Source: Janthinobacterium sp. PAMC25594 (GTDB lineage: Bacteria; Pseudomonadota; Gammaproteobacteria; Burkholderiales; Burkholderiaceae_D). From it: a stretch of DNA of 64,000 bases. A program made the translations under genes and the position numbers. The stretch spans positions 5,642,001 through 5,706,000 of the forward strand of contig NZ_CP080377.1 of NCBI RefSeq assembly GCF_019443505.1, given 5' to 3'. Below, one piece after another: positions 1 through 64,000 of this stretch (position 1 is its first letter; each line of letters begins with the position of its first letter). Under the pieces are notes generated by a model that was not told the DNA's origin, did no database searches, and saw only the letters and a program-made list of their open reading frames with translations.

Positions 1-1503
1 GCGCGCGCGATCGCGCCCGTGTTCGGCCAGACCGCCGACAAGTTGTCCGAGGCCGAGCGCGAGCACGGCGGCCTGGACCGCATCGCCGTCTTTACGCCGC
101 GCGGACGCCTCGATATCCCGGTCGGCGAAGCCTTGACCACCACCATCGAGTTTCGCGGCAAGGGCGGCCCGGACGGCGGCGCCTTCCGCTATGTGTCGGC
201 GGCCGACGTGCTGATGGGGGCGGTGCCGACGGACGTGCTGCACGGCGCCATCGTGCTGGTGGGCACCACAGCCGCCGGCCTGAACGATATTCGCGCCACG
301 CCCGTCAATGCCGAGTTTCCCGGTGTGGAAGTGCACGCCAACCTGATCAAATCCATCCTTGACGGCCATTTCAAGTCGCGACCCGACTATGCGCTGGCGA
401 TCGAGTTCGGCCAGGTGGTGCTGGTGGGCTTGCTGCTCGGCGGCGCACTGGCGCTGGCCGCGCCGGCGACGGCCGTCTTGCTGGCCGGCGCGGCGCTGGC
501 TGGCGCGCTGGGCCTGAACTGGTGCTTGTATCACCACTTCGACGCGGCGCTCGATGTCGCCGTGTTGCTGCTGTTGATTGCGGCGCTGTTCGTCGCCAAT
601 CTGGCCTGGGGCTATTTTTTCGAGGTGCGCAAGGGCAGGGCGCTGGTGTCGCGCTTCGGCCAGTACGTGGCGCCGGAACTGGTGGCGCAGATGGCCGACA
701 ATCCCGACCGCTACAGCATGGATGGCGAAAGCCGCGAGCTGACGGTGCTGTTTGCCGACGTGCGCGGCTTTACGGCCATTTCGGAACAGATGACGCCGCA
801 GCAGTTGCGCGAATATATCAACCTGTACCTGACGGCCATGTCGGAAGACATCCGCGACAGCCACGGCGGCACGCTGGACAAATATATCGGCGACGCCGTG
901 ATGGCGTTCTGGGGCGCGCCGGTGGCGTTTCCCGACCATGCGGGCCGTGCCGTGGCCAGCGCCCTGCTGATGCAGCGCAGCGCAGGTCGATTGAACCAGC
1001 AATTCCAGGCGCGCGGCTGGCCGCCGCTGCGGATCGGCATCGGCATCAACAGCGGCTTGATGCATGTGGGCGACATGGGCTCGCGCATCCGCCGCGCGTA
1101 TACCGTGATGGGCGACGCCGTCAACCTGGCCGCGCGCCTGGAAGGCATGACCAAGGTGTATGGCGTGGGCATCGCCGTGAGCGATTTTACGCGTGCGCAG
1201 GCGCCGCAATTCGCCTACCGCGAACTGGACCGCGTGCGGGTCAAGGGCAAGACCGAAGCGGTGGCGATTTTCGAGCCGCGCTGCCTGCTGGCCGAAGCCG
1301 ATGCCGGTGAACTGGCGCTGCTGGCGCGTTGGTCGCGCGTGCTGGAACTGTGGCGTGCGCGCGACTGGGATGGCGCAGAGGCAATTTTGTCGGAATTGCC
1401 AGATGATGGGCTGCGCCGGCTGTACGCCGGACGCCTGCGCCAGTATCGTGAAACGCCGCCTGGCGAAGACTGGGATGGTGTGACCAACTTCCAGACCAAG
1501 TAA
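1..1503 (+). CDS. CHASE2-domain adenylate/guanylate cyclase (5' end outside window)
   Basis: This is the C-terminal part of a membrane-bound class III nucleotide cyclase; the reading frame is open from base 1, so the true start lies upstream. The visible part begins in the extracytoplasmic CHASE2 sensor domain (to about nt 375), followed by roughly three hydrophobic segments (about nt 400-615). A cytoplasmic cyclase domain follows (about nt 730-1280), with the metal-binding motif FADVRGFTAISEQ and a downstream GDAVMAFWGAP. Established knowledge: CHASE2 cyclases make cAMP or cGMP in response to an external signal, and are often encoded next to FecR-domain proteins, as here (11146-11925). It reads in the same direction as the two-partner secretion genes that begin 92 bp downstream. 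The nucleotide made (cAMP or cGMP) cannot be told by eye. Confidence 0.9.
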   Translation, partial: ARAIAPVFGQTADKLSEAEREHGGLDRIAVFTPRGRLDIPVGEALTTTIEFRGKGGPDGGAFRYVSAADVLMGAVPTDVLHGAIVLVGTTAAGLNDIRATPVNAEFPGVEVHANLIKSILDGHFKSRPDYALAIEFGQVVLVGLLLGGALALAAPATAVLLAGAALAGALGLNWCLYHHFDAALDVAVLLLLIAALFVANLAWGYFFEVRKGRALVSRFGQYVAPELVAQMADNPDRYSMDGESRELTVLFADVRGFTAISEQMTPQQLREYINLYLTAMSEDIRDSHGGTLDKYIGDAVMAFWGAPVAFPDHAGRAVASALLMQRSAGRLNQQFQARGWPPLRIGIGINSGLMHVGDMGSRIRRAYTVMGDAVNLAARLEGMTKVYGVGIAVSDFTRAQAPQFAYRELDRVRVKGKTEAVAIFEPRCLLAEADAGELALLARWSRVLELWRARDWDGAEAILSELPDDGLRRLYAGRLRQYRETPPGEDWDGVTNFQTK

Positions 1504-1524
1504 CCGTCGCCAGCAGAGAAATTT

Positions 1525-1553
1525 CTGACTGGAAATCAAAATCCGTCTACACT
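1525..1553 (+). promoter_or_regulatory. Candidate sigma70 promoter for the two-partner secretion operon
   Basis: A -35-like CTGACT (1525-1530) and a -10-like TACACT (1548-1553) are separated by 17 bp in the short AT-richer gap between the cyclase stop and tpsB. Each box matches the consensus at four of six positions. The call is inference; it would allow tpsB-tpsA-fecR to be transcribed independently of the cyclase gene. Confidence 0.4.
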
Positions 1554-1619
1554 TTGCTTTTCATTAATTGATGGCCCAGCCGCGCCTGGCTGGCCATGCA
1601 ACCACAAGAACTCTCACAC

Positions 1620-3206
1620 ATGAATTATCGTCTGGTGCGCCTGCTTGCAGGTTCCGCGCTGTTGTTCTGCGCGGCATGCGCAAACGCCCAAACCCCCGCC
1701 GCCGACAGTGCCGTCCCGCTGTTTGATATCGCCAGCTACGAAGTCAGCGGCGACACCTTGCTGGGACCGCAACTGGTGCAATCGCTGGTGGCGCCGTTCG
1801 CCGGCCGGCAGCGCAACTTTGGCGCCATCCAGCAAGCCGTCGAGGCACTGGAAAACGCCTACCGCGCGCGCGGCTACACCATGGTGCTGGTGGCCTTGCC
1901 GGAACAGGAGCTGGCGCATGGCGCCGTGCGCCTGGAAGTGGTGCAGACGCAGGTTGGCAAGGTGGCCATCACCGGCAACCAGTATGTCGATGACGCCAAT
2001 GTACGGCGCGCCTTGCCGGCCCTGGTCGAAGGGCAGACGCCGAATCTGTCGGCCCTGGGGCAAAGCCTGAAGCTGGCGAATGAAAATCCGGCCCGCAAGA
2101 TGGAGGTCAAGCTGGCTACCGGCGAGGTCGACGGCACGGTCGACGCCAGCATCGCGGTGGCGGACGAACGCGCCTGGAAAGCCACGCTCAACCTCGACAA
2201 TACCGGCAGCAAGGACTCCGGCAAGACCCACGCCAGCGTGGTGCTGCAGCATGCCAACCTGTGGGGCCGCGATCATGTGGCCAGCCTGCAATACACGACC
2301 TCGCTCGAGCATGCCAACCAGGTCGCCGTGTACGGCTTCGGCTACCACGTGCCGCTGTATGCGCTGGGCGATTCGCTGGACTTTTTTGCCAGTTATTCGA
2401 ACGTCGATTCGGGCAGCGTCGCGGCCGGTATCTTCGACCTGGCCGTCAGTGGCCGCGGCACCACCGCCGGCGCGCGCTACAACCAGAACTTCGGCAAGCG
2501 CGACAACTATGAACCCAAGCTGGTGTATGGCCTGGACTTCAAGGCCTACCGCAACAGCCTGCAGTTCTTCGGCATGGAGCTGGGCACCGACGTGACGGTG
2601 CACCCCGTCAGCATCGCCTATATCGGCGCCTGGAGCTTGCCACGTGGCGAGGCCAGCGTGGGCATGACCCTGGCGCGCAATATTCCCGGCGGCAAGAATG
2701 GCAGCCAGCAGGATTTTACGCGGGCACGTTTCGGCGCCAAGGCCGGCTACAGCACCTTGCGCCTGAGCGCCAGTCATACCCAGGTGCTGGACAACGACTG
2801 GCAATGGCGCGCGTTGTTCAACGGCCAGTACACGCCCGACGCGCTGGTGCCGGGCGAGCAGTTCGGCGTCGGCGGCGCGGCCACCGTGCGCGGCTTCCTG
2901 GAACGCGAAGTGGCGAACGATTCCGGCGCCAATCTGAATCTGGAACTGTACACGCCGAACTGGTGCGGCGATGGCGGCTACCAGTGCCGCGCGCTGGCGT
3001 TTTATGACACGGGCTGGGTGCGCCGCAATCATGCCTTGCCCGGCGAAATCGACAGCATGGCGATCGGTTCAACCGGCCTGGGCCTGCGCATCCTGCTGAA
3101 CCGCTACGCCAACCTGCAATTGGACTATGCGCATGTGGTCAACCCCGGCCAGACGGGGCGCCGCGACGCCAACCGCCTGCATTTCAGAGTTGCGCTGTCG
3201 TACTGA
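1620..3206 (+). CDS. Two-partner secretion outer-membrane transporter (TpsB, ShlB/FhaC/HecB family)
   Basis: This outer-membrane beta-barrel transporter should secrete the partner adhesin encoded immediately downstream. I chose the ATG at 1620 over the in-frame ATG at 1596 because it begins directly with a classical signal peptide (MNYRLVRLLAGSALLFCAACANAQ). Next come two POTRA-like modules (about residues 35-185), with features such as GYTMVLVALPEQEL and VAITGNQYVDDANVRRALP. The rest is a 16-strand-type barrel containing the family signature GGAATVRGF near the C-terminal third, equivalent to the VRGY motif on loop 6 of FhaC. Length (528 residues) is typical. The gene ends 27 bp before tpsA, an arrangement that strongly supports the pairing. 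Confidence 0.92.
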   Translation: MNYRLVRLLAGSALLFCAACANAQTPAADSAVPLFDIASYEVSGDTLLGPQLVQSLVAPFAGRQRNFGAIQQAVEALENAYRARGYTMVLVALPEQELAHGAVRLEVVQTQVGKVAITGNQYVDDANVRRALPALVEGQTPNLSALGQSLKLANENPARKMEVKLATGEVDGTVDASIAVADERAWKATLNLDNTGSKDSGKTHASVVLQHANLWGRDHVASLQYTTSLEHANQVAVYGFGYHVPLYALGDSLDFFASYSNVDSGSVAAGIFDLAVSGRGTTAGARYNQNFGKRDNYEPKLVYGLDFKAYRNSLQFFGMELGTDVTVHPVSIAYIGAWSLPRGEASVGMTLARNIPGGKNGSQQDFTRARFGAKAGYSTLRLSASHTQVLDNDWQWRALFNGQYTPDALVPGEQFGVGGAATVRGFLEREVANDSGANLNLELYTPNWCGDGGYQCRALAFYDTGWVRRNHALPGEIDSMAIGSTGLGLRILLNRYANLQLDYAHVVNPGQTGRRDANRLHFRVALSY

Positions 3207-3233
3207 TGTACTGAGCCCCAAGGATAAAACACC

Positions 3234-6200
3234 ATGACCGAACAAAAACCATTGCGCAGCGTGCCTGCTGGCGGCCCTGTCGAGCCGCCGCTGCGCCGCA
3301 CCGCGCTGGCGCTCTTGATTGCCGCCTGTTTCAGCGCCGCCCACGCCAATCCGGTCTTGCCGCAAGTGGTGCATGGCCAGGCCACCTTCAACCAGCAGGG
3401 CAATCTGTTTACGATCACCAATACGCCCAATACCATCATCAACTGGCAGAGCTTTTCCGTCAATCCGGGCGAAATCACGCGCTTTCTCCAGCAAAACGCC
3501 GGCAGCAGCGTGCTCAACCGCATTACGGGGCAAGACCCCAGCAAGATCCTCGGCTCCCTGCAATCGAACGGCAAAGTTTTCCTGATCAATCCGAACGGCG
3601 TGCTGTTCGGCCGCGATGCGCGGGTCGACGTGGCGGGGCTGGTGGCGTCCAGCCTGGCGCTGTCGAACCAGGATTTCCTGGCTGGCAAGATGAATTTCAA
3701 TGCCGGCGAGCAGGCCGGCGCCGTCATCAACCAGGGAACCATCCATGCCGGCAGCGGCGGGCAGATTCTGCTGATCGCGCCGAACGTGGAAAACAGCGGC
3801 ATCATCACCGCGCCGAACGGCGACGTGCTGCTGGCCGCCGGCCACAGCGTGCAACTGGCCGACGCCGCCAACCCGGACTTGCGCGTGGTGCTGTCGGCCC
3901 CCGCGGATCAGGCCATCAATGTGGGCCAGATCGTGGCGCAGGGCGGGCGCATCGGCATGGTCGGCGCGCTGCTGAACCAGCGTGGCGTGCTCAACGCCAA
4001 TAGCGCGGTGGTCGGCGAGAACGGCAAGATCGTGTTGAAAGCCAGCGGCAAGACGCTGCTGGAAAACGGCAGCGTCACCAGCGCCACCAGTGCGCTGGGC
4101 AAGGGTGGCGAGATTACCGTGCTGGGCGACCAGGTCGGCATGCAAGGCAACGCCAAAGTGGACGCCAGCGGCGCCACGGGCGGCGGCACGGTGCTGCTGG
4201 GCGGCGACTATCAGGGCAAGAACGCGGCGATTGCCAATGCGCGCCAGGTCGCCGTCGGCAAGGACGCCACCATCGCCGCCGACGCGATTCAAAGCGGCGA
4301 CGGCGGCAAGGTCATCGTCTGGGGCAACGAGACGGCGCGCGTGTTCGGCAGCATTTCGGCGCGCGGCGGCAGTGCTTCGGGCAACGGCGGGCTGGTGGAA
4401 ACGTCGGGCCATTACCTGGCCGTCGACGGCGCCAGGGTCGATACGCGCGCCCGCGCGGCGCGCGGCAAGACGGGCGACTGGCTGCTCGATCCGTATGACA
4501 TCGACGTGGTCGCCGGCAATGGCGGCGCGCTGAGCGGCGTCAACGATTTTACGGATGCGCCGACGACGGGCACGACCACTATCGGCGCCGGCCTGATTTC
4601 GGCGGCCACCAGCAATGTGGTGCTGCAGGCACAGCACGACATCAACTTCAACGCAGCCGTCGCCATCACCCAGGCCAGCGTGGGACTCACGGCGCAGGCT
4701 GGCAACAGCATCAACGTCAACCAGGCCATTACCACCAATGGCGGCGCGCTGACTCTGTCGGCCAACGACAATGGCGGCGCCACGGCACAAGGCAGCTCGG
4801 CCGTCTTGCATGTCGATGCGGCCCTCTCCAGCCAGGGCGGCGGGGTTGCCCTGACGGGCGCCGATATCGTCTTCGGCGTGGCGGGCAGCTTGAATGTCGG
4901 CGGCGGCAATGCGGAACTGCGCGCCAACAAATTCGACGGACGCATCGTCCTCAATGGCAGCGGCGGACAGATCGTCGGCACGGCGGTGGGGCAGACATTG
5001 CTGTTGCAGGCCGATAACATGAATTTGCAGGGCGGCGTGGCCTACGGCGGTGAGGCAGGCGGCGCTGCGGTGACCTTGCGCGCGGAGTCGGCCAACCGTG
5101 AAATCAATCTCGGCAGCAAGGCGGTTGGCAAACTCAGCCTGTCCAGCGCCGACCTGAATGCCATTTCCGCAGCGAACCTCACGCTCGGCCATGCCGCCAT
5201 GACAGGCGCCATCGGCGTCGACCAGGCGGTGACGGTGGCGAGCGGCGCCACGGGGCCGGCTACCTTGCAGCTGGTGACGGGCGGCGCCATCGCGATCGAT
5301 CATGCGCTAGCTGTGGCCGGCAGCCTGAGCCTCACTGCGGGATCGACAGTGAGTGCCGCGGGCGCCGTCAATGTGGGGGGGACCTTCAGGTTGGCCAGCG
5401 GCACCTGGACGCAAAATACGACCGGTCTGCCAGCCTTTTCAGCAGGCAATTTCATCATCGCTCCCGGTGCCAGTTTCTTGCGCGCTACAAACGGCGACGG
5501 CAGCGCGGGCGCACCGTATGTCATCGCCGACGTGTATGGCTTGCAAGGCATCGCCAGCCTGGACCTGAGTAATAGTTATCGCCTGGCCGGCAATATCGAC
5601 GCCAGCGGCACGGGCGCCTGGAATGACGGCGCCGGTTTTCGTCCCATCGCGCATAGCGATTCGGGCGGTTTTTCCGGGGTGCTGGACGGCGCCGGCTATG
5701 CCGTCAGCGGCTTGCAAATCCACGGCGAGAGCGCGCCGAACGGCAACCTGAACACCGGTCTTTTCGGCAAGCTGGGGAACGGCACGACAGGCACGGTGCG
5801 CCAGTTGAACCTGCTGGGTGGCAATGCCAGCGGCAACAACAATGTGGGCGCCGTGGCCGGCGTGGTCGCTGCGGGCGGCACGATAGAGCAGGTGCAAAGC
5901 AGCATGAGCGTGACCGGCCAGGCTGGCGTCGGTGGCCTGGTGGGCGTCAACAACAGCGGCGGCACGATCACCGTGGCGCGCGCCAGCGGCGCCGTCACGG
6001 CTTCCGGCGAACGGGTCGGCGGCCTGGTGGGCGATAACGATGGCGCCATCTCGCAAGCGTATGCCACCGGTGCCGTGGGCGGCGGCGCCAGTGTCGGCGG
6101 CCTGGTCGGACGCAATGGCGGCACTATCGCAGACGCCTATGCGACCGGCGCCATCGGCTTGTCCGCCAACAGCGCGGTGAGCCAGCAGAATCTGGGTGGT

Positions 6201-9200
6201 GTGATTGGCTGGAGCGTGGCGGGCAGCAGCGCTAGCCGCCTGTATTTCTCAGGCATCGTATCGGGCAGCGGTTTTGCGTCGGGCACGGTGGGCGCCGTGG
6301 TCGGACGCGCAGATGCGGGCGCGGCTGTGGGGCCGGCTTTCTTTGACTACACTACCGCCGGCACCATTTTCGACCAGGGCGGCTCTGCCGGGCGCACTAC
6401 GGCCGAAATGAAGCAGCAAAGCAGCTTCGGCGGCTTCAATTTCGGCGAGAATGCCATCTGGCGCATCTACGACGGCCATACCACGCCACTGTTGAAGGCT
6501 TTCCTGACATCCTTGACGGTCACCGCCGACGGCGCGGCCAGCCGGGTTTATGATGGCCAGGTGGCCAGCGTCGGCCAGCTCAGCTATATTGGCCTGCTCA
6601 ATGGCGACCTGGCAGCCAGCGGTACGGCCAGCTATGGCAACGCGCGCAATGTCGGCAACTATGCGCTGGGCGGCCTGTGGTCGACCCAATACGATATCAG
6701 CTATGCCGGTACCTCCACCGTGGCCATCACGCCGCGCGCCCTGAGCGTGATCCTCGGCGGCAGCAAGGTGTATGACGGTCAGCTCGGCTTTGCCAACGCG
6801 GCCCTCAGCCTGGGCAACACGGTCAGCAGCGATACCGTGGGCGTGACCGGCAGCGCGCAATTTGTCGACAAGAACGCCGGCAGCGTCAAGGCCGTCAATC
6901 TCAGCGAACTGACCTTGACCGGCAGCGCGATGGGCAACTACAGCCTGGCTGCCACCGCCAGCGGCACGGCAGAGATCACGCAACGCACCTTGAATCTGGC
7001 CTTTGCCGGCGCCAATAAAGTCTACGATGGTGGCACTGCCGCGTCATTGACGATTACCGACAACCGTATCGCCAACGACGTGCTGACGGCAACGGCCAGC
7101 GGCGCATTCGCTGACAAGAATGCCGGCAGCAACAAAGTGGTGACGGTGCAAAACGCCAGCCTGTCCGGCACCGATGCCGCCAACTATGTGTTGACCTCGA
7201 CCACCGGCGCCACCAGCGCCACCATCACCCAGCGCGAACTGGCGCTGGGCTTTGCGGCCGCAGGCAAGACTTACGACGGCAACAGCGCCGCGTCATTGAC
7301 GATTACCGACAACCGTATCGCCAACGACGTGCTGACGGCAACGGCCAGCGGCGCATTCGCTGACAAGAATGCCGGCAGCAACAAAGTCGTGACGGTGCAA
7401 AACGCCAGCCTGTCCGGCACCGACGCCGCCAACTATGTGCTGACCTCGACCACCGGCGCCACCAGCGCCACCATCACGCAGCGCGAACTGGCGCTGGGCT
7501 TTGCGGCCGCAGGCAAGACCTATGACGGCAACAGCGCCGCGTCATTGACGATTACCGACAACCGTATCGCCAACGACGTGCTGACGGCAACAGCGTCCGG
7601 CGCATTCGCTGACAAGAATGCCGGCAGCAACAAAGTGGTGACGGTGCAAAACGCCAGCCTGTCCGGTACCGATGCGGCCAACTATGTGCTGGCCTCGACC
7701 ACCGGCGCCACCAGCGCCACCATCACGCAGCGCGAACTGGCGCTGGGCTTTGCGGCCGCAGGCAAGACCTATGACGGCAACAGCGCCGCGTCATTGACGA
7801 TTACCGACAACCGTATCGCCAACGACGTGCTGACGGCAACAGCGTCCGGCGCATTCGCTGACAAGAATGCCGGCAGCAACAAAGTCGTGACGGTGCAGAA
7901 CGCCAGCCTGTCTGGCGTGGATGCCGCCAACTATGTGCTCGCCTCGACCACCGGCGCCAGCAGCGCCACCATTACGCAACGCGAACTGGCGCTGGGCTAC
8001 ACTGCCGCAGGCAAGACCTATGACGGCAACAGCGCCGCGTCATTGACGATTACCGACAACCGTATCGCCAACGACGTGCTGACGGCAACAGCGTCCGGCG
8101 CATTTGCGGACAAAAATGCGGGCAGCAACAAAGTCGTGACGGTGCGCAACGCCAGCCTGTCCGGTACCGATGCCACGAACTATGTGCTGGCCTCGACCAC
8201 CGGCGCCACCAGCGCCACCATCACCCAGCGCGAACTGGCGCTGGGCTTTGCGGCCGCGGGCAAGACCTACGACGGCAACAGCGCCGCGTCATTGACGATT
8301 ACCGACAACCGTATCGCCAACGACGTGCTGACGGCAACGGCCAGCGGCGCATTCGCTGACAAGAATGCCGGCAGCAACAAAGTGGTGACCGTGCAAAACG
8401 CCAGCCTGTCCGGCACCGATGCGGCCAACTATGTGTTGACCTCGACCACCGGCGCCACCAGCGCCACCATCACCCAGCGCGAACTGGCGCTGGGCTTTGC
8501 GGCCGCGGGCAAGACCTACGACGGCAACAGCGCCGCGTCATTGACGATTACCGACAACCGTATCGCCGGTGACATCCTGACAACAACGGCCAGCGGCGCA
8601 TTCGCCGACAAGAATGCTGGCAGCAACAAAGTCGTGACGGTGCAAAACGCCAGCCTGTCCGGCACCGATGCCGCCAACTATGTGCTGACCTCGACCACCG
8701 GCGCCACCAGCGCCACCATCACGCAGCGCGAACTGGCGCTGGGCTTTGCGGCCGCAGGCAAGACCTATGACGGCAACAGCGCCGCGTCATTGACGATTAC
8801 CGACAACCGTATCGCCAACGACGTGCTGACGGCAACGGCCAGCGGCGCATTCGCTGACAAGAATGCCGGCAGCAACAAAGTGGTGACCGTGCAAAACGCC
8901 AGCCTGTCCGGTACCGATGCGGCCAACTATGTGCTGGCCTCGACCACCGGCGCCACCAGCGCCACCATCACGCAGCGCGAACTGGCGCTGGGCTTTGCGG
9001 CCGCAGGCAAGACCTATGACGGCAACAGCGCCGCGTCATTGACGATTACCGACAACCGTATCGCCAACGACGTGCTGACGGCAACGGCCAGCGGCGCATT
9101 CGCTGACAAGAATGCCGGCAGCAACAAAGTGGTGACGGTGCAAAACGCCAGCCTGTCCGGTACCGATGCCGCCAACTATGTACTCACCTCGGCCACCGGC

Positions 9201-11186
9201 GCCACCAGCGCCACCATCACCCAGCGTGAACTGGCGCTGGGCTTTGCGGCTGCGGGCAAGACCTATGACGGCAACAGCGCCGCGTCATTGACGATTACCG
9301 ACAACCGTATCGCCAACGATGTGCTGACGGCAACGGCCAGCGGTGCATTCGCTGACAAGAATGCCGGCAGCAACAAAGTCGTGACGGTGCAAAACGCCAG
9401 CCTGTCCGGCCTTGACGCAAGCAATTACACCTTGGGCACGACCGGTGGCACGGCAACGGCCAGCATCGCGCAGCGTACGCTGAACCTGGGCTATACGGGT
9501 GTCGACAAGGTGTATGACGGCATGACCGGCGCGCAGGTGGCGATCAGCGACGACCGCATCGCCGGCGATGTGCTGAGCGCATCGGCCAGCGCGGCCTTCG
9601 CCAACAAGAATGCCGGCGGCGGCAAGACGGTAACGGTACAGAATGCCAGCCTGTCCGGTAACGATGCTGGCAACTACCGCCTGGCCGACACGACTGGCGC
9701 GACCACGGCCACGATTGCCCGCGCCGCGCTGACCCTGGCCAGCGTCAGCGCCAGCGACAAGGTGTACGACGGCACGCAAGTGGCCAATGTCAGCGGCACC
9801 GTGGTGGGCGTGATCGGCCAGGATGCCGTCAGCCTGGCGGGCGGCAGCGGCACGTTTGCCGACCGCAACTATGGCAGCGGCAAGACGGTCAATGTCAGCG
9901 GCTTTGGCCTGTCGGGCGCGGATGCCGGCAACTACGCTTTGACCTCGACCGGCGGCGTGGCCCAGGCCAGCATCGCCCAGCGCGCCTTGTCGACCTGGAT
10001 CGGCGCGGCCGGTGGCTTGTGGAGCGACGCCGCCAACTGGGAAGGCGGCGTGGCGCCAAGCGGCGCCAATGTGCTGGCGGCCGATTTCGCGGCCAGCACC
10101 GGCAACGTGGTGTACACGGCGGCGGCCGGCGACACCGTGCTTGATCGCTTGAGCTCGCGCGGCGGCCTGAACCTCACCGGCGGCAGCCTGCTGGTCAATA
10201 ATGCGCTGACGGTGGCCAACTATGCGCAGACCGGCGGCTTGCTGGGCGGCCTGGGCAATGTTACGGTCAGCAACAGCTTCAGCCAGAGCGCCGGCGCCAT
10301 CCATATCGGCGGCAACCTGGCCGTGACCCAGGCCGCCGGCGACCTGCGTTTCGCGGCATTGACCGCCAATAGCATCAGCCTGAACGCTGGCGCCGGCGCC
10401 ATCAGCCAGAGCGGCGCCGTGGTTGCCGGCAGCCTGGCCACGCAATCGCAAACTGGCACCGTGCTGAACGACGCCGGCAACCGTGTCAAGAACTTCAGCG
10501 CTGGCAACAGCGGCGCCGGTGGCATTGCGCTGAGCAATACCAGTGCGCCTGATGTGCTGGTGCTGGGCGCCCTGTCGACCGGTTCCGGCGACGTGCGCAT
10601 CGAAAGCACGGGCGGCATCGAGAGCCATGCGATCGATGCCAATAGCGGCAATGTGAGCCTGATCGCACACAGCCCCGTCAATGTGCAGGGCGTAGTCAAA
10701 GGCAACAACATCACCGTCGATTCCAGTACGGACGTGGCCTTCGGAGACGGCGCGCGCGTCAATGCGGCGCGCGCCATCGCGGTCACGGCCGGTACCGGCG
10801 TCACTTTTGCCGGCGCGGCCACGCTCGATGTGCAGGCCACGGGCGGCATCGCCGTGCTGGCGAAAAACGGCGACCTGACCGCCGCCGAGACCGTGCGCAT
10901 CAACAGCCGCGGCGCGCCCGTGTCGCTGCTGGCGCCGAATGGCCGGGTCAACGTGCCGGCCTCGGTGCTGGTGGCCCAGCCGGTGACGACGCCCGTGGTG
11001 CCGCCAAGCACCATCATCCGCGCCGTCAATACCTTGCCGGCGTTCAGCGAGCAATACAACCCGCTCAACCAGCTCACTACGCCCAACAACGTGGCCACGC
11101 CGCTGCTGGCCGCCCCATCCAAAGAATCGACGAAGGAAGCACCAGATGAACTTCAAAAAAGTATCAAGAAGACCTATTGCAACTAG
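3234..11186 (+). CDS. Giant filamentous hemagglutinin-type TpsA adhesin with YDG/MBG tandem repeats
   Basis: A 2650-residue secreted exoprotein and the presumed cargo of the upstream TpsB. It has an N-terminal signal region (hydrophobic stretch about residues 23-38) and a TPS/hemagglutination-activity domain (about residues 38-150) with the hallmark FLINPNGVLFG. A beta-helical FHA region follows, ending near GDWLLDPYDIDVV. GLUG-like repeats (VGGLVG units) sit at about residues 876-980, and then a long chain of YDG/MBG modules, each starting near KxYDG. Ten units of exactly 83 residues are almost identical (residues 1252-2081) and are followed by two diverged units. The C-terminus is Pro/Thr-rich with no membrane anchor, so the protein may be released or held by TpsB. 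The RBS AAGGA lies upstream of ATG 3234. A role in adhesion or biofilm is inferred from the family. Confidence 0.92.
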   Translation: MTEQKPLRSVPAGGPVEPPLRRTALALLIAACFSAAHANPVLPQVVHGQATFNQQGNLFTITNTPNTIINWQSFSVNPGEITRFLQQNAGSSVLNRITGQDPSKILGSLQSNGKVFLINPNGVLFGRDARVDVAGLVASSLALSNQDFLAGKMNFNAGEQAGAVINQGTIHAGSGGQILLIAPNVENSGIITAPNGDVLLAAGHSVQLADAANPDLRVVLSAPADQAINVGQIVAQGGRIGMVGALLNQRGVLNANSAVVGENGKIVLKASGKTLLENGSVTSATSALGKGGEITVLGDQVGMQGNAKVDASGATGGGTVLLGGDYQGKNAAIANARQVAVGKDATIAADAIQSGDGGKVIVWGNETARVFGSISARGGSASGNGGLVETSGHYLAVDGARVDTRARAARGKTGDWLLDPYDIDVVAGNGGALSGVNDFTDAPTTGTTTIGAGLISAATSNVVLQAQHDINFNAAVAITQASVGLTAQAGNSINVNQAITTNGGALTLSANDNGGATAQGSSAVLHVDAALSSQGGGVALTGADIVFGVAGSLNVGGGNAELRANKFDGRIVLNGSGGQIVGTAVGQTLLLQADNMNLQGGVAYGGEAGGAAVTLRAESANREINLGSKAVGKLSLSSADLNAISAANLTLGHAAMTGAIGVDQAVTVASGATGPATLQLVTGGAIAIDHALAVAGSLSLTAGSTVSAAGAVNVGGTFRLASGTWTQNTTGLPAFSAGNFIIAPGASFLRATNGDGSAGAPYVIADVYGLQGIASLDLSNSYRLAGNIDASGTGAWNDGAGFRPIAHSDSGGFSGVLDGAGYAVSGLQIHGESAPNGNLNTGLFGKLGNGTTGTVRQLNLLGGNASGNNNVGAVAGVVAAGGTIEQVQSSMSVTGQAGVGGLVGVNNSGGTITVARASGAVTASGERVGGLVGDNDGAISQAYATGAVGGGASVGGLVGRNGGTIADAYATGAIGLSANSAVSQQNLGGVIGWSVAGSSASRLYFSGIVSGSGFASGTVGAVVGRADAGAAVGPAFFDYTTAGTIFDQGGSAGRTTAEMKQQSSFGGFNFGENAIWRIYDGHTTPLLKAFLTSLTVTADGAASRVYDGQVASVGQLSYIGLLNGDLAASGTASYGNARNVGNYALGGLWSTQYDISYAGTSTVAITPRALSVILGGSKVYDGQLGFANAALSLGNTVSSDTVGVTGSAQFVDKNAGSVKAVNLSELTLTGSAMGNYSLAATASGTAEITQRTLNLAFAGANKVYDGGTAASLTITDNRIANDVLTATASGAFADKNAGSNKVVTVQNASLSGTDAANYVLTSTTGATSATITQRELALGFAAAGKTYDGNSAASLTITDNRIANDVLTATASGAFADKNAGSNKVVTVQNASLSGTDAANYVLTSTTGATSATITQRELALGFAAAGKTYDGNSAASLTITDNRIANDVLTATASGAFADKNAGSNKVVTVQNASLSGTDAANYVLASTTGATSATITQRELALGFAAAGKTYDGNSAASLTITDNRIANDVLTATASGAFADKNAGSNKVVTVQNASLSGVDAANYVLASTTGASSATITQRELALGYTAAGKTYDGNSAASLTITDNRIANDVLTATASGAFADKNAGSNKVVTVRNASLSGTDATNYVLASTTGATSATITQRELALGFAAAGKTYDGNSAASLTITDNRIANDVLTATASGAFADKNAGSNKVVTVQNASLSGTDAANYVLTSTTGATSATITQRELALGFAAAGKTYDGNSAASLTITDNRIAGDILTTTASGAFADKNAGSNKVVTVQNASLSGTDAANYVLTSTTGATSATITQRELALGFAAAGKTYDGNSAASLTITDNRIANDVLTATASGAFADKNAGSNKVVTVQNASLSGTDAANYVLASTTGATSATITQRELALGFAAAGKTYDGNSAASLTITDNRIANDVLTATASGAFADKNAGSNKVVTVQNASLSGTDAANYVLTSATGATSATITQRELALGFAAAGKTYDGNSAASLTITDNRIANDVLTATASGAFADKNAGSNKVVTVQNASLSGLDASNYTLGTTGGTATASIAQRTLNLGYTGVDKVYDGMTGAQVAISDDRIAGDVLSASASAAFANKNAGGGKTVTVQNASLSGNDAGNYRLADTTGATTATIARAALTLASVSASDKVYDGTQVANVSGTVVGVIGQDAVSLAGGSGTFADRNYGSGKTVNVSGFGLSGADAGNYALTSTGGVAQASIAQRALSTWIGAAGGLWSDAANWEGGVAPSGANVLAADFAASTGNVVYTAAAGDTVLDRLSSRGGLNLTGGSLLVNNALTVANYAQTGGLLGGLGNVTVSNSFSQSAGAIHIGGNLAVTQAAGDLRFAALTANSISLNAGAGAISQSGAVVAGSLATQSQTGTVLNDAGNRVKNFSAGNSGAGGIALSNTSAPDVLVLGALSTGSGDVRIESTGGIESHAIDANSGNVSLIAHSPVNVQGVVKGNNITVDSSTDVAFGDGARVNAARAIAVTAGTGVTFAGAATLDVQATGGIAVLAKNGDLTAAETVRINSRGAPVSLLAPNGRVNVPASVLVAQPVTTPVVPPSTIIRAVNTLPAFSEQYNPLNQLTTPNNVATPLLAAPSKESTKEAPDELQKSIKKTYCN
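6988..9477 (+). repeat. Ten tandem 249-bp repeats inside tpsA
   Basis: The period is exactly 249 bp (83 codons), measured between successive GCGAACTGGCGCTGGGC anchors at 7234, 7483 and onward. The first unit (6988-7236) has a diverged head (KVYDGG), and the next nine begin with RELALGF or RELALGY followed by AAGKTYDGNS or TAAGKTYDGNS. Units differ only by scattered, mostly synonymous changes, plus a few coding variants such as IAGDILTTTASG in the unit starting near 8485. Such DNA-level identity points to recent expansion by recombination or slippage, and to a likely variable copy number between strains. Confidence 0.95.
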
Positions 11187-11925
11187 GTCGATGCTGGCGG
11201 GCGCCATGCTGTGGCTAGTGCTGATGAGCATCAGCCTGCATGCGTTCGCCCAGGTGGCCGGCACGGTGACGCAGCTGAGCGGGCCGATGATGGCGAAAAA
11301 GGCCGACGGCAAGATCAAGGTGCTGTCGCTCAAGTCCGAGGTGGAGGCTGGCGATACGCTGGTGACGGAGAAAAACACCTATGCCCTGGTGAAATTCATC
11401 GACAACAGCGAGATCACCCTGAAGCCAAGTACCACCTTTGTGGTCGAGCAGTTCGCCTACCAGGCCGACCAGCCGGACGGTGACCGGGCCTCGTTCAACC
11501 TGGTCAAGGGAGGCTTGCGTTCGCTGTCGGGCTTGCTGGGCAAGCGCAACAAGGAAAAGTTTTCCCTGAAAACGCCGGTCGCCACCATCGGCATCCGCGG
11601 CACGTTTTTTATTGTCGAGTACTTGGCGCCCTCGACGCACGTGCCAACGTCGGTTGCACCCACCGTACCGACGCCGGCCAGGCCGCCAGGGCTGTATGTG
11701 CAAGTGCTCGATGGCCTGATTCATGTGACGAATCCAGCGGGTACGAGTAATTTTTCCGCTGGCCAGTTCGGCTATACGCCGAATTTCCGGCAGCCACCGG
11801 TGCTGCTGCCGGCCAATCCTGGGATTTCGTTTGCGCCGCCGCCCGTGTTCAATTCCAGCACGGGTCCGACCGCCAGCAACGGCACGCCGGGCAAGTCGAA
11901 CAATGTCGACTGCGAAGTACGCTAA
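11146..11925 (+). CDS. FecR-domain periplasmic/secreted protein
   Basis: A 259-residue protein with a signal peptide (hydrophobic about residues 15-34, ending ...LHAFAQ). A FecR-type domain spans about residues 40-165 (VEAGDTLVTEKNTYALVKF, then FSLKTPVATIGIRGTFF). The C-terminal part is Pro/Thr-rich and low in complexity. The start at 11146 overlaps the last 41 bp of tpsA and has GGAAG just upstream, so translation is probably coupled. It is not the transmembrane anti-sigma FecR: no ECF sigma gene is adjacent and there is no N-terminal sigma-binding region. Established knowledge: stand-alone secreted FecR-domain proteins are frequently encoded near CHASE2 cyclases and FHA-like adhesins. The ligand is unknown. 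Confidence 0.85.
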   Translation: MNFKKVSRRPIATRSMLAGAMLWLVLMSISLHAFAQVAGTVTQLSGPMMAKKADGKIKVLSLKSEVEAGDTLVTEKNTYALVKFIDNSEITLKPSTTFVVEQFAYQADQPDGDRASFNLVKGGLRSLSGLLGKRNKEKFSLKTPVATIGIRGTFFIVEYLAPSTHVPTSVAPTVPTPARPPGLYVQVLDGLIHVTNPAGTSNFSAGQFGYTPNFRQPPVLLPANPGISFAPPPVFNSSTGPTASNGTPGKSNNVDCEVR

Positions 11926-11932
11926 GTTTCGC

Positions 11933-11963
11933 TTGACCTTCCCATCATGGTAGGGACGATCCT
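11933..11963 (+). promoter_or_regulatory. CueR (MerR-type) promoter/operator upstream of copA
   Basis: A -35 TTGACC (11933-11938) is followed by a 19-bp spacer and a weak -10 GATCCT (11958-11963). The spacer carries an imperfect dyad, TTCCCAT...ATGGTAGGGA. Over-long 19-bp spacers with a centred dyad are the signature of MerR-family activated promoters. The same design, in more perfect form, precedes copZ at 15834-15864. Confidence 0.75.
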
Positions 11964-11997
11964 GTAGACATCACCTCTTATCTACAGGATCAGCGCC

Positions 11998-14391
11998 ATG
12001 CAGCCAGCTTCCCCTTATTTGCAATCGTTCACGGTCGAAGGCATGACCTGCGCCTCGTGCGTGGCCCGCGTTGAAAAAGCGCTGGCGGCCGTGCCGGGCG
12101 TGACCAGCGCCAGCATCAACCTGGCCACCGATACGGCCAGGGTGGCGTCCAGCCAGAACGTTCCGCTGGCCATCTTGCAGGCGGCGGTGGACAAGGCCGG
12201 CTATGCGGTGGCGCAGCGCGAGATCGACCTGAACATCGCCGGCATGACGTGCGCCTCGTGTGTGGGTCGGGTGGAAAAAGCCTTGCTGAAAGTGCCGGGC
12301 GTGCTTGCCGCCAGCGTCAACCTGGCCACGGAAAGCGCGCGCGTCAAGGTGACGGGCGACGCCAATGCGGGCGTCCTGATCGCCGCCATCGACAAGGCCG
12401 GCTATGAAGCCAAAGTTCCCGCCGCCAGCCAGGCCAGCGCACCTGCCGCCGTGCCCAACCGCGACGGCATGAAAGTGGCGTTCGCGGCCGTGCTGGCTTT
12501 CCCCCTGATGCTGCCCATGCTGCTCGAGTGGGCCGGCATCCACCTGATGCTGCCTGGCTGGCTGCAATTCGCGCTGGCCACGCCCGTGCAGTTTTACTTT
12601 GGCGCGCGCTTCTACAAGGCGGGCTGGAAGGCGGCCCGCGCGGGCAGCGGCAATATGGATTTGCTGGTGGCGCTGGGCACGAGCGCCGCGTATGGCTTGT
12701 CCGTCTATCAATGGCTGACGGCGGGCGAGATCTTGCCGCACCTGTACTTTGAAGCGTCAGCCGTCGTCATCACGCTGGTGTTGCTGGGCAAATGGCTGGA
12801 AAGCCGCGCCAAGCGCCAGACGGCTTCGGCCATCCGTGCACTGCAAGTCTTGCGTCCGGAATCGGCCCGCGTGCGCCGCGACGGCGTCGAGATCGATTTG
12901 CCCGTGGAACAGGTGAAGGTGGGTGACCTGGTGGTCATCCGCCCCGGTGAACGGGTGGCTGTCGACGGCGTGGTGGTGGAAGGCGCCAGCCAGGTCAACG
13001 AGTCGCTGATCACGGGCGAAAGTTTGCCCGTGGATAAGCATCCGGGCGACAAGGTCACGGGCGGCGCCATCAATGCCGATGGTTTGTTGCTGGTGCGCAC
13101 GCAAGCCGTGGGCGGCGAGACGACCTTGTCGCGCATCATTCGCCTGGTGGAAGACGCGCAGGCGGCCAAGGCGCCCATCCAGCACCTGGTCGACAAGGTC
13201 AGCGCGATCTTTGTTCCCGTGGTGCTGGTGCTGGCGCTGCTGACCATGCTGGGCTGGTGGTTTGCGACCGGCGAGCTGGAAAATGCCATCATCAATGCCG
13301 TGGCCGTGTTGGTCATCGCCTGCCCATGCGCGCTGGGCCTGGCTACGCCGACGGCCATCATGGCCGGCACGGGCGTGGCCGCCCGCTACGGCATCCTGAT
13401 CAAGGATGCGGAAGCGCTGGAAGTGGCGCACGCCGTCGATACCGTCGTGTTCGACAAGACGGGCACTCTGACGGTAGGAAAGCCCGCCCTGGCGGCCCTG
13501 CATGCGCACGGCATCGACGATGCACGGCTGTTGCAGCTGGCGGCCAGCATCCAGCGTGGTAGCGAGCACAGCCTGGCCACCGCCGTGCTGGATGCGGCCG
13601 GCGCGCGCCATATCGAACCCTTGCCCGCCACAGGCCTGTCGGCCTTGCCGGGCCGTGGCCTGGCGGCCCAGGTCGATGGCCTGGAACTGAAATTGGGCAG
13701 CACGCGGCTGATGCAGGAGTTAAACGTGGACATGGCGCCGTTGGCGGCGCAAGCCTTGTCGCTGGAAAATACAGGCAACACGATTTCCTGGCTGGCCTCG
13801 GGATCGGAACTGCTGGGCTTGTTCGCCTTCAGCGACCAGGTCAAGCCGAATGCGCAGGCGGCCATTGCCCATCTGCACAGCCTGGGCATCCGCACGGTGA
13901 TGTTGACGGGAGACAACCAGGGCAGCGCCGACGCCGTCGGCAAGCTGCTGGGCATCGACACGGTGGCGGCGAAAATGCTGCCGGCCGATAAAACCGCTAA
14001 AATCACCGCACTGAAAGGCGCGGGCGCCAGGGTGGCCATGGTGGGCGACGGCATCAACGATGCCCCCGCGCTGGCGGCCGCCGACGTAGGCATCGCCATG
14101 TCGACGGGGACCGATGTGGCCATGCATGCGGCCGGCATCACGCTGATGCGTGGCGATCCGGCCCTGGTGGCGGACGCCATCGATATCTCGCGCCGCACCT
14201 ACAGCAAGATACGGCAGAATCTGTTCTGGGCATTTATCTACAATATGATCGGCATTCCGCTGGCCGCCTTCGGCCTGCTCAACCCCATGGTGGCGGGCGC
14301 TGCGATGGCCTTCAGTTCCGTCAGCGTGATCAGCAATGCCCTGTTGCTGCGCCGCTGGAAAGCCCGCAGTGCGCATACCAAGGAGTCATAG
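11998..14391 (+). CDS. copA: Copper-exporting P1B-type ATPase
   Basis: This inner-membrane ATPase exports Cu(I) from the cytoplasm. Two N-terminal HMA metal-binding domains each carry GMTCASC (first pair C18/C21, second near residue 81). The membrane metal-site motif CPC sits in [13 protein letters not shown] (about residue 441), the phosphorylation motif DKTGTLT at about residue 486, and the hinge motif [10 protein letters not shown] in the ATP domain. The length of 797 residues is typical for CopA. A MerR-type promoter lies just upstream and the cueR gene starts 1 bp after the stop, so the ATPase and its regulator form one operon. Ag(I) is also a common substrate of this family. Confidence 0.95.
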
Positions 14392-14392
14392 C

Positions 14393-14812
14393 ATGAATAT
14401 CGGCCAGGCAGCCAGTGAAACGGGCGTATCGGCAAAAATGATACGCTACTACGAAAGCATTACCTTACTAAAACCCAGCGCGCGCAGCGATGCCGGTTAC
14501 CGCATCTACACGCCGAACGACTTGCACGCCTTGCGTTTTATCAAGCGCGGGCGGGGACTGGGTTTTTCGCTGGAACAGATCCGCGAGTTGCTGTCGCTGT
14601 GGCAAAACGACCAGCGCGCCAGCGCGGACGTGAAAGGCATCGCCCTGGCCCACGTCGCCGAGCTCAACAAGCGCATCGCGGAACTGACGGAAATGCGCGA
14701 TACCCTGGCCCACCTGGCCCAATCGTGCCATGGCGACGACAAGCCCGATTGCCCCATCCTGCAAAGCCTGGGTCTGGCCGGTGAAACGGAAGCGAAGGCT
14801 TGCTGCCATTGA
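14393..14812 (+). CDS. cueR: Copper-responsive MerR-family activator CueR
   Basis: A 139-residue MerR-family regulator. I chose ATG 14393, 1 bp after the copA stop, because MNIGQAASETGVSAKMIRYY is the canonical N-terminus of the DNA-binding domain. A dimerisation helix follows, and the C-terminal metal loop has C112 and C120 (SCHGDDKPDCPIL). These are the same positions as the Cu(I)-binding cysteines of E. coli CueR, which supports Cu(I)/Ag(I) rather than Hg or Zn sensing. An extra CC pair sits at the extreme C-terminus. It should activate the two 19-bp-spacer promoters at 11933 and 15864, the first of which drives its own operon. Confidence 0.95.
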   Translation: MNIGQAASETGVSAKMIRYYESITLLKPSARSDAGYRIYTPNDLHALRFIKRGRGLGFSLEQIRELLSLWQNDQRASADVKGIALAHVAELNKRIAELTEMRDTLAHLAQSCHGDDKPDCPILQSLGLAGETEAKACCH

Positions 14813-14832
14813 GGTAAATCAACGGAGGTGGT

Positions 14833-15555
14833 ATGGCGTATGAACTGTATTATTGGCCCACGATACAGGGGCGCGGCGAATTCATCCGCCTGGCACTGGA
14901 AGAGGCGGGCGCCGAGTACCGCGATATCGCCCGTTTGCCTGAACGCCATGGGCAGGGCATGCCCGCCATGCTGGCCTGCCTCGACGGCGACTGCACGCCA
15001 CACGCCGCCTACGCGCCGCCCGTGCTGCGCGATGGTGACGTGCTGATCGGCCAGACCACGAATATCCTGCTGTACCTGGGCCGGCGCCTGGGCCTGGCGC
15101 CGCGCGCGGAAAGCGGCCGCCTGTGGCTGAACCAGCTGCAACTGACGCTGGCCGACTGGCTGACGGAAGTGCACGATACGCACCATCCGCTGTCGATGAA
15201 TCAATATTATGAAGAGCAAAAACAGGCAGCCATACTGCGCAGCGCGGATTTCCGCGCCTCGCGCCTGCCCAAGTTCCTCGATTATTTCACGCACGTGTTG
15301 CTGAACAGCCGCGGCCGTTATCTGGTGGGGGCCAGACTCACGTATGGAGACCTGTCGCTGTTCCAGATGCTGGCCGGCCTGCGCTATGCGTTTCCGCAAG
15401 CCATGGCACGCCTGGCGCCGCAGTATCCTGCCTTGTTTGCGCTGCACGATACGGTGGCGGCGCGGCCGAATATCGCCCGCTACCTGCGGTCGAAGCGCAG
15501 AATTGCGTTCAATGAGGAAGGCATCTTCCGCCATTATCCCGAGCTGGACGGATAA
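14833..15555 (+). CDS. Glutathione S-transferase family protein
   Basis: A 240-residue cytosolic GST-fold protein. The N-terminal thioredoxin-like domain begins AYELYYWPTIQGRGEFIRLA, and the helical C-terminal domain ends ...PNIARYLRSKRR. A good RBS (GGAGG) lies upstream of ATG 14833, only 20 bp after cueR, so it is probably the third gene of the copA-cueR transcript. This suggests, without proving it, a role in copper-linked oxidative or thiol stress. The substrate cannot be assigned from sequence. Length is slightly over the usual 200-230. Confidence 0.85.
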   Translation: MAYELYYWPTIQGRGEFIRLALEEAGAEYRDIARLPERHGQGMPAMLACLDGDCTPHAAYAPPVLRDGDVLIGQTTNILLYLGRRLGLAPRAESGRLWLNQLQLTLADWLTEVHDTHHPLSMNQYYEEQKQAAILRSADFRASRLPKFLDYFTHVLLNSRGRYLVGARLTYGDLSLFQMLAGLRYAFPQAMARLAPQYPALFALHDTVAARPNIARYLRSKRRIAFNEEGIFRHYPELDG

Positions 15556-15583
15556 AAAAACAGCCGGCGCATAGGCCGGCTGT
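15553..15583 (-). terminator. Intrinsic terminator after copZ (possibly bidirectional)
   Basis: The inverted repeat ACAGCCGGC (15560-15568) / GCCGGCTGT (15575-15583) has a 6-nt loop. On the minus strand it is followed by a run of T (complement of 15554-15560). It sits between the convergent GST and copZ genes and fits termination of copZ best. Confidence 0.75.
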
Positions 15584-15601
15584 CTTGTTGCTGCGTGGTT
15601 G

Positions 15602-15802
15602 TTATTGCGCGCTGGTAACGGGATAACCGGCCTCGACGATCGCGGCGCTGATGGCGCCCAGTTCGGCGGGCGATTCCACCGTGACGCGCTTGCTGGCCAG
15701 GTCGATCTGCACCTGCGCTTGCGGATCGACGCCTTGCACCGCTTTCGTGACCGAGCCGACGCAATGGCCGCAGCTCATGTTTTCAACTTGTAACTGATAC
15801 AT
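15602..15802 (-). CDS. copZ: Copper chaperone CopZ (single HMA domain)
   Basis: A 66-residue cytosolic Cu(I) carrier expected to hand copper to the HMA domains of CopA or to CueR. It is one ferredoxin-like HMA domain with the metal motif MSCGHC (C11 and C14 counted from MYQLQVENMSC). I placed the start at 15802, not the longer in-frame start at 15835, because AAGGAG lies at the right distance upstream and the longer version would add non-family residues and run into the promoter. It is encoded opposite to copA-cueR-gst and has its own CueR-type promoter. Confidence 0.93.
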   Translation of the reverse strand: MYQLQVENMSCGHCVGSVTKAVQGVDPQAQVQIDLASKRVTVESPAELGAISAAIVEAGYPVTSAQ

Positions 15803-15833
15803 GCAAGCACTCCTTGAATGATTAAGTGCGTCC

Positions 15834-15864
15834 ACTGTAAGCCTTCCCCCGATGGGAAGGTCAA
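15834..15864 (-). promoter_or_regulatory. CueR (MerR-type) promoter/operator of copZ
   Basis: Read on the minus strand: -35 TTGACC (complement of 15859-15864), exactly 19 bp of spacer containing the dyad CTTCCC...GGGAAGG, and -10 TACAGT (complement of 15834-15839). The dyad is more symmetric than that at copA. This is a textbook MerR-family promoter and supports membership of copZ in the CueR regulon. Confidence 0.85.
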
Positions 15865-15884
15865 GGGAAAAGCTGGCGTGTGGA

Positions 15885-16826
15885 TCAATTCAGCAGGAAA
15901 TCGTCGGCTTGCATGGGCGGCGGCACGTTCTCGTCCTGCACGGATTCGCGCAAGCTGATTTCGATGGCGCGGCACATGGCCGACAGCGGTAAATCGTTGG
16001 CATCTTCGCCGAATGGTTCCTCAATCTCGTCGCCCAGGGCATCGAGGCCAAAGAAGGTGTAGGCGACGATGGCGACGACGAACGGCGTCATGAAACCGAG
16101 CGAGTCGACCAGGCCGAAAGGCAGCAGGAAACAGTACAGATACGCCGTGCGGTGCAGCAGCAGCGAATACGAAAACGGAATCGGCGTGCTGCGGATGCGT
16201 TCGCACGAGGCGCCCGCCGCTACCATGGCCGAGACCGTGTTATCGATCTGTGCGGTGAGGATGCTGTCGATACGCCCCTGCTGGATGCAGTCGGCCAGGT
16301 CGTGGCCCATCTGCAGCATCAGGTAGTCGGACGGGTTCGAGGCCTTGCAGGCCGCTTCCCATTCGGCCGGGCGCAGCAGCGGCTGCAAGTCGTCCGGTCC
16401 GCGCGTGTCGCGCAACTGGTGGCGCAGGGCGTGGCAAAAGGCGATGGTGCGGTAGATCATGCGCACGCGCACATCGTCCAGGCCCAGCCGGGCGTGGGCT
16501 GGCGTAGCGCTGCGGATCATGGTCTGGCACTGGCGCGAGAAATTACGGCTACGCAACACCAGTTCGCCCCACAGCTTGCGCGCTTCCCAGTAGCGGTCGT
16601 AGGCGGCCGTGTTGCGAAAGCCCAGGAAGATGGCCAGCGGCAAGCCGATCAGGGTAAACGGGATGGTCGTGAGGATGACCTTGTGATCGAACAGGGTGCC
16701 GTGGCACCAGGTGACCAGGGTGGCGATCAGGGTATTGACGATGAGGGTGGTGCGGATGCGCGGCAGGACGGAGCCGCGCACCACCAGGAACAGCCGTAGC
16801 GCCGAAGGACGCTCGCGCACGATCAT
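15885..16826 (-). CDS. Bestrophin-family membrane protein (UPF0187, YneE-like)
   Basis: A 313-residue inner-membrane protein of the bestrophin/YneE family, members of which form pentameric ion channels. Visible features are the N-terminal segment RIRTTLIVNTLIATLVTW, a second hydrophobic segment TTIPFTLIGLPLAIFLGFRN followed by NTAAYDRYWEARKLWGELV, and two further hydrophobic segments near FCHALR and YLYCFLLPFGLVDSLGFMTP. I chose ATG 16826, with GGGAG upstream, over the longer in-frame start at 16895, which would add a non-conserved Pro-rich leader. The gene ends just upstream of the copZ promoter but is not obviously copper-linked. Ion selectivity is unknown. Confidence 0.88.
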   Translation of the reverse strand: MIVRERPSALRLFLVVRGSVLPRIRTTLIVNTLIATLVTWCHGTLFDHKVILTTIPFTLIGLPLAIFLGFRNTAAYDRYWEARKLWGELVLRSRNFSRQCQTMIRSATPAHARLGLDDVRVRMIYRTIAFCHALRHQLRDTRGPDDLQPLLRPAEWEAACKASNPSDYLMLQMGHDLADCIQQGRIDSILTAQIDNTVSAMVAAGASCERIRSTPIPFSYSLLLHRTAYLYCFLLPFGLVDSLGFMTPFVVAIVAYTFFGLDALGDEIEEPFGEDANDLPLSAMCRAIEISLRESVQDENVPPPMQADDFLLN

Positions 16827-17278
16827 GCTGTGCTCCCGGTTTGGGGCTGGTGATCGGTAAGGGGGGAAAGACAGAATGGCAAATGCCGGGAACAAAAAGC
16901 CCGCTGTGTGTGCGGGCTGAGCAGGGTGTGCATGGGAAACAATGTAGGGGAGACGGTTTGAGTATAGGCCGCAGACCCGTTTCCAGCCAATTCACAGTGG
17001 CGATAGGTGTTATTCATTTCATGAATGAATATTTCATTTGTAAGTATTTGTGTGAATTTCAGCGCGGCACTGAGTCGAGCATACGATAGGTAGCCAAAAA
17101 ATCATGGCGGCAAGCTGGCGTGCATTGCGACACGTGACAAAGAGAGAGATTTGCGGCAGGGGCGTCTGTTAGGCTGGCTGAGCTAAATGGAAATATTTCC
17201 TATAGTAAATCCATTATCCCGATAGCCGCCGCCAGGGGCATGGTCAGCTTGTTTATCCCTCCTGTGAAAGTGATTTGC
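16827..17278. other. Divergent intergenic region with a perfect palindrome
   Basis: This 452-bp gap separates the divergent bestrophin and serine hydrolase genes and is AT-richer than its surroundings from about 17000. It contains a perfect 12-bp palindrome GGAAATATTTCC (17189-17200), immediately followed by a -10-like TATAGT (17201-17206), and a second near-dyad ATTCATTTCATGAATGAAT (about 17010-17028). I see no convincing gene. It probably holds the promoters and an operator for one or both flanking genes. Confidence 0.5.
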
Positions 17279-18961
17279 ATGTTTAAAGTCTCCAGTCTGT
17301 GCCTTGCCACCCTGATCCTGTTGCAAACACCTGCCAGCTGGGCCGGCCAGCCCGCTCCACTGAGTGCCCGGCAGCAGGCGCTGGCAGCGCAAATCGATGC
17401 CAGCATCGCGCCGTATTACAAATCTGCCGAACCCGGTGCCGTGGTCATCGTCGTCAAGGAGGGACAGCCCCTGTTGCGCAAGGCGTATGGCCTGGCCAGC
17501 GTGCAGGATGGCCAGCCGCTGACGCCCGACATGTCGCTGCGCCTGGGCTCCATTTCCAAGCAGTTCACGGCCGTCGCCATCCTGCTGCTGGCGGACCAGG
17601 GCAAGCTGGCCGTCACCGATGACATCACGACATTCCTGCCCGACTATCCGACCCACGGCAAGAAAATCACGATCGCGCAGCTGCTCGCGCACACCTCCGG
17701 CATCCACGACTATACGGTCAAGCCTGAATTCGTGCCCAACAGCACGAAAGACTTGAGCGTGGCGCAGATGATCGATTTCTTCAAGAACGATCCGCTCGAT
17801 TTTGAGCCGGGCACGCAGTGGCGCTACAGCAGCTCCGGCTATTTCCTGCTGGGCGCCATCATTGAAAAGGCTTCGGGCCAGCCGTATGCCACTTTCATGG
17901 AACAGCAGATCTTTGTACCACTGGGCATGAACGACACAGCCTATGAAGGCCACGAGCGCCAGCCTGGCAAGCGCGCGGCCGGACATATCCGTTCGGGTGA
18001 GGCGTATGTGCCGAACCTGCCCCTGAGCATGACGCAGCCGTATGCGGCTGGCGCGCTCGTCTCCACCGTGGACGACCTGGCGCGCTGGGATGCGGCCATT
18101 TCGGACGGCAAGCTGCTCAAGGCCGCCACCTGGCAGCAGGCGTTCACGCCGGTAAAACTGAACGATGGCAAGGCCACCCGCTACGGCTATGGCTGGATGC
18201 TGGGCACTTGGCAAAACACGCCCGTCATCCACCATGGCGGCGGCATCAATGGCTTTGCCACGTATGCGATGCGCTTGCCCAAGGAAAAAGTCTACGTGGC
18301 CGTGCTGGAAAATTCGGACACGGGCCTGGTCGACCCGGACGTGGTGGCGCGCAAAGCGGCCGCCGTCGCCGTGGGCCGGCCGTATCCCGAGATCAAGGTC
18401 ATTACGCTCAAGCCCGCCATCCTGGACGCCTATGCGGGCGTGTACGCCATCAACGACAAGGCCGGCTATACGATCCGCAACTTCGAGGGCAACTTGCTGC
18501 TGCAGCGCACGGGCGGCCCGGCGCAACGCATGATGGCATATTCGCCAAATGGTTTCTTGATTGAAAATACGCTCACCACAGCCGAATTCGAGCGGGGACC
18601 GAAGGGCGAAGCACAGCTGATCCTCAACGATGGCGGCGAATCGAAGTCGGTGCACGAGCGCGCCAGCGCCGCCAAGCCGGCGCGTACGGTGGTTGCCATG
18701 ACGACGGCGCAATTCGATGCCTACGTGGGCAAGTATGCGCTGGCGCCCGAGGTCTACCTGGAAGTGACGCGCGAGGGCGATAAATTCTTCGCCCAGGTGA
18801 CGGGTTTCCGCAAGCTGGCCATGCTGCCGATGAGCGAGACGGCTTTCTTCTCGAATGAAGTCGATGCGGAAGTGCGCTTCAGCAAGGATGCCGATGGCAA
18901 GACGCAACAACTGGTGCTGCGTCAGGAAGGGCAGGATATGCCGGCCAAGCGCGTGAACTGA
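17279..18961 (+). CDS. Secreted serine hydrolase, beta-lactamase/class C family
   Basis: A 560-residue periplasmic or secreted penicillin-binding-protein-like hydrolase. I preferred ATG 17279 to the upstream in-frame ATG 17240 because it starts a clean signal peptide (MFKVSSLCLATLILLQTPASWA). The catalytic SxxK is S91-I-S-K94. A Tyr motif YSS lies in QWRYSSSGY, and an HGG motif in VIHHGGGINGF. A C-terminal beta-rich extension (about residues 370-560) has two DUF3471-like repeats (LDAYAGVYAI and FDAYVGKYAL). The fold is shared by beta-lactamases, esterases and D-amino peptidases, so the substrate is open. A strong terminator follows the stop. Confidence 0.88.
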   Translation: MFKVSSLCLATLILLQTPASWAGQPAPLSARQQALAAQIDASIAPYYKSAEPGAVVIVVKEGQPLLRKAYGLASVQDGQPLTPDMSLRLGSISKQFTAVAILLLADQGKLAVTDDITTFLPDYPTHGKKITIAQLLAHTSGIHDYTVKPEFVPNSTKDLSVAQMIDFFKNDPLDFEPGTQWRYSSSGYFLLGAIIEKASGQPYATFMEQQIFVPLGMNDTAYEGHERQPGKRAAGHIRSGEAYVPNLPLSMTQPYAAGALVSTVDDLARWDAAISDGKLLKAATWQQAFTPVKLNDGKATRYGYGWMLGTWQNTPVIHHGGGINGFATYAMRLPKEKVYVAVLENSDTGLVDPDVVARKAAAVAVGRPYPEIKVITLKPAILDAYAGVYAINDKAGYTIRNFEGNLLLQRTGGPAQRMMAYSPNGFLIENTLTTAEFERGPKGEAQLILNDGGESKSVHERASAAKPARTVVAMTTAQFDAYVGKYALAPEVYLEVTREGDKFFAQVTGFRKLAMLPMSETAFFSNEVDAEVRFSKDADGKTQQLVLRQEGQDMPAKRVN

Positions 18962-18978
18962 TCGCCGCAGTACAGCGC

Positions 18979-19021
18979 ATGCCTGCCGGCCAGTCGATAC
19001 TGCCGGCAGGCATTATTTTTT
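18979..19021 (+). terminator. Intrinsic terminator after the serine hydrolase gene
   Basis: A 12-bp perfect stem ATGCCTGCCGGC (18979-18990) / GCCGGCAGGCAT (19002-19013) with an 11-nt loop is followed by a T-rich tract (TATTTTTT). It separates the hydrolase gene from the TonB receptor gene. Confidence 0.88.
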
Positions 19022-19107
19022 CGTGTCTAGCCTGACCGATTCGCATTCTCAAGGCACCTGCTAAGTAGGGGAATCATTTCAGCAGTCCATTTGAGAGGCT
19101 TTACACC

Positions 19108-21519
19108 ATGTCCGTCAGTCGCAAGCAGCACCACCATATTTCCACACCGAAAATCCTTCCCATCGCCCGTGCCGTGTCGCTGGCCGTGTGCAGCCTCGCG
19201 CTGTACACGGCCATGCCAGCCCTGGCGCAGGCGCAAGTGGCCAATGTCCAGCAGGCTGGCGTTACGCGCCTGGCCTACAGCATACCGGCCGGTCCGCTGG
19301 CACCCGCGCTGCGTAGCCTGGCCAGCGCCGCGAATGTCTTGCTCAGCTACACGCCCGACCAGGCCAGTGGCAAAAGTACGGCCGGCTTGCAAGGCCAGTA
19401 CACGCCGCAGGCTGCCCTGGCTGTGTTGCTGGAGGGCACGGGTTTGCAGGCAGTCGAACTGGAGGCGGGCAGCTACGTGCTGCGCGCCGCGCCTGCCGTG
19501 GCCAGCAAGGCGCCCGACGCCGTCATGCCATTGATTACCGTCAAGGCAGCGGCTGACGCAGGCGAGGGCACGGTGTCGCGCGCTTATGTGCCCATCAGCG
19601 TGGTCGCCACCAAGATGGGCACGCCATTGATCGAGACGCCGCGCGCCATTTCCGTCGTCACGCGTGAACAGATCAAGACGCAGGCACCGAAAAGCATCGA
19701 GCAGGCGCTGGCCTATACGGCGGGCGTGCTGACGGACGTGACGGGCGCTGACGTGCGCATGTCGGGCGCCACCATCCGCGGCTTCAGCGATGGCAGTTCG
19801 TACTACCAGGATGGCTTGAAGCTGTTGTCGGCGGGCAGTTATGGTTCCTGGAACAGCGAAATGGAAGACCTGGACAGCGTCGAAGTCATCAAGGGTCCCG
19901 CGTCCGTCTTTTACGGCCAGGGCCGCCCGGGCGGCATGATCAATGTCACTTCCAAGCTGCCGAGCGCCGACCACGTCAATAGCGTGGGTTTTTCGGCAGG
20001 GCGCTACCACCGCTATCAGATGAATGCCGACCTGGGCGGCACCGTCGCGGGCAACGATGACTTGCTGTACCGCGTCACGCTGACGGGCCGCGATGCCGAC
20101 GACCGTCCCATCGCGTCGAAGAATAACCGCGTTTCCATCTCGCCCTCGTTGCGCTGGGACATCTCGGCGCGCACCAGCCTGACCGTGCTGGGCACGTATT
20201 CGCAAGAGCGGGGCACACCGAAACCATGGTGGCCCAGCCTGTTTGCCTATCCGCAAATCAAGGACTTGCCCGTCAGCCGCACGGCGGGCGATCCGTCCTT
20301 CGACTATTTCGACCGCGATACGCGTGCCCTCGGCTATATGTTCGAGCATGCAACAGGGAATGGCTGGAAGCTGACGCAAAACTTGCGCTATGCCACCATC
20401 AAGGTCGATTACCAGCATATCTACGCCCAGGCTTTGCTGGCGGACGGGCGTACTGCCACGCGCGGCAGCCTGGCTGAAAAAGTGGATGGCAAGACCTGGA
20501 CGGTGGACAGCCGTGCGCAGAAGGACTTTCGCTGGGGCGAGATCGAACACCGGTTCGTGGCGGGCATCGACTACCTGAAATACAAGGAAAATGACGGCCT
20601 GGGCTTTGGCTGGGACGTACCGGACCTGGATATTTATTTGCCGGTGTACCATCAGGCGATCGCCGCGCCTGAACTTGACCATACGGATACTGACCTCAAG
20701 CAGACGGGCATCTATACCTTGAATCAGTTCAAACTGGGACCGTGGGTGGCGAACGCCAGCCTGCGCCACGACCGTGCGCGCAGCACGCAGGTCAATGCCG
20801 CGACGACGCGCATCGACGACAATGCCACCACGGGCAGTGCCGGCGTGCTGTATCTGTTCGACAATGGCGTGGCGCCGTATGCCAGCTATGCCACTTCGTT
20901 CGACCCGGCCACGGGCCGCGACTTTGACGGCAAGGCTTTTCAGCCACGCAAGGGCAAGCAGGTGGAGCTGGGTATCAAGTACCAGCCTGCGGGCACATCG
21001 ACCATGCTGACGGCATCGTTGTTTGATCTGACGCAGACGAATGTCACGACACCAGACCCGCTGCACCCACGTTCGTCGATACAGACGGGCGAGGTGCGTT
21101 CGACGGGCGTGGAACTGGAAGGCACGTTCAAACCCTTGCCCGAGCTGAGCGTGCTGGCCGGCTACACCTATCTCGACCCGCGCACGACGAAGAGCAACCA
21201 CGCCTATGAAATCGGCCGCCAGACCCTGCAGACGACACGCCATGCGGCCAGCGTCTGGCTCGACTACAGGCCCATGGCCGTGCCTGGTCTGATGCTCGCC
21301 GGCGGCCTGCGCTACCGTGGCAGTTCACCCTACAATGGCGCGGTCAATGCGCAGTACATGAATGATCCGTACACCCTGGCCGATATCGCCGTGGCCTACG
21401 AAACGGCACGTTACCGCCTGGCCCTGAATATCGGCAATGTCTTCGACAAAAAATACTTTGGCGGCATCTTCCGTGGCGCCGAACGCGAAGCCCTGTTGAG
21501 CCTGAAGGTGAATTTCTAG
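19108..21519 (+). CDS. TonB-dependent siderophore receptor with N-terminal STN domain
   Basis: An 803-residue outer-membrane receptor for a ferric siderophore or similar chelate. It has a long basic signal peptide (to about residue 45, ...PALAQAQ), then a secretin/TonB short N-terminal (STN) domain (about residues 55-130: YSIPAGPLAPALRSLASAAN). The plug follows (ETPRAISVVTREQIKTQAP ... VEVIKGPASVFYGQGRPGG) and then a 22-strand barrel ending in the canonical aromatic LLSLKVNF. An STN domain usually signals to a FecR anti-sigma protein and an ECF sigma factor, but neither is adjacent. The FecR-domain protein at 11146 lies 7 kb away in an unrelated operon. The ligand cannot be told. Confidence 0.93.
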   Translation: MSVSRKQHHHISTPKILPIARAVSLAVCSLALYTAMPALAQAQVANVQQAGVTRLAYSIPAGPLAPALRSLASAANVLLSYTPDQASGKSTAGLQGQYTPQAALAVLLEGTGLQAVELEAGSYVLRAAPAVASKAPDAVMPLITVKAAADAGEGTVSRAYVPISVVATKMGTPLIETPRAISVVTREQIKTQAPKSIEQALAYTAGVLTDVTGADVRMSGATIRGFSDGSSYYQDGLKLLSAGSYGSWNSEMEDLDSVEVIKGPASVFYGQGRPGGMINVTSKLPSADHVNSVGFSAGRYHRYQMNADLGGTVAGNDDLLYRVTLTGRDADDRPIASKNNRVSISPSLRWDISARTSLTVLGTYSQERGTPKPWWPSLFAYPQIKDLPVSRTAGDPSFDYFDRDTRALGYMFEHATGNGWKLTQNLRYATIKVDYQHIYAQALLADGRTATRGSLAEKVDGKTWTVDSRAQKDFRWGEIEHRFVAGIDYLKYKENDGLGFGWDVPDLDIYLPVYHQAIAAPELDHTDTDLKQTGIYTLNQFKLGPWVANASLRHDRARSTQVNAATTRIDDNATTGSAGVLYLFDNGVAPYASYATSFDPATGRDFDGKAFQPRKGKQVELGIKYQPAGTSTMLTASLFDLTQTNVTTPDPLHPRSSIQTGEVRSTGVELEGTFKPLPELSVLAGYTYLDPRTTKSNHAYEIGRQTLQTTRHAASVWLDYRPMAVPGLMLAGGLRYRGSSPYNGAVNAQYMNDPYTLADIAVAYETARYRLALNIGNVFDKKYFGGIFRGAEREALLSLKVNF

Positions 21520-21544
21520 GCGGTAGCCAGCCGGGGCCGTGCGA

Positions 21545-22219
21545 TTACAGCCCCAGCGCGCGCCAGCAATACACGGCCAGCGCCGCCGCCCACGCCAGCA
21601 AGATCGCCAACCCCGGCAGCAACAGCCATTTTGCTGCCGTCTCTTCCCACTCCACATACGGCTTGCCGCCGCGGGCGATGGCCAGCAGCGCCTGTCCGCC
21701 GTTCAAGCCGGCGAACGGCAGCAGGTTGAAGGCGCACAGTTTCAATGCGAACAGGGCGAACACCAGCGCAAAGCCGTGCGTGCGGGCAAACGTTTCCCCT
21801 TCACCCAGCAATTCCTGCGCCGTCGACAACGGTGCCAGCGCACCGTGGACGATCTGCCCGAAGGCGGCGATAAAGCGCTCCCAGCCCGAGGTTCCCATGA
21901 TGCCCAGCGACAAGGCCAGCAAGACGGCCACGCCGCTCAATGGCAGCAGCACCTGCTTCCACAGCGGCTGGAAGTTATACGCGTCAAGGCAGGGATCGTC
22001 GTCATACAAGGTTTCTTCACGCGTATCTTTCAGCACTACATTGCCGGCCAGCGGCAGCAGTTTGACGCGCACTTTGCCCCAGCTCAGCAAGGTCGGGCCC
22101 ACGCCGTAGCTGATGCTGCGGACCGTGATGCCGAACAGCCTGGCGCAGGCCGCCATGACGGAAATGTGGATCAACATGAAGATGAAGAGGCAAAGCAGCA
22201 ACTGGAAGGCGGGAGGCAT
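21545..22219 (-). CDS. M50 (site-2 protease)-like membrane protein lacking the catalytic motif
   Basis: A 224-residue multi-spanning membrane protein that aligns by eye with M50/S2P metalloproteases. It has the N-terminal helix with LIHISVMAACARLFG followed by VRSISYGVGPTLLSW, where active members have HExxH-x-xAR and SIGFGP. It also has the C-terminal NLLPFAGLNGGQALL, where active enzymes have NxxPxxxLDGG. The zinc ligands appear lost: HExxH reads HISVM, and the conserved Asp is Asn. I infer a non-proteolytic homologue, perhaps a chaperone-like or scaffold protein. It lies downstream of phoH on the same strand, but a terminator separates them. The partner is unknown. Confidence 0.7.
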   Translation of the reverse strand: MPPAFQLLLCLFIFMLIHISVMAACARLFGITVRSISYGVGPTLLSWGKVRVKLLPLAGNVVLKDTREETLYDDDPCLDAYNFQPLWKQVLLPLSGVAVLLALSLGIMGTSGWERFIAAFGQIVHGALAPLSTAQELLGEGETFARTHGFALVFALFALKLCAFNLLPFAGLNGGQALLAIARGGKPYVEWEETAAKWLLLPGLAILLAWAAALAVYCWRALGL

Positions 22220-22288
22220 CGGATACGGTGTCCTGGAGGAAAGAGAGCGGTATTAGACCATGTCGCAGGAAAAAGTCGCGCACATGAA

Positions 22289-22321
22289 AAAGCCCCGCCT
22301 GCATCGCTGCAGCCGGGGCTT
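22289..22321 (-). terminator. Intrinsic terminator after phoH
   Basis: The inverted repeat AAGCCCCG (22290-22297) / CGGGGCTT (22314-22321) is followed on the minus strand by a TTTTT run (complement of 22287-22291). It lies just beyond the stop of the PhoH gene and before the M50-like gene. Confidence 0.8.
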
Positions 22322-22355
22322 CGAATGAATGGGACAGCTTGCGCCGCCCTATAAC

Positions 22356-24173
22356 TTACAGCACTTCGCTGGCGTGGTCGGCCAGGCGCGAACGCTCGCC
22401 GCGCGCCAGGGTGACGTGGCCGCTGTGGGTCCAGCCCTTGAAGCGGTCGACCACGTAGGTCAGGCCGCTCGAACCTTCCGTCAGGTACGGTGTGTCGATC
22501 TGCGCGATGTTGCCCAGGCACAGGATCTTCGTGCCGGGACCGGCGCGCGTGACCAGGGTCTTGACCTGTTTCGGCGTCAGGTTCTGTGCTTCATCGATGA
22601 TGAGGAACTTGTTGACGAAGGTGCGGCCGCGCATGAAGTTGAGCGACTTGATCTTGATGCGCGAGCGGATCAGGTCTTGCGTTGCCGCACGGCCCCATTC
22701 GCCGCCATCGGAGTCGGACTTGTTCAGCACTTCCAGGTTGTCGTCGAAGGCGCCCATCCATGGTGACATCTTTTCTTCTTCCGTGCCGGGCAGGAAACCG
22801 ATGTCTTCGCCGACGGGCACCGTCACGCGGGTGACGATGATTTCATTGTAGAGCTTGGTTTCCAGCACTTGCGCCAGGCCGGCGGCCAGGGCCAGCAGGG
22901 TCTTGCCGGTACCGGCCTGGCCCAGCAGGGTGACGAAGTCGCATTCCGGGTTCATCAGCAAGTTCAGCGCGAAATTCTGTTCGCGGTTGCGCGCCGTCAC
23001 GCCCCACACATTGTTCTTCGTGTGGCTGAAGTCGCGCAGGGTTTGCAGCACGGCCGTCTTGCCATTGATCTGTTTCACCTGGCCGTAGAACGGCGTTTCG
23101 CCGTTTTTCGGTTCCAGGTAGATGAACTGGTTGACCAGCAGCGATGGAATGAACGGGCCCGTCACGCGATAGAACGTCGAGCTGTAGCCGTTCTTGCTTT
23201 CCTGCCACGATTCCATGTCCTTGCCGTGCTTGTTCCAGAAGTCGTCCGGCAGCTGCACGATGCCCGAATACAACAAGTCCGTGTCTTCCAGCACATGGTC
23301 GTTGAAGTAATCTTCGGCCGGCAAGCCCAGGGCGCGCGCCTTGATGCGCATGTTGATGTCTTTCGACACCAGCACGACGGGGCGGCCATCCTGTTCCGAC
23401 TCCAGCGAACGCACGACGGCGAGGATCTGGTTGTCGGCTTTGCCGACTGGCAAACCGGCGGGCAGGTCGGCGTTTTGCAATCGCGTCTGGAAGAACAGGC
23501 GGCCCTTGGCGTCCTTGTTGCCCAGCTTGGACAGCAGGATGCCTTGCTCGATGGCGTCGTCGTCCGTGTTGCTGATCAGGGCGTCGAGCGTGCGCGACAC
23601 CTGGCGGGCGTTGCGCGCCACTTCGGTCATGCCCTTCTTGTGGTTGTCCAGCTCTTCCAGCGTCATCATCGGCAGGTACACATCGTGTTCCTCGAAGCGG
23701 AACAGCGACGATGGATCGTGCATCAGCACGTTGGTGTCGAGCACGAACAGCTTGCGGATGCCGCGCTGGTCGGCGGCGCGGCTGGCGGACGACTTGAGCT
23801 GGACTTCGACGGCCTTGTGCTTGGCCGGATGCGGCTGCTCGGCCTGCTTGACGGACTTGATCGGCGTGACCTTGCCTTTCGCCGCAGGCGCGGCTTTTAC
23901 CGGCGCCGCTGGTGCGGCAGCGGGGGCGGCAACAGGCGCGGCAACGGCTGGCGCAGGCGCCGGCTTGGCGACCATCAGGGCCGCCACTTGCTTGATCTTC
24001 GTGGCCGCATTGCGGACCGGCTTGGCAACTTCGGCTATCGCCGCTTCAATGATCGGTGCAGCCACTTTCTTGGCTGCCGGGGTTTTGGTGGCCGGGCGCG
24101 CTGCGCCTGCGGTTGGATAATCTTGGGTGGCCAGGATGGTGGCTGGCTTGCTCGGTAATTTTGGCAGTGGCAT
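22356..24173 (-). CDS. PhoH family ATPase with N-terminal PIN domain
   Basis: A 605-residue cytosolic protein. I chose start 24173 (MPLPKLPSKP) over the longer in-frame start at 24236. An Ala/Pro/Lys-rich disordered leader (about residues 1-125) precedes a PIN nuclease domain (from LFVLDTNVLMHDPSS, about 140-290, with acidic residues in VLDTN and LEELDNHKKG). The PhoH ATPase domain has Walker A GQAGTGKTLLAL and Walker B FLIIDEAQNLT. PIN-PhoH fusions are thought to be RNA helicase/ribonucleases. The leader is longer and lower in complexity than in most family members. The gene is monocistronic, with a terminator after it. Confidence 0.92.
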   Translation of the reverse strand: MPLPKLPSKPATILATQDYPTAGAARPATKTPAAKKVAAPIIEAAIAEVAKPVRNAATKIKQVAALMVAKPAPAPAVAAPVAAPAAAPAAPVKAAPAAKGKVTPIKSVKQAEQPHPAKHKAVEVQLKSSASRAADQRGIRKLFVLDTNVLMHDPSSLFRFEEHDVYLPMMTLEELDNHKKGMTEVARNARQVSRTLDALISNTDDDAIEQGILLSKLGNKDAKGRLFFQTRLQNADLPAGLPVGKADNQILAVVRSLESEQDGRPVVLVSKDINMRIKARALGLPAEDYFNDHVLEDTDLLYSGIVQLPDDFWNKHGKDMESWQESKNGYSSTFYRVTGPFIPSLLVNQFIYLEPKNGETPFYGQVKQINGKTAVLQTLRDFSHTKNNVWGVTARNREQNFALNLLMNPECDFVTLLGQAGTGKTLLALAAGLAQVLETKLYNEIIVTRVTVPVGEDIGFLPGTEEEKMSPWMGAFDDNLEVLNKSDSDGGEWGRAATQDLIRSRIKIKSLNFMRGRTFVNKFLIIDEAQNLTPKQVKTLVTRAGPGTKILCLGNIAQIDTPYLTEGSSGLTYVVDRFKGWTHSGHVTLARGERSRLADHASEVL

Positions 24174-24474
24174 CAGGATCTCAATCAAAAAATTTCTGGA
24201 ATGAATCGCCCATGGGCAGCCAGCTTCTGGCGGCACTTCTCATGGGGTGGATGCGGGGGGAACAACAATGCTACAGGACGAGAGACTGCCGGAAGGCCGG
24301 CAACATGGCTGGTCATGGACGCCATCGGCGGGCTGCAGGCCCGCCTGGCGGAGTGGGTGGAGGCGCTTCGTTGACTCAAAATGGCGATAGGTACCGTGAA
24401 CTGAACTGCGGTTGAGCTAATGTCGAACCAAGCTGGCTGGATGCCGACAACGCGCATGCGATCAGAACAGATGA
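24174..24474. other. Intergenic gap between bcp and phoH
   Basis: This 301-bp gap should hold the phoH promoter on the minus strand. I see one strong hairpin, GGCGGGC (24327-24333) / GCCCGCC (24339-24345), without an adjacent T-run on the plus strand, and a shorter one around TGCCGGAAGGCCGGCA (about 24288-24303). No gene is supported here. Confidence 0.4.
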
Positions 24475-24945
24475 TCAATTCAGACGCGCCACGAATTCCA
24501 GCACTTCTTCCACGTGAGTTGCGACCTTCACGCCTCTCCATTCTTTCACCAATCGGCCCTGGGCGTCAATCACAAACGTGCTGCGTTCGACGCCACGGAC
24601 CGTCTTGCCATACATCTGTTTCATCTTCATGACGTTAAACAGCAGGCAAACGGCTTCGTCCGGGTCGGAAATGAGTTCGAATGGCAGTTCCAGCTTGGCT
24701 TTGAAGCTTTCGTGCGAGCGCAGGGAATCGCGGCTGATGCCGTAGATTTCCACGCCGGCGGCGACAAATTGCGGATACGCGTCACGGAAGGCGATGTTTT
24801 CCGTGGTGCAGCCAGGGGTGTTGTCCTTCGGATAGAAAAACAGCACCGTGGCCTTGGCCGGACGGCCCAGCAACTGAAAGGTCTTGCCGCTGGTCATGGC
24901 GGCACTAAAGTCGGGTATGCTAACGAGGGATTGGCTATCAGCCAC
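24475..24945 (-). CDS. bcp: Bcp/PrxQ-type peroxiredoxin
   Basis: A 156-residue thioredoxin-dependent peroxidase that reduces H2O2 and organic peroxides in the cytoplasm. The peroxidatic cysteine C46 lies in the signature PKDNTPGCTTE. The usual alpha2 resolving cysteine five residues later is replaced by Ile (I51). A second Cys, C100 (DPDEAVC), is present at the place of E. coli Bcp C99, so resolution may use C100 or an external thiol. A conserved Arg lies in GVERSTFVID. The gene is monocistronic, 76 bp from arnD and on the same strand. Confidence 0.9.
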   Translation of the reverse strand: MADSQSLVSIPDFSAAMTSGKTFQLLGRPAKATVLFFYPKDNTPGCTTENIAFRDAYPQFVAAGVEIYGISRDSLRSHESFKAKLELPFELISDPDEAVCLLFNVMKMKQMYGKTVRGVERSTFVIDAQGRLVKEWRGVKVATHVEEVLEFVARLN

Positions 24946-25021
24946 AGGTTCTCTCCTGAACGGTGATCATCAGCGCTGTTTTTTTAATCTGGCAACGCAT
25001 CCAGGTGCAACAATACAGCAT

Positions 25022-25981
25022 TCAGGCCGCTTTGCCCTGCACAATCAGGCGTCCCGAACGCCCGGGCAACTCATCCCAGGTGATGGGGCAAACGGGCAAG
25101 TCCGACTCTTTTATCTTTTCATAATAATCGCCCATCGCTGCAAACTGGTAGCCCTGGGCTTTCCAGCCCGCCAGCAGTTGTTCGAAAATGGGGGCGAGTT
25201 TCTGTCCTTCAAGTTCCGCATGCAAGGTATACACGTGGTCGCGCGGATTGTCCGCCGTCAGCGACAATATGTGCGCAGCAACATTGCCGGTCGTGATCAG
25301 CTTGCCGTCGATTTCGCAGCCCAGCAATTCATCCAGGGTGGGCAGGGTGGTGGGCAATTGCACGCATTGCAGGATGGTGTTGCCGTTGCGCACGCGGTGC
25401 GGGCCTTGCGACGGCTGCGCCATGGCGCCGCGCGCGTCGAGCATGGCGCGACCGTCGGAGGCAAAGCGGTAGCCGGCCGTGTCGTGTTCGACAAAGGCGC
25501 TGACATTCATTTGCCAGCCGGCCGCGCCGTGCGTGTGCGGCTTGGCGCCAAACACCTGTTCGTAGCGGTTGGCGGCCTTGCGCATCATGTTGATGGTCCA
25601 CGCGGCGTTGCGCTTGGCCACGTTGTCTTGCCACAGGGTGTGATCCCAGGTGTGGATGCCGCACTCGAAACCGGCATCGCGCACGGCGCGCAATTGCGCC
25701 GCGCATTGCTTGCCGATATCGGGGCCCGGCAGCAAGGTGCCGTACATCAATGTTTTCAAGCCGTAGTGCTCGACCACCGAGGTGCGCGACACCTTGCTGA
25801 AAAAGCCGGGCCTCAAGGCGCGCCGCAGGGCCCAGCCCGTGTGGTCGGGGCCCAGCGAGAACAGAAAGGTGGCCTTGGCCTGGTGCGCGGCCAGCATGCG
25901 CACCAGATTGCCCATGCCTTCACGGGTGCCGCGATAGGTATCGACGTCGATTTTCAGGGTCAGGAACGGCTTGCTCAACAT
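25022..25981 (-). CDS. arnD: 4-deoxy-4-formamido-L-arabinose-phosphoundecaprenol deformylase ArnD
   Basis: A 319-residue polysaccharide-deacetylase-fold enzyme that removes the formyl group from undecaprenyl-phosphate-Ara4FN. Metal-binding features are visible: the first Asp pair in LKIDVDTYRGT and the His motif in GIHTWDHTLWQD. A conserved tail PLPVCPITWDELPGRSGRLI is also typical of ArnD. It is the last gene of the arn operon; its start overlaps the stop of the upstream decarboxylase gene by 1 bp. Product and context agree. Confidence 0.93.
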   Translation of the reverse strand: MLSKPFLTLKIDVDTYRGTREGMGNLVRMLAAHQAKATFLFSLGPDHTGWALRRALRPGFFSKVSRTSVVEHYGLKTLMYGTLLPGPDIGKQCAAQLRAVRDAGFECGIHTWDHTLWQDNVAKRNAAWTINMMRKAANRYEQVFGAKPHTHGAAGWQMNVSAFVEHDTAGYRFASDGRAMLDARGAMAQPSQGPHRVRNGNTILQCVQLPTTLPTLDELLGCEIDGKLITTGNVAAHILSLTADNPRDHVYTLHAELEGQKLAPIFEQLLAGWKAQGYQFAAMGDYYEKIKESDLPVCPITWDELPGRSGRLIVQGKAA

Positions 25982-27033
25982 TAATCCATCAAGGCTTTGG
26001 CTTGGGCTACCTGGCTGCGGTAGGCGTCGAAGATATTGCGCAGGGAATCGGCCATGGTGGTGCTTGGCGCCCAGCCCAGTTCTTCGCAGGTATTCGTGAT
26101 TTTCGGCACGCGGTTTTGCACGTCCTGGTAGCCGGCACCGTAGTAGGCGCCCGAAGTCGTTTCCACGATGTTCACGTGTTTTGCGCCTTCGGCGTATTCA
26201 GGATATTCGGCAGCCAGGGTCAGCATCATGCCGGCCAGGTCGCGAATCGAGTAATTGTTGACCGGATTGCCAATGTTGTAGATCTTGCCGCTGGCGATGC
26301 CATTCTTGTTGGCGATGATGCGCATCAGCGCATCGATGCCGTCGTCGATGTAGGTGAACGCGCGTTTTTGCGCGCCGCCGTCGACCAGCGAGATGTTCTC
26401 GCCGCGCACGATGTGGCCGAAGAATTGCGTCACCACCCGCGAGGAACCTTCTTTTGGCGTGTGGATCGAGTCCAGGCCGGCGCCGATCCAGTTGAATGGA
26501 CGGAACAGCGTGAAGTTCAAGCCTTCCATGCCGTAGCCCCAGATCACGCGGTCCATCAGCTGCTTGGCGTTCGAATAGATCCAGCGCGGCTTGTTGATCG
26601 GGCCGCAGATCAGTTCCGAGTTTTCCGGATCGAATTCCTCGTCGTGGCACATGCCATACACTTCCGAGGTCGACGGGAACACCAGGTGCTTGCCGTACTT
26701 GGCGGCCGAACGCACGATAGGCAGGTTGGCTTCGAAGTCCAGTTCGAACACGCGCAGCGGCTGCTTGACGTAGGTCGACGGCGTGGCGATGGCGACCAGC
26801 GGCAGGATCACGTCGCATTTCTTGACGTGGTACTCGACCCATTCCTTGTTGATCGTGATGTCGCCTTCGAAGAAGTGCATGCGCGACTTGTAGTTGTCAT
26901 CTTCCAGCAATTCCGTGATGCGGTCCGTGTTCATGTCCATGCCATAGACATGCCAGTCGGTGGTTTCCAGGATGCGCTTGGACAGGTGGTGGCCGATGAA
27001 GCCGTTGACGCCTAAGATGAGGACTTTTTTCAT
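25981..27033 (-). CDS. UDP-glucuronic acid oxidative decarboxylase (ArnA C-terminal domain as a separate protein)
   Basis: A 350-residue NAD-dependent SDR enzyme corresponding to the C-terminal half of bifunctional ArnA; it converts UDP-glucuronate to UDP-Ara4O. It has the nucleotide-binding GVNGFIGHHL, the catalytic PSTSEVYGMC and the YSNAK (YxxxK) pair, and a Rossmann-fold length. In enterics this domain is fused behind the formyltransferase. Here the two are separate genes 21 bp apart, formyltransferase first. A ribosome-binding GAGA stretch precedes the ATG. Confidence 0.93.
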   Translation of the reverse strand: MKKVLILGVNGFIGHHLSKRILETTDWHVYGMDMNTDRITELLEDDNYKSRMHFFEGDITINKEWVEYHVKKCDVILPLVAIATPSTYVKQPLRVFELDFEANLPIVRSAAKYGKHLVFPSTSEVYGMCHDEEFDPENSELICGPINKPRWIYSNAKQLMDRVIWGYGMEGLNFTLFRPFNWIGAGLDSIHTPKEGSSRVVTQFFGHIVRGENISLVDGGAQKRAFTYIDDGIDALMRIIANKNGIASGKIYNIGNPVNNYSIRDLAGMMLTLAAEYPEYAEGAKHVNIVETTSGAYYGAGYQDVQNRVPKITNTCEELGWAPSTTMADSLRNIFDAYRSQVAQAKALMD

Positions 27034-27054
27034 GTGAGATTCTCTTGAGTGATA

Positions 27055-27972
27055 TCAGTGTGTGCTGACGCGGGCGGTCAGACTTGCTTGCAATTGCTGA
27101 GCCGAAATCGGCTCCCCGGCAGCCCTCAGGGCGGAAATGGCCAGCATGCGGCCGTCTCCGCAGACGCCAAAGATGCAATTATCCACTACCGCCAAGCCCG
27201 CTGGCAAACTTCCTGCGGAACGCTTGCTCAAACGGGCGGTTTCGATGATGTAAATGACATCGTTGACTTCGGTGAACGCGCCGGGATAGGGCGGGGCGAC
27301 GGCCCGGTGCAGGTTGTATACCTGTTGCGCAGGTAACTTCCAGTCGATGCGGCCGTCTTCCGGCTTGCGCCCGCCAAAATAGCCGCCCTGGCGCAAATCG
27401 TTCAACTGGCGCGGCGCCGTACCGTCCAGCAAGGCCGGCAGCACACCCCACAGCGTTTGTTCCGCCGCCACGGTGACCTTGCCGAACACTTCGAAGGCCG
27501 TGTCGTCGGGCAGGATGGGTACGGCCGTTTGCGCCACGATGGCGCCGGCGTCGGGCTTGACCGTCATTTCATGCAGGGTGGCGCCCGTCTGCGTGGCGCC
27601 ATGCAGCACGGCCCAGTTGACGGGCGCGCGGCCGCGGAACTGCGGCAGCAGCGAGCCATGCATATTGTAGGCGGGTGCGACATCCAGGATGCTGGCGGGC
27701 AGCATGTGGCGGTAGTAAAAGCTGAATAGCATGTCCGGTGCCGCCGCCTGCACCTGCGCCAGCAACTCGGGCGCGCGCGCGTCCAGAGGTGTGATGTACG
27801 GGATGCCTTCGGCCTGGCACAGGCTGGCGACGGATTCGAACCACAGGTTTTCCGTGGGGCTGTCTTCGTGCGTGACGACGAGGGCGATATCGACGCCGCC
27901 AGCGAGCAGCACCTTGATGCAGCGCACGCCCACATTGTGGTAGCCGAAGACGACGGCGCGTGGGGCGCCCAT
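27055..27972 (-). CDS. UDP-Ara4N formyltransferase (ArnA N-terminal domain as a separate protein)
   Basis: A 305-residue 10-formyl-THF-dependent formyltransferase. Catalytic residues are visible in order: Asn and His in YNMHGSLLPQFRGRAP (the HxSLLP motif) and Asp in VKPDAGAIV. The C-terminal OB-like region follows after DGRIDWKLPAQQVYNLHRA. It formylates UDP-L-Ara4N so that ArnC can transfer the sugar to undecaprenyl phosphate. The start overlaps the ArnC stop, indicating coupled translation. Its order ahead of the decarboxylase mirrors the domain order of fused ArnA. Confidence 0.93.
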   Translation of the reverse strand: MGAPRAVVFGYHNVGVRCIKVLLAGGVDIALVVTHEDSPTENLWFESVASLCQAEGIPYITPLDARAPELLAQVQAAAPDMLFSFYYRHMLPASILDVAPAYNMHGSLLPQFRGRAPVNWAVLHGATQTGATLHEMTVKPDAGAIVAQTAVPILPDDTAFEVFGKVTVAAEQTLWGVLPALLDGTAPRQLNDLRQGGYFGGRKPEDGRIDWKLPAQQVYNLHRAVAPPYPGAFTEVNDVIYIIETARLSKRSAGSLPAGLAVVDNCIFGVCGDGRMLAISALRAAGEPISAQQLQASLTARVSTH

Positions 27973-28982
27973 CAGCGGCCCACCTGGCGCTTTTCCAGGC
28001 GCACATACGATGGCGCCTCGGCTTCCGCCTGGACCATGCCATCCTGCAAGATGGTTTGCACCACATAGCGGGGACGGGCACGCACTTGCTGGAAGATGCG
28101 TCCCACGTATTCTCCCACCAGGCCGATGCCGAACAGGATCACGCCCATCAGGAAGAAGGCGATGGCGAACAGGGTGAACACGCCTTCGGCCTCCGCGCCC
28201 AGCAGGAAGCGGCGCACCAGCAAATAGATCACCAGCAGGGCGGAGCTGACCGACAGCAGCATGCCCAGCATGGAAAAGATTTGCAGGGGAATCAGCGAAA
28301 AGCCCGTGACGAGGTCGAAATTGAGGCGGATCAGGCTGTACAGCGAATATTTCGATTCACCGGCGGCCCGTTCCTCGTGCTCGACGGTGATTTCCGTCGG
28401 CTTGCGCGCGAACGTGTAGGCCAGGGCGGGTACGAAGGTGTTGACTTCGGCGCACTGGTTGACCAGGTCGATCACATTGCGGCCATACGCGCGCAGCATG
28501 TTGCCCTGGTCGGTAATTTTGATATTCGTGATCTTTTCACGCAGGCGGTTCATCATTTTCGACGCCAGGGTGCGCCAGGCGGAATCTTGCCGCTTGCGCC
28601 GGATCGAGCCCACGTAATCGTAGCCTTCGCGCATCTTCGCCACCAGGTTGCCGATTTCTTCGGGCGGGTTTTGCAGGTCTGCGTCGAGCGTGATCATGAT
28701 TTGCCCGCGCGAGGCTTCAAAACCGGCCAGGATGGCCATGTGCTGGCCGTAATTGCCGTTGAACAAGACGACGCGCGTGACGTCGGGGCGCTGGCGGAAT
28801 TGTTCCGCCAGGATCGCCACCGAATTGTCGCGGCTGCCATCGTTGACGAAGATGATCTCGTAGCTCGTCTGCAAGGCGTCCAGCGCTGGATACAGGCGCG
28901 CGAACAGGCTGGCCAGGCCATCCTGCTCGTTGTAGATTGGAATGATAATGGACAGTTCAGGTTTCATCGGCGCGCTGCTCAC
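27972..28982 (-). CDS. arnC: Undecaprenyl-phosphate 4-deoxy-4-formamido-L-arabinose transferase ArnC
   Basis: A 336-residue (331 if ATG 28967 is used) inner-membrane GT2 glycosyltransferase that puts Ara4FN on undecaprenyl phosphate. The GT-A domain begins ELSIIIPIYNEQDGL, with the DxD-type MITLDADLQNPPEE. Two C-terminal transmembrane segments follow (about residues 235-260 and 270-295). GTG 28982 overlaps the arnB stop (GTGA), which suggests coupling; ATG 28967 is the alternative. It is central in the operon. Confidence 0.93.
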   Translation of the reverse strand: MSSAPMKPELSIIIPIYNEQDGLASLFARLYPALDALQTSYEIIFVNDGSRDNSVAILAEQFRQRPDVTRVVLFNGNYGQHMAILAGFEASRGQIMITLDADLQNPPEEIGNLVAKMREGYDYVGSIRRKRQDSAWRTLASKMMNRLREKITNIKITDQGNMLRAYGRNVIDLVNQCAEVNTFVPALAYTFARKPTEITVEHEERAAGESKYSLYSLIRLNFDLVTGFSLIPLQIFSMLGMLLSVSSALLVIYLLVRRFLLGAEAEGVFTLFAIAFFLMGVILFGIGLVGEYVGRIFQQVRARPRYVVQTILQDGMVQAEAEAPSYVRLEKRQVGR

Positions 28983-30115
28983 TTGATGAGAATGGATTTG
29001 ACGGTGGCGACGGCGCGTTCCACGTCCTGTGTCGTCATGGCGTAGAACATCGGCAAGGTCACGGTCAGGCGGCCGATCTTTTCCGAGACGGGGAACATGC
29101 CCTCGGTAAAGCCGCGTTCACGGTACATGGTAAACAAGTGGATCGGTGCGTAATGATAGCCCGTTCCCACGTTTTGCTGCGCCATTTGCTGCATGAACGC
29201 GGCGCGCGTGCCGGGGCCATTGTCGGGCAGGATGATCTGGAACAAATGCCAGTTGCTGTTTTCAAAGTCTTGCACGGGCAACTGGGCGCCGCTCTGCGCT
29301 TCAAAATCGCTGCCGAATTGCTCAAAGTAATGGCGTGCCAGCGCGCGGCGGTGGGCCGTGATGGCGTCGATATTGGCGAACTGGCCCAGGCCGATGGCAG
29401 CCATGATGTCGCTCATGTTGTATTTTCCGCCCAGCACATCAACATCGATGCCGTCGACGCCGCTGCGCGTCACGCCCTGCAGCCGGTATTTCTCGGCCAG
29501 CTTCGCTTCTTCCAGGTTGTTGAGGACGAGGCAGCCGCCTTCGCCCGTGGTGATGTTCTTGTTGGCCTGGAAGCTGAACGAGACGAAGTCGCCAAAGGAC
29601 CCGATGCGCTTGCCCTTCCAGGTCGAGCCGAATGCTTGCGCCGCGTCTTCCACGACTCTTAAATTGTACTTTTCAGCAATCGCGTACAGGCGGTCCATGT
29701 CGACAGGCAAGCCGGACAGATAAACGGGGATGATCGCTTTCGTGCGGGGCGTGATGGCCGCTTCCAGCTTGTCGAGGTCGATATTCCGTGTGACCGGGTC
29801 GATATCGGCAAACACGGGCGTGGCGCCCACTTCGATGATGACGTTGGCCGTCGCCACCCACGACACGGGCGTCGTGATGACTTCGTCGCCGGGGCCTGTG
29901 CCGGCGATGCGCAGCGCGATTTCCATGGTGCAGGTACCCGAATTGAAGGTACGCACGGGGCGTCCGCCGAAATATTCGGACAGCTGGGCTTCGAAGGCTT
30001 GTACTTTCGGGCCGCTGGTGATCCAGCCCGAGCGCAGCACCTCGCCGACGGCGGCGATGGTCGCTTCATCGATGGTGGGTTTGGAAAAAGGCAAAAAGGG
30101 CAGGGTAGAGGTCAT
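28979..30115 (-). CDS. arnB: UDP-4-amino-4-deoxy-L-arabinose aminotransferase ArnB
   Basis: A 378-residue PLP-dependent DegT/DnrJ/EryC1-type aminotransferase converting UDP-Ara4O to UDP-Ara4N with glutamate as donor. Visible are the N-terminal FLPFSKPTIDEATIAAVGEV, the SGTCTMEIAL substrate region, the PLP-binding VEDAAQAFGS, and the Schiff-base Lys in SFQANKNITTGEGG. Length is typical. It lies 127 bp after arnT on the same strand, so arnT-arnB may be one transcript with a small gap or have a second promoter there. Confidence 0.93.
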   Translation of the reverse strand: MTSTLPFLPFSKPTIDEATIAAVGEVLRSGWITSGPKVQAFEAQLSEYFGGRPVRTFNSGTCTMEIALRIAGTGPGDEVITTPVSWVATANVIIEVGATPVFADIDPVTRNIDLDKLEAAITPRTKAIIPVYLSGLPVDMDRLYAIAEKYNLRVVEDAAQAFGSTWKGKRIGSFGDFVSFSFQANKNITTGEGGCLVLNNLEEAKLAEKYRLQGVTRSGVDGIDVDVLGGKYNMSDIMAAIGLGQFANIDAITAHRRALARHYFEQFGSDFEAQSGAQLPVQDFENSNWHLFQIILPDNGPGTRAAFMQQMAQQNVGTGYHYAPIHLFTMYRERGFTEGMFPVSEKIGRLTVTLPMFYAMTTQDVERAVATVKSILIK

Positions 30116-30242
30116 GGGCGTGGTTTTTGGTTCTGTATTCTGTCAGGATATCGGCATCGTCGGTTCAGCGGTGAAAAATCCTGCTGATGCGGGGCGGGGC
30201 CAGCCGGGGTGCGATGCATGCCGCCTCGCCCCCGTTAAGCAT

Positions 30243-31916
30243 TTATTTATTGGCAACGACAATGCGGCGTGCATCTTCGGCAATGACACGCATGGGCACG
30301 CCACGTTGTTGCAATTCCTTGTAACGGTACAGGCTGATAATGGCCATGTCGTGCACGCCGGCGTTGGCATCGTTCGTCCACTGCGTGATGAAAGGCTCGA
30401 TGGTCGGAATGGACAGTTCCGGCTGCTGTTTCAGGCCAAACGTGAACTCATCCCAGTAATCGACGAGGATCACGGGCCGCTGCAGATAATAGGTCAGCGA
30501 CTGTTCATAAATACCGACCGAATAGAGCTTGGTATCGGCCGTCAGTTCAGCCTGGATCTGCGGCAGCATGTCGGTACCCGCGCGGTTCTGGCCATACAGT
30601 TCGGAGCCGGCCAGGATGCAGTGCGTGGCCAGGAAGCCGGCGCCGGCGATCGTCAGCACGGTCATGTCGCGGCGCAGCTGGCGCGCATGCAGCAAGGCCA
30701 GGGCGCCGCCAGCCAGGACGAAGAAGCCGGCCGCCATCAGCCACGGCTGGTAACCTTTCAGCGCCGCCAGCTCCGCCGGATCGCGTTCGCTGGCGTGATT
30801 GAAGCCGATCGGCGCACCGATCAGGATGGCGACGCCCAGCACGCACAGCAGGCCGGCGGCGAACAGGCGCTGGCGGCGCGAGGCCGACTCCAGGAATAGC
30901 GCAATCAGCAGCGCCAGAGCGGGGAAGATGGGCACGATGTAGCCGGGCAGCTTCGAGGTCGAGTAGCTGAAGAAGAAAGTGATGAACAGGACCCAGATCA
31001 GCAGCATCAAACGGGGCTGGAAGGTGCCTTCCTGGCGCTTGAAGGCGGCAGCCAGGCTTTGCGGCAGCACGCCTATCCATGGCAGGATGCCGGGAATGAG
31101 CAGGACCAGGAAGTAGTACCAGGCGCCTTCGCGCTTGTGACCCTTCATCAGGAAACGCTGGAAGTGCTCGTGGATGAAGAAGAAATGCGGTTGCTCCGGA
31201 TTGCGCAGGGCCACCAGCACGAACCATGGCGTGGCGATGGCGAAAAACACCAGCAAGCCCTTGATCAGATGCAAGCGGGTCCAGATGCGCCAGTCGCGCG
31301 CGCACAGCGAATACAGCACCAGCACGGCGCCCGGCAGCACGATGCCGATCAGCCCCTTGGCCAGCACGGCCAGCGCCATGCCTGCCCAGCACAGCAGCAT
31401 CCAGTTGCGCCGCTCGGCGGGGGAGGCCTCGTCGCGCTGGGCCACCAGCAGGCTGGTCAGCACGATGGTCATCATGCCCGACAGGCCCATGTCCAGCGAA
31501 TTGATCTGGCCGGAAGCGAGCCAGAACAGGCTCGACGCCAGCACCAGGCCGGCATACAAGCCCACGCGCGGACCAAAGACTTTCTTGCCTGCATAGGCCG
31601 TCATGCACACGCCGATGATGCCGCACAGGCCCGTCCACAGGCGCGCCTGCCATTCGCCCAGGCCGAAGGCGGCGAAGCTGAGTGCATTCATCCACGTTTG
31701 CAGGGGCGGCTTTTCAAAATACTTGATGCCGTTCAGGCGCGTGGTGACCCAGTCGCCGGTGACGAACATCTCGCGCGCCATCTCGGCGTAGCGGCCCTCG
31801 TCGGGCGGCACCAGGGTACGCACGCCCAGCGCATACAGGGTGACGACGATGAAGATGCCCAGCAGGGACCACATCAGCAGTCGCGACGAGTGCAGTTCGT
31901 TGACATTGATTTTCAT
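30243..31916 (-). CDS. arnT: Lipid A 4-amino-4-deoxy-L-arabinose transferase ArnT
   Basis: A 557-residue GT83 (PMT-like) inner-membrane transferase that moves Ara4N from undecaprenyl phosphate to lipid A phosphate at the periplasmic face, lowering cationic peptide and polymyxin binding. It has a multi-pass hydrophobic N-terminal two thirds and the conserved first periplasmic-loop acidic motif in PPDEGRYAEMAREM. The signature FEKPPLQTWMNA follows, and there is a soluble C-terminal periplasmic domain. The start overlaps by 4 bp (ATGA) the stop of the upstream Mth938-domain gene. It is the first dedicated arn gene in this operon, unlike the enteric order in which arnT is late. Confidence 0.93.
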   Translation of the reverse strand: MKINVNELHSSRLLMWSLLGIFIVVTLYALGVRTLVPPDEGRYAEMAREMFVTGDWVTTRLNGIKYFEKPPLQTWMNALSFAAFGLGEWQARLWTGLCGIIGVCMTAYAGKKVFGPRVGLYAGLVLASSLFWLASGQINSLDMGLSGMMTIVLTSLLVAQRDEASPAERRNWMLLCWAGMALAVLAKGLIGIVLPGAVLVLYSLCARDWRIWTRLHLIKGLLVFFAIATPWFVLVALRNPEQPHFFFIHEHFQRFLMKGHKREGAWYYFLVLLIPGILPWIGVLPQSLAAAFKRQEGTFQPRLMLLIWVLFITFFFSYSTSKLPGYIVPIFPALALLIALFLESASRRQRLFAAGLLCVLGVAILIGAPIGFNHASERDPAELAALKGYQPWLMAAGFFVLAGGALALLHARQLRRDMTVLTIAGAGFLATHCILAGSELYGQNRAGTDMLPQIQAELTADTKLYSVGIYEQSLTYYLQRPVILVDYWDEFTFGLKQQPELSIPTIEPFITQWTNDANAGVHDMAIISLYRYKELQQRGVPMRVIAEDARRIVVANK

Positions 31917-32305
31917 GTGGCGCTGCCTGCGCCGGGAGCCAGGATCAGGGCCAGGGTGACTTTGCGGCCTTCGCCCATCAGGATGTTGTAGGTGCGGCAG
32001 GCTGCCTGGCTATCCATGCACTCGACGCCGATGCGGCGCATGGTCAGCGCGGCCGTCAGCTTCGGATGCACGAAACGCTGGCGCTCGCCCGTGCCGAGGA
32101 TGACCACGTCGGGCGCGTCGGCCAGGATTTGCGCGAAATGCGCCTCGCTCAGCTGTTCGAAACTGTCCACCTCCCACGCGCGTGGCGGCGTTTCCGGCAT
32201 GACGATCAGGCTGTAGTTGTACGGCTGGGCATTGATCTCCACGCCATTTTCATCGTAGCCTGTGACGGTTTGGTATTGTTGGGTGCTGCTGGCATGCAGT
32301 TTCAT
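31913..32305 (-). CDS. Mth938-like (DUF498) domain protein
   Basis: A 130-residue protein of the Mth938/DUF498 fold, seen from the pattern of PYNYSLIVMPETPPRAW, PDVVILGTGERQRF and GVECMDSQAACRTYNILMGEGR. I chose the start at 32305 (MKLHASSTQQYQ) because the longer in-frame version (to 32497) adds a basic, non-family N-terminus. It overlaps arnT by 4 bp, so translation is coupled. Homologues in other bacteria are often near Sec or membrane-lipid genes and have no proven biochemical role; a role in the Ara4N pathway is only inferred from coupling. Confidence 0.82.
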   Translation of the reverse strand: MKLHASSTQQYQTVTGYDENGVEINAQPYNYSLIVMPETPPRAWEVDSFEQLSEAHFAQILADAPDVVILGTGERQRFVHPKLTAALTMRRIGVECMDSQAACRTYNILMGEGRKVTLALILAPGAGSAT

Positions 32306-32725
32306 GGCGATGTCGGGGCTGTTCGTGTCGGTTGATCGGTGCGCGCGCTGTGCGGATGCGCGCTGCGGCCAAGGGCGTAAGCATGCCATAAATGACAGAA
32401 AAGAGCGACTAAAAAGCAACATCCTTTCCAATTTGCAATTTATGGGCAAATTTTTGGCGCAACAGTGGCCGGCGGCGCTTGCCATAGTAGTAGGCAAAGA
32501 TTAAGAGAAGATGAAGAGGGTCCGCCGGGAAAAGCACGCGCGTGCCGGGCAGCGTGGCATAAACGGCGAGAAATGCTGCAATTTGCCATGTTTAATTTGA
32601 TAAAATGGCCTGCTTTCGGCGAGAATGGTTGTTTTCGCATTGCAGTCTCACGGGTTCACAGTTCTGGCGCGGCGTTCATGCTGCAAGCGTAGGTCGGCCG
32701 CGCCGCATCACGACAGGGATTTATT
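32306..32725. other. Divergent promoter region between the arn operon and the aminotransferase
   Basis: This 420-bp region has no supported gene. It contains AT-rich patches (about 32400-32450 and 32575-32610) with a -10-like TAAAAT at 32601-32606 reading toward the aminotransferase. No PmrA/PhoP-type direct repeat was recognised by eye. It should carry the promoters of both divergent transcripts. Confidence 0.4.
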
Positions 32726-33955
32726 TTGCGACCGATTCAGAAATCGAATAAATTGGCGGACGTCTGCTATGACATCCGCGGCCCGGTCCTGGAAAAATCC
32801 AGGCAAATGGAAGAAGAGGGCCACAAGATCACCAAGCTCAATATCGGCAATCTGGCCGTATTCGGCTTCGATCCGCCCGACGAAATCGTGCGCGACATGA
32901 TGCTCAATCTGCAAAATGCGGCCGGCTATACGGATTCGAAAGGCATGTTCGCGCCGCGCAAGGCCGTCATGCATTACACGCAGGGCAAGAATATCGCCGG
33001 CGTGACCATCGATGACATTTACCTGGGCAATGGCGCTTCCGAACTGATCGTCATGTCGATGAACGCCCTGCTCAACAGTGGCGACGAAGTGCTGGTGCCG
33101 GCGCCCGACTATCCGCTGTGGACGGCCGCCGTCAGCCTGTCGGGCGGCAATCCCGTGCATTATGTGTGCGACGAACAGAACGAATGGTATCCCGATATCG
33201 AGGACATGCGCCGCAAGATCACGCCGCAAACGAAAGCCATCGTCGTCATCAACCCGAACAATCCCACCGGCGCGCTGTATCCGGTTTCCGTGCTGCAGCA
33301 GATCGTCGACCTGGCGCGCCAGCACCAGTTGATCATTTTCGCCGACGAAATCTACGACAAGGTGCTGTACGACGAAGCCGAGCACGTGTCGATCGCCTCG
33401 CTGGCCGACGACGTGTTGTTCATCACCATGAACGGCCTGTCGAAGAATTACCGCTCCTGCGGCTACCGTTCCGGCTGGATGGTGGTCTCGGGCGAAAAGC
33501 GCCATGCAAAAGATTACATCGAGGGCCTCAACATGCTGGCCTCGATGCGGCTATGCGCCAACGCGCCGGGGCAGTTTGCCATCCAGACGGCGCTAGGCGG
33601 CTACCAGAGCATACAAGACCTGGTGGGGCCCGGCGGGCGCCTGTTGAAACAGCGCGACCTGGCGCACAAGCTGCTGACCGATATTCCGGGCGTCACCTGT
33701 GTCAAGCCGAAGGCCGCGCTGTACATGTTCCCGCGCCTGGACCCGGAGGTCTACCCGATCGCCGACGACCAGCAGTTTGCCTATGAATTACTGGCCGAGG
33801 CCAAGGTCCTGATCGTGCAGGGCACGGGGTTCAACTGGATCGCGCCCGACCATTTCCGCGTCGTCTTCCTGCCCAATTCCGATGACCTGACCGAGGCCAT
33901 GGGGCGCATCGCGCGCTTCCTCGAGGGTTACCGCAAGCGTCACGGCCGGGGCTGA
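32726..33955 (+). CDS. alaA: Alanine-synthesising aminotransferase (AlaA-like, PLP fold type I)
   Basis: A 409-residue PLP aminotransferase, probably glutamate-pyruvate transaminase. The N-terminus RPIQKSNKLADVCYDIRGP closely resembles E. coli AlaA. INPNNPTGALYP and the PLP lysine in MNGLSKNYRSCGYRSGW are visible, plus the Arg of the C-terminal FRVVFLP. The start is TTG at 32726, supported by AGGGA six bases upstream and by the position of the family N-terminus; there is no nearby ATG. It lies 86 bp before hom on the same strand. Confidence 0.9.
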   Translation: MRPIQKSNKLADVCYDIRGPVLEKSRQMEEEGHKITKLNIGNLAVFGFDPPDEIVRDMMLNLQNAAGYTDSKGMFAPRKAVMHYTQGKNIAGVTIDDIYLGNGASELIVMSMNALLNSGDEVLVPAPDYPLWTAAVSLSGGNPVHYVCDEQNEWYPDIEDMRRKITPQTKAIVVINPNNPTGALYPVSVLQQIVDLARQHQLIIFADEIYDKVLYDEAEHVSIASLADDVLFITMNGLSKNYRSCGYRSGWMVVSGEKRHAKDYIEGLNMLASMRLCANAPGQFAIQTALGGYQSIQDLVGPGGRLLKQRDLAHKLLTDIPGVTCVKPKAALYMFPRLDPEVYPIADDQQFAYELLAEAKVLIVQGTGFNWIAPDHFRVVFLPNSDDLTEAMGRIARFLEGYRKRHGRG

Positions 33956-33995
33956 ACCGGCCAGCAGCAATCTCGATCAACCATACCGATCAACC

Positions 33996-34018
33996 TGGCG
34001 CCGCCCAAGGGGGCGCCA
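33996..34018 (+). other. GC hairpin in the leader of hom
   Basis: The inverted repeat TGGCGCC (33996-34002) / GGCGCCA (34012-34018) lies between the aminotransferase and homoserine dehydrogenase genes. It has no T-run, so it is not a standard terminator. It is followed by a seven-codon ORF (34022-34045) whose stop overlaps the hom start. A leader or coupling role is speculative. Confidence 0.3.
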
Positions 34019-34041
34019 CTTATGAGCAGTCAAGCACAACT

Positions 34042-35364
34042 ATGAAATCCATCAAGATCGGCCTGCTGGGCCTGGGCAATGTCGGTTACGGCACGTTCAG
34101 TGTCCTGAAACGCAACCAGGAAGAAATCAAGCGCCGCGCGGGCCGCGGCATTGAAGTCGTCGCCGTCGCCGTGCGCGACGTGGCGCGCGCCGAAGCGCTG
34201 GTCGCCGGTGCCTGCAAGGTCGTCAATGACCCGTCCCTGATCGTCAACGATCCCGAGATCGACATCGTCGTCGAACTGATCGGCGGCTACGACCTGTCGA
34301 AAACCCTGGTGCTGCAGGCCATCGCCAACGGCAAGCACGTGGTGACGGCCAACAAGGCCTTGCTGGCCGTGCATGGCAACGAAATCTTCGCCGCCGCCCA
34401 GGACAAGGGCGTGATGGTGGCCTTCGAAGCGGCCGTCGCGGGCGGCATCCCCATCATCAAGGCGCTGCGCGAAGGCTTGACGGCCAACCGCATCGAATGG
34501 ATCGCCGGCATCATCAACGGCACCACCAATTTCATCCTGTCCGAAATGCGCGACAAGGGCCTCGATTTCGCCACCGTGCTGAAACAGGCGCAGGAACTCG
34601 GTTACGCGGAAGCCGATCCCACCTTCGACATCGAAGGCGTCGATGCCGCGCACAAGGCCACCATCATGTCGGCCATCGCCTTCGGCATCCCGGTGCAGTT
34701 CGACAAGGCCTACGTGGAAGGCATCAGCAACCTTAACGCCGTCGACATCCGCTACGCCGAGCAGCTGGGCTACCGCATCAAGCTGCTGGGCATCACCAAG
34801 CGCGCCACCGTCAATGGCGTGGAAGGCATCGAGCTGCGCGTGCATCCGACCCTGATCCCGGCCAAGCGCCTGATCGCCAATGTGGAAGGCGCCATGAATG
34901 CGGTGCTGGTGCACGGCGACGCCGTCGGCGCCAGCCTGTACTCGGGCCGCGGCGCGGGCGCCGAGCCGACCGCCTCGTCGGTGATCGCCGACCTGGTCGA
35001 CATCACGCGCCTGGCCACGGCCGATCCGGAACACCGCGTGCCGCACCTGGCGTTCCAGCCGAACGCGATGACCAACATCGACATCCTGCCGATGTCGGAA
35101 ATCACCACCAGCTACTACCTGCGCATGCACGTGGCCGACCAGCCGGGCGTGCTGGCCGACCTGACGCGCATCCTGGCCGAACGGAGCATCTCGATCGACG
35201 CCATGCTGCAAAAAGAGCCGGCCGAGGGCGAGACGCATACGGACATCATCATGCTGACGCACCAGACGCAGGAAAAGAACGTCACGGCCGCCATCGAAAA
35301 GATGGAAGCGCTCAATAGCGTGGTGGGCACGGTCACCAAGATCCGCCTGGAAAACCTCAGCTGA
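34042..35364 (+). CDS. hom: Homoserine dehydrogenase
   Basis: A 440-residue NAD(P)H-dependent enzyme that reduces aspartate semialdehyde to homoserine for threonine and methionine synthesis. It has the Rossmann motif GLLGLGNVGYGTF at the N-terminus, the family signature GIINGTTNFILSEM, and catalytic-region residues in YAEADPTFDIEGVDAAHK. A C-terminal ACT domain (from LRMHVADQPGVLADLTRIL) probably senses threonine. No strong Shine-Dalgarno is visible at ATG 34042. It is immediately followed by a terminator, so hom is the last gene of this unit; no thrC follows. Confidence 0.95.
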   Translation: MKSIKIGLLGLGNVGYGTFSVLKRNQEEIKRRAGRGIEVVAVAVRDVARAEALVAGACKVVNDPSLIVNDPEIDIVVELIGGYDLSKTLVLQAIANGKHVVTANKALLAVHGNEIFAAAQDKGVMVAFEAAVAGGIPIIKALREGLTANRIEWIAGIINGTTNFILSEMRDKGLDFATVLKQAQELGYAEADPTFDIEGVDAAHKATIMSAIAFGIPVQFDKAYVEGISNLNAVDIRYAEQLGYRIKLLGITKRATVNGVEGIELRVHPTLIPAKRLIANVEGAMNAVLVHGDAVGASLYSGRGAGAEPTASSVIADLVDITRLATADPEHRVPHLAFQPNAMTNIDILPMSEITTSYYLRMHVADQPGVLADLTRILAERSISIDAMLQKEPAEGETHTDIIMLTHQTQEKNVTAAIEKMEALNSVVGTVTKIRLENLS

Positions 35365-35386
35365 GCGTTTTCAGCGATCCACGCAA

Positions 35387-35411
35387 AACGGCGCCCGCGG
35401 GCGCCGTTTTT
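35387..35411 (+). terminator. Intrinsic terminator after hom
   Basis: A near-perfect 10-bp stem AACGGCGCCC/GGGCGCCGTT (35387-35408) with a 2-nt centre (so the real loop uses inner bases) is followed by TTTTT, starting 22 bp past the hom stop. Confidence 0.85.
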
Positions 35412-35421
35412 CGTTTGTGAT

Positions 35422-35524
35422 GTAGGTCGGATTAGTGCGGCAAGGCCGCACGTAATCCGACAACATTGTTGGCGTGGCCGATGGTGCTGTCGGATTACGG
35501 TCCTTCGGACCTCATCCGACCTAC
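35422..35524. repeat. Inverted REP-like (GTAGGTCGGATTA) repeat element
   Basis: The outer arms GTAGGTCGGAT (35422-35432) and ATCCGACCTAC (35514-35524) are perfectly inverted. Inside them lie further palindromic pieces: GTGCGGCAAGGCCGCAC, CGTAATCCGACA and its inverse TGTCGGATTACG, and GGTCCTTCGGACC. This is the layout of two inverted REP units (BIME-like). Such GTCGGATTA elements are dispersed in many proteobacterial genomes and often mobilised by RAYT transposases; none is encoded here. The right arm includes the stop codon of the convergent rraB gene. Confidence 0.8.
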
Positions 35525-35874
35525 GCTGCGGTAACGACCGGGCCCACATCCATGCCGTCATAGCTGGCCAGCTGGTTTTCCTGGGCAAACGCCATCAGTT
35601 CGCCATTGCGCGCATGCAGGCTGTCGACGCTGTGCACTTCCGCTTTTTCCACGTGCAGCACCCACACGGGTGCGGCGGCCGGGTCGTCCAGTTCGGGCTG
35701 ATACAGTTCCACCGGGCGGTAGCCCTGCAGCGCCAGCAAGGTGGCGGCCTGCTCCAGCGACTCGGAAGTGGGGTTGGTGAAGTAATAGCCCCACAGCAGC
35801 GGCTGGGACAAGTCCCACGGCGCGTTTTCGGCGATATTGGCAAACAGTTCGGTTACGTCTTCTTTGGTCATCAT
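35521..35874 (-). CDS. rraB: Ribonuclease E inhibitor RraB family protein
   Basis: A 117-residue acidic cytosolic protein of the RraB family, which binds RNase E and modulates RNA decay. Visible family blocks are NPTSESLEQAATLLALQGYRPVEL, then VWVLHVEKAEVHSVDSLHARN, and the C-terminal YDGMDVGPV. Start at 35874 or at the next codon (MM). Its stop codon lies inside the REP-like repeat at 35422-35524, so insertion of that element may have fixed the present C-terminus. Confidence 0.85.
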   Translation of the reverse strand: MMTKEDVTELFANIAENAPWDLSQPLLWGYYFTNPTSESLEQAATLLALQGYRPVELYQPELDDPAAAPVWVLHVEKAEVHSVDSLHARNGELMAFAQENQLASYDGMDVGPVVTAA

Positions 35875-35897
35875 GGCAGTGGGCCTTCATTAAAATC

Positions 35898-37412
35898 TCA
35901 GGGCGCGATCTTAGCATCGACTGGCGCTGCGGCGAAATACACGCCGACTTTCAATCCATGCCCATTCGCCGCCGTGGCCAGTTCCAGGCTGGCGCCATGC
36001 AGGGCGGCGATGTCGCGCACGATGGCCAGGCCCAGCCCGGCGCCGCCCGGGTTGCTCTCGAGTGCCGTGCCGACCCGGTAGAACGGCGTAAATACCCGTT
36101 CGCGTTCCGCGGGCGGGATGCCGGCGCCGCTGTCCTCCACTTCCAGTACCGCGCCGTGCCCCGCTTGTGCAGCGCGCACGCGCAGGATCACGCTGCCGCC
36201 CTGCGGCGTGTAGCGCAAGGCATTGTCGACCAGGTTGGCCAGCAGTTCGTGCAGCAGCACGGCCTGACCATGCACCGGCGCGTCGTCGGGCGCTTCCAGC
36301 GATAAATCGATATTCTTGCCGACGGCGGCCATGGCCATTTCCAGCCCTACCTGCTGCGCCACGTCGCGCAGCGGGACGGTATGCATGGCCAGGCTGTCGC
36401 TGCCATGCTCGATGCGCGCCAGGGTCAGCAGGCGGTTGGCCAGCAGCACGGTCGAATCGGTGGTGGCGGCGATCGAGCGCACGATGTCGCGCAGGGCGGC
36501 CATGTCGGATGGCGTGCCGGCCTGGCGGTCGCATTCGCGCATGGCCAGTTCGGCCTGGGTTTTCAGCACCGTCAACGGCGTGCGCAGCTGGTGCGAGGCA
36601 TCGGCGATGAAACGGCGCTGGCTGGCGATCAGTTGCTGCAGGCGCGACATGGAGCCGTTCATGGCGCTGACCAGCGGGCGCATTTCCTTGTGCACCAGCG
36701 CGGGATCGACATCGGACAGGTCGGACAGGATGCGCGTCTCGACTTCCGTTTTCAAGCGCATCAGCGGCCGCAGCACCAGGCGCACGGCAAACCATACGAG
36801 CGCGCCCATCACCAGTATCATCGCCGCCTGCCAGCTCAGGGTATCGAACAGGATCTGGTTCGACAGGCCGCGCCGCGCATCGAGCGTTTCAGCCACCTGG
36901 ATCAGGGCAATGCCGCGCATCGAGTCGTCATACACGGGTTGCAGCAGGGCGGCGATGCGGATCGGCTTGCCGTGGTAGTCGGCATGGTAGAAGCGCACCA
37001 GGGCCGGGTAGTTCTGCGAGCGGGGCACGTTTTTCGGCACGGGCGGCAAGTCGCCATAGCCCGAGACCAGTTCGCCGTTGATGCCCGTGACCTTGTAATA
37101 GATGCGGCCCAGGGTGTCGGTCTCGAAGCTGTCGAGCGCCACGTAGGGCACTTCGGCCACGACCTTGCCGCCGACGATGGAGACGCGCTCGGCCAGCGCC
37201 CGCGTCGACGCCAGCAACGAGCGGTCGTAGGCCATGTCGGCCGCGTCGAGCGCATTGCGGTAAACAAAAAAAGCGTCGAGCAACACCAGCATCACCAGCG
37301 GGATGAGCAGCCAGCGCAGCAGCTGGCTGCGCAGGCTGCCCAGCGGCCGGCCCTGCGCCCAGCGCCCGCGCAGGCGCTCGGACAGGGGCCGGCGTGGGGC
37401 GTGCGCCTTCAT
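35898..37412 (-). CDS. TctE-type sensor histidine kinase
   Basis: A 504-residue inner-membrane kinase. TM1 is at about residues 30-50, a periplasmic 2CSK_N (TctE-type) sensor domain at about 51-190, and TM2 at about 195-215. A HAMP-like linker follows, then the H-box ASHQLRTPLTVLKTQ, N-box LLANLVDNALRYTPQGG, and G-boxes DSGAGIPP and GGAGLGLAIV. It partners the response regulator whose gene overlaps its start by 4 bp. Established knowledge: TctDE systems control tricarboxylate uptake; the divergent TctC/porin operon here fits that. The actual ligand is inferred. Confidence 0.9.
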   Translation of the reverse strand: MKAHAPRRPLSERLRGRWAQGRPLGSLRSQLLRWLLIPLVMLVLLDAFFVYRNALDAADMAYDRSLLASTRALAERVSIVGGKVVAEVPYVALDSFETDTLGRIYYKVTGINGELVSGYGDLPPVPKNVPRSQNYPALVRFYHADYHGKPIRIAALLQPVYDDSMRGIALIQVAETLDARRGLSNQILFDTLSWQAAMILVMGALVWFAVRLVLRPLMRLKTEVETRILSDLSDVDPALVHKEMRPLVSAMNGSMSRLQQLIASQRRFIADASHQLRTPLTVLKTQAELAMRECDRQAGTPSDMAALRDIVRSIAATTDSTVLLANRLLTLARIEHGSDSLAMHTVPLRDVAQQVGLEMAMAAVGKNIDLSLEAPDDAPVHGQAVLLHELLANLVDNALRYTPQGGSVILRVRAAQAGHGAVLEVEDSGAGIPPAERERVFTPFYRVGTALESNPGGAGLGLAIVRDIAALHGASLELATAANGHGLKVGVYFAAAPVDAKIAP

Positions 37413-38131
37413 TTGGGCGTGGCCGGCGCCATGGCGCTGCGCGGCTGCAGCAGGTAGCCGATGCCGCGCAAGGTGGTGATGGCGGCGCCGTCGGGCGAAC
37501 CGGCTTCCACGCCGTTTTCAAGTTTTTTACGTACCCTGTGGATGTACAGTTCGATGGCGTCCAGGTTGACGTCGTCGGCCAGCGCGAAGACTTCGTCGAA
37601 CAGCTTTTCCTTCGATACGGCGCGCCCGGAGCGCGTGATCAGCGCCTCGAGCACCGCGTGTTCGCGCGGCGTCAGGGGAAAAGGGGCGCCGGCGTAGCTG
37701 AACATGCGCGTGACGGTGTCGAAACTGAGCGCGCCGCAGGTGTGCACCAGCGCCTCGTTGCCCTGGCTGCGGCGCAGCAGCGCTTTGACGCGCGCTTCCA
37801 GTTCGGCCAGCTCGAACGGCTTGGCCATGTAATCGTCGGCGCCCAGGTTCAGGCCCTGTACCTTGTCATCGAGGCCGCCGCGCGCCGTGAGTATCATGAC
37901 GGGCGTCTTGCCTCGCGTGCCGCCGCGCGCGCGCAGGCGGCGCAGCACGTCCAGGCCGTCCATCTTCGGCAGGGTCAGGTCGAGCAGCACCAGTGAGTAT
38001 TCCTGCGTGTGCAGCAGGGCGTCGGCATCGGCGCCGTTGTGGGCGGTCTCCACCGTCAGGTGCGCGTCGCGCAGGGCCTTTGCCAGCCAGTGCGACAGCT
38101 CCAGATGGTCTTCCACTAATAATATGCGCAT
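37409..38131 (-). CDS. TctD-type response regulator (OmpR/PhoB family)
   Basis: A 240-residue transcription factor with a receiver domain (MRILLVEDHLELSH; phospho-Asp in LVLLDLTLPKMDGLD; Lys in GADDYMAKPFELAEL) and a winged-helix domain (LTPREHAVLEALITRSGRAV ... LDAIELYIHRVRKKLE). I used ATG 38131 with GGAG five bases upstream; longer in-frame starts (38143, 38224) add residues outside the receiver fold. It probably binds the dyad at 38264-38305 to control the divergent porin operon and its own. Confidence 0.9.
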   Translation of the reverse strand: MRILLVEDHLELSHWLAKALRDAHLTVETAHNGADADALLHTQEYSLVLLDLTLPKMDGLDVLRRLRARGGTRGKTPVMILTARGGLDDKVQGLNLGADDYMAKPFELAELEARVKALLRRSQGNEALVHTCGALSFDTVTRMFSYAGAPFPLTPREHAVLEALITRSGRAVSKEKLFDEVFALADDVNLDAIELYIHRVRKKLENGVEAGSPDGAAITTLRGIGYLLQPRSAMAPATPK

Positions 38132-38263
38132 GGTCTCCGCCATTCGTTGAAATGATGCAGTGTAAGCCTGGCGGCAGGGGCGGCGATGAATATGTTTGCG
38201 CCCCTTGTGGCTGGCCGGCGACACCTGTCATGCTGAAAGCCAATTGAAAGGATCGCGCTCATA

Positions 38264-38305
38264 TAGTGTGATCCTGATTCATGAAATGGATCAGGCATAT
38301 CACTA
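38264..38305. promoter_or_regulatory. Long dyad, candidate TctD operator, between tctDE and the porin operon
   Basis: The core arms CCTGATTCAT (38273-38282) and ATGGATCAGG (38286-38295) match at nine of ten positions, with a 3-bp spacer. The symmetry extends outward to TAGTG (38264-38268) and CACTA (38301-38305), with one gap. It lies in the divergent regulatory region between the two-component genes and the porin. The assignment to TctD is inferred from position. Confidence 0.5.
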
Positions 38306-38331
38306 ATAACTATATCTAAGGGAGACCCAAT

Positions 38332-39399
38332 ATGAAAAAAACCGCATTCTCGCTGGCCGCCATGGCCGTTCTCGCCGCCGCAGCCGGCGCTGCCCAGGCA
38401 CAGTCGAACGTCACCGTGTATGGCTTGCTCGACGTCGGCTTCGACAACACCAGCAACGCATCTGCATCGAAAGGTTCGGTCAGCCGCGTCAGCTCCGGCG
38501 GCATGAATACCTCGCGCTGGGGCATCCGCGGCAATGAAGACCTGGGCGGCGGCCTGAAAGCTGTTTTCAACCTCGAAGGCGGCATCCTGATGGATACGGG
38601 CGCCATCGATGGTGGCGTGCTGTTCAAGCGCCAGGCCTATGTGGGCCTGGAAGGCAGCTACGGCCGACTCGTGCTGGGCCGCTCGTTCACCACCGTGTAC
38701 GACTTCGTGCTGCCGTTCGATCCGATGGGCTACGCGCCTTTCTATTCGTGGGCGACGGCGGCCGGCAAGGCTGTGCAAGGTCAGTACGGCATGACGACCG
38801 GTTTCGACAACCTGGTCAAGTACTCGGGCACGGCGGGCGACTTCAAGTTCGGCGCCTCTTATGGTTTCGGCGAGCAAGCCACGGGCGCCCAGGACAGCGC
38901 CAAGTTTTCTTCCGGCGTGACCTACACGGCCGGTCCGGTCAGCCTGCTGGCCACCTATGAGCGTGTCAACGGCAATTCAATTGTCGGCGGCGCGCGCGAC
39001 AAGACCACCTCCTATCACCTGGGCGCGATGTACAACGAAGGCCCATGGAAGGTGCAGGCCGTGGCGCGCGACTACAAGCTCGATCCGGCCGCCTCCGGCA
39101 AGCCTGACCTGCGCGGTACCCTGTACTGGGGTGGCGTCAGCTACCTGACCACGCCGCAAGTCACGCTGACGGGCGTCATCTACTACCAGGACGTGAAGAA
39201 CGTGGCCGCCAATACGGATGCCGATCCGATCATGTACGTGGCGCGCGTGCGCTATGCGCTGTCCAAGCGCACCGACCTGTACGTGGCTGGCGCCTATGCC
39301 AAGGCCAAGAACAACCAGCTGGTCAGCCTGTCGCGCGACGATGCCGGTTTCGGCAACACGCAGCGTGGCGTGATCGCCGGCATGCAGCACCGCTTCTAA
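38332..39399 (+). CDS. Gram-negative trimeric porin (Burkholderiales type)
   Basis: A 355-residue 16-strand outer-membrane porin. It has a signal peptide (MKKTAFSLAAMAVLAAAAGAAQAQ), then the classic start SNVTVYGLLDVGFDN, SRWGIRGNEDLGGGLKAVFNLEGG, a loop-3-like FDPMGYAPFYS, and a C-terminal Phe (GVIAGMQHRF). A strong RBS GGGAGA precedes it. It is the first gene of an operon with a TctC-type binding protein and an ABC importer, so it probably provides outer-membrane entry for their shared or related anionic substrates. Confidence 0.93.
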   Translation: MKKTAFSLAAMAVLAAAAGAAQAQSNVTVYGLLDVGFDNTSNASASKGSVSRVSSGGMNTSRWGIRGNEDLGGGLKAVFNLEGGILMDTGAIDGGVLFKRQAYVGLEGSYGRLVLGRSFTTVYDFVLPFDPMGYAPFYSWATAAGKAVQGQYGMTTGFDNLVKYSGTAGDFKFGASYGFGEQATGAQDSAKFSSGVTYTAGPVSLLATYERVNGNSIVGGARDKTTSYHLGAMYNEGPWKVQAVARDYKLDPAASGKPDLRGTLYWGGVSYLTTPQVTLTGVIYYQDVKNVAANTDADPIMYVARVRYALSKRTDLYVAGAYAKAKNNQLVSLSRDDAGFGNTQRGVIAGMQHRF

Positions 39400-39402
39400 G
39401 CC

Positions 39403-40389
39403 ATGACCATGCCGCGCTCCCTGTTCCTGTTGCTGCCATGCCTGCTGCCCGTTTTTGCCGGGGCACAGGTGGCTACGCCAGCGCCGGTCGAATGCGTGGT
39501 GCCGTCCAAGCCGGGCGGCGCCATGGATCTGACGTGCAAGCTGGCGAAAAAAGGCCTGGCGCAGGAGGGCGCGGCAGCAGCGGCAGGTCCCATGCGCATC
39601 AGCTACCTGCCGGGCGGTATCGGCGCGGTGGCCTGGCATTCGATGGGCTCGCAGCGCCGCCGCGCGGAAGCGAACACCCTGGTGGCCTTTTCGGGCGGCT
39701 CGCTGCTCAATCTGGCGCAGGGCAAGTTCGGCAATGCCAAGGCGGGCGACGTGCGCTGGGTGGCTGCGCTGGGCGCCGACTACGGCATGATCGCCGTGCG
39801 CAGCGATTCGCCCTACAAGACGCTGGGCGACCTGATCGCGGCATTGCGCCAGCATCCTGACAAGGTGCTGATCGGCGTCTCCGGCACCATCGGCAGCCAG
39901 GACTGGCTGAAGATGGCGCTGGTGGCGCGGCATGCCGGCATCGACCCGAAAGTGCTGCGTTTCGTCGCCCTCGAAGGCGGCGGCGAAGTGTTTACGGCGA
40001 TGCAGGCCGATTATGTGCAGGTGGTCTCGGGCGACACGTCGGAGGCCACCCTGAACGCCAGCGCCAACCATGCGCGCGTGCTGGCGGTGCTGTCGGAAAA
40101 ACGCCTGCCCGGCGTGCTGGCCGGCGTGCCGACGGCGCGCGAGCAGGGCGTCGACGTGGTCTGGCCCATCATCCGCGGCGTGTGGATGGGGCCGCAGGTG
40201 CCCGAGGCGGACTACCAGCGCTGGGTGGCCACCTTTGAGCGTGCGATGGCCACGCCGCAGTTCGCCGAATGGCGCGCCCAGGCCGGCCTGTACCCGTTCG
40301 CCCTGACGGGGCCGAAGCTGACCGCGTATGTCAGGAAGGCGGTCGACGAGTATGCGCGGCAGGCCACCGAACTCGGATTAATGCGCTGA
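39403..40389 (+). CDS. Bug/TctC-family periplasmic substrate-binding protein
   Basis: A 328-residue periplasmic protein with a signal peptide (MTMPRSLFLLLPCLLPVFAGAQ). The TctC/Bug fold is shown by the N-terminal ECVVPSKPGGAMDLTCKLA (the carboxylate-binding loop) and by the block RSDSPYKTLGDLIAALRQHP. It lies only 3 bp after the porin stop. No TctA/TctB membrane genes are in the window, so it is an orphan binding protein. It could serve a distant TctAB or, like some Bug proteins, act as a sensor input to the TctE kinase encoded opposite. The ligand is probably a carboxylate. Confidence 0.88.
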   Translation: MTMPRSLFLLLPCLLPVFAGAQVATPAPVECVVPSKPGGAMDLTCKLAKKGLAQEGAAAAAGPMRISYLPGGIGAVAWHSMGSQRRRAEANTLVAFSGGSLLNLAQGKFGNAKAGDVRWVAALGADYGMIAVRSDSPYKTLGDLIAALRQHPDKVLIGVSGTIGSQDWLKMALVARHAGIDPKVLRFVALEGGGEVFTAMQADYVQVVSGDTSEATLNASANHARVLAVLSEKRLPGVLAGVPTAREQGVDVVWPIIRGVWMGPQVPEADYQRWVATFERAMATPQFAEWRAQAGLYPFALTGPKLTAYVRKAVDEYARQATELGLMR

Positions 40390-40435
40390 ACGGCATCCCA
40401 TTTAAAAAAACTATTTCACAGACGGAGACAACCCC

Positions 40436-41533
40436 ATGCAAAACAAGACCCTGCTTCAAGTCGCCATTGCCGCCGCGTTTGCCAGCCTGGCCGGCGCCGC
40501 TTTCGCGCAAGTACCGGCCGGCTATCCGGCCGACTACCAGAAGATCATCGACGCGGCCAAGAAGGAAGGCAAGGTGGTGATCTACAGCGCCACCGACAGC
40601 AAGGCCGCCGCGCCGCTGATCAAGGATTTCAGCGCCCTGTATCCGGGCATCTCGGTCGAATACAACGACATGAATTCCACCGAAGTGTACAACCGCTTCA
40701 TTTCCGAAGTGGCGGCGGGTGGCAACACGGCCGACGTGATGTGGTCGTCGGCGATGGACTTGCAGATGCGCCTGGCCTCCGATGGCTATGCGCTCAAGTA
40801 CAAATCCGTCGAAGCGGCGAAGATTCCCGGCTGGGCCATGTGGGATGACCAGGCTTACGGCACCACGTTCGAGCCGGCCGCCATCGTCTACAACAAGCGC
40901 CTGCTCGATCCGAAGGAAGTGCCGAAGAATCACGACGACTTCGTCAAGCTGATCGCCACGCCGAAATTCAAGGACAAGGTCACCACCTACGACATCGAAA
41001 AATCGGGCGTGGGCTTCATGTTCATGGCGCAGGATGCCAAGGAGTACCCGCAATTCCTGGCGCTGCAAAACGCGTTCGGTGCCGCCAAGGTACGCGTGCA
41101 ATCGTCGACGGGCACCATGATGGAGCGCATCTCGTCGGGTGAAAACCTGATCGGCTACAACGTGCTGGGCTCTTATGCCCTGGTGCGCGCCAAGACCGAT
41201 CCGTCGATCGGCGTGGTGCTGCCCAAGGATTACACCCTGATTTTGTCGCGCGTGCAGTTCATCAACAAGAACGCGAAGAACGTCAACGCCGGCAAGCTGT
41301 GGCTCGATTACATCTTGTCGCACCGCGGCCAGACCATCATTGCCAACGGCGCCAAGCTGTTCGCCATCCGCGCCGACGTCACGGGCGAAACCACGTCGGC
41401 TGACCTGATCAAGCAAATCGGCGCATCCAACGTCAAGCCGATTCCCGTGCACCCGATCATCCTGCAATTTCTGGGACCTGCCAAGCGCATGGCCTTCTTG
41501 AAGCAGTGGAAAGAGACAGCCGGCAAAAAATAA
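40436..41533 (+). CDS. ABC transporter periplasmic substrate-binding protein (Fe3+/AfuA-like family 1)
   Basis: A 365-residue periplasmic binding protein with a signal peptide (ending ...GAAFAQ). The family-1 solute-binding core starts IIDAAKKEGKVVIYSATD, with blocks such as YNDMNSTEVYNRFISEV and TTFEPAAIVYNKRLL. It does not show an obvious Tyr-Tyr iron-binding pair of FbpA, so the substrate may be a phosphorylated or carboxylated organic anion rather than free Fe3+. It is followed 69 bp later by its permease. Confidence 0.85.
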   Translation: MQNKTLLQVAIAAAFASLAGAAFAQVPAGYPADYQKIIDAAKKEGKVVIYSATDSKAAAPLIKDFSALYPGISVEYNDMNSTEVYNRFISEVAAGGNTADVMWSSAMDLQMRLASDGYALKYKSVEAAKIPGWAMWDDQAYGTTFEPAAIVYNKRLLDPKEVPKNHDDFVKLIATPKFKDKVTTYDIEKSGVGFMFMAQDAKEYPQFLALQNAFGAAKVRVQSSTGTMMERISSGENLIGYNVLGSYALVRAKTDPSIGVVLPKDYTLILSRVQFINKNAKNVNAGKLWLDYILSHRGQTIIANGAKLFAIRADVTGETTSADLIKQIGASNVKPIPVHPIILQFLGPAKRMAFLKQWKETAGKK

Positions 41534-41602
41534 TGCCGTCCTGGCCGTCCGCAGGCGCATGCCTGCGGACGGATGCCGCACCCTTCATTCATTGGATTCA
41601 TC

Positions 41603-43393
41603 ATGCAAACTGCCATCTTGCCGCTGCCTGCACGGTCGCGCTCTCCCTTGTCGCGCCTGAACTGGTCGCGCGGCGTGGTCGTGACGATCACGCTGATCGC
41701 CATTTTCCTGCCGCTGTTCCTGATTTTTTACCAGAGCTTTTTGAACGCGCCGTTTTTCATGCCGGTGCGCGAATTCGGCTTTGACTCTTACCGTTTCATC
41801 TTCGATGATCCCGATTTCGCCATGGCCTTCAAGAATGGCCTGATGCTGGCCTTCGGCCTGACCGTCATCGCCGTGCCGCTGGGCGGCATGCTGGCCTTCC
41901 TGATGGTGCGCACCGATTTGCCGGGACGCGGCTGGGTCGCCCCTATGCTGCTGGTGCCCATTTTTGTGTCGCCGATGGTGATGGGCTTTGGCTATGTCGT
42001 CTCGATGGGGCCTGTGGGCTTTTACTCGATCTGGGCCAAGGAACTGCTCGGCTTCGTGCCCTGGAATATCTATTCCTTCACCAGCATCGTCATCATCGCC
42101 GGCCTGACGCACGTGCCGCACGTCTACCTGTATGCCTCGTCGGCACTGAAAAGCCTCGGTTCCGATGTCGAGGAAGCGGCCCGCGTGGCGGGCGCCTCGC
42201 CGATCCAGGTGATGCTGAATGTATCGCTGCCGATGATCATGCCGGCGCTGGCGTATGCGGGCGTGCTGGTGTTCTTCCTCGGCTTCGAAGTATTCGGCCT
42301 GGTGCTGGTGCTCGGTGATCCGGAAGGCCATCTGGTGCTGCCGACCTATCTGTACAAGCTGACGAACAAACTGGGCACGCCGTCGTACCACCTGATGGCC
42401 GCCGTCGCCGTCTGCCTGGTGATGGTGACCATGCCGCTGGTGATGATACAGCGCTGGCTGCTCAAGTCCGCCAACAAGTATGTGTCGATCAAGGGCAAGG
42501 GCGCGCGCAGCAAGGCCATGCCGCTGGGCCGCTGGAAGTGGCTGGCCTTTGCCTTGCTGGCGGGCTGGCTGATTTTTACCATCATCCTGCCGTTGACGGG
42601 CATCGTGCTGCGCTCCTTCGTGCAGTACTGGGGCGAAGGCGTGCACCTGGCCGACGTGCTGACCCTGCAGCATTTCCGCGATATTTTCGACCAGCCGTCG
42701 CTGGTGCGCGGCATCGTCAACACCATCCTGATCGGCGTCGTCGGCGGCGCGCTGGCCGTGGGTTGCTACAGCTTCATCGCGCTGGCCATGCACCGCAAGC
42801 AGGATGGCATCACGCGCCTGCTCGATTACAGCGTGCTGGTGCCGCGCGCCGTGCCGGGTCTCCTGGCCGGCCTGTCCTTCCTGTGGGTGTTCCTGTTCGT
42901 GCCGGCCTGGCTGGACGGCATGTTGAAAGGCATGGACAACGGCGTGGCCCTGTGGCTGAGCGGCCATGTGATCCCCGTGCTGCGCGAAGTGCGTTCGACC
43001 ATCTTCGCCCTGTGGCTGGCGTATTCGGTGGTGTGGATGGCCTATGGCATGCGCCTCATTTCCACCGCGCTGCTGCAGGTGGGGCCGGAACTGGAAGAGG
43101 CGGCGCGCGCCGTCGGCGCCAATCGCGGCCAGGTGACGCGCGACGTCACCCTGCCGCTGATCAAATACGGCTTGCTGGGCGCCTGGCTGATGGTGTTCCT
43201 GATCTTCGAGCGCGAATATTCGACGGGCGTGTACCTGCTCTCGCCGGGCACGGAAGTGATTGGCGCCATGCTGGTATCGCTGTGGGCCGGCGGCTCGACC
43301 GACCTGGTGGCGGCGCTGTCCTTCATCAATATCACCCTGGTGGCCATCGGCCTGGGCATCGCGCTGCGCTTCGGCGTCAAGCTGCATAACTAA
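41603..43393 (+). CDS. ABC transporter permease with two fused BPD domains (FbpB/AfuB type)
   Basis: A 596-residue inner-membrane permease. Two homologous halves each carry an EAA cytoplasmic loop: EEAARVAGASPIQVMLNVSL and EEAARAVGANRGQVTRDVTL. About 12 membrane segments are visible. I chose ATG 41603 (MQTAILPLP) over the longer in-frame start at 41573. Fused permeases are typical of the iron/AfuABC class. Genes for the binding protein and ATPase flank it. Confidence 0.9.
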   Translation: MQTAILPLPARSRSPLSRLNWSRGVVVTITLIAIFLPLFLIFYQSFLNAPFFMPVREFGFDSYRFIFDDPDFAMAFKNGLMLAFGLTVIAVPLGGMLAFLMVRTDLPGRGWVAPMLLVPIFVSPMVMGFGYVVSMGPVGFYSIWAKELLGFVPWNIYSFTSIVIIAGLTHVPHVYLYASSALKSLGSDVEEAARVAGASPIQVMLNVSLPMIMPALAYAGVLVFFLGFEVFGLVLVLGDPEGHLVLPTYLYKLTNKLGTPSYHLMAAVAVCLVMVTMPLVMIQRWLLKSANKYVSIKGKGARSKAMPLGRWKWLAFALLAGWLIFTIILPLTGIVLRSFVQYWGEGVHLADVLTLQHFRDIFDQPSLVRGIVNTILIGVVGGALAVGCYSFIALAMHRKQDGITRLLDYSVLVPRAVPGLLAGLSFLWVFLFVPAWLDGMLKGMDNGVALWLSGHVIPVLREVRSTIFALWLAYSVVWMAYGMRLISTALLQVGPELEEAARAVGANRGQVTRDVTLPLIKYGLLGAWLMVFLIFEREYSTGVYLLSPGTEVIGAMLVSLWAGGSTDLVAALSFINITLVAIGLGIALRFGVKLHN

Positions 43394-43415
43394 ATACAAA
43401 GACTGAGACCACATC

Positions 43416-44489
43416 ATGAATGAACTGACCGTCAATGAGCTGTACCTGGACTACGGCACCGGCGCTGCCGCCAACCAGATCCTGAAAGGTGTCTCGATGC
43501 ACCTGCAAAGAGGCGAAGTGGTCGCCTTGCTGGGGCCTTCGGGCAGCGGCAAGACCACCTTGCTGCGCGCCGTCGCCGGGCTGGAAAGTCCGAAGGCGGG
43601 CACGATCCAGATCGGCGAGCGCAATGTCTACGATGGCGCGAAACACTTCGAGATGCCGGCCGAACATCGCAACCTGGGCCTGGTGTTCCAGTCGTATGCG
43701 CTGTGGCCGCACAAGACCGTGTTCGACAACGTCGCCTACGGCCTCAAGTTGCGCAAGATGGGCAGCACGGAGATCGCCGCGCGCATCAAGGAAGTGCTGA
43801 CGCAGCTGGGCCTGGGGCACCTGGGCGAGCGCTATCCGCATCAGCTGTCCGGCGGCCAGCAGCAGCGCGTGGCGATCGCCAGGGCGCTGGTGTACAACCC
43901 GCCCGTGATCCTGCTCGACGAACCGCTGTCGAACCTCGATGCCAAGCTGCGCGAGGAAGCGCGCGCCTTCCTGCGCGAACTGATCGTGCGCCTGGGCCTG
44001 TCGGCCCTGATGGTGACGCATGACCAGGGTGAGGCGATGGCCATTTCCGACCGTATTTTGCTGCTCAATAACGGCAAGATCGAGCAGCAAGGCACGCCGC
44101 AAAGCATGTATGAAACGCCCGACACCCTGTTTACGGCCGAATTCATGGGCAGTAACAACCGCCTGCCCGGCAAGGTGGTGCAGCGCGACGGCAATCAGGT
44201 GCGGTTGCTGATCGACGGCGCCTCGATGCAGGGCGTGGCGCGCGGCGCCAACGTGGGCACGGAAGTGACGACCATGATCCGCGTCGAGGAGGTGAAGATC
44301 AGCGCCACGCAGGTGGACAACGCCATCGAACTGCCGCTGCTGACCTGCATGTACCTGGGCGACCGCTGGGAATGCCTGTTCGAGCGCGGCGGTGCCGAGA
44401 ATATCAGCCTGCGCGCGTATTCGCGCCACAAGCTCGAAGCGGGCAAGTACTGGCTGCACATGCCGGCCGATAAACTCTGGGTGTTTTAA
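43416..44489 (+). CDS. ABC transporter ATP-binding protein (FbpC/PotA type)
   Basis: A 357-residue ATPase with Walker A GPSGSGKTT, Q-loop LVFQSYALWPHKTVFDNV, signature LSGGQQQRVAIARAL, Walker B VILLDEPLSNLD and H-loop TH in LMVTHDQGEA. A C-terminal TOBE-like regulatory domain spans about residues 240-357. It energises the permease upstream. It is the last gene of the porin-TctC-ABC operon. No clear T-run hairpin follows. Confidence 0.92.
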   Translation: MNELTVNELYLDYGTGAAANQILKGVSMHLQRGEVVALLGPSGSGKTTLLRAVAGLESPKAGTIQIGERNVYDGAKHFEMPAEHRNLGLVFQSYALWPHKTVFDNVAYGLKLRKMGSTEIAARIKEVLTQLGLGHLGERYPHQLSGGQQQRVAIARALVYNPPVILLDEPLSNLDAKLREEARAFLRELIVRLGLSALMVTHDQGEAMAISDRILLLNNGKIEQQGTPQSMYETPDTLFTAEFMGSNNRLPGKVVQRDGNQVRLLIDGASMQGVARGANVGTEVTTMIRVEEVKISATQVDNAIELPLLTCMYLGDRWECLFERGGAENISLRAYSRHKLEAGKYWLHMPADKLWVF

Positions 44490-45146
44490 CGGTGCCGAGG
44501 TGGCCACGCTGGCGCGCAGTGTAGTGTTCTTGCTGCGCGGCGCTGGCCGCCTGGCCGCCTGGTCGGCGTTGCCCTGTGCCGCTTCTTGATGCCGCTGGCA
44601 TTGCTGACCGCTCCATTCTTTTCTCCGCTGACCAGGCAAGGCCGCCACAGTTGAATTGGCCGGCTGGAACTGGCATAAAGCAAACGCTCTGTATTGTCCT
44701 TGCTGCACACCCCATTAATCCTCGCGGCCGCCACGGGTGGGCAATATGTGCGTCCCCGTTTTTTGGGCTTTCCTTCTCGGCCGCCTGCTGGCCAGTCATA
44801 CCCGTTGGCTGCGTTTGCCGCGCCGCTGCGCCATGCTGCGTGTGTTATCTAAAAACAACGCTCGTATGGGCGGCATGTGCAGCTTATTTTGATTATTGAT
44901 AAAAAATACTATTTCTGAGAATGCCGACTTTCCATCGAAGACAATGGATGAAGGTGTTACAAATAGTAACTAAAGCGGTACATCCTTTTTAAAAACGTTT
45001 TGTATTTGCATTTAAAAAGTTGCCTCACGGCCATTTATTTTAGTTATTTTTACTTCCTTCGTTTATAATTTGAAAAGAACGCCGGCGGGGCTTTTTGCGC
45101 AGTTTTGACGTGAGTTCGCCCTTTTTTTGAGCTCAGGAAAATGCAT
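44490..45146. other. Long regulatory gap before the aryl-polyene cluster
   Basis: About 650 bp with no supported gene. The first 380 bp are GC-rich and may be decayed sequence; from about 44880 the DNA becomes strikingly AT-rich. A -10-like TATAAT lies at 45064-45069 (a weak -35 TAGTTA at 45041-45046), 70-80 bp before the first gene. A short motif GTTACAAATAGTAAC near 44953-44967 is an interrupted palindrome (GTTAC/GTAAC). I infer that this is the promoter region of the 18-gene cluster. Confidence 0.5.
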
Positions 45147-45908
45147 ATGCGCACCGATGGTGTCCGTTTTTCAATTGTCAGACATGCCGCCTGGGCGCCA
45201 GGCCTGGAAACGCCGCAGCAATGGCAGGCGTGGGCGCAAAGCGCCTTGCCCGTCGCGCCGATTGCTGCCGCTGGCGAGCCAGGCGTGCGTGCGATGGCGC
45301 CGATGCAGCGCCGCCGCGCCGGTCAGTTGGGCAAGATGGCGCTCGAAGTGGCGTACGCCTGCCTCGGCGAACAGCGCGATATTGCGCTCGTCTTTTGTTC
45401 TCGCCATGGCGAGGTGGCGCGCGCCGTCGAACTGTTGTCGGCGCTGGCCCAGGGCGAACCCTTGTCGCCGACGGCGTTCGGCATGGCCGTGCACAATGCC
45501 AGCGCAGGCCTGTTTTCCATCGCCCGCGCCGATACGGCCAATCAGCTGGCCGTCGCCGCCGGTGCGGCCAGCCTCGAGGCTGCGGTGATCGAAGCGTGCG
45601 GCTTGCTGGCCGATGGCGCGGCGCAGGTATTGCTGGTGCTGGCGGAGTGTCCCTTGCCAGTGCCATTCGAGGCCTTTGAAGACTGTCATGAGCAGCCGCA
45701 TGCGTTTGCCTGGCTGCTGCAGGCCGAGGATTCCCCGGGCACGGCGTTCAGCCTGACGTGGCGCGCCCGCGGCAGCGATGATGCGTTGGCGGCAGCCGCC
45801 GGCGCCATGCCGGGCAGTCTGGCCGTGTTGCGATTCATGCTCGGTGAGGTCAGCACGTTCGAGCATGCGGCCAACCGCCAGACATGGTGCTGGAGCCGCC
45901 ATGCATAA
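45147..45908 (+). CDS. Beta-ketoacyl synthase-like chain-length-factor protein (APE cluster)
   Basis: A 253-residue protein with a short ketoacyl-synthase-like N-terminal fold (Pfam Ketoacyl-synt_2 type), recognisable from MAPMQRRRAGQLGKMALEVA, FCSRHGEVARAVELL and MAVHNASAGLFSIAR. It lacks the catalytic Cys of true ketosynthases, so it is probably the chain-length-factor partner (ApeC-like) that sets polyene length together with a ketosynthase encoded later in the cluster. AGGA precedes ATG 45147 by eight bases; ATG 45141 is an alternative. It is the first gene of the cluster. Confidence 0.85.
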   Translation: MRTDGVRFSIVRHAAWAPGLETPQQWQAWAQSALPVAPIAAAGEPGVRAMAPMQRRRAGQLGKMALEVAYACLGEQRDIALVFCSRHGEVARAVELLSALAQGEPLSPTAFGMAVHNASAGLFSIARADTANQLAVAAGAASLEAAVIEACGLLADGAAQVLLVLAECPLPVPFEAFEDCHEQPHAFAWLLQAEDSPGTAFSLTWRARGSDDALAAAAGAMPGSLAVLRFMLGEVSTFEHAANRQTWCWSRHA

Positions 45909-46692
45909 GCTGGAGGTTGTTCGCGCCGGCCTATCGATAGGCTGGCGTACCATCGCGACCGCGCTCAGTTTTGTCGCCTTCGGCCTCGGTGGCTTGCTGC
46001 TGCGCGTGCTGGTGTTCCCCGTGCTGCAGGTGCTGGTGTGGCGGCGCGAGACGCGCATTGCCTGCGCGCGCGCCATCATCCGCTGGAGTTTTCGCTTGTA
46101 TATCGGCCTGATGCGTTTTCTCGGCGTGTTGCGCTATGACTTGCGCGGTCTGGATAAGCTGGAGCGGGGCGGCTTGCTGATCCTGGCCAATCATCCGACC
46201 CTGATCGACACGATTTTCCTGATGGCGTATGTCAGGCAGGCCGATTGCATCGTCAAGTCCGATTTGTGGAATAACCCGTTTACGGGCGGTCCCGTGCGCG
46301 CGGCCGGCTATATCAACAACACGGGCGGCGCCGAACTGGTGGACGCCTGCCTGGCATCGCTGGCACGCGGCAATAACCTGATCATTTTTCCGGAAGGCAC
46401 GCGCACGCCATGCAGCGGCGAGGTCGTGCTGAAGCGGGGCGCGGCGAATATCGCCGTGCGCGGCCGCCGCGACGTGACGCCCGTGCTGATACGTTGCCTG
46501 CCCAGAACCCTGGGCAAGGGCGAACCGTGGTGGCGCGTGCCGGCTCGCCGCGCGCATTTCGAGATCGCCGTGCAGGACGACCTGGCGATCGACGAGTTTA
46601 CCGGCGGTGGCGCCAGCGACGTCATGGCGGCGCGTACCTTGACCACTCATCTGCAACATTACTTTAGCGGGAAACAGGAACAACATGCTTGA
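45901..46692 (+). CDS. Lysophospholipid acyltransferase (PlsC-like, 1-acyl-G3P type)
   Basis: A 263-residue inner-membrane acyltransferase. A hydrophobic N-terminal segment (about residues 15-50) precedes the catalytic NHPTLIDT (HX4D) and the IIFPEGTRT block. The start at 45901 overlaps the previous gene by 8 bp. It probably transfers an acyl or polyene chain to a membrane lipid head (ApeD/ApeJ-like role). Substrate is inferred from context. Confidence 0.88.
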   Translation: MHKLEVVRAGLSIGWRTIATALSFVAFGLGGLLLRVLVFPVLQVLVWRRETRIACARAIIRWSFRLYIGLMRFLGVLRYDLRGLDKLERGGLLILANHPTLIDTIFLMAYVRQADCIVKSDLWNNPFTGGPVRAAGYINNTGGAELVDACLASLARGNNLIIFPEGTRTPCSGEVVLKRGAANIAVRGRRDVTPVLIRCLPRTLGKGEPWWRVPARRAHFEIAVQDDLAIDEFTGGGASDVMAARTLTTHLQHYFSGKQEQHA

Positions 46693-46939
46693 ACAAGAAG
46701 TGAAGGAACTGATCATCGAGGCGCTGCAACTGGAAGACATGAGCGCTGCCGATATCGATACGGATGCGCCCCTGTTTGTCGAGGGCCTGGGACTCGATTC
46801 GATCGATGCGCTGGAACTGGGCGTCGCCCTGCAAAAAAAATACGGCATTTCCCTGTCGGCCGATTCGGCCGATACGCGCCGCCACTTTGCCTCGGTACGG
46901 GCGCTGGCGGCCATGGTTGACACTCACAGAAAGAAGTAA
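46685..46939 (+). CDS. Acyl carrier protein 1 (APE cluster)
   Basis: An 84-residue ACP carrying the phosphopantetheine Ser S39 in GLGLDSIDAL. It is acidic, with a helical-bundle pattern. It overlaps the acyltransferase by 8 bp. In APE systems one ACP (ApeE-like) carries the growing chain. It is one of two tandem ACP genes, and which one loads the aryl starter is not determined by sequence. Confidence 0.92.
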   Translation: MLEQEVKELIIEALQLEDMSAADIDTDAPLFVEGLGLDSIDALELGVALQKKYGISLSADSADTRRHFASVRALAAMVDTHRKK

Positions 46940-46950
46940 GGAGCAGCAAA

Positions 46951-47226
46951 ATGGTAGATATGAGCGCAATGAGCCGCGATGAACTGTACGCATGGGTAGT
47001 GCAGCTGCTGGCCGAAATGTTCGAGCTTGATCCGGCGGCGCTGACGCCGCAGTCGAATCTGTATGCCGAACTCGATATCGACAGCATCGACGCGGTCGAC
47101 CTGGCGGTCAAGCTGAAGCAGCTGACGGGCAAGCGCCTGCAGCCGGAAGTGTTCAAGACCATCCGCACGATCGACGACGTGGTCGAGGCGCTGCGTGCGA
47201 TGTCGGTGTCGGAACAGGCGGCATAA
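46951..47226 (+). CDS. Acyl carrier protein 2 (APE cluster)
   Basis: A 91-residue ACP with Ser S45 in ELDIDSIDAVDL; RBS AAGGAG lies just upstream. The sequence is clearly different from ACP 1, so the pair is not a recent duplication. It is probably an ApeF-like second carrier. Confidence 0.92.
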   Translation: MVDMSAMSRDELYAWVVQLLAEMFELDPAALTPQSNLYAELDIDSIDAVDLAVKLKQLTGKRLQPEVFKTIRTIDDVVEALRAMSVSEQAA

Positions 47227-47229
47227 AGC

Positions 47230-47775
47230 GTGCTGCTCAATGCCGTCGCGCTACTGCTGACAGTACTGTATCCGCTGGCGATCTGGTTCGCGCATGGACA
47301 GGTCGAGCCGCGCTGGCTGGCGTTGTTGCTGCTGCTGGCCGTCGGCTGCCGCCTGCCGGCGCTGAAGTTGCAGCGCGCCGCGCGCTGGTCGGTGGCCGCC
47401 GCGCTGCTGCTGGTCGCCGTCGCCCTGTGGAGCAACCTGCTGCTGCCGCTGAAACTGTATCCGGTACTCGTTAACGCCGTCTTGCTGGCCACTTTCGGCT
47501 ACAGCCTGTGGGTGCCGCCGTCGGTGGTGGAACGCATGGCGCGTCTGCGCGAGAAAGATTTCCCCCCCTCGGCCGTGCGCTATACGCGCCGCGTGACGCA
47601 GGTCTGGTGCGGCTTTTTCATCGTCAATGGCGGCATCGCGCTGGGCACGGCACTGTGGGCCAGCGAAGCCGTCTGGTCGCTGTATACGGGCGTCATCGCG
47701 TATATCCTGATGGCCCTGTTATTTGGCGGCGAGTATCTCGTCCGCCTGCGTTTTAAGCGTTTGCATCATGCCTGA
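47230..47775 (+). CDS. COG4648-type membrane protein (APE cluster)
   Basis: A 181-residue inner-membrane protein with about five hydrophobic segments, in particular LLNAVALLLTVLYPLAIWF, LLLLLAVGCRLPALK and LYTGVIAYILMALLF, plus a cytoplasmic-type basic loop VERMARLREKDFPPSAVRYTRR. It starts at GTG 47230, 3 bp after ACP 2, and overlaps the ligase by 8 bp. The family is conserved in aryl-polyene clusters (ApeG-like) but has no known activity. Confidence 0.8.
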   Translation: MLLNAVALLLTVLYPLAIWFAHGQVEPRWLALLLLLAVGCRLPALKLQRAARWSVAAALLLVAVALWSNLLLPLKLYPVLVNAVLLATFGYSLWVPPSVVERMARLREKDFPPSAVRYTRRVTQVWCGFFIVNGGIALGTALWASEAVWSLYTGVIAYILMALLFGGEYLVRLRFKRLHHA

Positions 47776-49597
47776 AGTCCTCATGCCGGAAACCCATTCT
47801 CCGATTGATTCCCTTGCCCGCCTTGCGCTGGCCATGCGTGGCCGTACGCCAGCCATGCCGGTCGGCTGGCGCGATGGCGACGTGCTCGATCACGCGCATT
47901 TTGCCGCGCGCATGGAGGCGTGGGCCGGCTTGCTGGAGCGCCAGGCAGGCCGCCATTTTGCCTTGTACCTGGATGACAGCGTCGAGTTTGGCGCCGCCTT
48001 GCTGGGCGCCTGGCAGGTCGGCAAGACCATCTGGCTGACGGCCGATACGCTGCCGGCCAGCTGCGCCTCGCTGGCTGCGTCCGTGGATGGTTTCCTGGGG
48101 CAGTTCCCGGTCGCGCATGCGCCGTTGCCCCTGCCTGCCGACAGCCTGGCCGAGCGCGCATGGACAGTGCTCGCTGACGATTTTCCGGCGCTGGTGGTGC
48201 ATACCTCCGGCAGCACGGGCGCGGCGCAAGCCATGCCGAAAAAAATCTCGCAGCTGGCCAGCGAGGTAGCCACGCTGGAGCAGCTGTTTGGCGAGCACGC
48301 CGATGGCGCAGCCGTCGTCGCCACCGTCACGCACCAGCATATCTACGGCTTGCTGTTCAAGGTCCTGTGGCCATTGTGTGCGGGACGTGCCGTGCATGCG
48401 CACAGCGTGGACTATCCTGAGCAGCTGGCAGCCTTGCTGGCACGCGGTCCATGCGTGCTGGCCGCCAGTCCCGCGCACCTGAAGCGCCTGCCGGAACACC
48501 TGGACTGGTCTGGCGCCCGTGCGCATCTGCGCGCCGTGTTTTCCTCGGGTGGGCCGCTGGCCCTGGACAGTGCGCTGGCGGCGGGCAATCTGCTTGGCCG
48601 CGTGCCGCGCGAAATCTATGGCAGCTCGGAGACGGGCGGCGTGGCCTGGCGCCAGCGTGCTCCAGAGCGTTCTGACGACGAGAGCTGGCAAGGCTTTCCC
48701 GGCGTGGACTGGCGCTTGCTGGACGACGGCGCGCTGGAAGTGCGTTCGGCGCACCTGGCCGATGACGGCTGGCTATGCCTGGCCGACCGCGCGCGGCAAA
48801 CGGCGCCAGGACGCTTCCAGTTGCTGGGCCGCAGTGACCGCATCGTGAAGATCGAAGAAAAACGTATTTCTCTCAATGCCATCGAAGCGGCATTGCTGGC
48901 CACACCGCTGGTGCTGGACGCGCGCGTACTGCTGTGCGATGCGCCGGCTGGCGAGCGTCAGAAAGTGGCCGCCTTTATCGTCTGCAGCGCTGCCGGCCGG
49001 GCTCTGCTCGACGCGGAAGGCAAGCTGGCGCTGAACCGCCAGCTGCAAACGGCGCTGGGCGGCCAGGTCGACGCCGTTGCCTTGCCGCGCCGCTGGCGCT
49101 ACCTGGAACAACTGCCCATCAATGCGCAGGGCAAGACGACGCAGGCGCTGCTGCTGGCCTTGCTGGCGCAGGTGGACCAGCCGCCCCGCTTGCCGCAGGT
49201 GCAGCTGATCGAACGTTCGGCCGAAGGCGAAACGCCGCGGCTGCTGTTCGAGCTGCGCATACCCGCGAACCTGTTCTATTTCGATGGCCATTTCACGGGC
49301 GCGCCCTTGCTGCCCGGCGTGGTGCAAGTGGAGTGGGCGCTGCACTTTGCGCGCCAGCACCTGGCGCTGCCTGCGCGGTTCCGCGCCATGCATGCGCTGA
49401 AATTCCAGCAGCCGGTGCTGCCGGACCGGCCGGTGCGGCTGGCGCTCGAGTATGACGCGCTCAAGGCCAGCCTGCAGTTTCGTTATCTGTCGGACGCCGG
49501 CCAGCATGCCAGCGGCCGCATCCTGTTTCACCCGAATGCCGCTGCCGTTCCCGGTAGCGGCGCCGATACACCCATTCCAGCAGCGAGCGCATGTTAG
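47768..49597 (+). CDS. Aryl-ACP ligase fused to a FabZ/FabA-like hotdog dehydratase
   Basis: A 609-residue two-domain enzyme. The N-terminal AMP-dependent synthetase (about residues 1-470) has the P-loop-like VVHTSGSTGAAQAMPKKI, YGSSETGG and the C-terminal GKTTQ lysine; it should activate an aromatic acid such as 4-coumarate and load it on ACP (ApeH role). A C-terminal hotdog domain (about residues 490-609) has NLFYFDGHFTGAPLLPGVVQ, like FabZ (catalytic His in GHF; ApeI role). In E. coli-type clusters these are two proteins. ATG 47768 overlaps the membrane protein gene. Confidence 0.88.
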   Translation: MPEVLMPETHSPIDSLARLALAMRGRTPAMPVGWRDGDVLDHAHFAARMEAWAGLLERQAGRHFALYLDDSVEFGAALLGAWQVGKTIWLTADTLPASCASLAASVDGFLGQFPVAHAPLPLPADSLAERAWTVLADDFPALVVHTSGSTGAAQAMPKKISQLASEVATLEQLFGEHADGAAVVATVTHQHIYGLLFKVLWPLCAGRAVHAHSVDYPEQLAALLARGPCVLAASPAHLKRLPEHLDWSGARAHLRAVFSSGGPLALDSALAAGNLLGRVPREIYGSSETGGVAWRQRAPERSDDESWQGFPGVDWRLLDDGALEVRSAHLADDGWLCLADRARQTAPGRFQLLGRSDRIVKIEEKRISLNAIEAALLATPLVLDARVLLCDAPAGERQKVAAFIVCSAAGRALLDAEGKLALNRQLQTALGGQVDAVALPRRWRYLEQLPINAQGKTTQALLLALLAQVDQPPRLPQVQLIERSAEGETPRLLFELRIPANLFYFDGHFTGAPLLPGVVQVEWALHFARQHLALPARFRAMHALKFQQPVLPDRPVRLALEYDALKASLQFRYLSDAGQHASGRILFHPNAAAVPGSGADTPIPAASAC

Positions 49598-50679
49598 ATA
49601 AAAAATTCTCACCCGAACGCCAGACCGCCTTTGCCGCCCGTTACGAGGCGCAAAAAATCGCTTTCGGTCCCGTCGTCTTTCAATGCGTGCGCTATGCATG
49701 GAAGCGCGGCATGCTGCAGGCGCTGGCCGACACGGGCCACAGCGGCCTGACGGTTTCCGACATGGCCGCCAGCGGCCGCTGGACGGAATATGCGCTGAAG
49801 GTGGCGCTCGAATCGTGCCTGTCGGCCGGTGTCGTCTCGCTGCGCGATGGCGCGTACGTGCTCGATAAAGTCGGTTTTTGCATGCTGACGGACAGTATCA
49901 CCCAGGTCAACCTGGACTTCATGCATGACGTCTGCTACCAGGGCTTGTTTGACCTGGACCGTTCGCTTGACACCGAGCAGCCATTGGGACTGGCCGCGCT
50001 GGGTGACTGGCCCACCCTGTACCAGGGTCTGTCGGCGCTGTCGGAACCGGCCAAGGGCAGCTGGTTCGCCTTCGACCACCATTATTCCGACACCTCGTTC
50101 CCCGAGATTTTCCCGGACGTCTTCGCCACGGCACCGCGCCGCATCATGGATATCGGCGCCAATACGGGCAAGTTCGCCAGCGCGGCGCTGGCCTACCGTG
50201 CGGGCGTGGAACTGCACCTGGTCGACCTAGAGCGCCAGCTGGCGGTGGCCGACCGCACATTGACCGACGCGGGGGTGCGCGAGCGGGCCCATTTGCACGC
50301 CTGCGACCTGCTCGACGATGCTGCGCCGCTGCCGGCCGGCATGGACCTGATCTGGATGAGCCAATTCCTCAGCTGCTTTTCCGAGCCGGCCATCGCCAGC
50401 ATCCTGCGCCGCGTGGCGCAGGCGCTGGGGCCGAACGGCCAGGTGCTGATCATGGATACCTTCTGGGACCGCCAGCAATACGATATCGCCGCCTACTGCC
50501 TGATCAACACTTCGCCGTACTTCACGGCCATGGCCAGCGGTAACAGCAAGATTTACCAGAGCGCCGACTATATCCGCCTGGCGCAGGAGGCCGGCCTGGA
50601 GTTGCTGACCACGCGCGACGGCATCGGCTATTGTCATTCACTGCTGCGCTTTGGCCGCGCCGGAGCCGGCAGTGACTGA
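49591..50679 (+). CDS. SAM-dependent methyltransferase (aryl head group)
   Basis: A 362-residue class I methyltransferase. It has an N-terminal dimerisation/winged-helix region (LTVSDMAASGRWTEYALKVAL), then the SAM motif I RIMDIGANTGKFASAAL and a motif II-like acidic loop LHLVDLERQLAVADRTL. It is in the O-methyltransferase-like group and is probably ApeB-like, methylating the aromatic head. The start overlaps the ligase by 7 bp. Confidence 0.86.
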   Translation: MLDKKFSPERQTAFAARYEAQKIAFGPVVFQCVRYAWKRGMLQALADTGHSGLTVSDMAASGRWTEYALKVALESCLSAGVVSLRDGAYVLDKVGFCMLTDSITQVNLDFMHDVCYQGLFDLDRSLDTEQPLGLAALGDWPTLYQGLSALSEPAKGSWFAFDHHYSDTSFPEIFPDVFATAPRRIMDIGANTGKFASAALAYRAGVELHLVDLERQLAVADRTLTDAGVRERAHLHACDLLDDAAPLPAGMDLIWMSQFLSCFSEPAIASILRRVAQALGPNGQVLIMDTFWDRQQYDIAAYCLINTSPYFTAMASGNSKIYQSADYIRLAQEAGLELLTTRDGIGYCHSLLRFGRAGAGSD

Positions 50680-51427
50680 AGTGCATTTTCGCCCCTGCAT
50701 CGTGATCCCCGTGTTCAACCATGAACACGCGATCGGCGCCGTGGTGCAGCGCCTGCTGCCGCATGGCGTGCCGCTGATCCTCGTCGACGACGGCAGCGCC
50801 GGCGCCGGCGCGCGCACCCTCGATGCGCTGGCCGCCGCGCACCCGTCGCGCGTGACCCTGCTGCGCCATGCGCACAACCAGGGCAAGGGCGGGGCGGTGC
50901 TGACGGGCTGCCGCCACGCGCATGCGCACGGCTACAGCCATGCGTTGCAGATCGACGCCGACGGCCAGCATGAAACGGATGATGTGCCGCGCTTCCTGGC
51001 GCAGGCGCAAGCCACGCCGGCGGCCGTGGTGATCGGCTATCCCGTGTACGATGAATCGGTACCGAAGGCGCGCTACTACGGCCGCTATGCGACGCACGTC
51101 TGGGTATGGATCAATACCCTGTCGCTGCAGATCCGCGATTCCATGTGCGGTTTTCGCGTCTATCCGCTGGCGCCGCTGACGGCGCTGGCGCAGCGTGGCG
51201 TGCTGGGGCAGCGCATGAATTTCGACACCGATGTGCTGGTGCGCCTGTACTGGGATGGCTTGTCGATGGCGAATCTGCCCACGCGCGTGGGTTATCCCAG
51301 CGACGGCGTCTCGCATTTTCAGCTGTGGCGCGACAACGTGCTCATTTCGCGCATGCATGCGCGCCTGTTTTTCGGCATGCTGTGGCGCGCACCGCGCCTG
51401 CTGGCCCGCCACTGGCGCGTGCGATGA
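50672..51427 (+). CDS. Family 2 glycosyltransferase
   Basis: A 251-residue GT2 with CIVIPVFNHEHAIGAVVQ, LILVDDGSAG and the DxD-like QIDADGQHE. There is no membrane domain. I used GTG 50672 (GGAG seven bases upstream), overlapping the methyltransferase by 8 bp; TTG 50651 is an alternative. It probably glycosylates the polyene or its lipid anchor. Confidence 0.86.
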   Translation: MTEVHFRPCIVIPVFNHEHAIGAVVQRLLPHGVPLILVDDGSAGAGARTLDALAAAHPSRVTLLRHAHNQGKGGAVLTGCRHAHAHGYSHALQIDADGQHETDDVPRFLAQAQATPAAVVIGYPVYDESVPKARYYGRYATHVWVWINTLSLQIRDSMCGFRVYPLAPLTALAQRGVLGQRMNFDTDVLVRLYWDGLSMANLPTRVGYPSDGVSHFQLWRDNVLISRMHARLFFGMLWRAPRLLARHWRVR

Positions 51428-52395
51428 CGGCGGCGTCGAACCAGCCGCGCGGACACTGGTCCGGCTTCAATGAAGTCAGCTTCGTGGCCGGCATGCGCCT
51501 GCTGTTCTGGATCTGCCGCGTCTTCGGCCGCTGGCCTTTCCGCATCGTGCTGTATCCGGTGCTGGCCTGGTACGTGCTGACCAAGCCGCGCGCGCGCCGC
51601 GTGTCGCGCAGCTACCTGCGTTGCGTCGCGGCCTGCGGCGGTCCGGCAAACCTGAGCGTGCTGCGGCACTTCGCCGCGTTTGCCGAAACCATCCTTGATA
51701 AAATGCTGCTATGGGGCGGGCTGTACGACACGCGCGGCGTGAGCCTGCACGGCGTCGACGGCGATGAGGGCGTCAACCGCTGCCTGGACGAGGGGCGCGG
51801 CGCCTTGCTGATCTGCGCCCACCTGGGCAACCTGGATTTGTGCCGCGTGCTGTCGCAGCGCAATGCGCGCCTGAAGCTGACGGTGCTCGTGCACACGCGC
51901 CATGCGCAGGCGTTCAACCGCATGCTGGAGCGCCTCAATCCCGACAGCCAGCTCAATCTGATGCAGGTGACGGAAATCACGCCTGCCACGGCCATGCTGC
52001 TGGCGGAAAAGGTGGCGCAAGGCGAGTTCGTGGTGATCGCCGGCGACCGCGTTCCCGTCTCGCCCCAGCCGCGCGTGGCCGTGGCGCCGTTCCTGGGCCA
52101 GCCAGCCGCCTTTCCCGTCGGTCCGTATGTGCTGGCCAGCGTGCTGCAATGCCCCGTGTATTTGCTGTTTTCCATGCGCATCGGCCAGCGCTCCGAAATC
52201 CATTTCGAACTGTTCCGCCAGTCGCTGCACCTGCCGCGCAAGGCACGCGAGCCGATGCTGGCCGAACTGGCGGCCGCCTATGCGGCGCGCCTGCAGCACC
52301 ACTGCCTGCGCGCGCCGCTCGAATGGTTCAACTTCTACGATTTTTGGCAACTCCCCGATACTTCAAGACTGGATACTCCCGATGCACCTCGCTGA
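51424..52395 (+). CDS. LpxL/HtrB-like acyltransferase
   Basis: A 323-residue membrane-associated protein of the lipid A acyltransferase family. It has an N-terminal hydrophobic segment after GLHWSG-like RGHWSGFNEVSFVAGMRLL, and a region ALLICAHLGNLDLCRVL in which HxxxxD is HLGNLD, the catalytic motif. GDRVPV and a C-terminal APLEWFNFYDFW block are typical. ATGA overlap with the glycosyltransferase. It may link the polyene to an outer-membrane lipid. Confidence 0.86.
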   Translation: MTAASNQPRGHWSGFNEVSFVAGMRLLFWICRVFGRWPFRIVLYPVLAWYVLTKPRARRVSRSYLRCVAACGGPANLSVLRHFAAFAETILDKMLLWGGLYDTRGVSLHGVDGDEGVNRCLDEGRGALLICAHLGNLDLCRVLSQRNARLKLTVLVHTRHAQAFNRMLERLNPDSQLNLMQVTEITPATAMLLAEKVAQGEFVVIAGDRVPVSPQPRVAVAPFLGQPAAFPVGPYVLASVLQCPVYLLFSMRIGQRSEIHFELFRQSLHLPRKAREPMLAELAAAYAARLQHHCLRAPLEWFNFYDFWQLPDTSRLDTPDAPR

Positions 52396-53950
52396 CCTGA
52401 AAAACACCCGGCGCGCCGTCCGCTTCGACCGCGAACGCCTGCGCATCGAAGACATTACCGACATCGCGCATGGCCGGGCCAGCGCCGAACTGTCCAGCGA
52501 TCCCGTCTTTCTGGCGGCGATCGCGCGCGGCGCCGATTTCCTCGACCGCCTGCTGCGCGAGGACGGTACCATCTATGGCGTGACCACCGGCTACGGCGAT
52601 TCGTGCACCGTGACCGTGCCGCCGGAACTGGTGGCCGAACTGCCGCACCACCTGTACACCTATCATGGCTGCGGCCTGGGCGAATTCTTCACGCCGGCGC
52701 AGACGCGCGCGATCATGGCCACGCGCCTGGCGTCGCTCTCCAAAGGTTTTTCCGGCGTCAGCGTGGAACTGCTGGCGCAGATCGCGCGCCTGCTCGATGC
52801 GGGCCTGCTGCCGTTGATCCCGTCGGAAGGTTCGGTCGGCGCCAGCGGCGACCTGACGCCGCTGTCCTACCTGGCGGCGGTGCTGTGCGGCGAACGCGAA
52901 GTCTGGCGCGACGGGATACAGGTGCCGGCGGAACAGGCGCTGCGCGAAGCGGGCATCACGCCGCTGCGCCTGCGTCCGAAGGAAGGCCTGGCGATCATGA
53001 ACGGCACGGCCGTCATGACGGCGCTGGCCTGCCTGGCGTATGAGCGCGCCGAGTATCTGATGCGCCTGACGACGCGCATCACGGCCATGGCCTCGTTTGC
53101 GCTCGATGGCAACGCGCACCACTTCGATGCAACCCTGTTTTCCGTCAAACCCCATCCCGGCATGCAGCAAGTGGCGGCCTGGCTGCGCGAGGATCTGCCC
53201 ACCGATTCCTGGGAACGCAACGGCAAGCGGCTGCAAGACCGCTATTCGATCCGCTGCGCGCCGCACGTGATCGGCGTGCTGGCCGATGCCTTGCCGTGGC
53301 TGCGTTCGTCGATCGAGAATGAGCTCAATAGCGCCAACGACAATCCCATCATCGACGCCGAAGGCGAGCGCGTGCTGCATGGCGGGCATTTCTACGGCGG
53401 CCATATCGCCTTCGCCATGGACAGCATGAAGAACACGGTGGCCAACCTGGCCGACTTGCTGGACCGCCAGATGGCCTTGCTGGTCGACAGCCGCTACAAC
53501 CAGGGCTTGCCGGCCAACCTGTCGGGCGCCACCGGCCCGCGCGTGGCCATCAACCACGGCCTGAAGGCATTGCAGATCAGCGCCTCCGCCTGGACCGCCG
53601 AAGCGCTGAAGCTGACCATGCCCGCCTCGGTGTTTTCGCGCTCGACCGAATGCCACAACCAGGACAAGGTCAGCATGGGCACCATCGCCGCGCGCGACTG
53701 CCTGCGCGTGCTGGAACTGTGCGAGCAGGTCGCCGCGGCCCTGCTCATTACCGTGCGCCAGGGCGTCTGGCTGCGTTGCAAGGTCAGTCCTGACGTGCCG
53801 CCGCAAGCGGCGCTGGCGGCGATGATGGCGGCGCTGGCCGCCGATATCGCGCCCGTCGAGGAAGACCGCCGGCTCGACCCTGAACTGCGCGTGCTGCTCG
53901 AACGCATGCGCGCACAAGCCTGGCCACTGTACGGAGCGGGGAATGACTGA
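52382..53950 (+). CDS. Aromatic amino acid ammonia-lyase (HAL/PAL/TAL family, probably tyrosine)
   Basis: A 522-residue MIO-dependent lyase. The MIO triad A154-S155-G156 is in GSVGASGDLTPLSYLAA, with a catalytic Tyr in YGVTTGYGDS and conserved ENELNSANDNP. The specificity loop reads PHHLYTYHG (H89-H90-L91), aligning with the His-Leu of known tyrosine ammonia-lyases, so it may make 4-coumarate as the polyene starter. That is inference; histidine cannot be excluded. ATG 52382 overlaps the acyltransferase by 14 bp. It is the likely source of the aryl head in place of a chorismate-derived acid. Confidence 0.88.
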   Translation: MHLADLKNTRRAVRFDRERLRIEDITDIAHGRASAELSSDPVFLAAIARGADFLDRLLREDGTIYGVTTGYGDSCTVTVPPELVAELPHHLYTYHGCGLGEFFTPAQTRAIMATRLASLSKGFSGVSVELLAQIARLLDAGLLPLIPSEGSVGASGDLTPLSYLAAVLCGEREVWRDGIQVPAEQALREAGITPLRLRPKEGLAIMNGTAVMTALACLAYERAEYLMRLTTRITAMASFALDGNAHHFDATLFSVKPHPGMQQVAAWLREDLPTDSWERNGKRLQDRYSIRCAPHVIGVLADALPWLRSSIENELNSANDNPIIDAEGERVLHGGHFYGGHIAFAMDSMKNTVANLADLLDRQMALLVDSRYNQGLPANLSGATGPRVAINHGLKALQISASAWTAEALKLTMPASVFSRSTECHNQDKVSMGTIAARDCLRVLELCEQVAAALLITVRQGVWLRCKVSPDVPPQAALAAMMAALAADIAPVEEDRRLDPELRVLLERMRAQAWPLYGAGND

Positions 53951-54398
53951 GACGCATAAAGTGCGCGGCAAGAAAGCCACGCCCAGCCGCTGGCATGCCG
54001 AAGTGGAGATGCAGGTGCAGTTCTTCGACCTGGATCCGATGGAGATCGTCTGGCACGGCCGCTACGTGAAATACCTCGAAGTGGTGCGCTGCGCACTGCT
54101 CGACAGCATCGGCTACAACTACGTCGACATGAAGGCGTCCGGCTATGCCTGGCCCGTGATCGACATGCACTTGCGCTATGTGGCGCCGGCCACCTTTGGC
54201 CAGCGCCTGACCTTGCGCGCCGACCTGGTGGAGTGGGAAGACCGCTTGAAGATCGAGTACCTGGTCAGCGACAGCGCGACGGGCAAGCGCCTGAACCGCG
54301 CCAGCACGACGCAGGTGGCTGTCGATATCGCCAGCGGCGAGATGTGTTTTGCCTCGCCGCCCATCTTGTTTGAAAAATTGGGATTGAAGGCCGTATGA
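53943..54398 (+). CDS. Acyl-CoA/ACP thioesterase (4HBT hotdog)
   Basis: A 151-residue hotdog thioesterase of the YbgC/4HBT type with the active site region FFDLDPMEIVWHGRYVKYLE (Asp and His visible). It overlaps the lyase by 8 bp. In APE clusters (ApeK-like) it probably edits or releases the chain from ACP. Confidence 0.88.
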   Translation: MTETHKVRGKKATPSRWHAEVEMQVQFFDLDPMEIVWHGRYVKYLEVVRCALLDSIGYNYVDMKASGYAWPVIDMHLRYVAPATFGQRLTLRADLVEWEDRLKIEYLVSDSATGKRLNRASTTQVAVDIASGEMCFASPPILFEKLGLKAV

Positions 54399-55006
54399 AA
54401 AAACAATTCAAAATCCTGCTGGCGGGCCTGTGCCTGATGGCGATGGCGCCGCTGCACGCGGCCGCACCGGTGGCGAAGATCGAGGCCATGCTGGCCAAGC
54501 CGCAGCAGCTGTGCGGCCGTTTCGACCAGAGCAAGCAGCTGGCCGGCATGAAGAAGGCGCTGGCGTCGAATGGCCGCTTTTGCGTGGTGGCCGGCAAAGG
54601 CGTCTTGTGGCGCACCTTGCAGCCGTTTCCGAATACCCTGCGCCTGACGCGCGACGAGATCGTGCATTTCCAGGGCGAGCGCGTGGCCATGCGCCTCGAC
54701 GCGAAGACGGAGCCGGTGGTCAAGATGATCAACAGCGTGCTGTTTTCGCTGCTGGCCGGCGACCTGGCGCAACTCGATACGCTGTTTGAAGTGGACGGCA
54801 GCATCGATGGCGGCACCTGGCAGGTGGCGCTGAAGGCGCGCCAGCCGGCGCTGGCCAAGGCCATCGGCAGCATCCGCCTCGATGGCGGCGCCTTCGTGAA
54901 AAACATCAGCATCAGCGAGGCGAGCGGCGACCGCACGAGCATCGTGTTCTCGGCGATTGAGACGGGACCGTCCGCCATCACGGCGCAAGAGGCGGCCCTG
55001 TTTTGA
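54395..55006 (+). CDS. LolA-like periplasmic carrier protein
   Basis: A 203-residue protein with a signal peptide (KFKILLAGLCLMAMAPLHAAA-like, to about residue 25). The LolA-type fold is seen from PQQLCGRFDQSKQLAGMKKAL and LWRTLQPFPNTLRLTRDEIV. It overlaps the thioesterase by 4 bp and the exporter gene by 4 bp. It probably carries the polyene-lipid across the periplasm (ApeL-like), as LolA does for lipoproteins. Confidence 0.85.
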   Translation: MKKQFKILLAGLCLMAMAPLHAAAPVAKIEAMLAKPQQLCGRFDQSKQLAGMKKALASNGRFCVVAGKGVLWRTLQPFPNTLRLTRDEIVHFQGERVAMRLDAKTEPVVKMINSVLFSLLAGDLAQLDTLFEVDGSIDGGTWQVALKARQPALAKAIGSIRLDGGAFVKNISISEASGDRTSIVFSAIETGPSAITAQEAALF

Positions 55007-57396
55007 ATGCACTGACGAAGCGCGGCCGCAACGCCGGGCGCCTGCTGGCCATCGCCTGGGCGCTGGTGGTGGCGCTGCTGTTGGCGCATAACGCCTATCT
55101 GTGGCTGGGCAAGCGCATCGCGCCGGAAACCGACATTCTCGCCTTGCTGCCGGTGCAGGAGCGCGATCCGGTGCTGCAGGCGTCGTTTACACACATGGTC
55201 GACGCGGCGCAGCAGCGTCTGGTGGTGCTGGTCGGCGCCGCCGAATGGAGCGATGCGAAGCGCGCGGCGGACGCCTACGGCGCCGTGCTGGCGCGCCATG
55301 CGGGCCTGTTCCAGTCCACGCCGCTCGACGAGCAGGCGCAGAACGACTGGCTGGCGCTGTTCCAGCAGCATCGCCTGACCTTGCTGACGGCGCCGCAGGA
55401 AACGCAGCTGCGCCAGGAGACGCCACAATTCTGGCGCGATTCGGCGCTCAGTCAGCTTTACAGCCCGTTTGGTGGTCCGAAGCTGGGCGCCTGGCAGGAC
55501 GATCCCTTTGGCCTGTTTGGCGGCTGGGTGCAGGAACGCGCGCAGGAAACGCCCGTGCGTCCGCGCGACGGCCATTTGTTCGTCGCCGACGGCGAGCGCC
55601 AGTATGTGCTGCTGCCGATGACCTTGAGCCTGCCCGCCTTTTCGCTGGGCGCGCAGGAAAGCGTGATGCCTGCGCTGGCGCAAGCCGAAGCGGCGGCGCG
55701 GCAAGCCGTGCCCGGCGTGGAAATCATCAGCGCCGGCGTGATCCTGCATGCGGCGGCGGCCAGCAGCCAGGCGGCGGGCGAAATGTCGACCATCGGCCTG
55801 GGCTCCCTGGCCGGCATCATCCTGCTGACGTGGTTCACCTTCCGCTCGTTCAAGCCGATCTCGCTGATCCTGCTGTCGATCGGCATCGGCTGCCTCGGTT
55901 CCCTGTCCGTGTGCTGGCTGCTGTTTGGCAAAATACACCTGATGACATTTGTCTTTGGCGCCAGCCTGATCGGCGTGGCGCAGGATTACGGCATTTATTT
56001 TCTATGCAACCGCCTGGGCGCCGATCCGGCGCTCGATTCACGCACCTTGCTGCGCCGTCTGCTGCCGGGCCTGTGCCTGACCCTGCTGGCCGCCGTCATC
56101 GGCTACATGGGTCTGGCGCTGACGCCATTCCCCGGCTTGCGCCATATGGCCGTATTTTCCGCCCTGGGCCTGGTGTTTGCCTGGCTGACGGTGGTGTGCT
56201 GGTTCCCCGCGCTGATCGGTGGCGGCACATTGAAGAGCGGCGCGCTGGTCAAACAGTATGGCGCGGCGCGCGCGCGCTGGCCGCAGTTGCGGGCCAACCG
56301 CGCCACCCTGTTTGGCGGCGTGCTGTTTGCCCTGTTTGCGCTCTTCGGCATCAGCCGCCTGGGCGTCAACGACGATATCCGCCTGCTGCAAACGCCGCCC
56401 GCGCACCTGATACGCGACCAGATCAAATTGAGCAAATTGCTCGATGGGCCCACGCCGGTGCAGTTCTACCTGGTGCGCGGCGATAGCGCGGAAGCCGTGC
56501 TGCGGCGCGAGGAAACGTTGAAACAGCGCCTGCTGCCGCTGATCGCGCAAAAGCACATCAGCGGCGTCCAGGCCATGTCGAACTGGGTGCCGTCGCTGCG
56601 GACGCAGGCGGCGCGCCGGGCTTTGCTCGACACGGCCATCCTGCAGCCGGGCGCCGCGCTCGACTTGCTGGCGCAGTCCGTCGATGAAGGTCCCGAGTGG
56701 GCCGGCAAGGTACGCGCGCAGTTGGCGCAAGCCGGTGCGCCGCTGTCGATCGATGCCTTCCTGAAGGTGCCGGCCAGCGAGCCATGGCGCCATCTGTGGC
56801 TGGGCAAGGTGGAAGGCGGCTATGCCTCCATCGTCGCCTTGCGCGGCATGCGGTACGCGGCCATTCCCCTGCTGGCGCAGGCGGGCGAGGGTATGCCAGG
56901 GGTGCAGTGGGTCGACAAGGTGAGTGAAATTTCCTCGGTGCTGGGCCGCTACCGCGTCTACATGGGCGCCGTGGTGCTGGGTGCCTATCTGGTGGTCTTC
57001 GGCTTGCTGCTGCCACGCTACCGGCGCCGCACCTGGCGCGTGCTGGCGCCCACGGCGCTGGCCAGCGTGGCGGCCCTGGCCTTGCTGGGCTATTTGAACC
57101 TGCCGCTGCAGCTGTTCCACGTGCTGGCGCTGATGCTGCTGCTGGGCGTGGGCGTCGATTACGGCATCTTCATGCAGGAGCACCCTGACCGCCGCAACGA
57201 CACGCCATGGCTGGCCGTGGGTCTGTCGGCGGCCAATACCATTCTGTCTTTCGGCTTGCTGGCGCTGAGCAAGACGGCCGCATTGCAGGCATTCGGCCTG
57301 ACCATGCTGATCGGCACGGCGCTGGTATGGCTGCTGTCGCCGTGCTTTGCCGAAGCCGATCATCGTAGCGCGGCCGATGCCGCAGGAGAAATCTGA
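55003..57396 (+). CDS. MMPL/RND-family lipid exporter
   Basis: A 797-residue inner-membrane exporter with two RND halves. Each has a long periplasmic loop and about six membrane segments; conserved regions include LIGVAQDYGIYFLCNRLG and LLLGVGVDYGIFMQEHPD, with charged proton-relay residues (D in DYG). It should extract the polyene-lipid from the inner membrane and pass it to the LolA-like carrier (ApeM-like). It overlaps its neighbours by 4 bp and 1 bp. Confidence 0.9.
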   Translation: MNALTKRGRNAGRLLAIAWALVVALLLAHNAYLWLGKRIAPETDILALLPVQERDPVLQASFTHMVDAAQQRLVVLVGAAEWSDAKRAADAYGAVLARHAGLFQSTPLDEQAQNDWLALFQQHRLTLLTAPQETQLRQETPQFWRDSALSQLYSPFGGPKLGAWQDDPFGLFGGWVQERAQETPVRPRDGHLFVADGERQYVLLPMTLSLPAFSLGAQESVMPALAQAEAAARQAVPGVEIISAGVILHAAAASSQAAGEMSTIGLGSLAGIILLTWFTFRSFKPISLILLSIGIGCLGSLSVCWLLFGKIHLMTFVFGASLIGVAQDYGIYFLCNRLGADPALDSRTLLRRLLPGLCLTLLAAVIGYMGLALTPFPGLRHMAVFSALGLVFAWLTVVCWFPALIGGGTLKSGALVKQYGAARARWPQLRANRATLFGGVLFALFALFGISRLGVNDDIRLLQTPPAHLIRDQIKLSKLLDGPTPVQFYLVRGDSAEAVLRREETLKQRLLPLIAQKHISGVQAMSNWVPSLRTQAARRALLDTAILQPGAALDLLAQSVDEGPEWAGKVRAQLAQAGAPLSIDAFLKVPASEPWRHLWLGKVEGGYASIVALRGMRYAAIPLLAQAGEGMPGVQWVDKVSEISSVLGRYRVYMGAVVLGAYLVVFGLLLPRYRRRTWRVLAPTALASVAALALLGYLNLPLQLFHVLALMLLLGVGVDYGIFMQEHPDRRNDTPWLAVGLSAANTILSFGLLALSKTAALQAFGLTMLIGTALVWLLSPCFAEADHRSAADAAGEI

Positions 57397-57950
57397 TGTT
57401 TTTGCAATGTCAACGATGGGCGCCGGCACTGCTGCTGGCACTGGCCGGCTGCGCCAGCGTGCCGCCTTCGGCACCCGCGCGCCTGGGCCTGAAACTGGCG
57501 CCGCAAGCGCTGGGCGCCACGGTCAGCGTGCAGCAGCACCTGGTCGTCGAACGGGCGGGCCGCATCGACGAACTCGATGCGGCGCTGGAAGTGGAGCCGT
57601 CGCATCTCGACCTGGTGGGACTGGCGTTCGGCCAGCGCGTGCTGTCGCTGCATTACGACGGCAAGGACATGACCTCGTGGCGCCACCTGATGCTGCCGGC
57701 GCAGGTGCGCGCCGAGGACGTGCTGGAAGACATGCAGCTGACCCTGTGGCCGCGCGAGGCGATCGCGCAAGCCCTGCCGGCCGGCTGGCGCATCGAGGAC
57801 AGCGGCTTACGCCGTACCCTGTTCCTGCATGACGAGGCGGTGACGGTGATCGACTACAGCGGCATGCCGCGCTGGAGCGGCACGGTGGTGCTCGACAACC
57901 TGCGCTACCGCTATCGCCTGACGATACAGAACGCCCCGGAAGGAAGCTGA
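57396..57950 (+). CDS. DUF3261 outer-membrane lipoprotein (APE cluster)
   Basis: A 184-residue lipoprotein: lipobox LALAGC (Cys about residue 20), then a beta-rich body with SLHYDGKDMTSWRHLMLP and TLFLHDEAVTVIDYSGMPRW. DUF3261 proteins accompany MMPL and LolA in APE clusters (ApeN-like) and are likely outer-membrane acceptors, comparable to LolB. It overlaps mmpl by 1 bp; the next gene follows directly after the stop. Confidence 0.84.
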   Translation: MFLQCQRWAPALLLALAGCASVPPSAPARLGLKLAPQALGATVSVQQHLVVERAGRIDELDAALEVEPSHLDLVGLAFGQRVLSLHYDGKDMTSWRHLMLPAQVRAEDVLEDMQLTLWPREAIAQALPAGWRIEDSGLRRTLFLHDEAVTVIDYSGMPRWSGTVVLDNLRYRYRLTIQNAPEGS

Positions 57951-59141
57951 ATGACCGGCTTGACTGTGTATCTGAATGACTGCGGCATCGTCTGCGCGCT
58001 GGGCGCCGGCCGCGAAGAAGTGCGCGCGCGCCAGTTTGCCGCGCACAGCGGCGTGGTGTCCGTCGATACCTACACGCCGGGGCGCATGCTGCCGCTGGGC
58101 GTGGTCGACGCGGCCTTGCCATCGGTGGCGCATCACGGCATCGCCGCGCGCAGCCGCAACAACCGGATGGCGCTGGCGGCGCTGGCGCAGATCCGCCCCG
58201 CCGTGGAGCAGGCCATCGCCCATTACGGCGCGGACCGCGTGGCCGTGGTGATCGGCACCAGCACGTCGGGCATCGCCGAGACGGAAGGCGCGATCGGCCA
58301 GCATGTGGCGGGCGACGGCTTGCCGGCTGCCTTCCACTACGGCCAGCAGGAGATGGCGTCGCCGGCGCTGATGCTGGCCGGGGAACTGGGCATCGACGGC
58401 CCGGCCCTGGTGCATTCGAGCGCCTGTTCGTCGAGCGCCAAGGCGATGGCCAGCGCGGCGCGCCTGATCCGCATGGGCCTGTGCGACGCCGTGCTGACGG
58501 GCGGCGTCGATACCCTGTGCGGCTTTACCGTGGCCGGTTTTTCCGCGCTGGCGTCTGTCAGTGCGCGGCGCTGCAATCCGTTCGGCGCGAACCGCGACGG
58601 CATCAATATCGGCGAGGGCGCGGCCCTGTTCCTGATGACGGCGCAACCGGCCGCAGTGGCCTTGCGCGGCTGGGGCGAGTCGTCCGACGGCCACCATATG
58701 TCGGCGCCCGATCCCGCAGGCGGCGGCGCGCGGCTGGCCATCGCCCAGGCACTGGCGCGCGCCGGCATCGCGGCGTCGCAAGTCGACTATGTGAACCTGC
58801 ACGGCACGGCCACGCCGCAAAACGATGCGATGGAAGCGCGCGTGGTGTCCGAGCTGTTCGGCGCCACGGCGATGAGCAGCTCCACCAAGCCGCTGACAGG
58901 CCATGCGCTGGGCGCGGCGGCGGCCATCGAGGCCGCGCTTTGCTGGCTGGCGATGCAGGACGATAACGCCGAGGGCTTGCTGCCGCCGCACCTGTGGGAT
59001 GGCGTGCCCGATGAATCCCTGCCGCCGTTGCGCCTGGCCTTGCCCGGCGCGCGCCTGGGGCGTCCGCTCGACTGGGCCTTGAGCAATTCGTTTGCCTTCG
59101 GCGGCTCGAACGCCGCCTTGCTGTTCGGGAGGGGAGCATGA
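57951..59141 (+). CDS. Beta-ketoacyl-ACP synthase 1 (APE cluster)
   Basis: A 396-residue ketosynthase with a complete Cys-His-His triad: C159 in SSACSSSAKAMAS, His in NLHGTATPQNDAM, and His in KPLTGHALGAAAAIEA. It probably condenses the first or later malonyl units onto the aryl starter; ApeR- or ApeO-like. It begins at the stop of the lipoprotein gene and overlaps the dehydratase by 4 bp. Confidence 0.9.
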   Translation: MTGLTVYLNDCGIVCALGAGREEVRARQFAAHSGVVSVDTYTPGRMLPLGVVDAALPSVAHHGIAARSRNNRMALAALAQIRPAVEQAIAHYGADRVAVVIGTSTSGIAETEGAIGQHVAGDGLPAAFHYGQQEMASPALMLAGELGIDGPALVHSSACSSSAKAMASAARLIRMGLCDAVLTGGVDTLCGFTVAGFSALASVSARRCNPFGANRDGINIGEGAALFLMTAQPAAVALRGWGESSDGHHMSAPDPAGGGARLAIAQALARAGIAASQVDYVNLHGTATPQNDAMEARVVSELFGATAMSSSTKPLTGHALGAAAAIEAALCWLAMQDDNAEGLLPPHLWDGVPDESLPPLRLALPGARLGRPLDWALSNSFAFGGSNAALLFGRGA

Positions 59142-59611
59142 GTTTTCCGGATATCGGCGAGTTGGTGCCCCATTCCGGCGCCATGGTGCTGCTCGACCGG
59201 GTGCTCTCGGCCGATGCGGAAAACCTGTGCGCCGAAGTGGCCATCCATGCCGGCAGCGTGTTTTATGACGCGCCGTCGGCCGGCGTCGGCAGCTGGGTCG
59301 GCATCGAATACATGGCGCAGGCGATCGCCGCGCATGCGGGCTACCTGGCGCGGCTGGCCGGCGCGCCCGTGAAGATCGGTTTTTTGCTGGGGGCGCGGCG
59401 CTACGAAGCGCAAGTGCCCTTGTTTGTCGATGGCAGCGTGCTGCTGGTGCATGTGCAGCAGGCCTTGCAAGGCGAGAATGGACTGGGTGCGTTCGAGTGC
59501 CGTATCGAGATGGCGGGCGCCGTGCTGGCGCAGGCGACGATCACGGTATACCAGCCCGAGGATGCAAAGCAATTTCTGCAGGAGAGTATGAATGGAGCGC
59601 AGCATGAGTAA
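59138..59611 (+). CDS. 3-hydroxyacyl-ACP dehydratase, hotdog (ApeP-like)
   Basis: A 157-residue hotdog protein with LVPHSGAMVLLDRVLSADA at the N-terminus and GSWVGIEYMAQAIAAHAGY, typical of the FabZ-like ApeP group (catalytic His in PHSGAM). It probably forms the heterodimeric dehydratase with the hotdog domain fused to the ligase. It overlaps KS1 by 4 bp and the reductase by 8 bp. Confidence 0.9.
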   Translation: MSFPDIGELVPHSGAMVLLDRVLSADAENLCAEVAIHAGSVFYDAPSAGVGSWVGIEYMAQAIAAHAGYLARLAGAPVKIGFLLGARRYEAQVPLFVDGSVLLVHVQQALQGENGLGAFECRIEMAGAVLAQATITVYQPEDAKQFLQESMNGAQHE

Positions 59612-60329
59612 AAGTGTATTGGTGACGGGGTCGTCGCGCGGCATCGGCAAGGCCATCGCCTTGCGACTGGCGCGCGACGGTTTTGACGTGGTGCTGCATT
59701 GCCGCAGCGCGCGCGGCGAAGCCGACGCGGTGGCGCAGCAGGTGCGGGCGCTGGGACGCGCGGCGCGCGTGCTGCAGTTCGATATCGGCGACCGTGCCGC
59801 GGCGGCTAGCGCGCTGGAAGCGGACATCGCCGAACATGGCTGCTATTACGGCGTCGTGTGCAACGCCGGCGTGGCGCGCGACAATGCGTTTCCCGCCATG
59901 TCGGGCGAGGACTGGGACATCGTCCTGCAGACCAACCTCGATGGTTTCTACAATGTGCTGAACCCGCTGGTGATGCCGATGGTACAGCGCCGCAAACCGG
60001 GGCGCATCGTCACCATGGCGTCCGTTTCTGGCCTGATCGGCAACCGGGGGCAAGTCAATTACAGCGCGGCCAAGGCCGGCATCATCGGCGCGACCAAGGC
60101 GCTGGCGCTGGAACTGGCCAAGCGCGCCATCACCGTGAACTGCGTGGCGCCGGGCCTGATCGAGACGGACATGATCAGCGAGGTGCCGCTCGACGAAGCG
60201 CTGAAGATGATCCCCGCGCGCCGGGTCGGCACGCCGGAAGAGGTGGCCGCCGCCGTGAGTTTCCTTGTCGGCGAGGAGGCGGGCTACATCACGCGCCAGG
60301 TCATTTCCGTGAATGGAGGCATGGCATGA
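59604..60329 (+). CDS. 3-oxoacyl-ACP reductase (FabG-like ketoreductase)
   Basis: A 241-residue SDR with VLVTGSSRGIGKAIA (NADPH motif), N in VCNAGVARDNA, Ser in MASVSGLIGNRGQ, and YSAAKAG (YxxxK). ATG 59604 with GGAG six bases upstream fits better than ATG 59592. It reduces the beta-keto group in each polyene cycle (ApeQ-like). It overlaps the next ketosynthase by 4 bp. Confidence 0.92.
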   Translation: MSKSVLVTGSSRGIGKAIALRLARDGFDVVLHCRSARGEADAVAQQVRALGRAARVLQFDIGDRAAAASALEADIAEHGCYYGVVCNAGVARDNAFPAMSGEDWDIVLQTNLDGFYNVLNPLVMPMVQRRKPGRIVTMASVSGLIGNRGQVNYSAAKAGIIGATKALALELAKRAITVNCVAPGLIETDMISEVPLDEALKMIPARRVGTPEEVAAAVSFLVGEEAGYITRQVISVNGGMA

Positions 60330-61558
60330 GCCGCCGGGTAGTCGTGACCGGCATGGCCGGCATCAGCCCGATCGGCAATGACTGGCCGGCCATCCGCCAG
60401 CGCCTGGGCGAGTACCGCAACGCCATCGTGCGCATGGACGAATGGGCCGATTACGAAGGCTTGAACACGCAGCTGGGCGCGCCGGCCGCGCCGTTCGCGC
60501 TGACGGACCGTTACAACCGCAAGGCCGTGCGCAGCATGGGGCGCATCGCGCTGATGGCCACGCGCGCCAGCGAACTGGCGCTGGAACACGCGGGCCTGGC
60601 GGAACATCCCGTGGTCAAGAGCGGGCAGATGGGCATTTCCTTCGGTTCGTCCGCCGGCACGCCCAGCGCCATCGGCGACTTTGGCCGCATGATGGAAGAG
60701 CGCACCACCAAGGGCATCAACGCCACCACCTACATCAAGATGATGGCGCACACGGCGCCCGTGAATATCGGCGTGTTTTTCGGCGTCACGGGACGGGTCA
60801 TCACCACATCGAGCGCCTGCACCTCGGGCAGCCAGGGCATCGGCTATGCCTACGAGGCGATCGCCGGCGGCAAGCAGCTGGCGATGATCGCCGGCGGCGC
60901 CGAGGAGCTGTGCGCCACCGAGGCGGCCGTCTTCGACACCCTGTTCGCCACCAGCACGCGCAACGACGCGGGCCACACGACGCCGCGTCCGTTCGACGCC
61001 AGCCGCGATGGCCTGGTGATCGGCGAGGGCGCCGGTTGCCTGATCCTGGAAGAGTTCGAACACGCGCAGGCGCGCGGCGCCACCATCCATGCGGAGCTGG
61101 TGGGCTTCGGCACGAACAGCGATGGCTGCCACGTGACCCAGCCGAACGCCGCCACCATGCGCCAGGCGATGCTGCTGGCGCTGGCCGACGCGGGCTTGCA
61201 GCCGTCCGATATCGGCTACATCAATGCGCACGGCACCGGCACGCAGCAGGGTGATATCGCCGAGTCGCAAGCCACGTTCGAAGTGTTTGGCGACAGCACC
61301 CCTATCAGTTCGCTTAAAAGCTACATGGGCCACACCCTGGGTGCCTGCGGCGCGCTGGAAGCGTGGATCAGCATCGAGATGATGCGCGAAGGCTGGTTTG
61401 CCCCCACCATCAACTTGCGGCAAGTCGACGCGCAATGCGCGCCGCTCGATTACATCACCGGCGAAGGCCGGGCCATCGAATGCGAATACGTGATGTCGAA
61501 CAATTTTGCCTTTGGCGGCATCAATACGTCGTTGATTTTCAGGCGTTACCGGCCGTGA
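60326..61558 (+). CDS. Beta-ketoacyl-ACP synthase 2 (APE cluster, ApeO-like)
   Basis: A 410-residue ketosynthase. The triad is C165 in TTSSACTSGSQGIG, His in NAHGTGTQQGDIAE, and His in KSYMGHTLGACGALEA. The C-terminus NNFAFGGINTSLIF is typical. It is the last gene of the cluster. Its 3' 165 bp (61394-61558) recur as a decayed copy at 63602-63768. It probably pairs with the chain-length-factor protein. Confidence 0.92.
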   Translation: MSRRVVVTGMAGISPIGNDWPAIRQRLGEYRNAIVRMDEWADYEGLNTQLGAPAAPFALTDRYNRKAVRSMGRIALMATRASELALEHAGLAEHPVVKSGQMGISFGSSAGTPSAIGDFGRMMEERTTKGINATTYIKMMAHTAPVNIGVFFGVTGRVITTSSACTSGSQGIGYAYEAIAGGKQLAMIAGGAEELCATEAAVFDTLFATSTRNDAGHTTPRPFDASRDGLVIGEGAGCLILEEFEHAQARGATIHAELVGFGTNSDGCHVTQPNAATMRQAMLLALADAGLQPSDIGYINAHGTGTQQGDIAESQATFEVFGDSTPISSLKSYMGHTLGACGALEAWISIEMMREGWFAPTINLRQVDAQCAPLDYITGEGRAIECEYVMSNNFAFGGINTSLIFRRYRP

Positions 61559-62763
61559 CTTCGCTGGCGATAATTTGCCGGCGATATGCTCGCTGTGCAT
61601 GCATGGTGGCGACGCTGGCAGCGCTGACGGCATGTGGCACGCTGTCACGGATGGAAATCGATTCTGACAATGCATCGAGCGAGCGCTACGCCATCAGCGG
61701 CGATCTGCGCAAGGAAGTCGATTCGTTGGCACAGCCATTGATCGACAGCGGCGCCACGCCAGGGCTGGTGGTCGGTGTTGTGCTGCCAGATGGCAGCACG
61801 CAGAGCTTTGGATACGGTACGACCGAACATGCGGTGAGCGGCCATCGACCCGACGGCGACACCCTGTTTGCCGTTGGCTCGGTCAGCAAGGGTTTCTTGA
61901 GCGCAACGACGGCGGTATTGGTACAGCAGGGCGTGTTTGCATGGAACGACACTCTCGAACAGTTGCTGCCACCTGGTACGTCACTGAGCGACTCTGCACG
62001 CAAGATCACCTTGCTGCAACTGGTCACGCATACATCGGGCTTGCCGCGGCAGCCATTTACGCCGCAAACCTTGCTGTACTTCGTGGAGTATCTGTTTACG
62101 GGGGCCAGCTTTTACCGGCATTTTGACCGTGACTACCTGCTGGCCTACCTTGCCGATTTTGATGCGCCCGCAACGACGGCGCCCAATTATTCGAATATCG
62201 GCTATGGCTTGCTGGGACATGTGCTTGAACTGCGTACCGGAAAAAAGATGGATGCGCTGGTGCAGGAAACCATATTGCAACCACTGGCACTCGATAGCAC
62301 CGGTTACCGCCCGCAGGGCTTGCCTGGCTTTGCCGCACGAGCCCATGGTCATGTGGGCGATCAGCCTAAATTCATGCGGCGCGGGAGCGAAGCGCCGGAT
62401 TGGGAGTTCACCGATGTGTTGACGGGCTCGGCTGCCTTGTATTCGACGGCGAATGATTTGTTGCGCTATGCACGGGCGAATATCCGGGGTAGCGACGATC
62501 CCGTGCTGGACCGTGCCTTGCAAGACACTTTGAGCGTGCGTGTCGACCGGCCAGTCGAGGCGGCGGCACTGGCCTGGCTGGTGGATGATATTGATGGCAT
62601 TAAGATCACCTATCAGGTGGGTTTTGTGGCGGGCTACTCAAGCTATATCGGTCTCGATGTAAAGAATCGCACGGGCGTGGTGGTATTGCAAAACAGTTTC
62701 AACTGGACCAATAGCATCGGCCACCGTTTGTTGTTGAGAATTTCCAAGCGGAAATCCATTTAA
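61555..62763 (+). CDS. Lipoprotein serine hydrolase (beta-lactamase family)
   Basis: A 402-residue class-C-like hydrolase. GTG 61555 overlaps the ketosynthase stop (GTGA) and gives a basic N-terminus (RRYAR), then a hydrophobic stretch and the lipobox LTAC (C27); ATG 61603 would leave no charged n-region. The SxxK is S109-V-S-K112 (FAVGSVSKGF), with a Tyr motif YSN in APNYSNIGYG. The third motif is less clear (VGFVAGYSSY). Between the APE cluster and a ketosynthase remnant, it may be part of an inserted segment. Substrate unknown. Confidence 0.82.
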   Translation: MTSLAIICRRYARCACMVATLAALTACGTLSRMEIDSDNASSERYAISGDLRKEVDSLAQPLIDSGATPGLVVGVVLPDGSTQSFGYGTTEHAVSGHRPDGDTLFAVGSVSKGFLSATTAVLVQQGVFAWNDTLEQLLPPGTSLSDSARKITLLQLVTHTSGLPRQPFTPQTLLYFVEYLFTGASFYRHFDRDYLLAYLADFDAPATTAPNYSNIGYGLLGHVLELRTGKKMDALVQETILQPLALDSTGYRPQGLPGFAARAHGHVGDQPKFMRRGSEAPDWEFTDVLTGSAALYSTANDLLRYARANIRGSDDPVLDRALQDTLSVRVDRPVEAAALAWLVDDIDGIKITYQVGFVAGYSSYIGLDVKNRTGVVVLQNSFNWTNSIGHRLLLRISKRKSI

Positions 62764-62800
62764 ATGTAAAATTACAGTTCAGATAACTAATGGAGTAATT

Positions 62801-63442
62801 GTGAAACATGTTTTTAAGCTGTTATTCGTGATGATGTGTAGTCTCGCCATTGCAGGATGCAAGAGCCGGCCGGTGCCGCGTTCCGCTTACCAGACGACCT
62901 TGCCGCAAGTGGGCACGGTGGTGACCATCGGCATTGGTGAAAGAATGTTGACCAAGAGCGATGCGTCGGAAACGCGGGCGCTGATTCTTGCGCAGGACCA
63001 GCCTCTCGGCGAGTTTGTTGTGCGTAAGGGAACGTATCCGCAAATTGCAGACAAGGAAGAATATCAAACCTTCGGCGGCGTGGTGATCGCGAATGCGCAG
63101 GGTACCGTTGCCAAGCATAATAAGCTGCATCTGTTTAGCAAGGATGGCTCCGTATGTATTGGACGTGCGCCGTGTGCAAAGGTCGATTACGTGATGGGCG
63201 TCACGACGAACTACCAACAGGCGAGTTTCCAGAGCACTTTGATTTACAGTGGTCGTATCGGCGACAGGATCACCCTGGGTTATCGTGAATTCGATCGCAA
63301 CATGGCACGGCCGGCGTTTAGTAATGATGTGACTTACGATTTGTCCGAGTCCATGATCCTGGGTTACAAAGGAGCAAGGTTGGAAGTGCTGCACGCGAGT
63401 AATACTGAAATTAGCTATAAAGTCCTGGCAGGATTTGATTGA
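62801..63442 (+). CDS. Hypothetical lipoprotein, AT-richer than its neighbours
   Basis: A 213-residue protein starting at GTG 62801 (TGGAGT lies 6-11 bases upstream) with a signal and lipobox AIAGC (Cys about residue 20). The body is soluble and beta-rich with two Cys in SVCIGRAPCAKV. I recognise no family. Base composition and codon use are visibly lower in GC than in the surrounding genes, consistent with acquisition from elsewhere. It lies 37 bp after the serine hydrolase gene. Confidence 0.65.
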   Translation: MKHVFKLLFVMMCSLAIAGCKSRPVPRSAYQTTLPQVGTVVTIGIGERMLTKSDASETRALILAQDQPLGEFVVRKGTYPQIADKEEYQTFGGVVIANAQGTVAKHNKLHLFSKDGSVCIGRAPCAKVDYVMGVTTNYQQASFQSTLIYSGRIGDRITLGYREFDRNMARPAFSNDVTYDLSESMILGYKGARLEVLHASNTEISYKVLAGFD

Positions 63443-63835
63443 AGTGCGGCTGCGTCGTGATCTTTCTTGCCAATGTGCAGATTATCGACGCGGCTCAGCT
63501 AGCCCTGGTTCTCTTCTGGCTGCCTTTAGGCGGAAATAGCCCGTCATGCAGGCTTTGTGTGGCCGCTGTCGCAGTCCAGTTCCTGATGGTGCGCCGAAAG
63601 TTGGTTTGCGCCCACCATAAACTTACAGCAGGTCGCCCCCCGTAATGCGCGCCACATGCCTATATCGCGGGTGAAGGCAGGGCGATCGAATGCGAGTACG
63701 TGAGGTCGAATAACTTTGCCTTTGACGGTATCAACATGTCGCTGATTTTCAATCGGTACCGACCGTAATGCCCGTTGGCGCAAGCGGCAAGTGTGGCTTC
63801 TTTTGTACTATCTCTATCTTATTGAGGAAAACAGC
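63443..63835. other. Intergenic gap holding a ketosynthase remnant
   Basis: There is no intact gene in this 393-bp gap. From 63602 to 63768 it carries the decayed ketosynthase 3' end described separately; 63443-63601 may include further-diverged ketosynthase sequence but I cannot align it with confidence. An AT-rich stretch at 63798-63830 with a GAGGA RBS precedes the last gene. Confidence 0.6.
63602..63768 (+). pseudogene. Decayed duplicate of the ketosynthase 3' end
   Basis: Aligned by eye with 61394-61558 (the last 55 codons of the ApeO-like gene). The remnant is 2 bp longer, giving a frameshift near 63640. Before the shift it reads WFAPTINLQQV against WFAPTINLRQV; after it, IECEYVRSNNFAFDGIN against IECEYVMSNNFAFGGIN, ending YRP and a stop at the same place. 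Substitutions include stops and missense changes in conserved positions (GG to DG). No promoter or start is attached. Confidence 0.85.
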
Positions 63836-64000
63836 ATGAAAAAAACGATGATCCTGGCGGCAATGACGGCAACTCTGGCGGTGGTTCTGCCTGCGCAGGC
63901 AGCCGATACCAAACATATGATGCCGATCGCTGGCGCCATGGCCGCCAACGACGCCCAGGCTCGCCTTGGCGATAGCGTGCAGTTCTTCTTTGGTGATCAG
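63836..64000 (+). CDS. Small secreted protein (3' end outside window)
   Basis: Open to the window edge (55 codons visible). ATG 63836, with GAGGA eight to nine bases upstream, begins MKKTMILAAMTATLAVVLPA and a signal peptide ending PAQAADT, followed by a short sequence MPIAGAMAANDAQARLGDSV. I recall similar small periplasmic Burkholderiales proteins that databases mislabel as excinuclease subunits, but I cannot confirm this. Function unknown. Confidence 0.6.
   Translation, partial: MKKTMILAAMTATLAVVLPAQAADTKHMMPIAGAMAANDAQARLGDSVQFFFGDQ

Follow-up and report, generated by a model that had tools for sequence, protein, structure and literature searches.

How does the 3′ end of a pigment ketosynthase gene come to lie a second time, in broken form, on the far side of two lipoprotein genes? 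The question arises in a 64,000-nucleotide stretch of the Janthinobacterium sp. PAMC25594 genome (hereafter the window), to which all coordinates refer. This genome is labelled G000, and other G and L numbers denote compared genomes and loci; the gene starting at 63836 is called "next", and PPT stands for the phosphopantetheinyl-transferase gene. The initial annotation described the intact ketosynthase (60326..61558, + strand; Pfam PF00109/PF02801) as ApeO-like, an assignment that did not hold. Its closest solved structures were 4EWG (550 bits) and 7F27, AbApeR (514 bits), with the third-best at 250 bits, and both are treated as ApeR in the available part of PMC8358021; with ApeR proteins as its nearest structures, the gene is of the ApeR type. 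Its position agrees, in that a short-chain dehydrogenase gene in the place of the ApeQ-like ketoreductase (59592-60329) overlaps the ApeR start. The genuine ApeO-like gene of the cluster lies at 57951-59141 (6QSP chain A, 308 bits; 7F28 chain B, 285 bits).

A search of the whole 6.55-Mb genome with the ApeR end matched 63602-63766 to 61394-61560 at 79% identity (E 2.0e-34) and returned nothing else comparable, the second-best site covering 23 bases (E 0.003). Local alignment of the two ends scored 95, far beyond the maximum of 16 among 300 two-base-block shuffles. The recurrence annotated at 63602-63768 is thereby confirmed and is slightly longer than described: homology extends over 63585-63766 against ApeR nt 1053-1231 (79.1%, 182 columns), and alignments, shuffles and relatives together delimit a broken ApeR 3′ end at 63585..63768 (+ strand; nt 1053-1233, about 181 bp). 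The stops coincide in the alignment, as had been noted (ApeR TGA at 61556-61558, broken copy TAA at 63766-63768). Damage to the reading frame is modest, with a 2-base insertion near 63636 and an in-frame stop at 63643-63645 (CAA to TAA) in the alignments. A 1-base difference lies near 63595, and the remaining stops are out of frame.

Two origins had been proposed for this copy: a longer cluster may have ended in a second ketosynthase that has since disappeared, or a segment carrying a duplicated end may have been inserted. In G000, the distance from the broken copy to "next" is 67 bp; in five measured relatives, that from ApeR to "next" is 73-74 bp. Among 71 ApeR ends, the eight sequences nearest to the broken copy belong to other genomes, G025 and G004 first, and the end of its own genome ranks 9th; in bootstrap resampling, the copy was at least as near to its own end in 10 of 2000 replicates. 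The near-usual spacing and the nearest sequences in relatives identify the broken copy as an ApeR end that occupies its normal position. A lost second ketosynthase would account for a ketosynthase 3′ end before "next", but spacing and sequence are those of the relatives' own ApeR, and each of the 14 ApeR-bearing genomes of the genus yielded one ApeR match at E<=1e-100, which gives no sign of a second ApeR-type gene in them. We consider such a loss extremely improbable and dropped it on these grounds.

At nine sites the intact end differs from at least five of six single-end species, and at all nine of them the broken copy retains the common base; it is therefore not descended from the present intact end. 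The two ApeR ends are different alleles, not copy and parent; of the second proposal the insertion is supported by the single-end relatives described below, and the word "duplicated" is not entirely accurate. Changes in the broken end fall mostly on third codon positions (3, 6 and 16 by position), indicating that during most of its independent history it changed as a coding sequence does.

Between the two ends lie two genes for predicted lipoproteins. The first (61555..62763, + strand, GTG start) encodes a serine hydrolase (PF00144, E 4.7e-47) with a lipobox recognized by eye, the motifs SVSK and YSN, and QVG as third motif. The second (62801..63442, + strand) encodes a 213-aa protein that matched no family in Pfam and NCBIfam searches; its residues 9-213 align to positions 6-227 of the 230-position PHROG 1353 profile, a near full-length match (E 5.7e-42) to this phage protein family. 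Both genes gave low dN/dS values against G035 (hydrolase 0.09, lipoprotein 0.10). As annotated, this second gene has a lower GC content (51.9%, against 63.4% for the window), and "next" is also low at 54.0%. The ApeR stop and the hydrolase start overlap (GTGA), from which it had been concluded that the hydrolase is now coupled to the pigment operon. The overlap is present, but in G035 and G011 the hydrolase frame begins at the same point with respect to ApeR, so the arrangement is not peculiar to G000.

To place this interval among its relatives, one genome per species was compared. A single ApeR end directly precedes "next" in 7 of the 14 ApeR-bearing genus genomes (G004, G023, G025, G028, G032, G061 and G001), the arrangement expected by the annotation if a segment had been inserted, and the hydrolase and lipoprotein genes occupy this place only in G000, G035 and G011. 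The most frequent order is ApeR-next-PPT. In G011, the order is ApeR-hydrolase-lipoprotein-PPT without "next", the lipoprotein stop abutting the PPT start, and a search of G011 for an ApeR-end fossil found none. The "next" gene (63836..64000, + strand; 149 aa) runs past the window to L030 position 3960 and is the usual ApeR neighbour, being the first gene 3′ of ApeR in 38 of 71 loci; its match to YbjQ_1 is weak and below the cut-off. Viewed across the 71 loci, the gap between ApeR and PPT forms a slot that takes as many as three genes from a set of four, all predicted to encode envelope proteins.

Of the 71 loci, the one of G000 alone yielded an ApeR-end fossil, in a search that covered at least 4.9 kb downstream in 66 loci and less than 1.5 kb in two. 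Short matches to the locus's own ApeR end in G027 (30 bp), L077 (25 bp), L089 (24 bp, other strand) and L109 (49 bp, 78%, E 3e-6) were not counted as fossils because they do not reach the gene end and because cross-comparison at E<=1e-4 matched G000 alone.

A second fossil, which went unnoticed in the initial annotation, explains the joint. Alignments with PPT genes of relatives, together with shuffles, identified a broken 5′ end of a PPT gene at 63443..63594 (+ strand), with matches to G032 (E 1e-9, 63484-63594), G035 (9e-9) and G004 (3e-8); against G032 PPT the score was 37, with a shuffle maximum of 18. Its first approximately 40 bp depend on a weaker alignment with G011 (59%, E 2e-6, score 20 against 17 for shuffles). 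In both G000 and G035, this fossil lies directly 3′ of the lipoprotein gene, and the two share a 1-base insertion missing in six intact PPT genes. The alignments of the PPT and ApeR stumps overlap by 10 bases at 63585..63594 (+ strand), so that two unrelated sequences are joined within 10 bp, with the 1-base difference near 63595 just inside the joint. The order in G000 is thus ApeR, hydrolase, lipoprotein, broken PPT start, broken ApeR end, "next" and PPT.

An intact version, two stumps and a second version are what a partial tandem duplicate would be expected to leave, had the ApeR-to-PPT segment been duplicated within one genome and one ApeR and one PPT then decayed. This is very unlikely, since the broken end carries 0 of the 9 derived bases of the intact end and G011 has the hydrolase-lipoprotein version alone; we dropped it for these reasons. 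A newcomer that rebuilds a gene end and leaves another end at its far border would suit a site-specific element entering at the ApeR 3′ end, in the manner of islands at tRNA genes. However, the 181-bp repeat is 79% alike and abuts a PPT fragment, not an element end, and no integrase gene was found in the insert: the hydrolase belongs to PF00144, and the lipoprotein and the five other frames of at least 80 aa lying wholly inside matched no Pfam family. An integrating element is accordingly highly improbable and was also dropped.

We regard the interval as probably a recombination scar in which two alternative forms of the stretch between ApeR and PPT have been put together head to tail: version A (ApeR-hydrolase-lipoprotein-PPT, the G011 type) and version B (ApeR-next-PPT, the commonest). 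A version-A fragment would have paired with the resident ApeR and crossed over inside the gene to form the homologous side. At its far end, broken within PPT, the fragment may have been joined illegitimately to the 3′ part of the resident ApeR at a few bases of chance similarity, moving the resident ApeR end 2.2 kb downstream. On this proposal, ApeR remained intact since the incoming fragment supplied a 3′ end of its own along with the overlapping hydrolase start, the resident end and the PPT stump would have decayed as redundant, and with "next" and the downstream PPT retained, the cluster would have gained two genes and lost none. The scar reading draws on the single-end relatives, version A alone in G011, the PPT fossil, the near-usual spacing and the nine sites, and also on the private changes in ApeR, the missing block in G025 and the single fossil among 71 loci.

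Among eight genomes, all 7 substitutions private to G000 in ApeR fall in its last 369 bp (0, 0, 0, 0, 0, 0, 0, 1, 3 and 3 per 123-bp bin), marking a candidate imported stretch at 61187..61558 (+ strand). This clustering has P about 2e-4, uncorrected, and G025 clusters too, with 5 of its 11 private changes in the first 123-bp bin at the ApeR 5′ end; that such clusters occur elsewhere speaks against the import reading. Site patterns in four genomes over the upstream region and ApeR favoured the species tree (302 vs 37 and 45), and within ApeR alone they were too few for placing a crossover. The upstream tree places G000 with G025, which is without the hydrolase-lipoprotein block, and G035 is not the sister of G000; in the tail tree, G000 and G035 group weakly (0.79).

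The same scar could have formed with opposite polarity or in two steps, a possibility that we hold to be real but doubtful: the hydrolase, lipoprotein and PPT stump would be resident, and a later fragment of ApeR end and "next", perhaps with PPT, would have come from a less closely related lineage and been attached behind them, its left side forming the illegitimate joint. The "next" gene of G000 is 84-85% identical to that of all six compared relatives, five of which share 90.8-93.5% among themselves (the sixth, G032, 85.9-87.9%). Its dS is 0.66 to the sister species G025, as against 0.26 between G025 and G004, and its tree groups G000 with G032 (support 0.98). These values speak against an import of version A, in that the downstream half may itself be the import, and the coding-like changes in the broken end fit a late import of the B half equally well. 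The PPT fossil common to G035 also predates the split of the two A blocks. By contrast, the private changes near the 3′ terminus of the intact ApeR favour an imported A side, and in G035 the PPT fossil is followed by what is left of a "next" gene, so that B material was there already.

Signals of the direction of transfer are mixed along ApeR, hydrolase, lipoprotein, "next" and PPT, and the A block is patchily distributed among relatives with divergence mixed between genes. Between G000 and G035, dS is 0.27 for the lipoprotein, 0.25 for ApeR and 0.52 for the hydrolase; the similar lipoprotein and ApeR values give no sign of a recent A transfer between these two. Identity in this pair is 79-83% over the ApeR stop and the hydrolase 5′ part and 91-94% towards the lipoprotein. 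As G000 and G035 are non-sisters, their shared PPT fossil calls for losses in sister species or a composite transfer.

The proposed scar has a counterpart in Vibrio T6SS effector modules, for whose displacement homology-facilitated illegitimate recombination has been proposed (available part of PMC5361080). Shared with that account are a conserved upstream anchor, a new module placed ahead of the old, and a displaced gene whose 3′ end has moved back and remains as a leftover. Unlike there, as far as the available text goes, the anchor here is a pigment ketosynthase and the cargo predicted envelope proteins, a second stump (PPT) marks the break of the other fragment, and no stacking of events was seen among the 71 loci. 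The combination of one homologous and one illegitimate end also resembles such recombination in transformation and conjugation (PMC3240628, in its available part), although the event in G000 is deduced from sequence only. The mechanism has been put forward for T6SS loci, and the pigment cluster is a new setting for it.

As in the ApeA-ApeR clusters described in the available parts of PMC8253772 and PMC8358021, ApeR here follows the ketoreductase gene; in the latter, its neighbours are ApeQ and a protein of unknown function. The E. coli APE cluster is without a PPT gene (PMC8253772, available part), whereas the G000 type has PPT behind ApeR, and variable predicted envelope genes between ApeR and PPT set it apart from the clusters in these portions of both sources. 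A search of titles and abstract beginnings, which is no proof of absence, found no literature on accessory-gene exchange at APE cluster ends.

The G000 interval appears to be a readable fossil of how pigment operons can swap accessory genes, a change for which presence or absence alone is the usual evidence in such clusters. Since both parental orders survive in living relatives and the joint, with its two stumps, can still be read, a path of gene gain can be put forward for testing. The slot's cargo (the hydrolase lipoprotein, the PHROG-1353 lipoprotein, a DUF4410-like lipoprotein and "next") comprises four unstudied genes for predicted envelope proteins, which may be partners of the pigment pathway. 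We tentatively suggest that the ApeR-to-PPT gap might be a general exchange slot for envelope proteins, renewed by ApeR-anchored displacement recombination; as one cargo family also travels in phages, the slot may equip the outer membrane that carries the pigment with lipoproteins that block phages or handle lipids.

The Janthinobacterium sp. PAMC25594 genome (G000; 6.55 Mb, a single contig) carries an ApeR-like ketosynthase gene at 60326-61558, the last pathway gene of an APE-type cluster. This ketosynthase had been labeled ApeO-like in the initial annotation; however, its best solved relatives in a structure-database comparison are 4EWG and 7F27, both taken as ApeR in PMC8358021, and the ApeO-like gene lies at 57951-59141. 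The reported duplication of the ApeR 3′ end was confirmed. A second copy of the final 181 bp of this gene lies at 63585-63768, the sole other strong match to this end in the whole genome, with a score far above that of shuffled sequence. In the broken copy, two bases have been inserted, one CAA has become TAA, and the very start differs by a single base; its stop occupies the same place as in intact ApeR.

ApeR was detected at E≤1e-100 in 14 of the 40 genomes of the genus set. Relatives lacking the two lipoprotein genes displayed the order suggested for an insertion, with a single ApeR end directly before the gene that starts at 63836 in G000 (hereafter next), in seven of the 14 (G004, G023, G025, G028, G032, G061 and G001). 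A hydrolase and a lipoprotein gene follow ApeR in three (G000, G035 and G011), ApeR leads directly to a phosphopantetheinyl-transferase (PPT) gene in three (G021, G027 and G034), and next is truncated after ApeR in one (G012), where it is cut down to residues ~70-149, about 130-370 bp past ApeR (region L038), as a decaying slot gene. The gap to next is 67 bp from the broken ApeR end in G000 and 73-74 bp from ApeR in the five relatives measured, and the spacers printed (G000, G004 and G025) look alike. The broken copy is therefore an ApeR end at its customary site, and the two lipoprotein genes precede it.

A second fossil precedes the broken ApeR end. The stretch at 63484-63594 matches the 5′ part of the G032 PPT gene (E 1e-9; alignment score 37 versus a shuffle maximum of 18), in agreement with shorter PPT matches from G035 (9e-9) and G004 (3e-8). 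The first ~40 bases of this stump (63443-63483) are covered by a weaker alignment to G011 (59%, E 2e-6), which runs across the lipoprotein stop into PPT; in G011, the PPT start abuts the lipoprotein stop, and next was not found in that locus. A 1-base insertion common to the PPT stumps of G000 and G035 is absent from all six intact PPT genes aligned, so the two stumps are most likely of one origin. In G035, the lipoprotein gene is followed by the PPT stump, a broken C-terminal-half remnant of next and then PPT; the remnant (3218-3426 of region L036, one stop) is a second scar in the same slot. The PPT stump of G000 meets the ApeR stump within 63585-63594, giving the order ApeR, hydrolase, lipoprotein, PPT stump, ApeR stump, next, PPT, which is that of version A (ApeR-hydrolase-lipoprotein-PPT, as in G011) joined to version B (ApeR-next-PPT).

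The two ApeR ends differ in allelic origin. At all nine diagnostic sites, where the intact G000 end differs from the base of at least five of six single-end species, the broken end keeps the common base, and among 71 ApeR ends sorted by similarity to it, that of its own genome comes 9th; the broken copy is thus not a descendant of the present intact end. Among eight close genomes, all seven ApeR substitutions private to G000 fall in the last 369 bp (P ~2e-4, uncorrected for the choice of this stretch), and in G035 6 of 15 fall in the last 123 bp (P ~0.002); these clusters fit an intact end that arrived with the hydrolase and lipoprotein genes. Several observations speak against this reading. 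G025 has a comparable private cluster at its ApeR 5′ end (five of its 11 changes within the opening 123 bp). The next gene of G000 shares 84-85% identity with each of six relatives, while five of these share 90.8-93.5% among themselves, and its dS to G025 is 0.66. Changes in the broken end are mostly at third codon positions (3/55, 6/54 and 16/54 by position). Between G000 and G035, divergence gives no sign of recent lipoprotein transfer (dS 0.27 versus 0.25 for ApeR), and the hydrolase is more diverged (0.52). The half comprising the ApeR end and next may therefore have been imported later instead. In an upstream 15-kb tree of 13 genomes, G000 groups with G025 and G035 with G004; since both sisters lack the two genes, the history must also include either losses or a transfer of the composite. 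In the 4 kb behind PPT (region L030), G000 shares 92-93% identity with G028 and G061 but 84% with G025, its sister in the upstream tree, indicating that recombination or rearrangement continues past the slot.

The genes between the two ApeR ends encode a PF00144 hydrolase lipoprotein (61555-62763) and a 213-aa predicted lipoprotein (62801-63442) that gave no match in Pfam or NCBIfam. Their dN/dS values between G000 and G035 are 0.09 and 0.10, respectively. The hydrolase retains SVSK and YSN, and its third motif is Q-V/I-G in all four aligned sequences, with Gln in place of the His or Lys usual for the superfamily. The initial annotation had the hydrolase now coupled to the pigment operon. The coupling holds, but the hydrolase frame starts at the identical position relative to ApeR in G000, G035 and G011, so it comes with version A; the scar did not create it. 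The lipoprotein has an 86% relative in Janthinobacterium sp. JC611 and is assigned to PHROG 1353, a phage cargo family within a pigment cluster. Relatives occur in 13 of 72,556 plasmid records and 33 of 50,697 phage records, five of which cover at least 80% of its length (33-35%; four Acinetobacter and one Moraxella phage), near tail genes in both of these records opened; in the remaining 28, from Salmonella and Klebsiella phages, the similarity is confined to its last 72 residues. Judging by lipoprotein signals identified by eye, we would guess that the two proteins handle or protect the outer membrane.

We surveyed the ApeR-to-PPT slot in 71 distinct loci with ApeR above 72% identity. The genus contributed 14 of them; another 31 came from 34 retrieved among the 87 ApeR-carrying genomes in other genera of the family, and 26 from a set of 80 named loci, of which 34 passed the ApeR cut before eight duplicates were dropped. 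Four families besides PPT were sought within 3 kb (E≤1e-6), with broken copies scored as present. Behind ApeR we found next-PPT (21 loci), PPT immediately (17), next, a DUF4410-like lipoprotein and PPT (9), the DUF4410-like lipoprotein, next and PPT (7), next without a detected PPT (6), hydrolase-lipoprotein-next-PPT (2; G000 and G035, with next broken in the latter), next-lipoprotein-PPT (2), next-PPT with a DUF4410-like gene behind PPT (2), and, once each, hydrolase-lipoprotein-PPT, lipoprotein-next-PPT, PPT-hydrolase, PPT-DUF4410-like and DUF4410-like-PPT. The DUF4410-like label reflects a weak match that falls below the cut-off (E 0.0011). The placement of this ~195-aa lipoprotein relative to next varies among genomes: it lies between next and PPT in G004, G023, G025, G028, G061 and G012 and between ApeR and next in Massilia/Telluria loci L088-L091. 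A 64% hydrolase relative behind PPT in G153 (region L170, 1621-2820 bp past ApeR) places a hydrolase near ApeR in another genus too. We found an ApeR-end fossil in one of the 71 loci, excluding four loci with ApeR-end matches of 24-49 bp that stop short of the gene end, and we therefore make no claim of generality for this swapping route. An ordinary double-crossover replacement would be traceless.

Both versions, both stumps and the allelic difference between the ApeR ends are directly seen, and the most likely route to the G000 arrangement is homology-facilitated illegitimate recombination. On one side, a homologous crossover would have taken place inside ApeR; on the other, an illegitimate joint would have linked the PPT of the incoming fragment to the ApeR of the resident. 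What we infer is an origin of the fragment in another cell, a crossover within ApeR and, tentatively, the direction. The same process has been proposed for Vibrio T6SS modules in PMC5361080: an incoming module takes the place of the resident one, whose 3′ end is pushed back, and the G000 scar can be read likewise. The duplication in G000 is real and is explained well in outline as a readable recombination scar; its kind is known, its location new.
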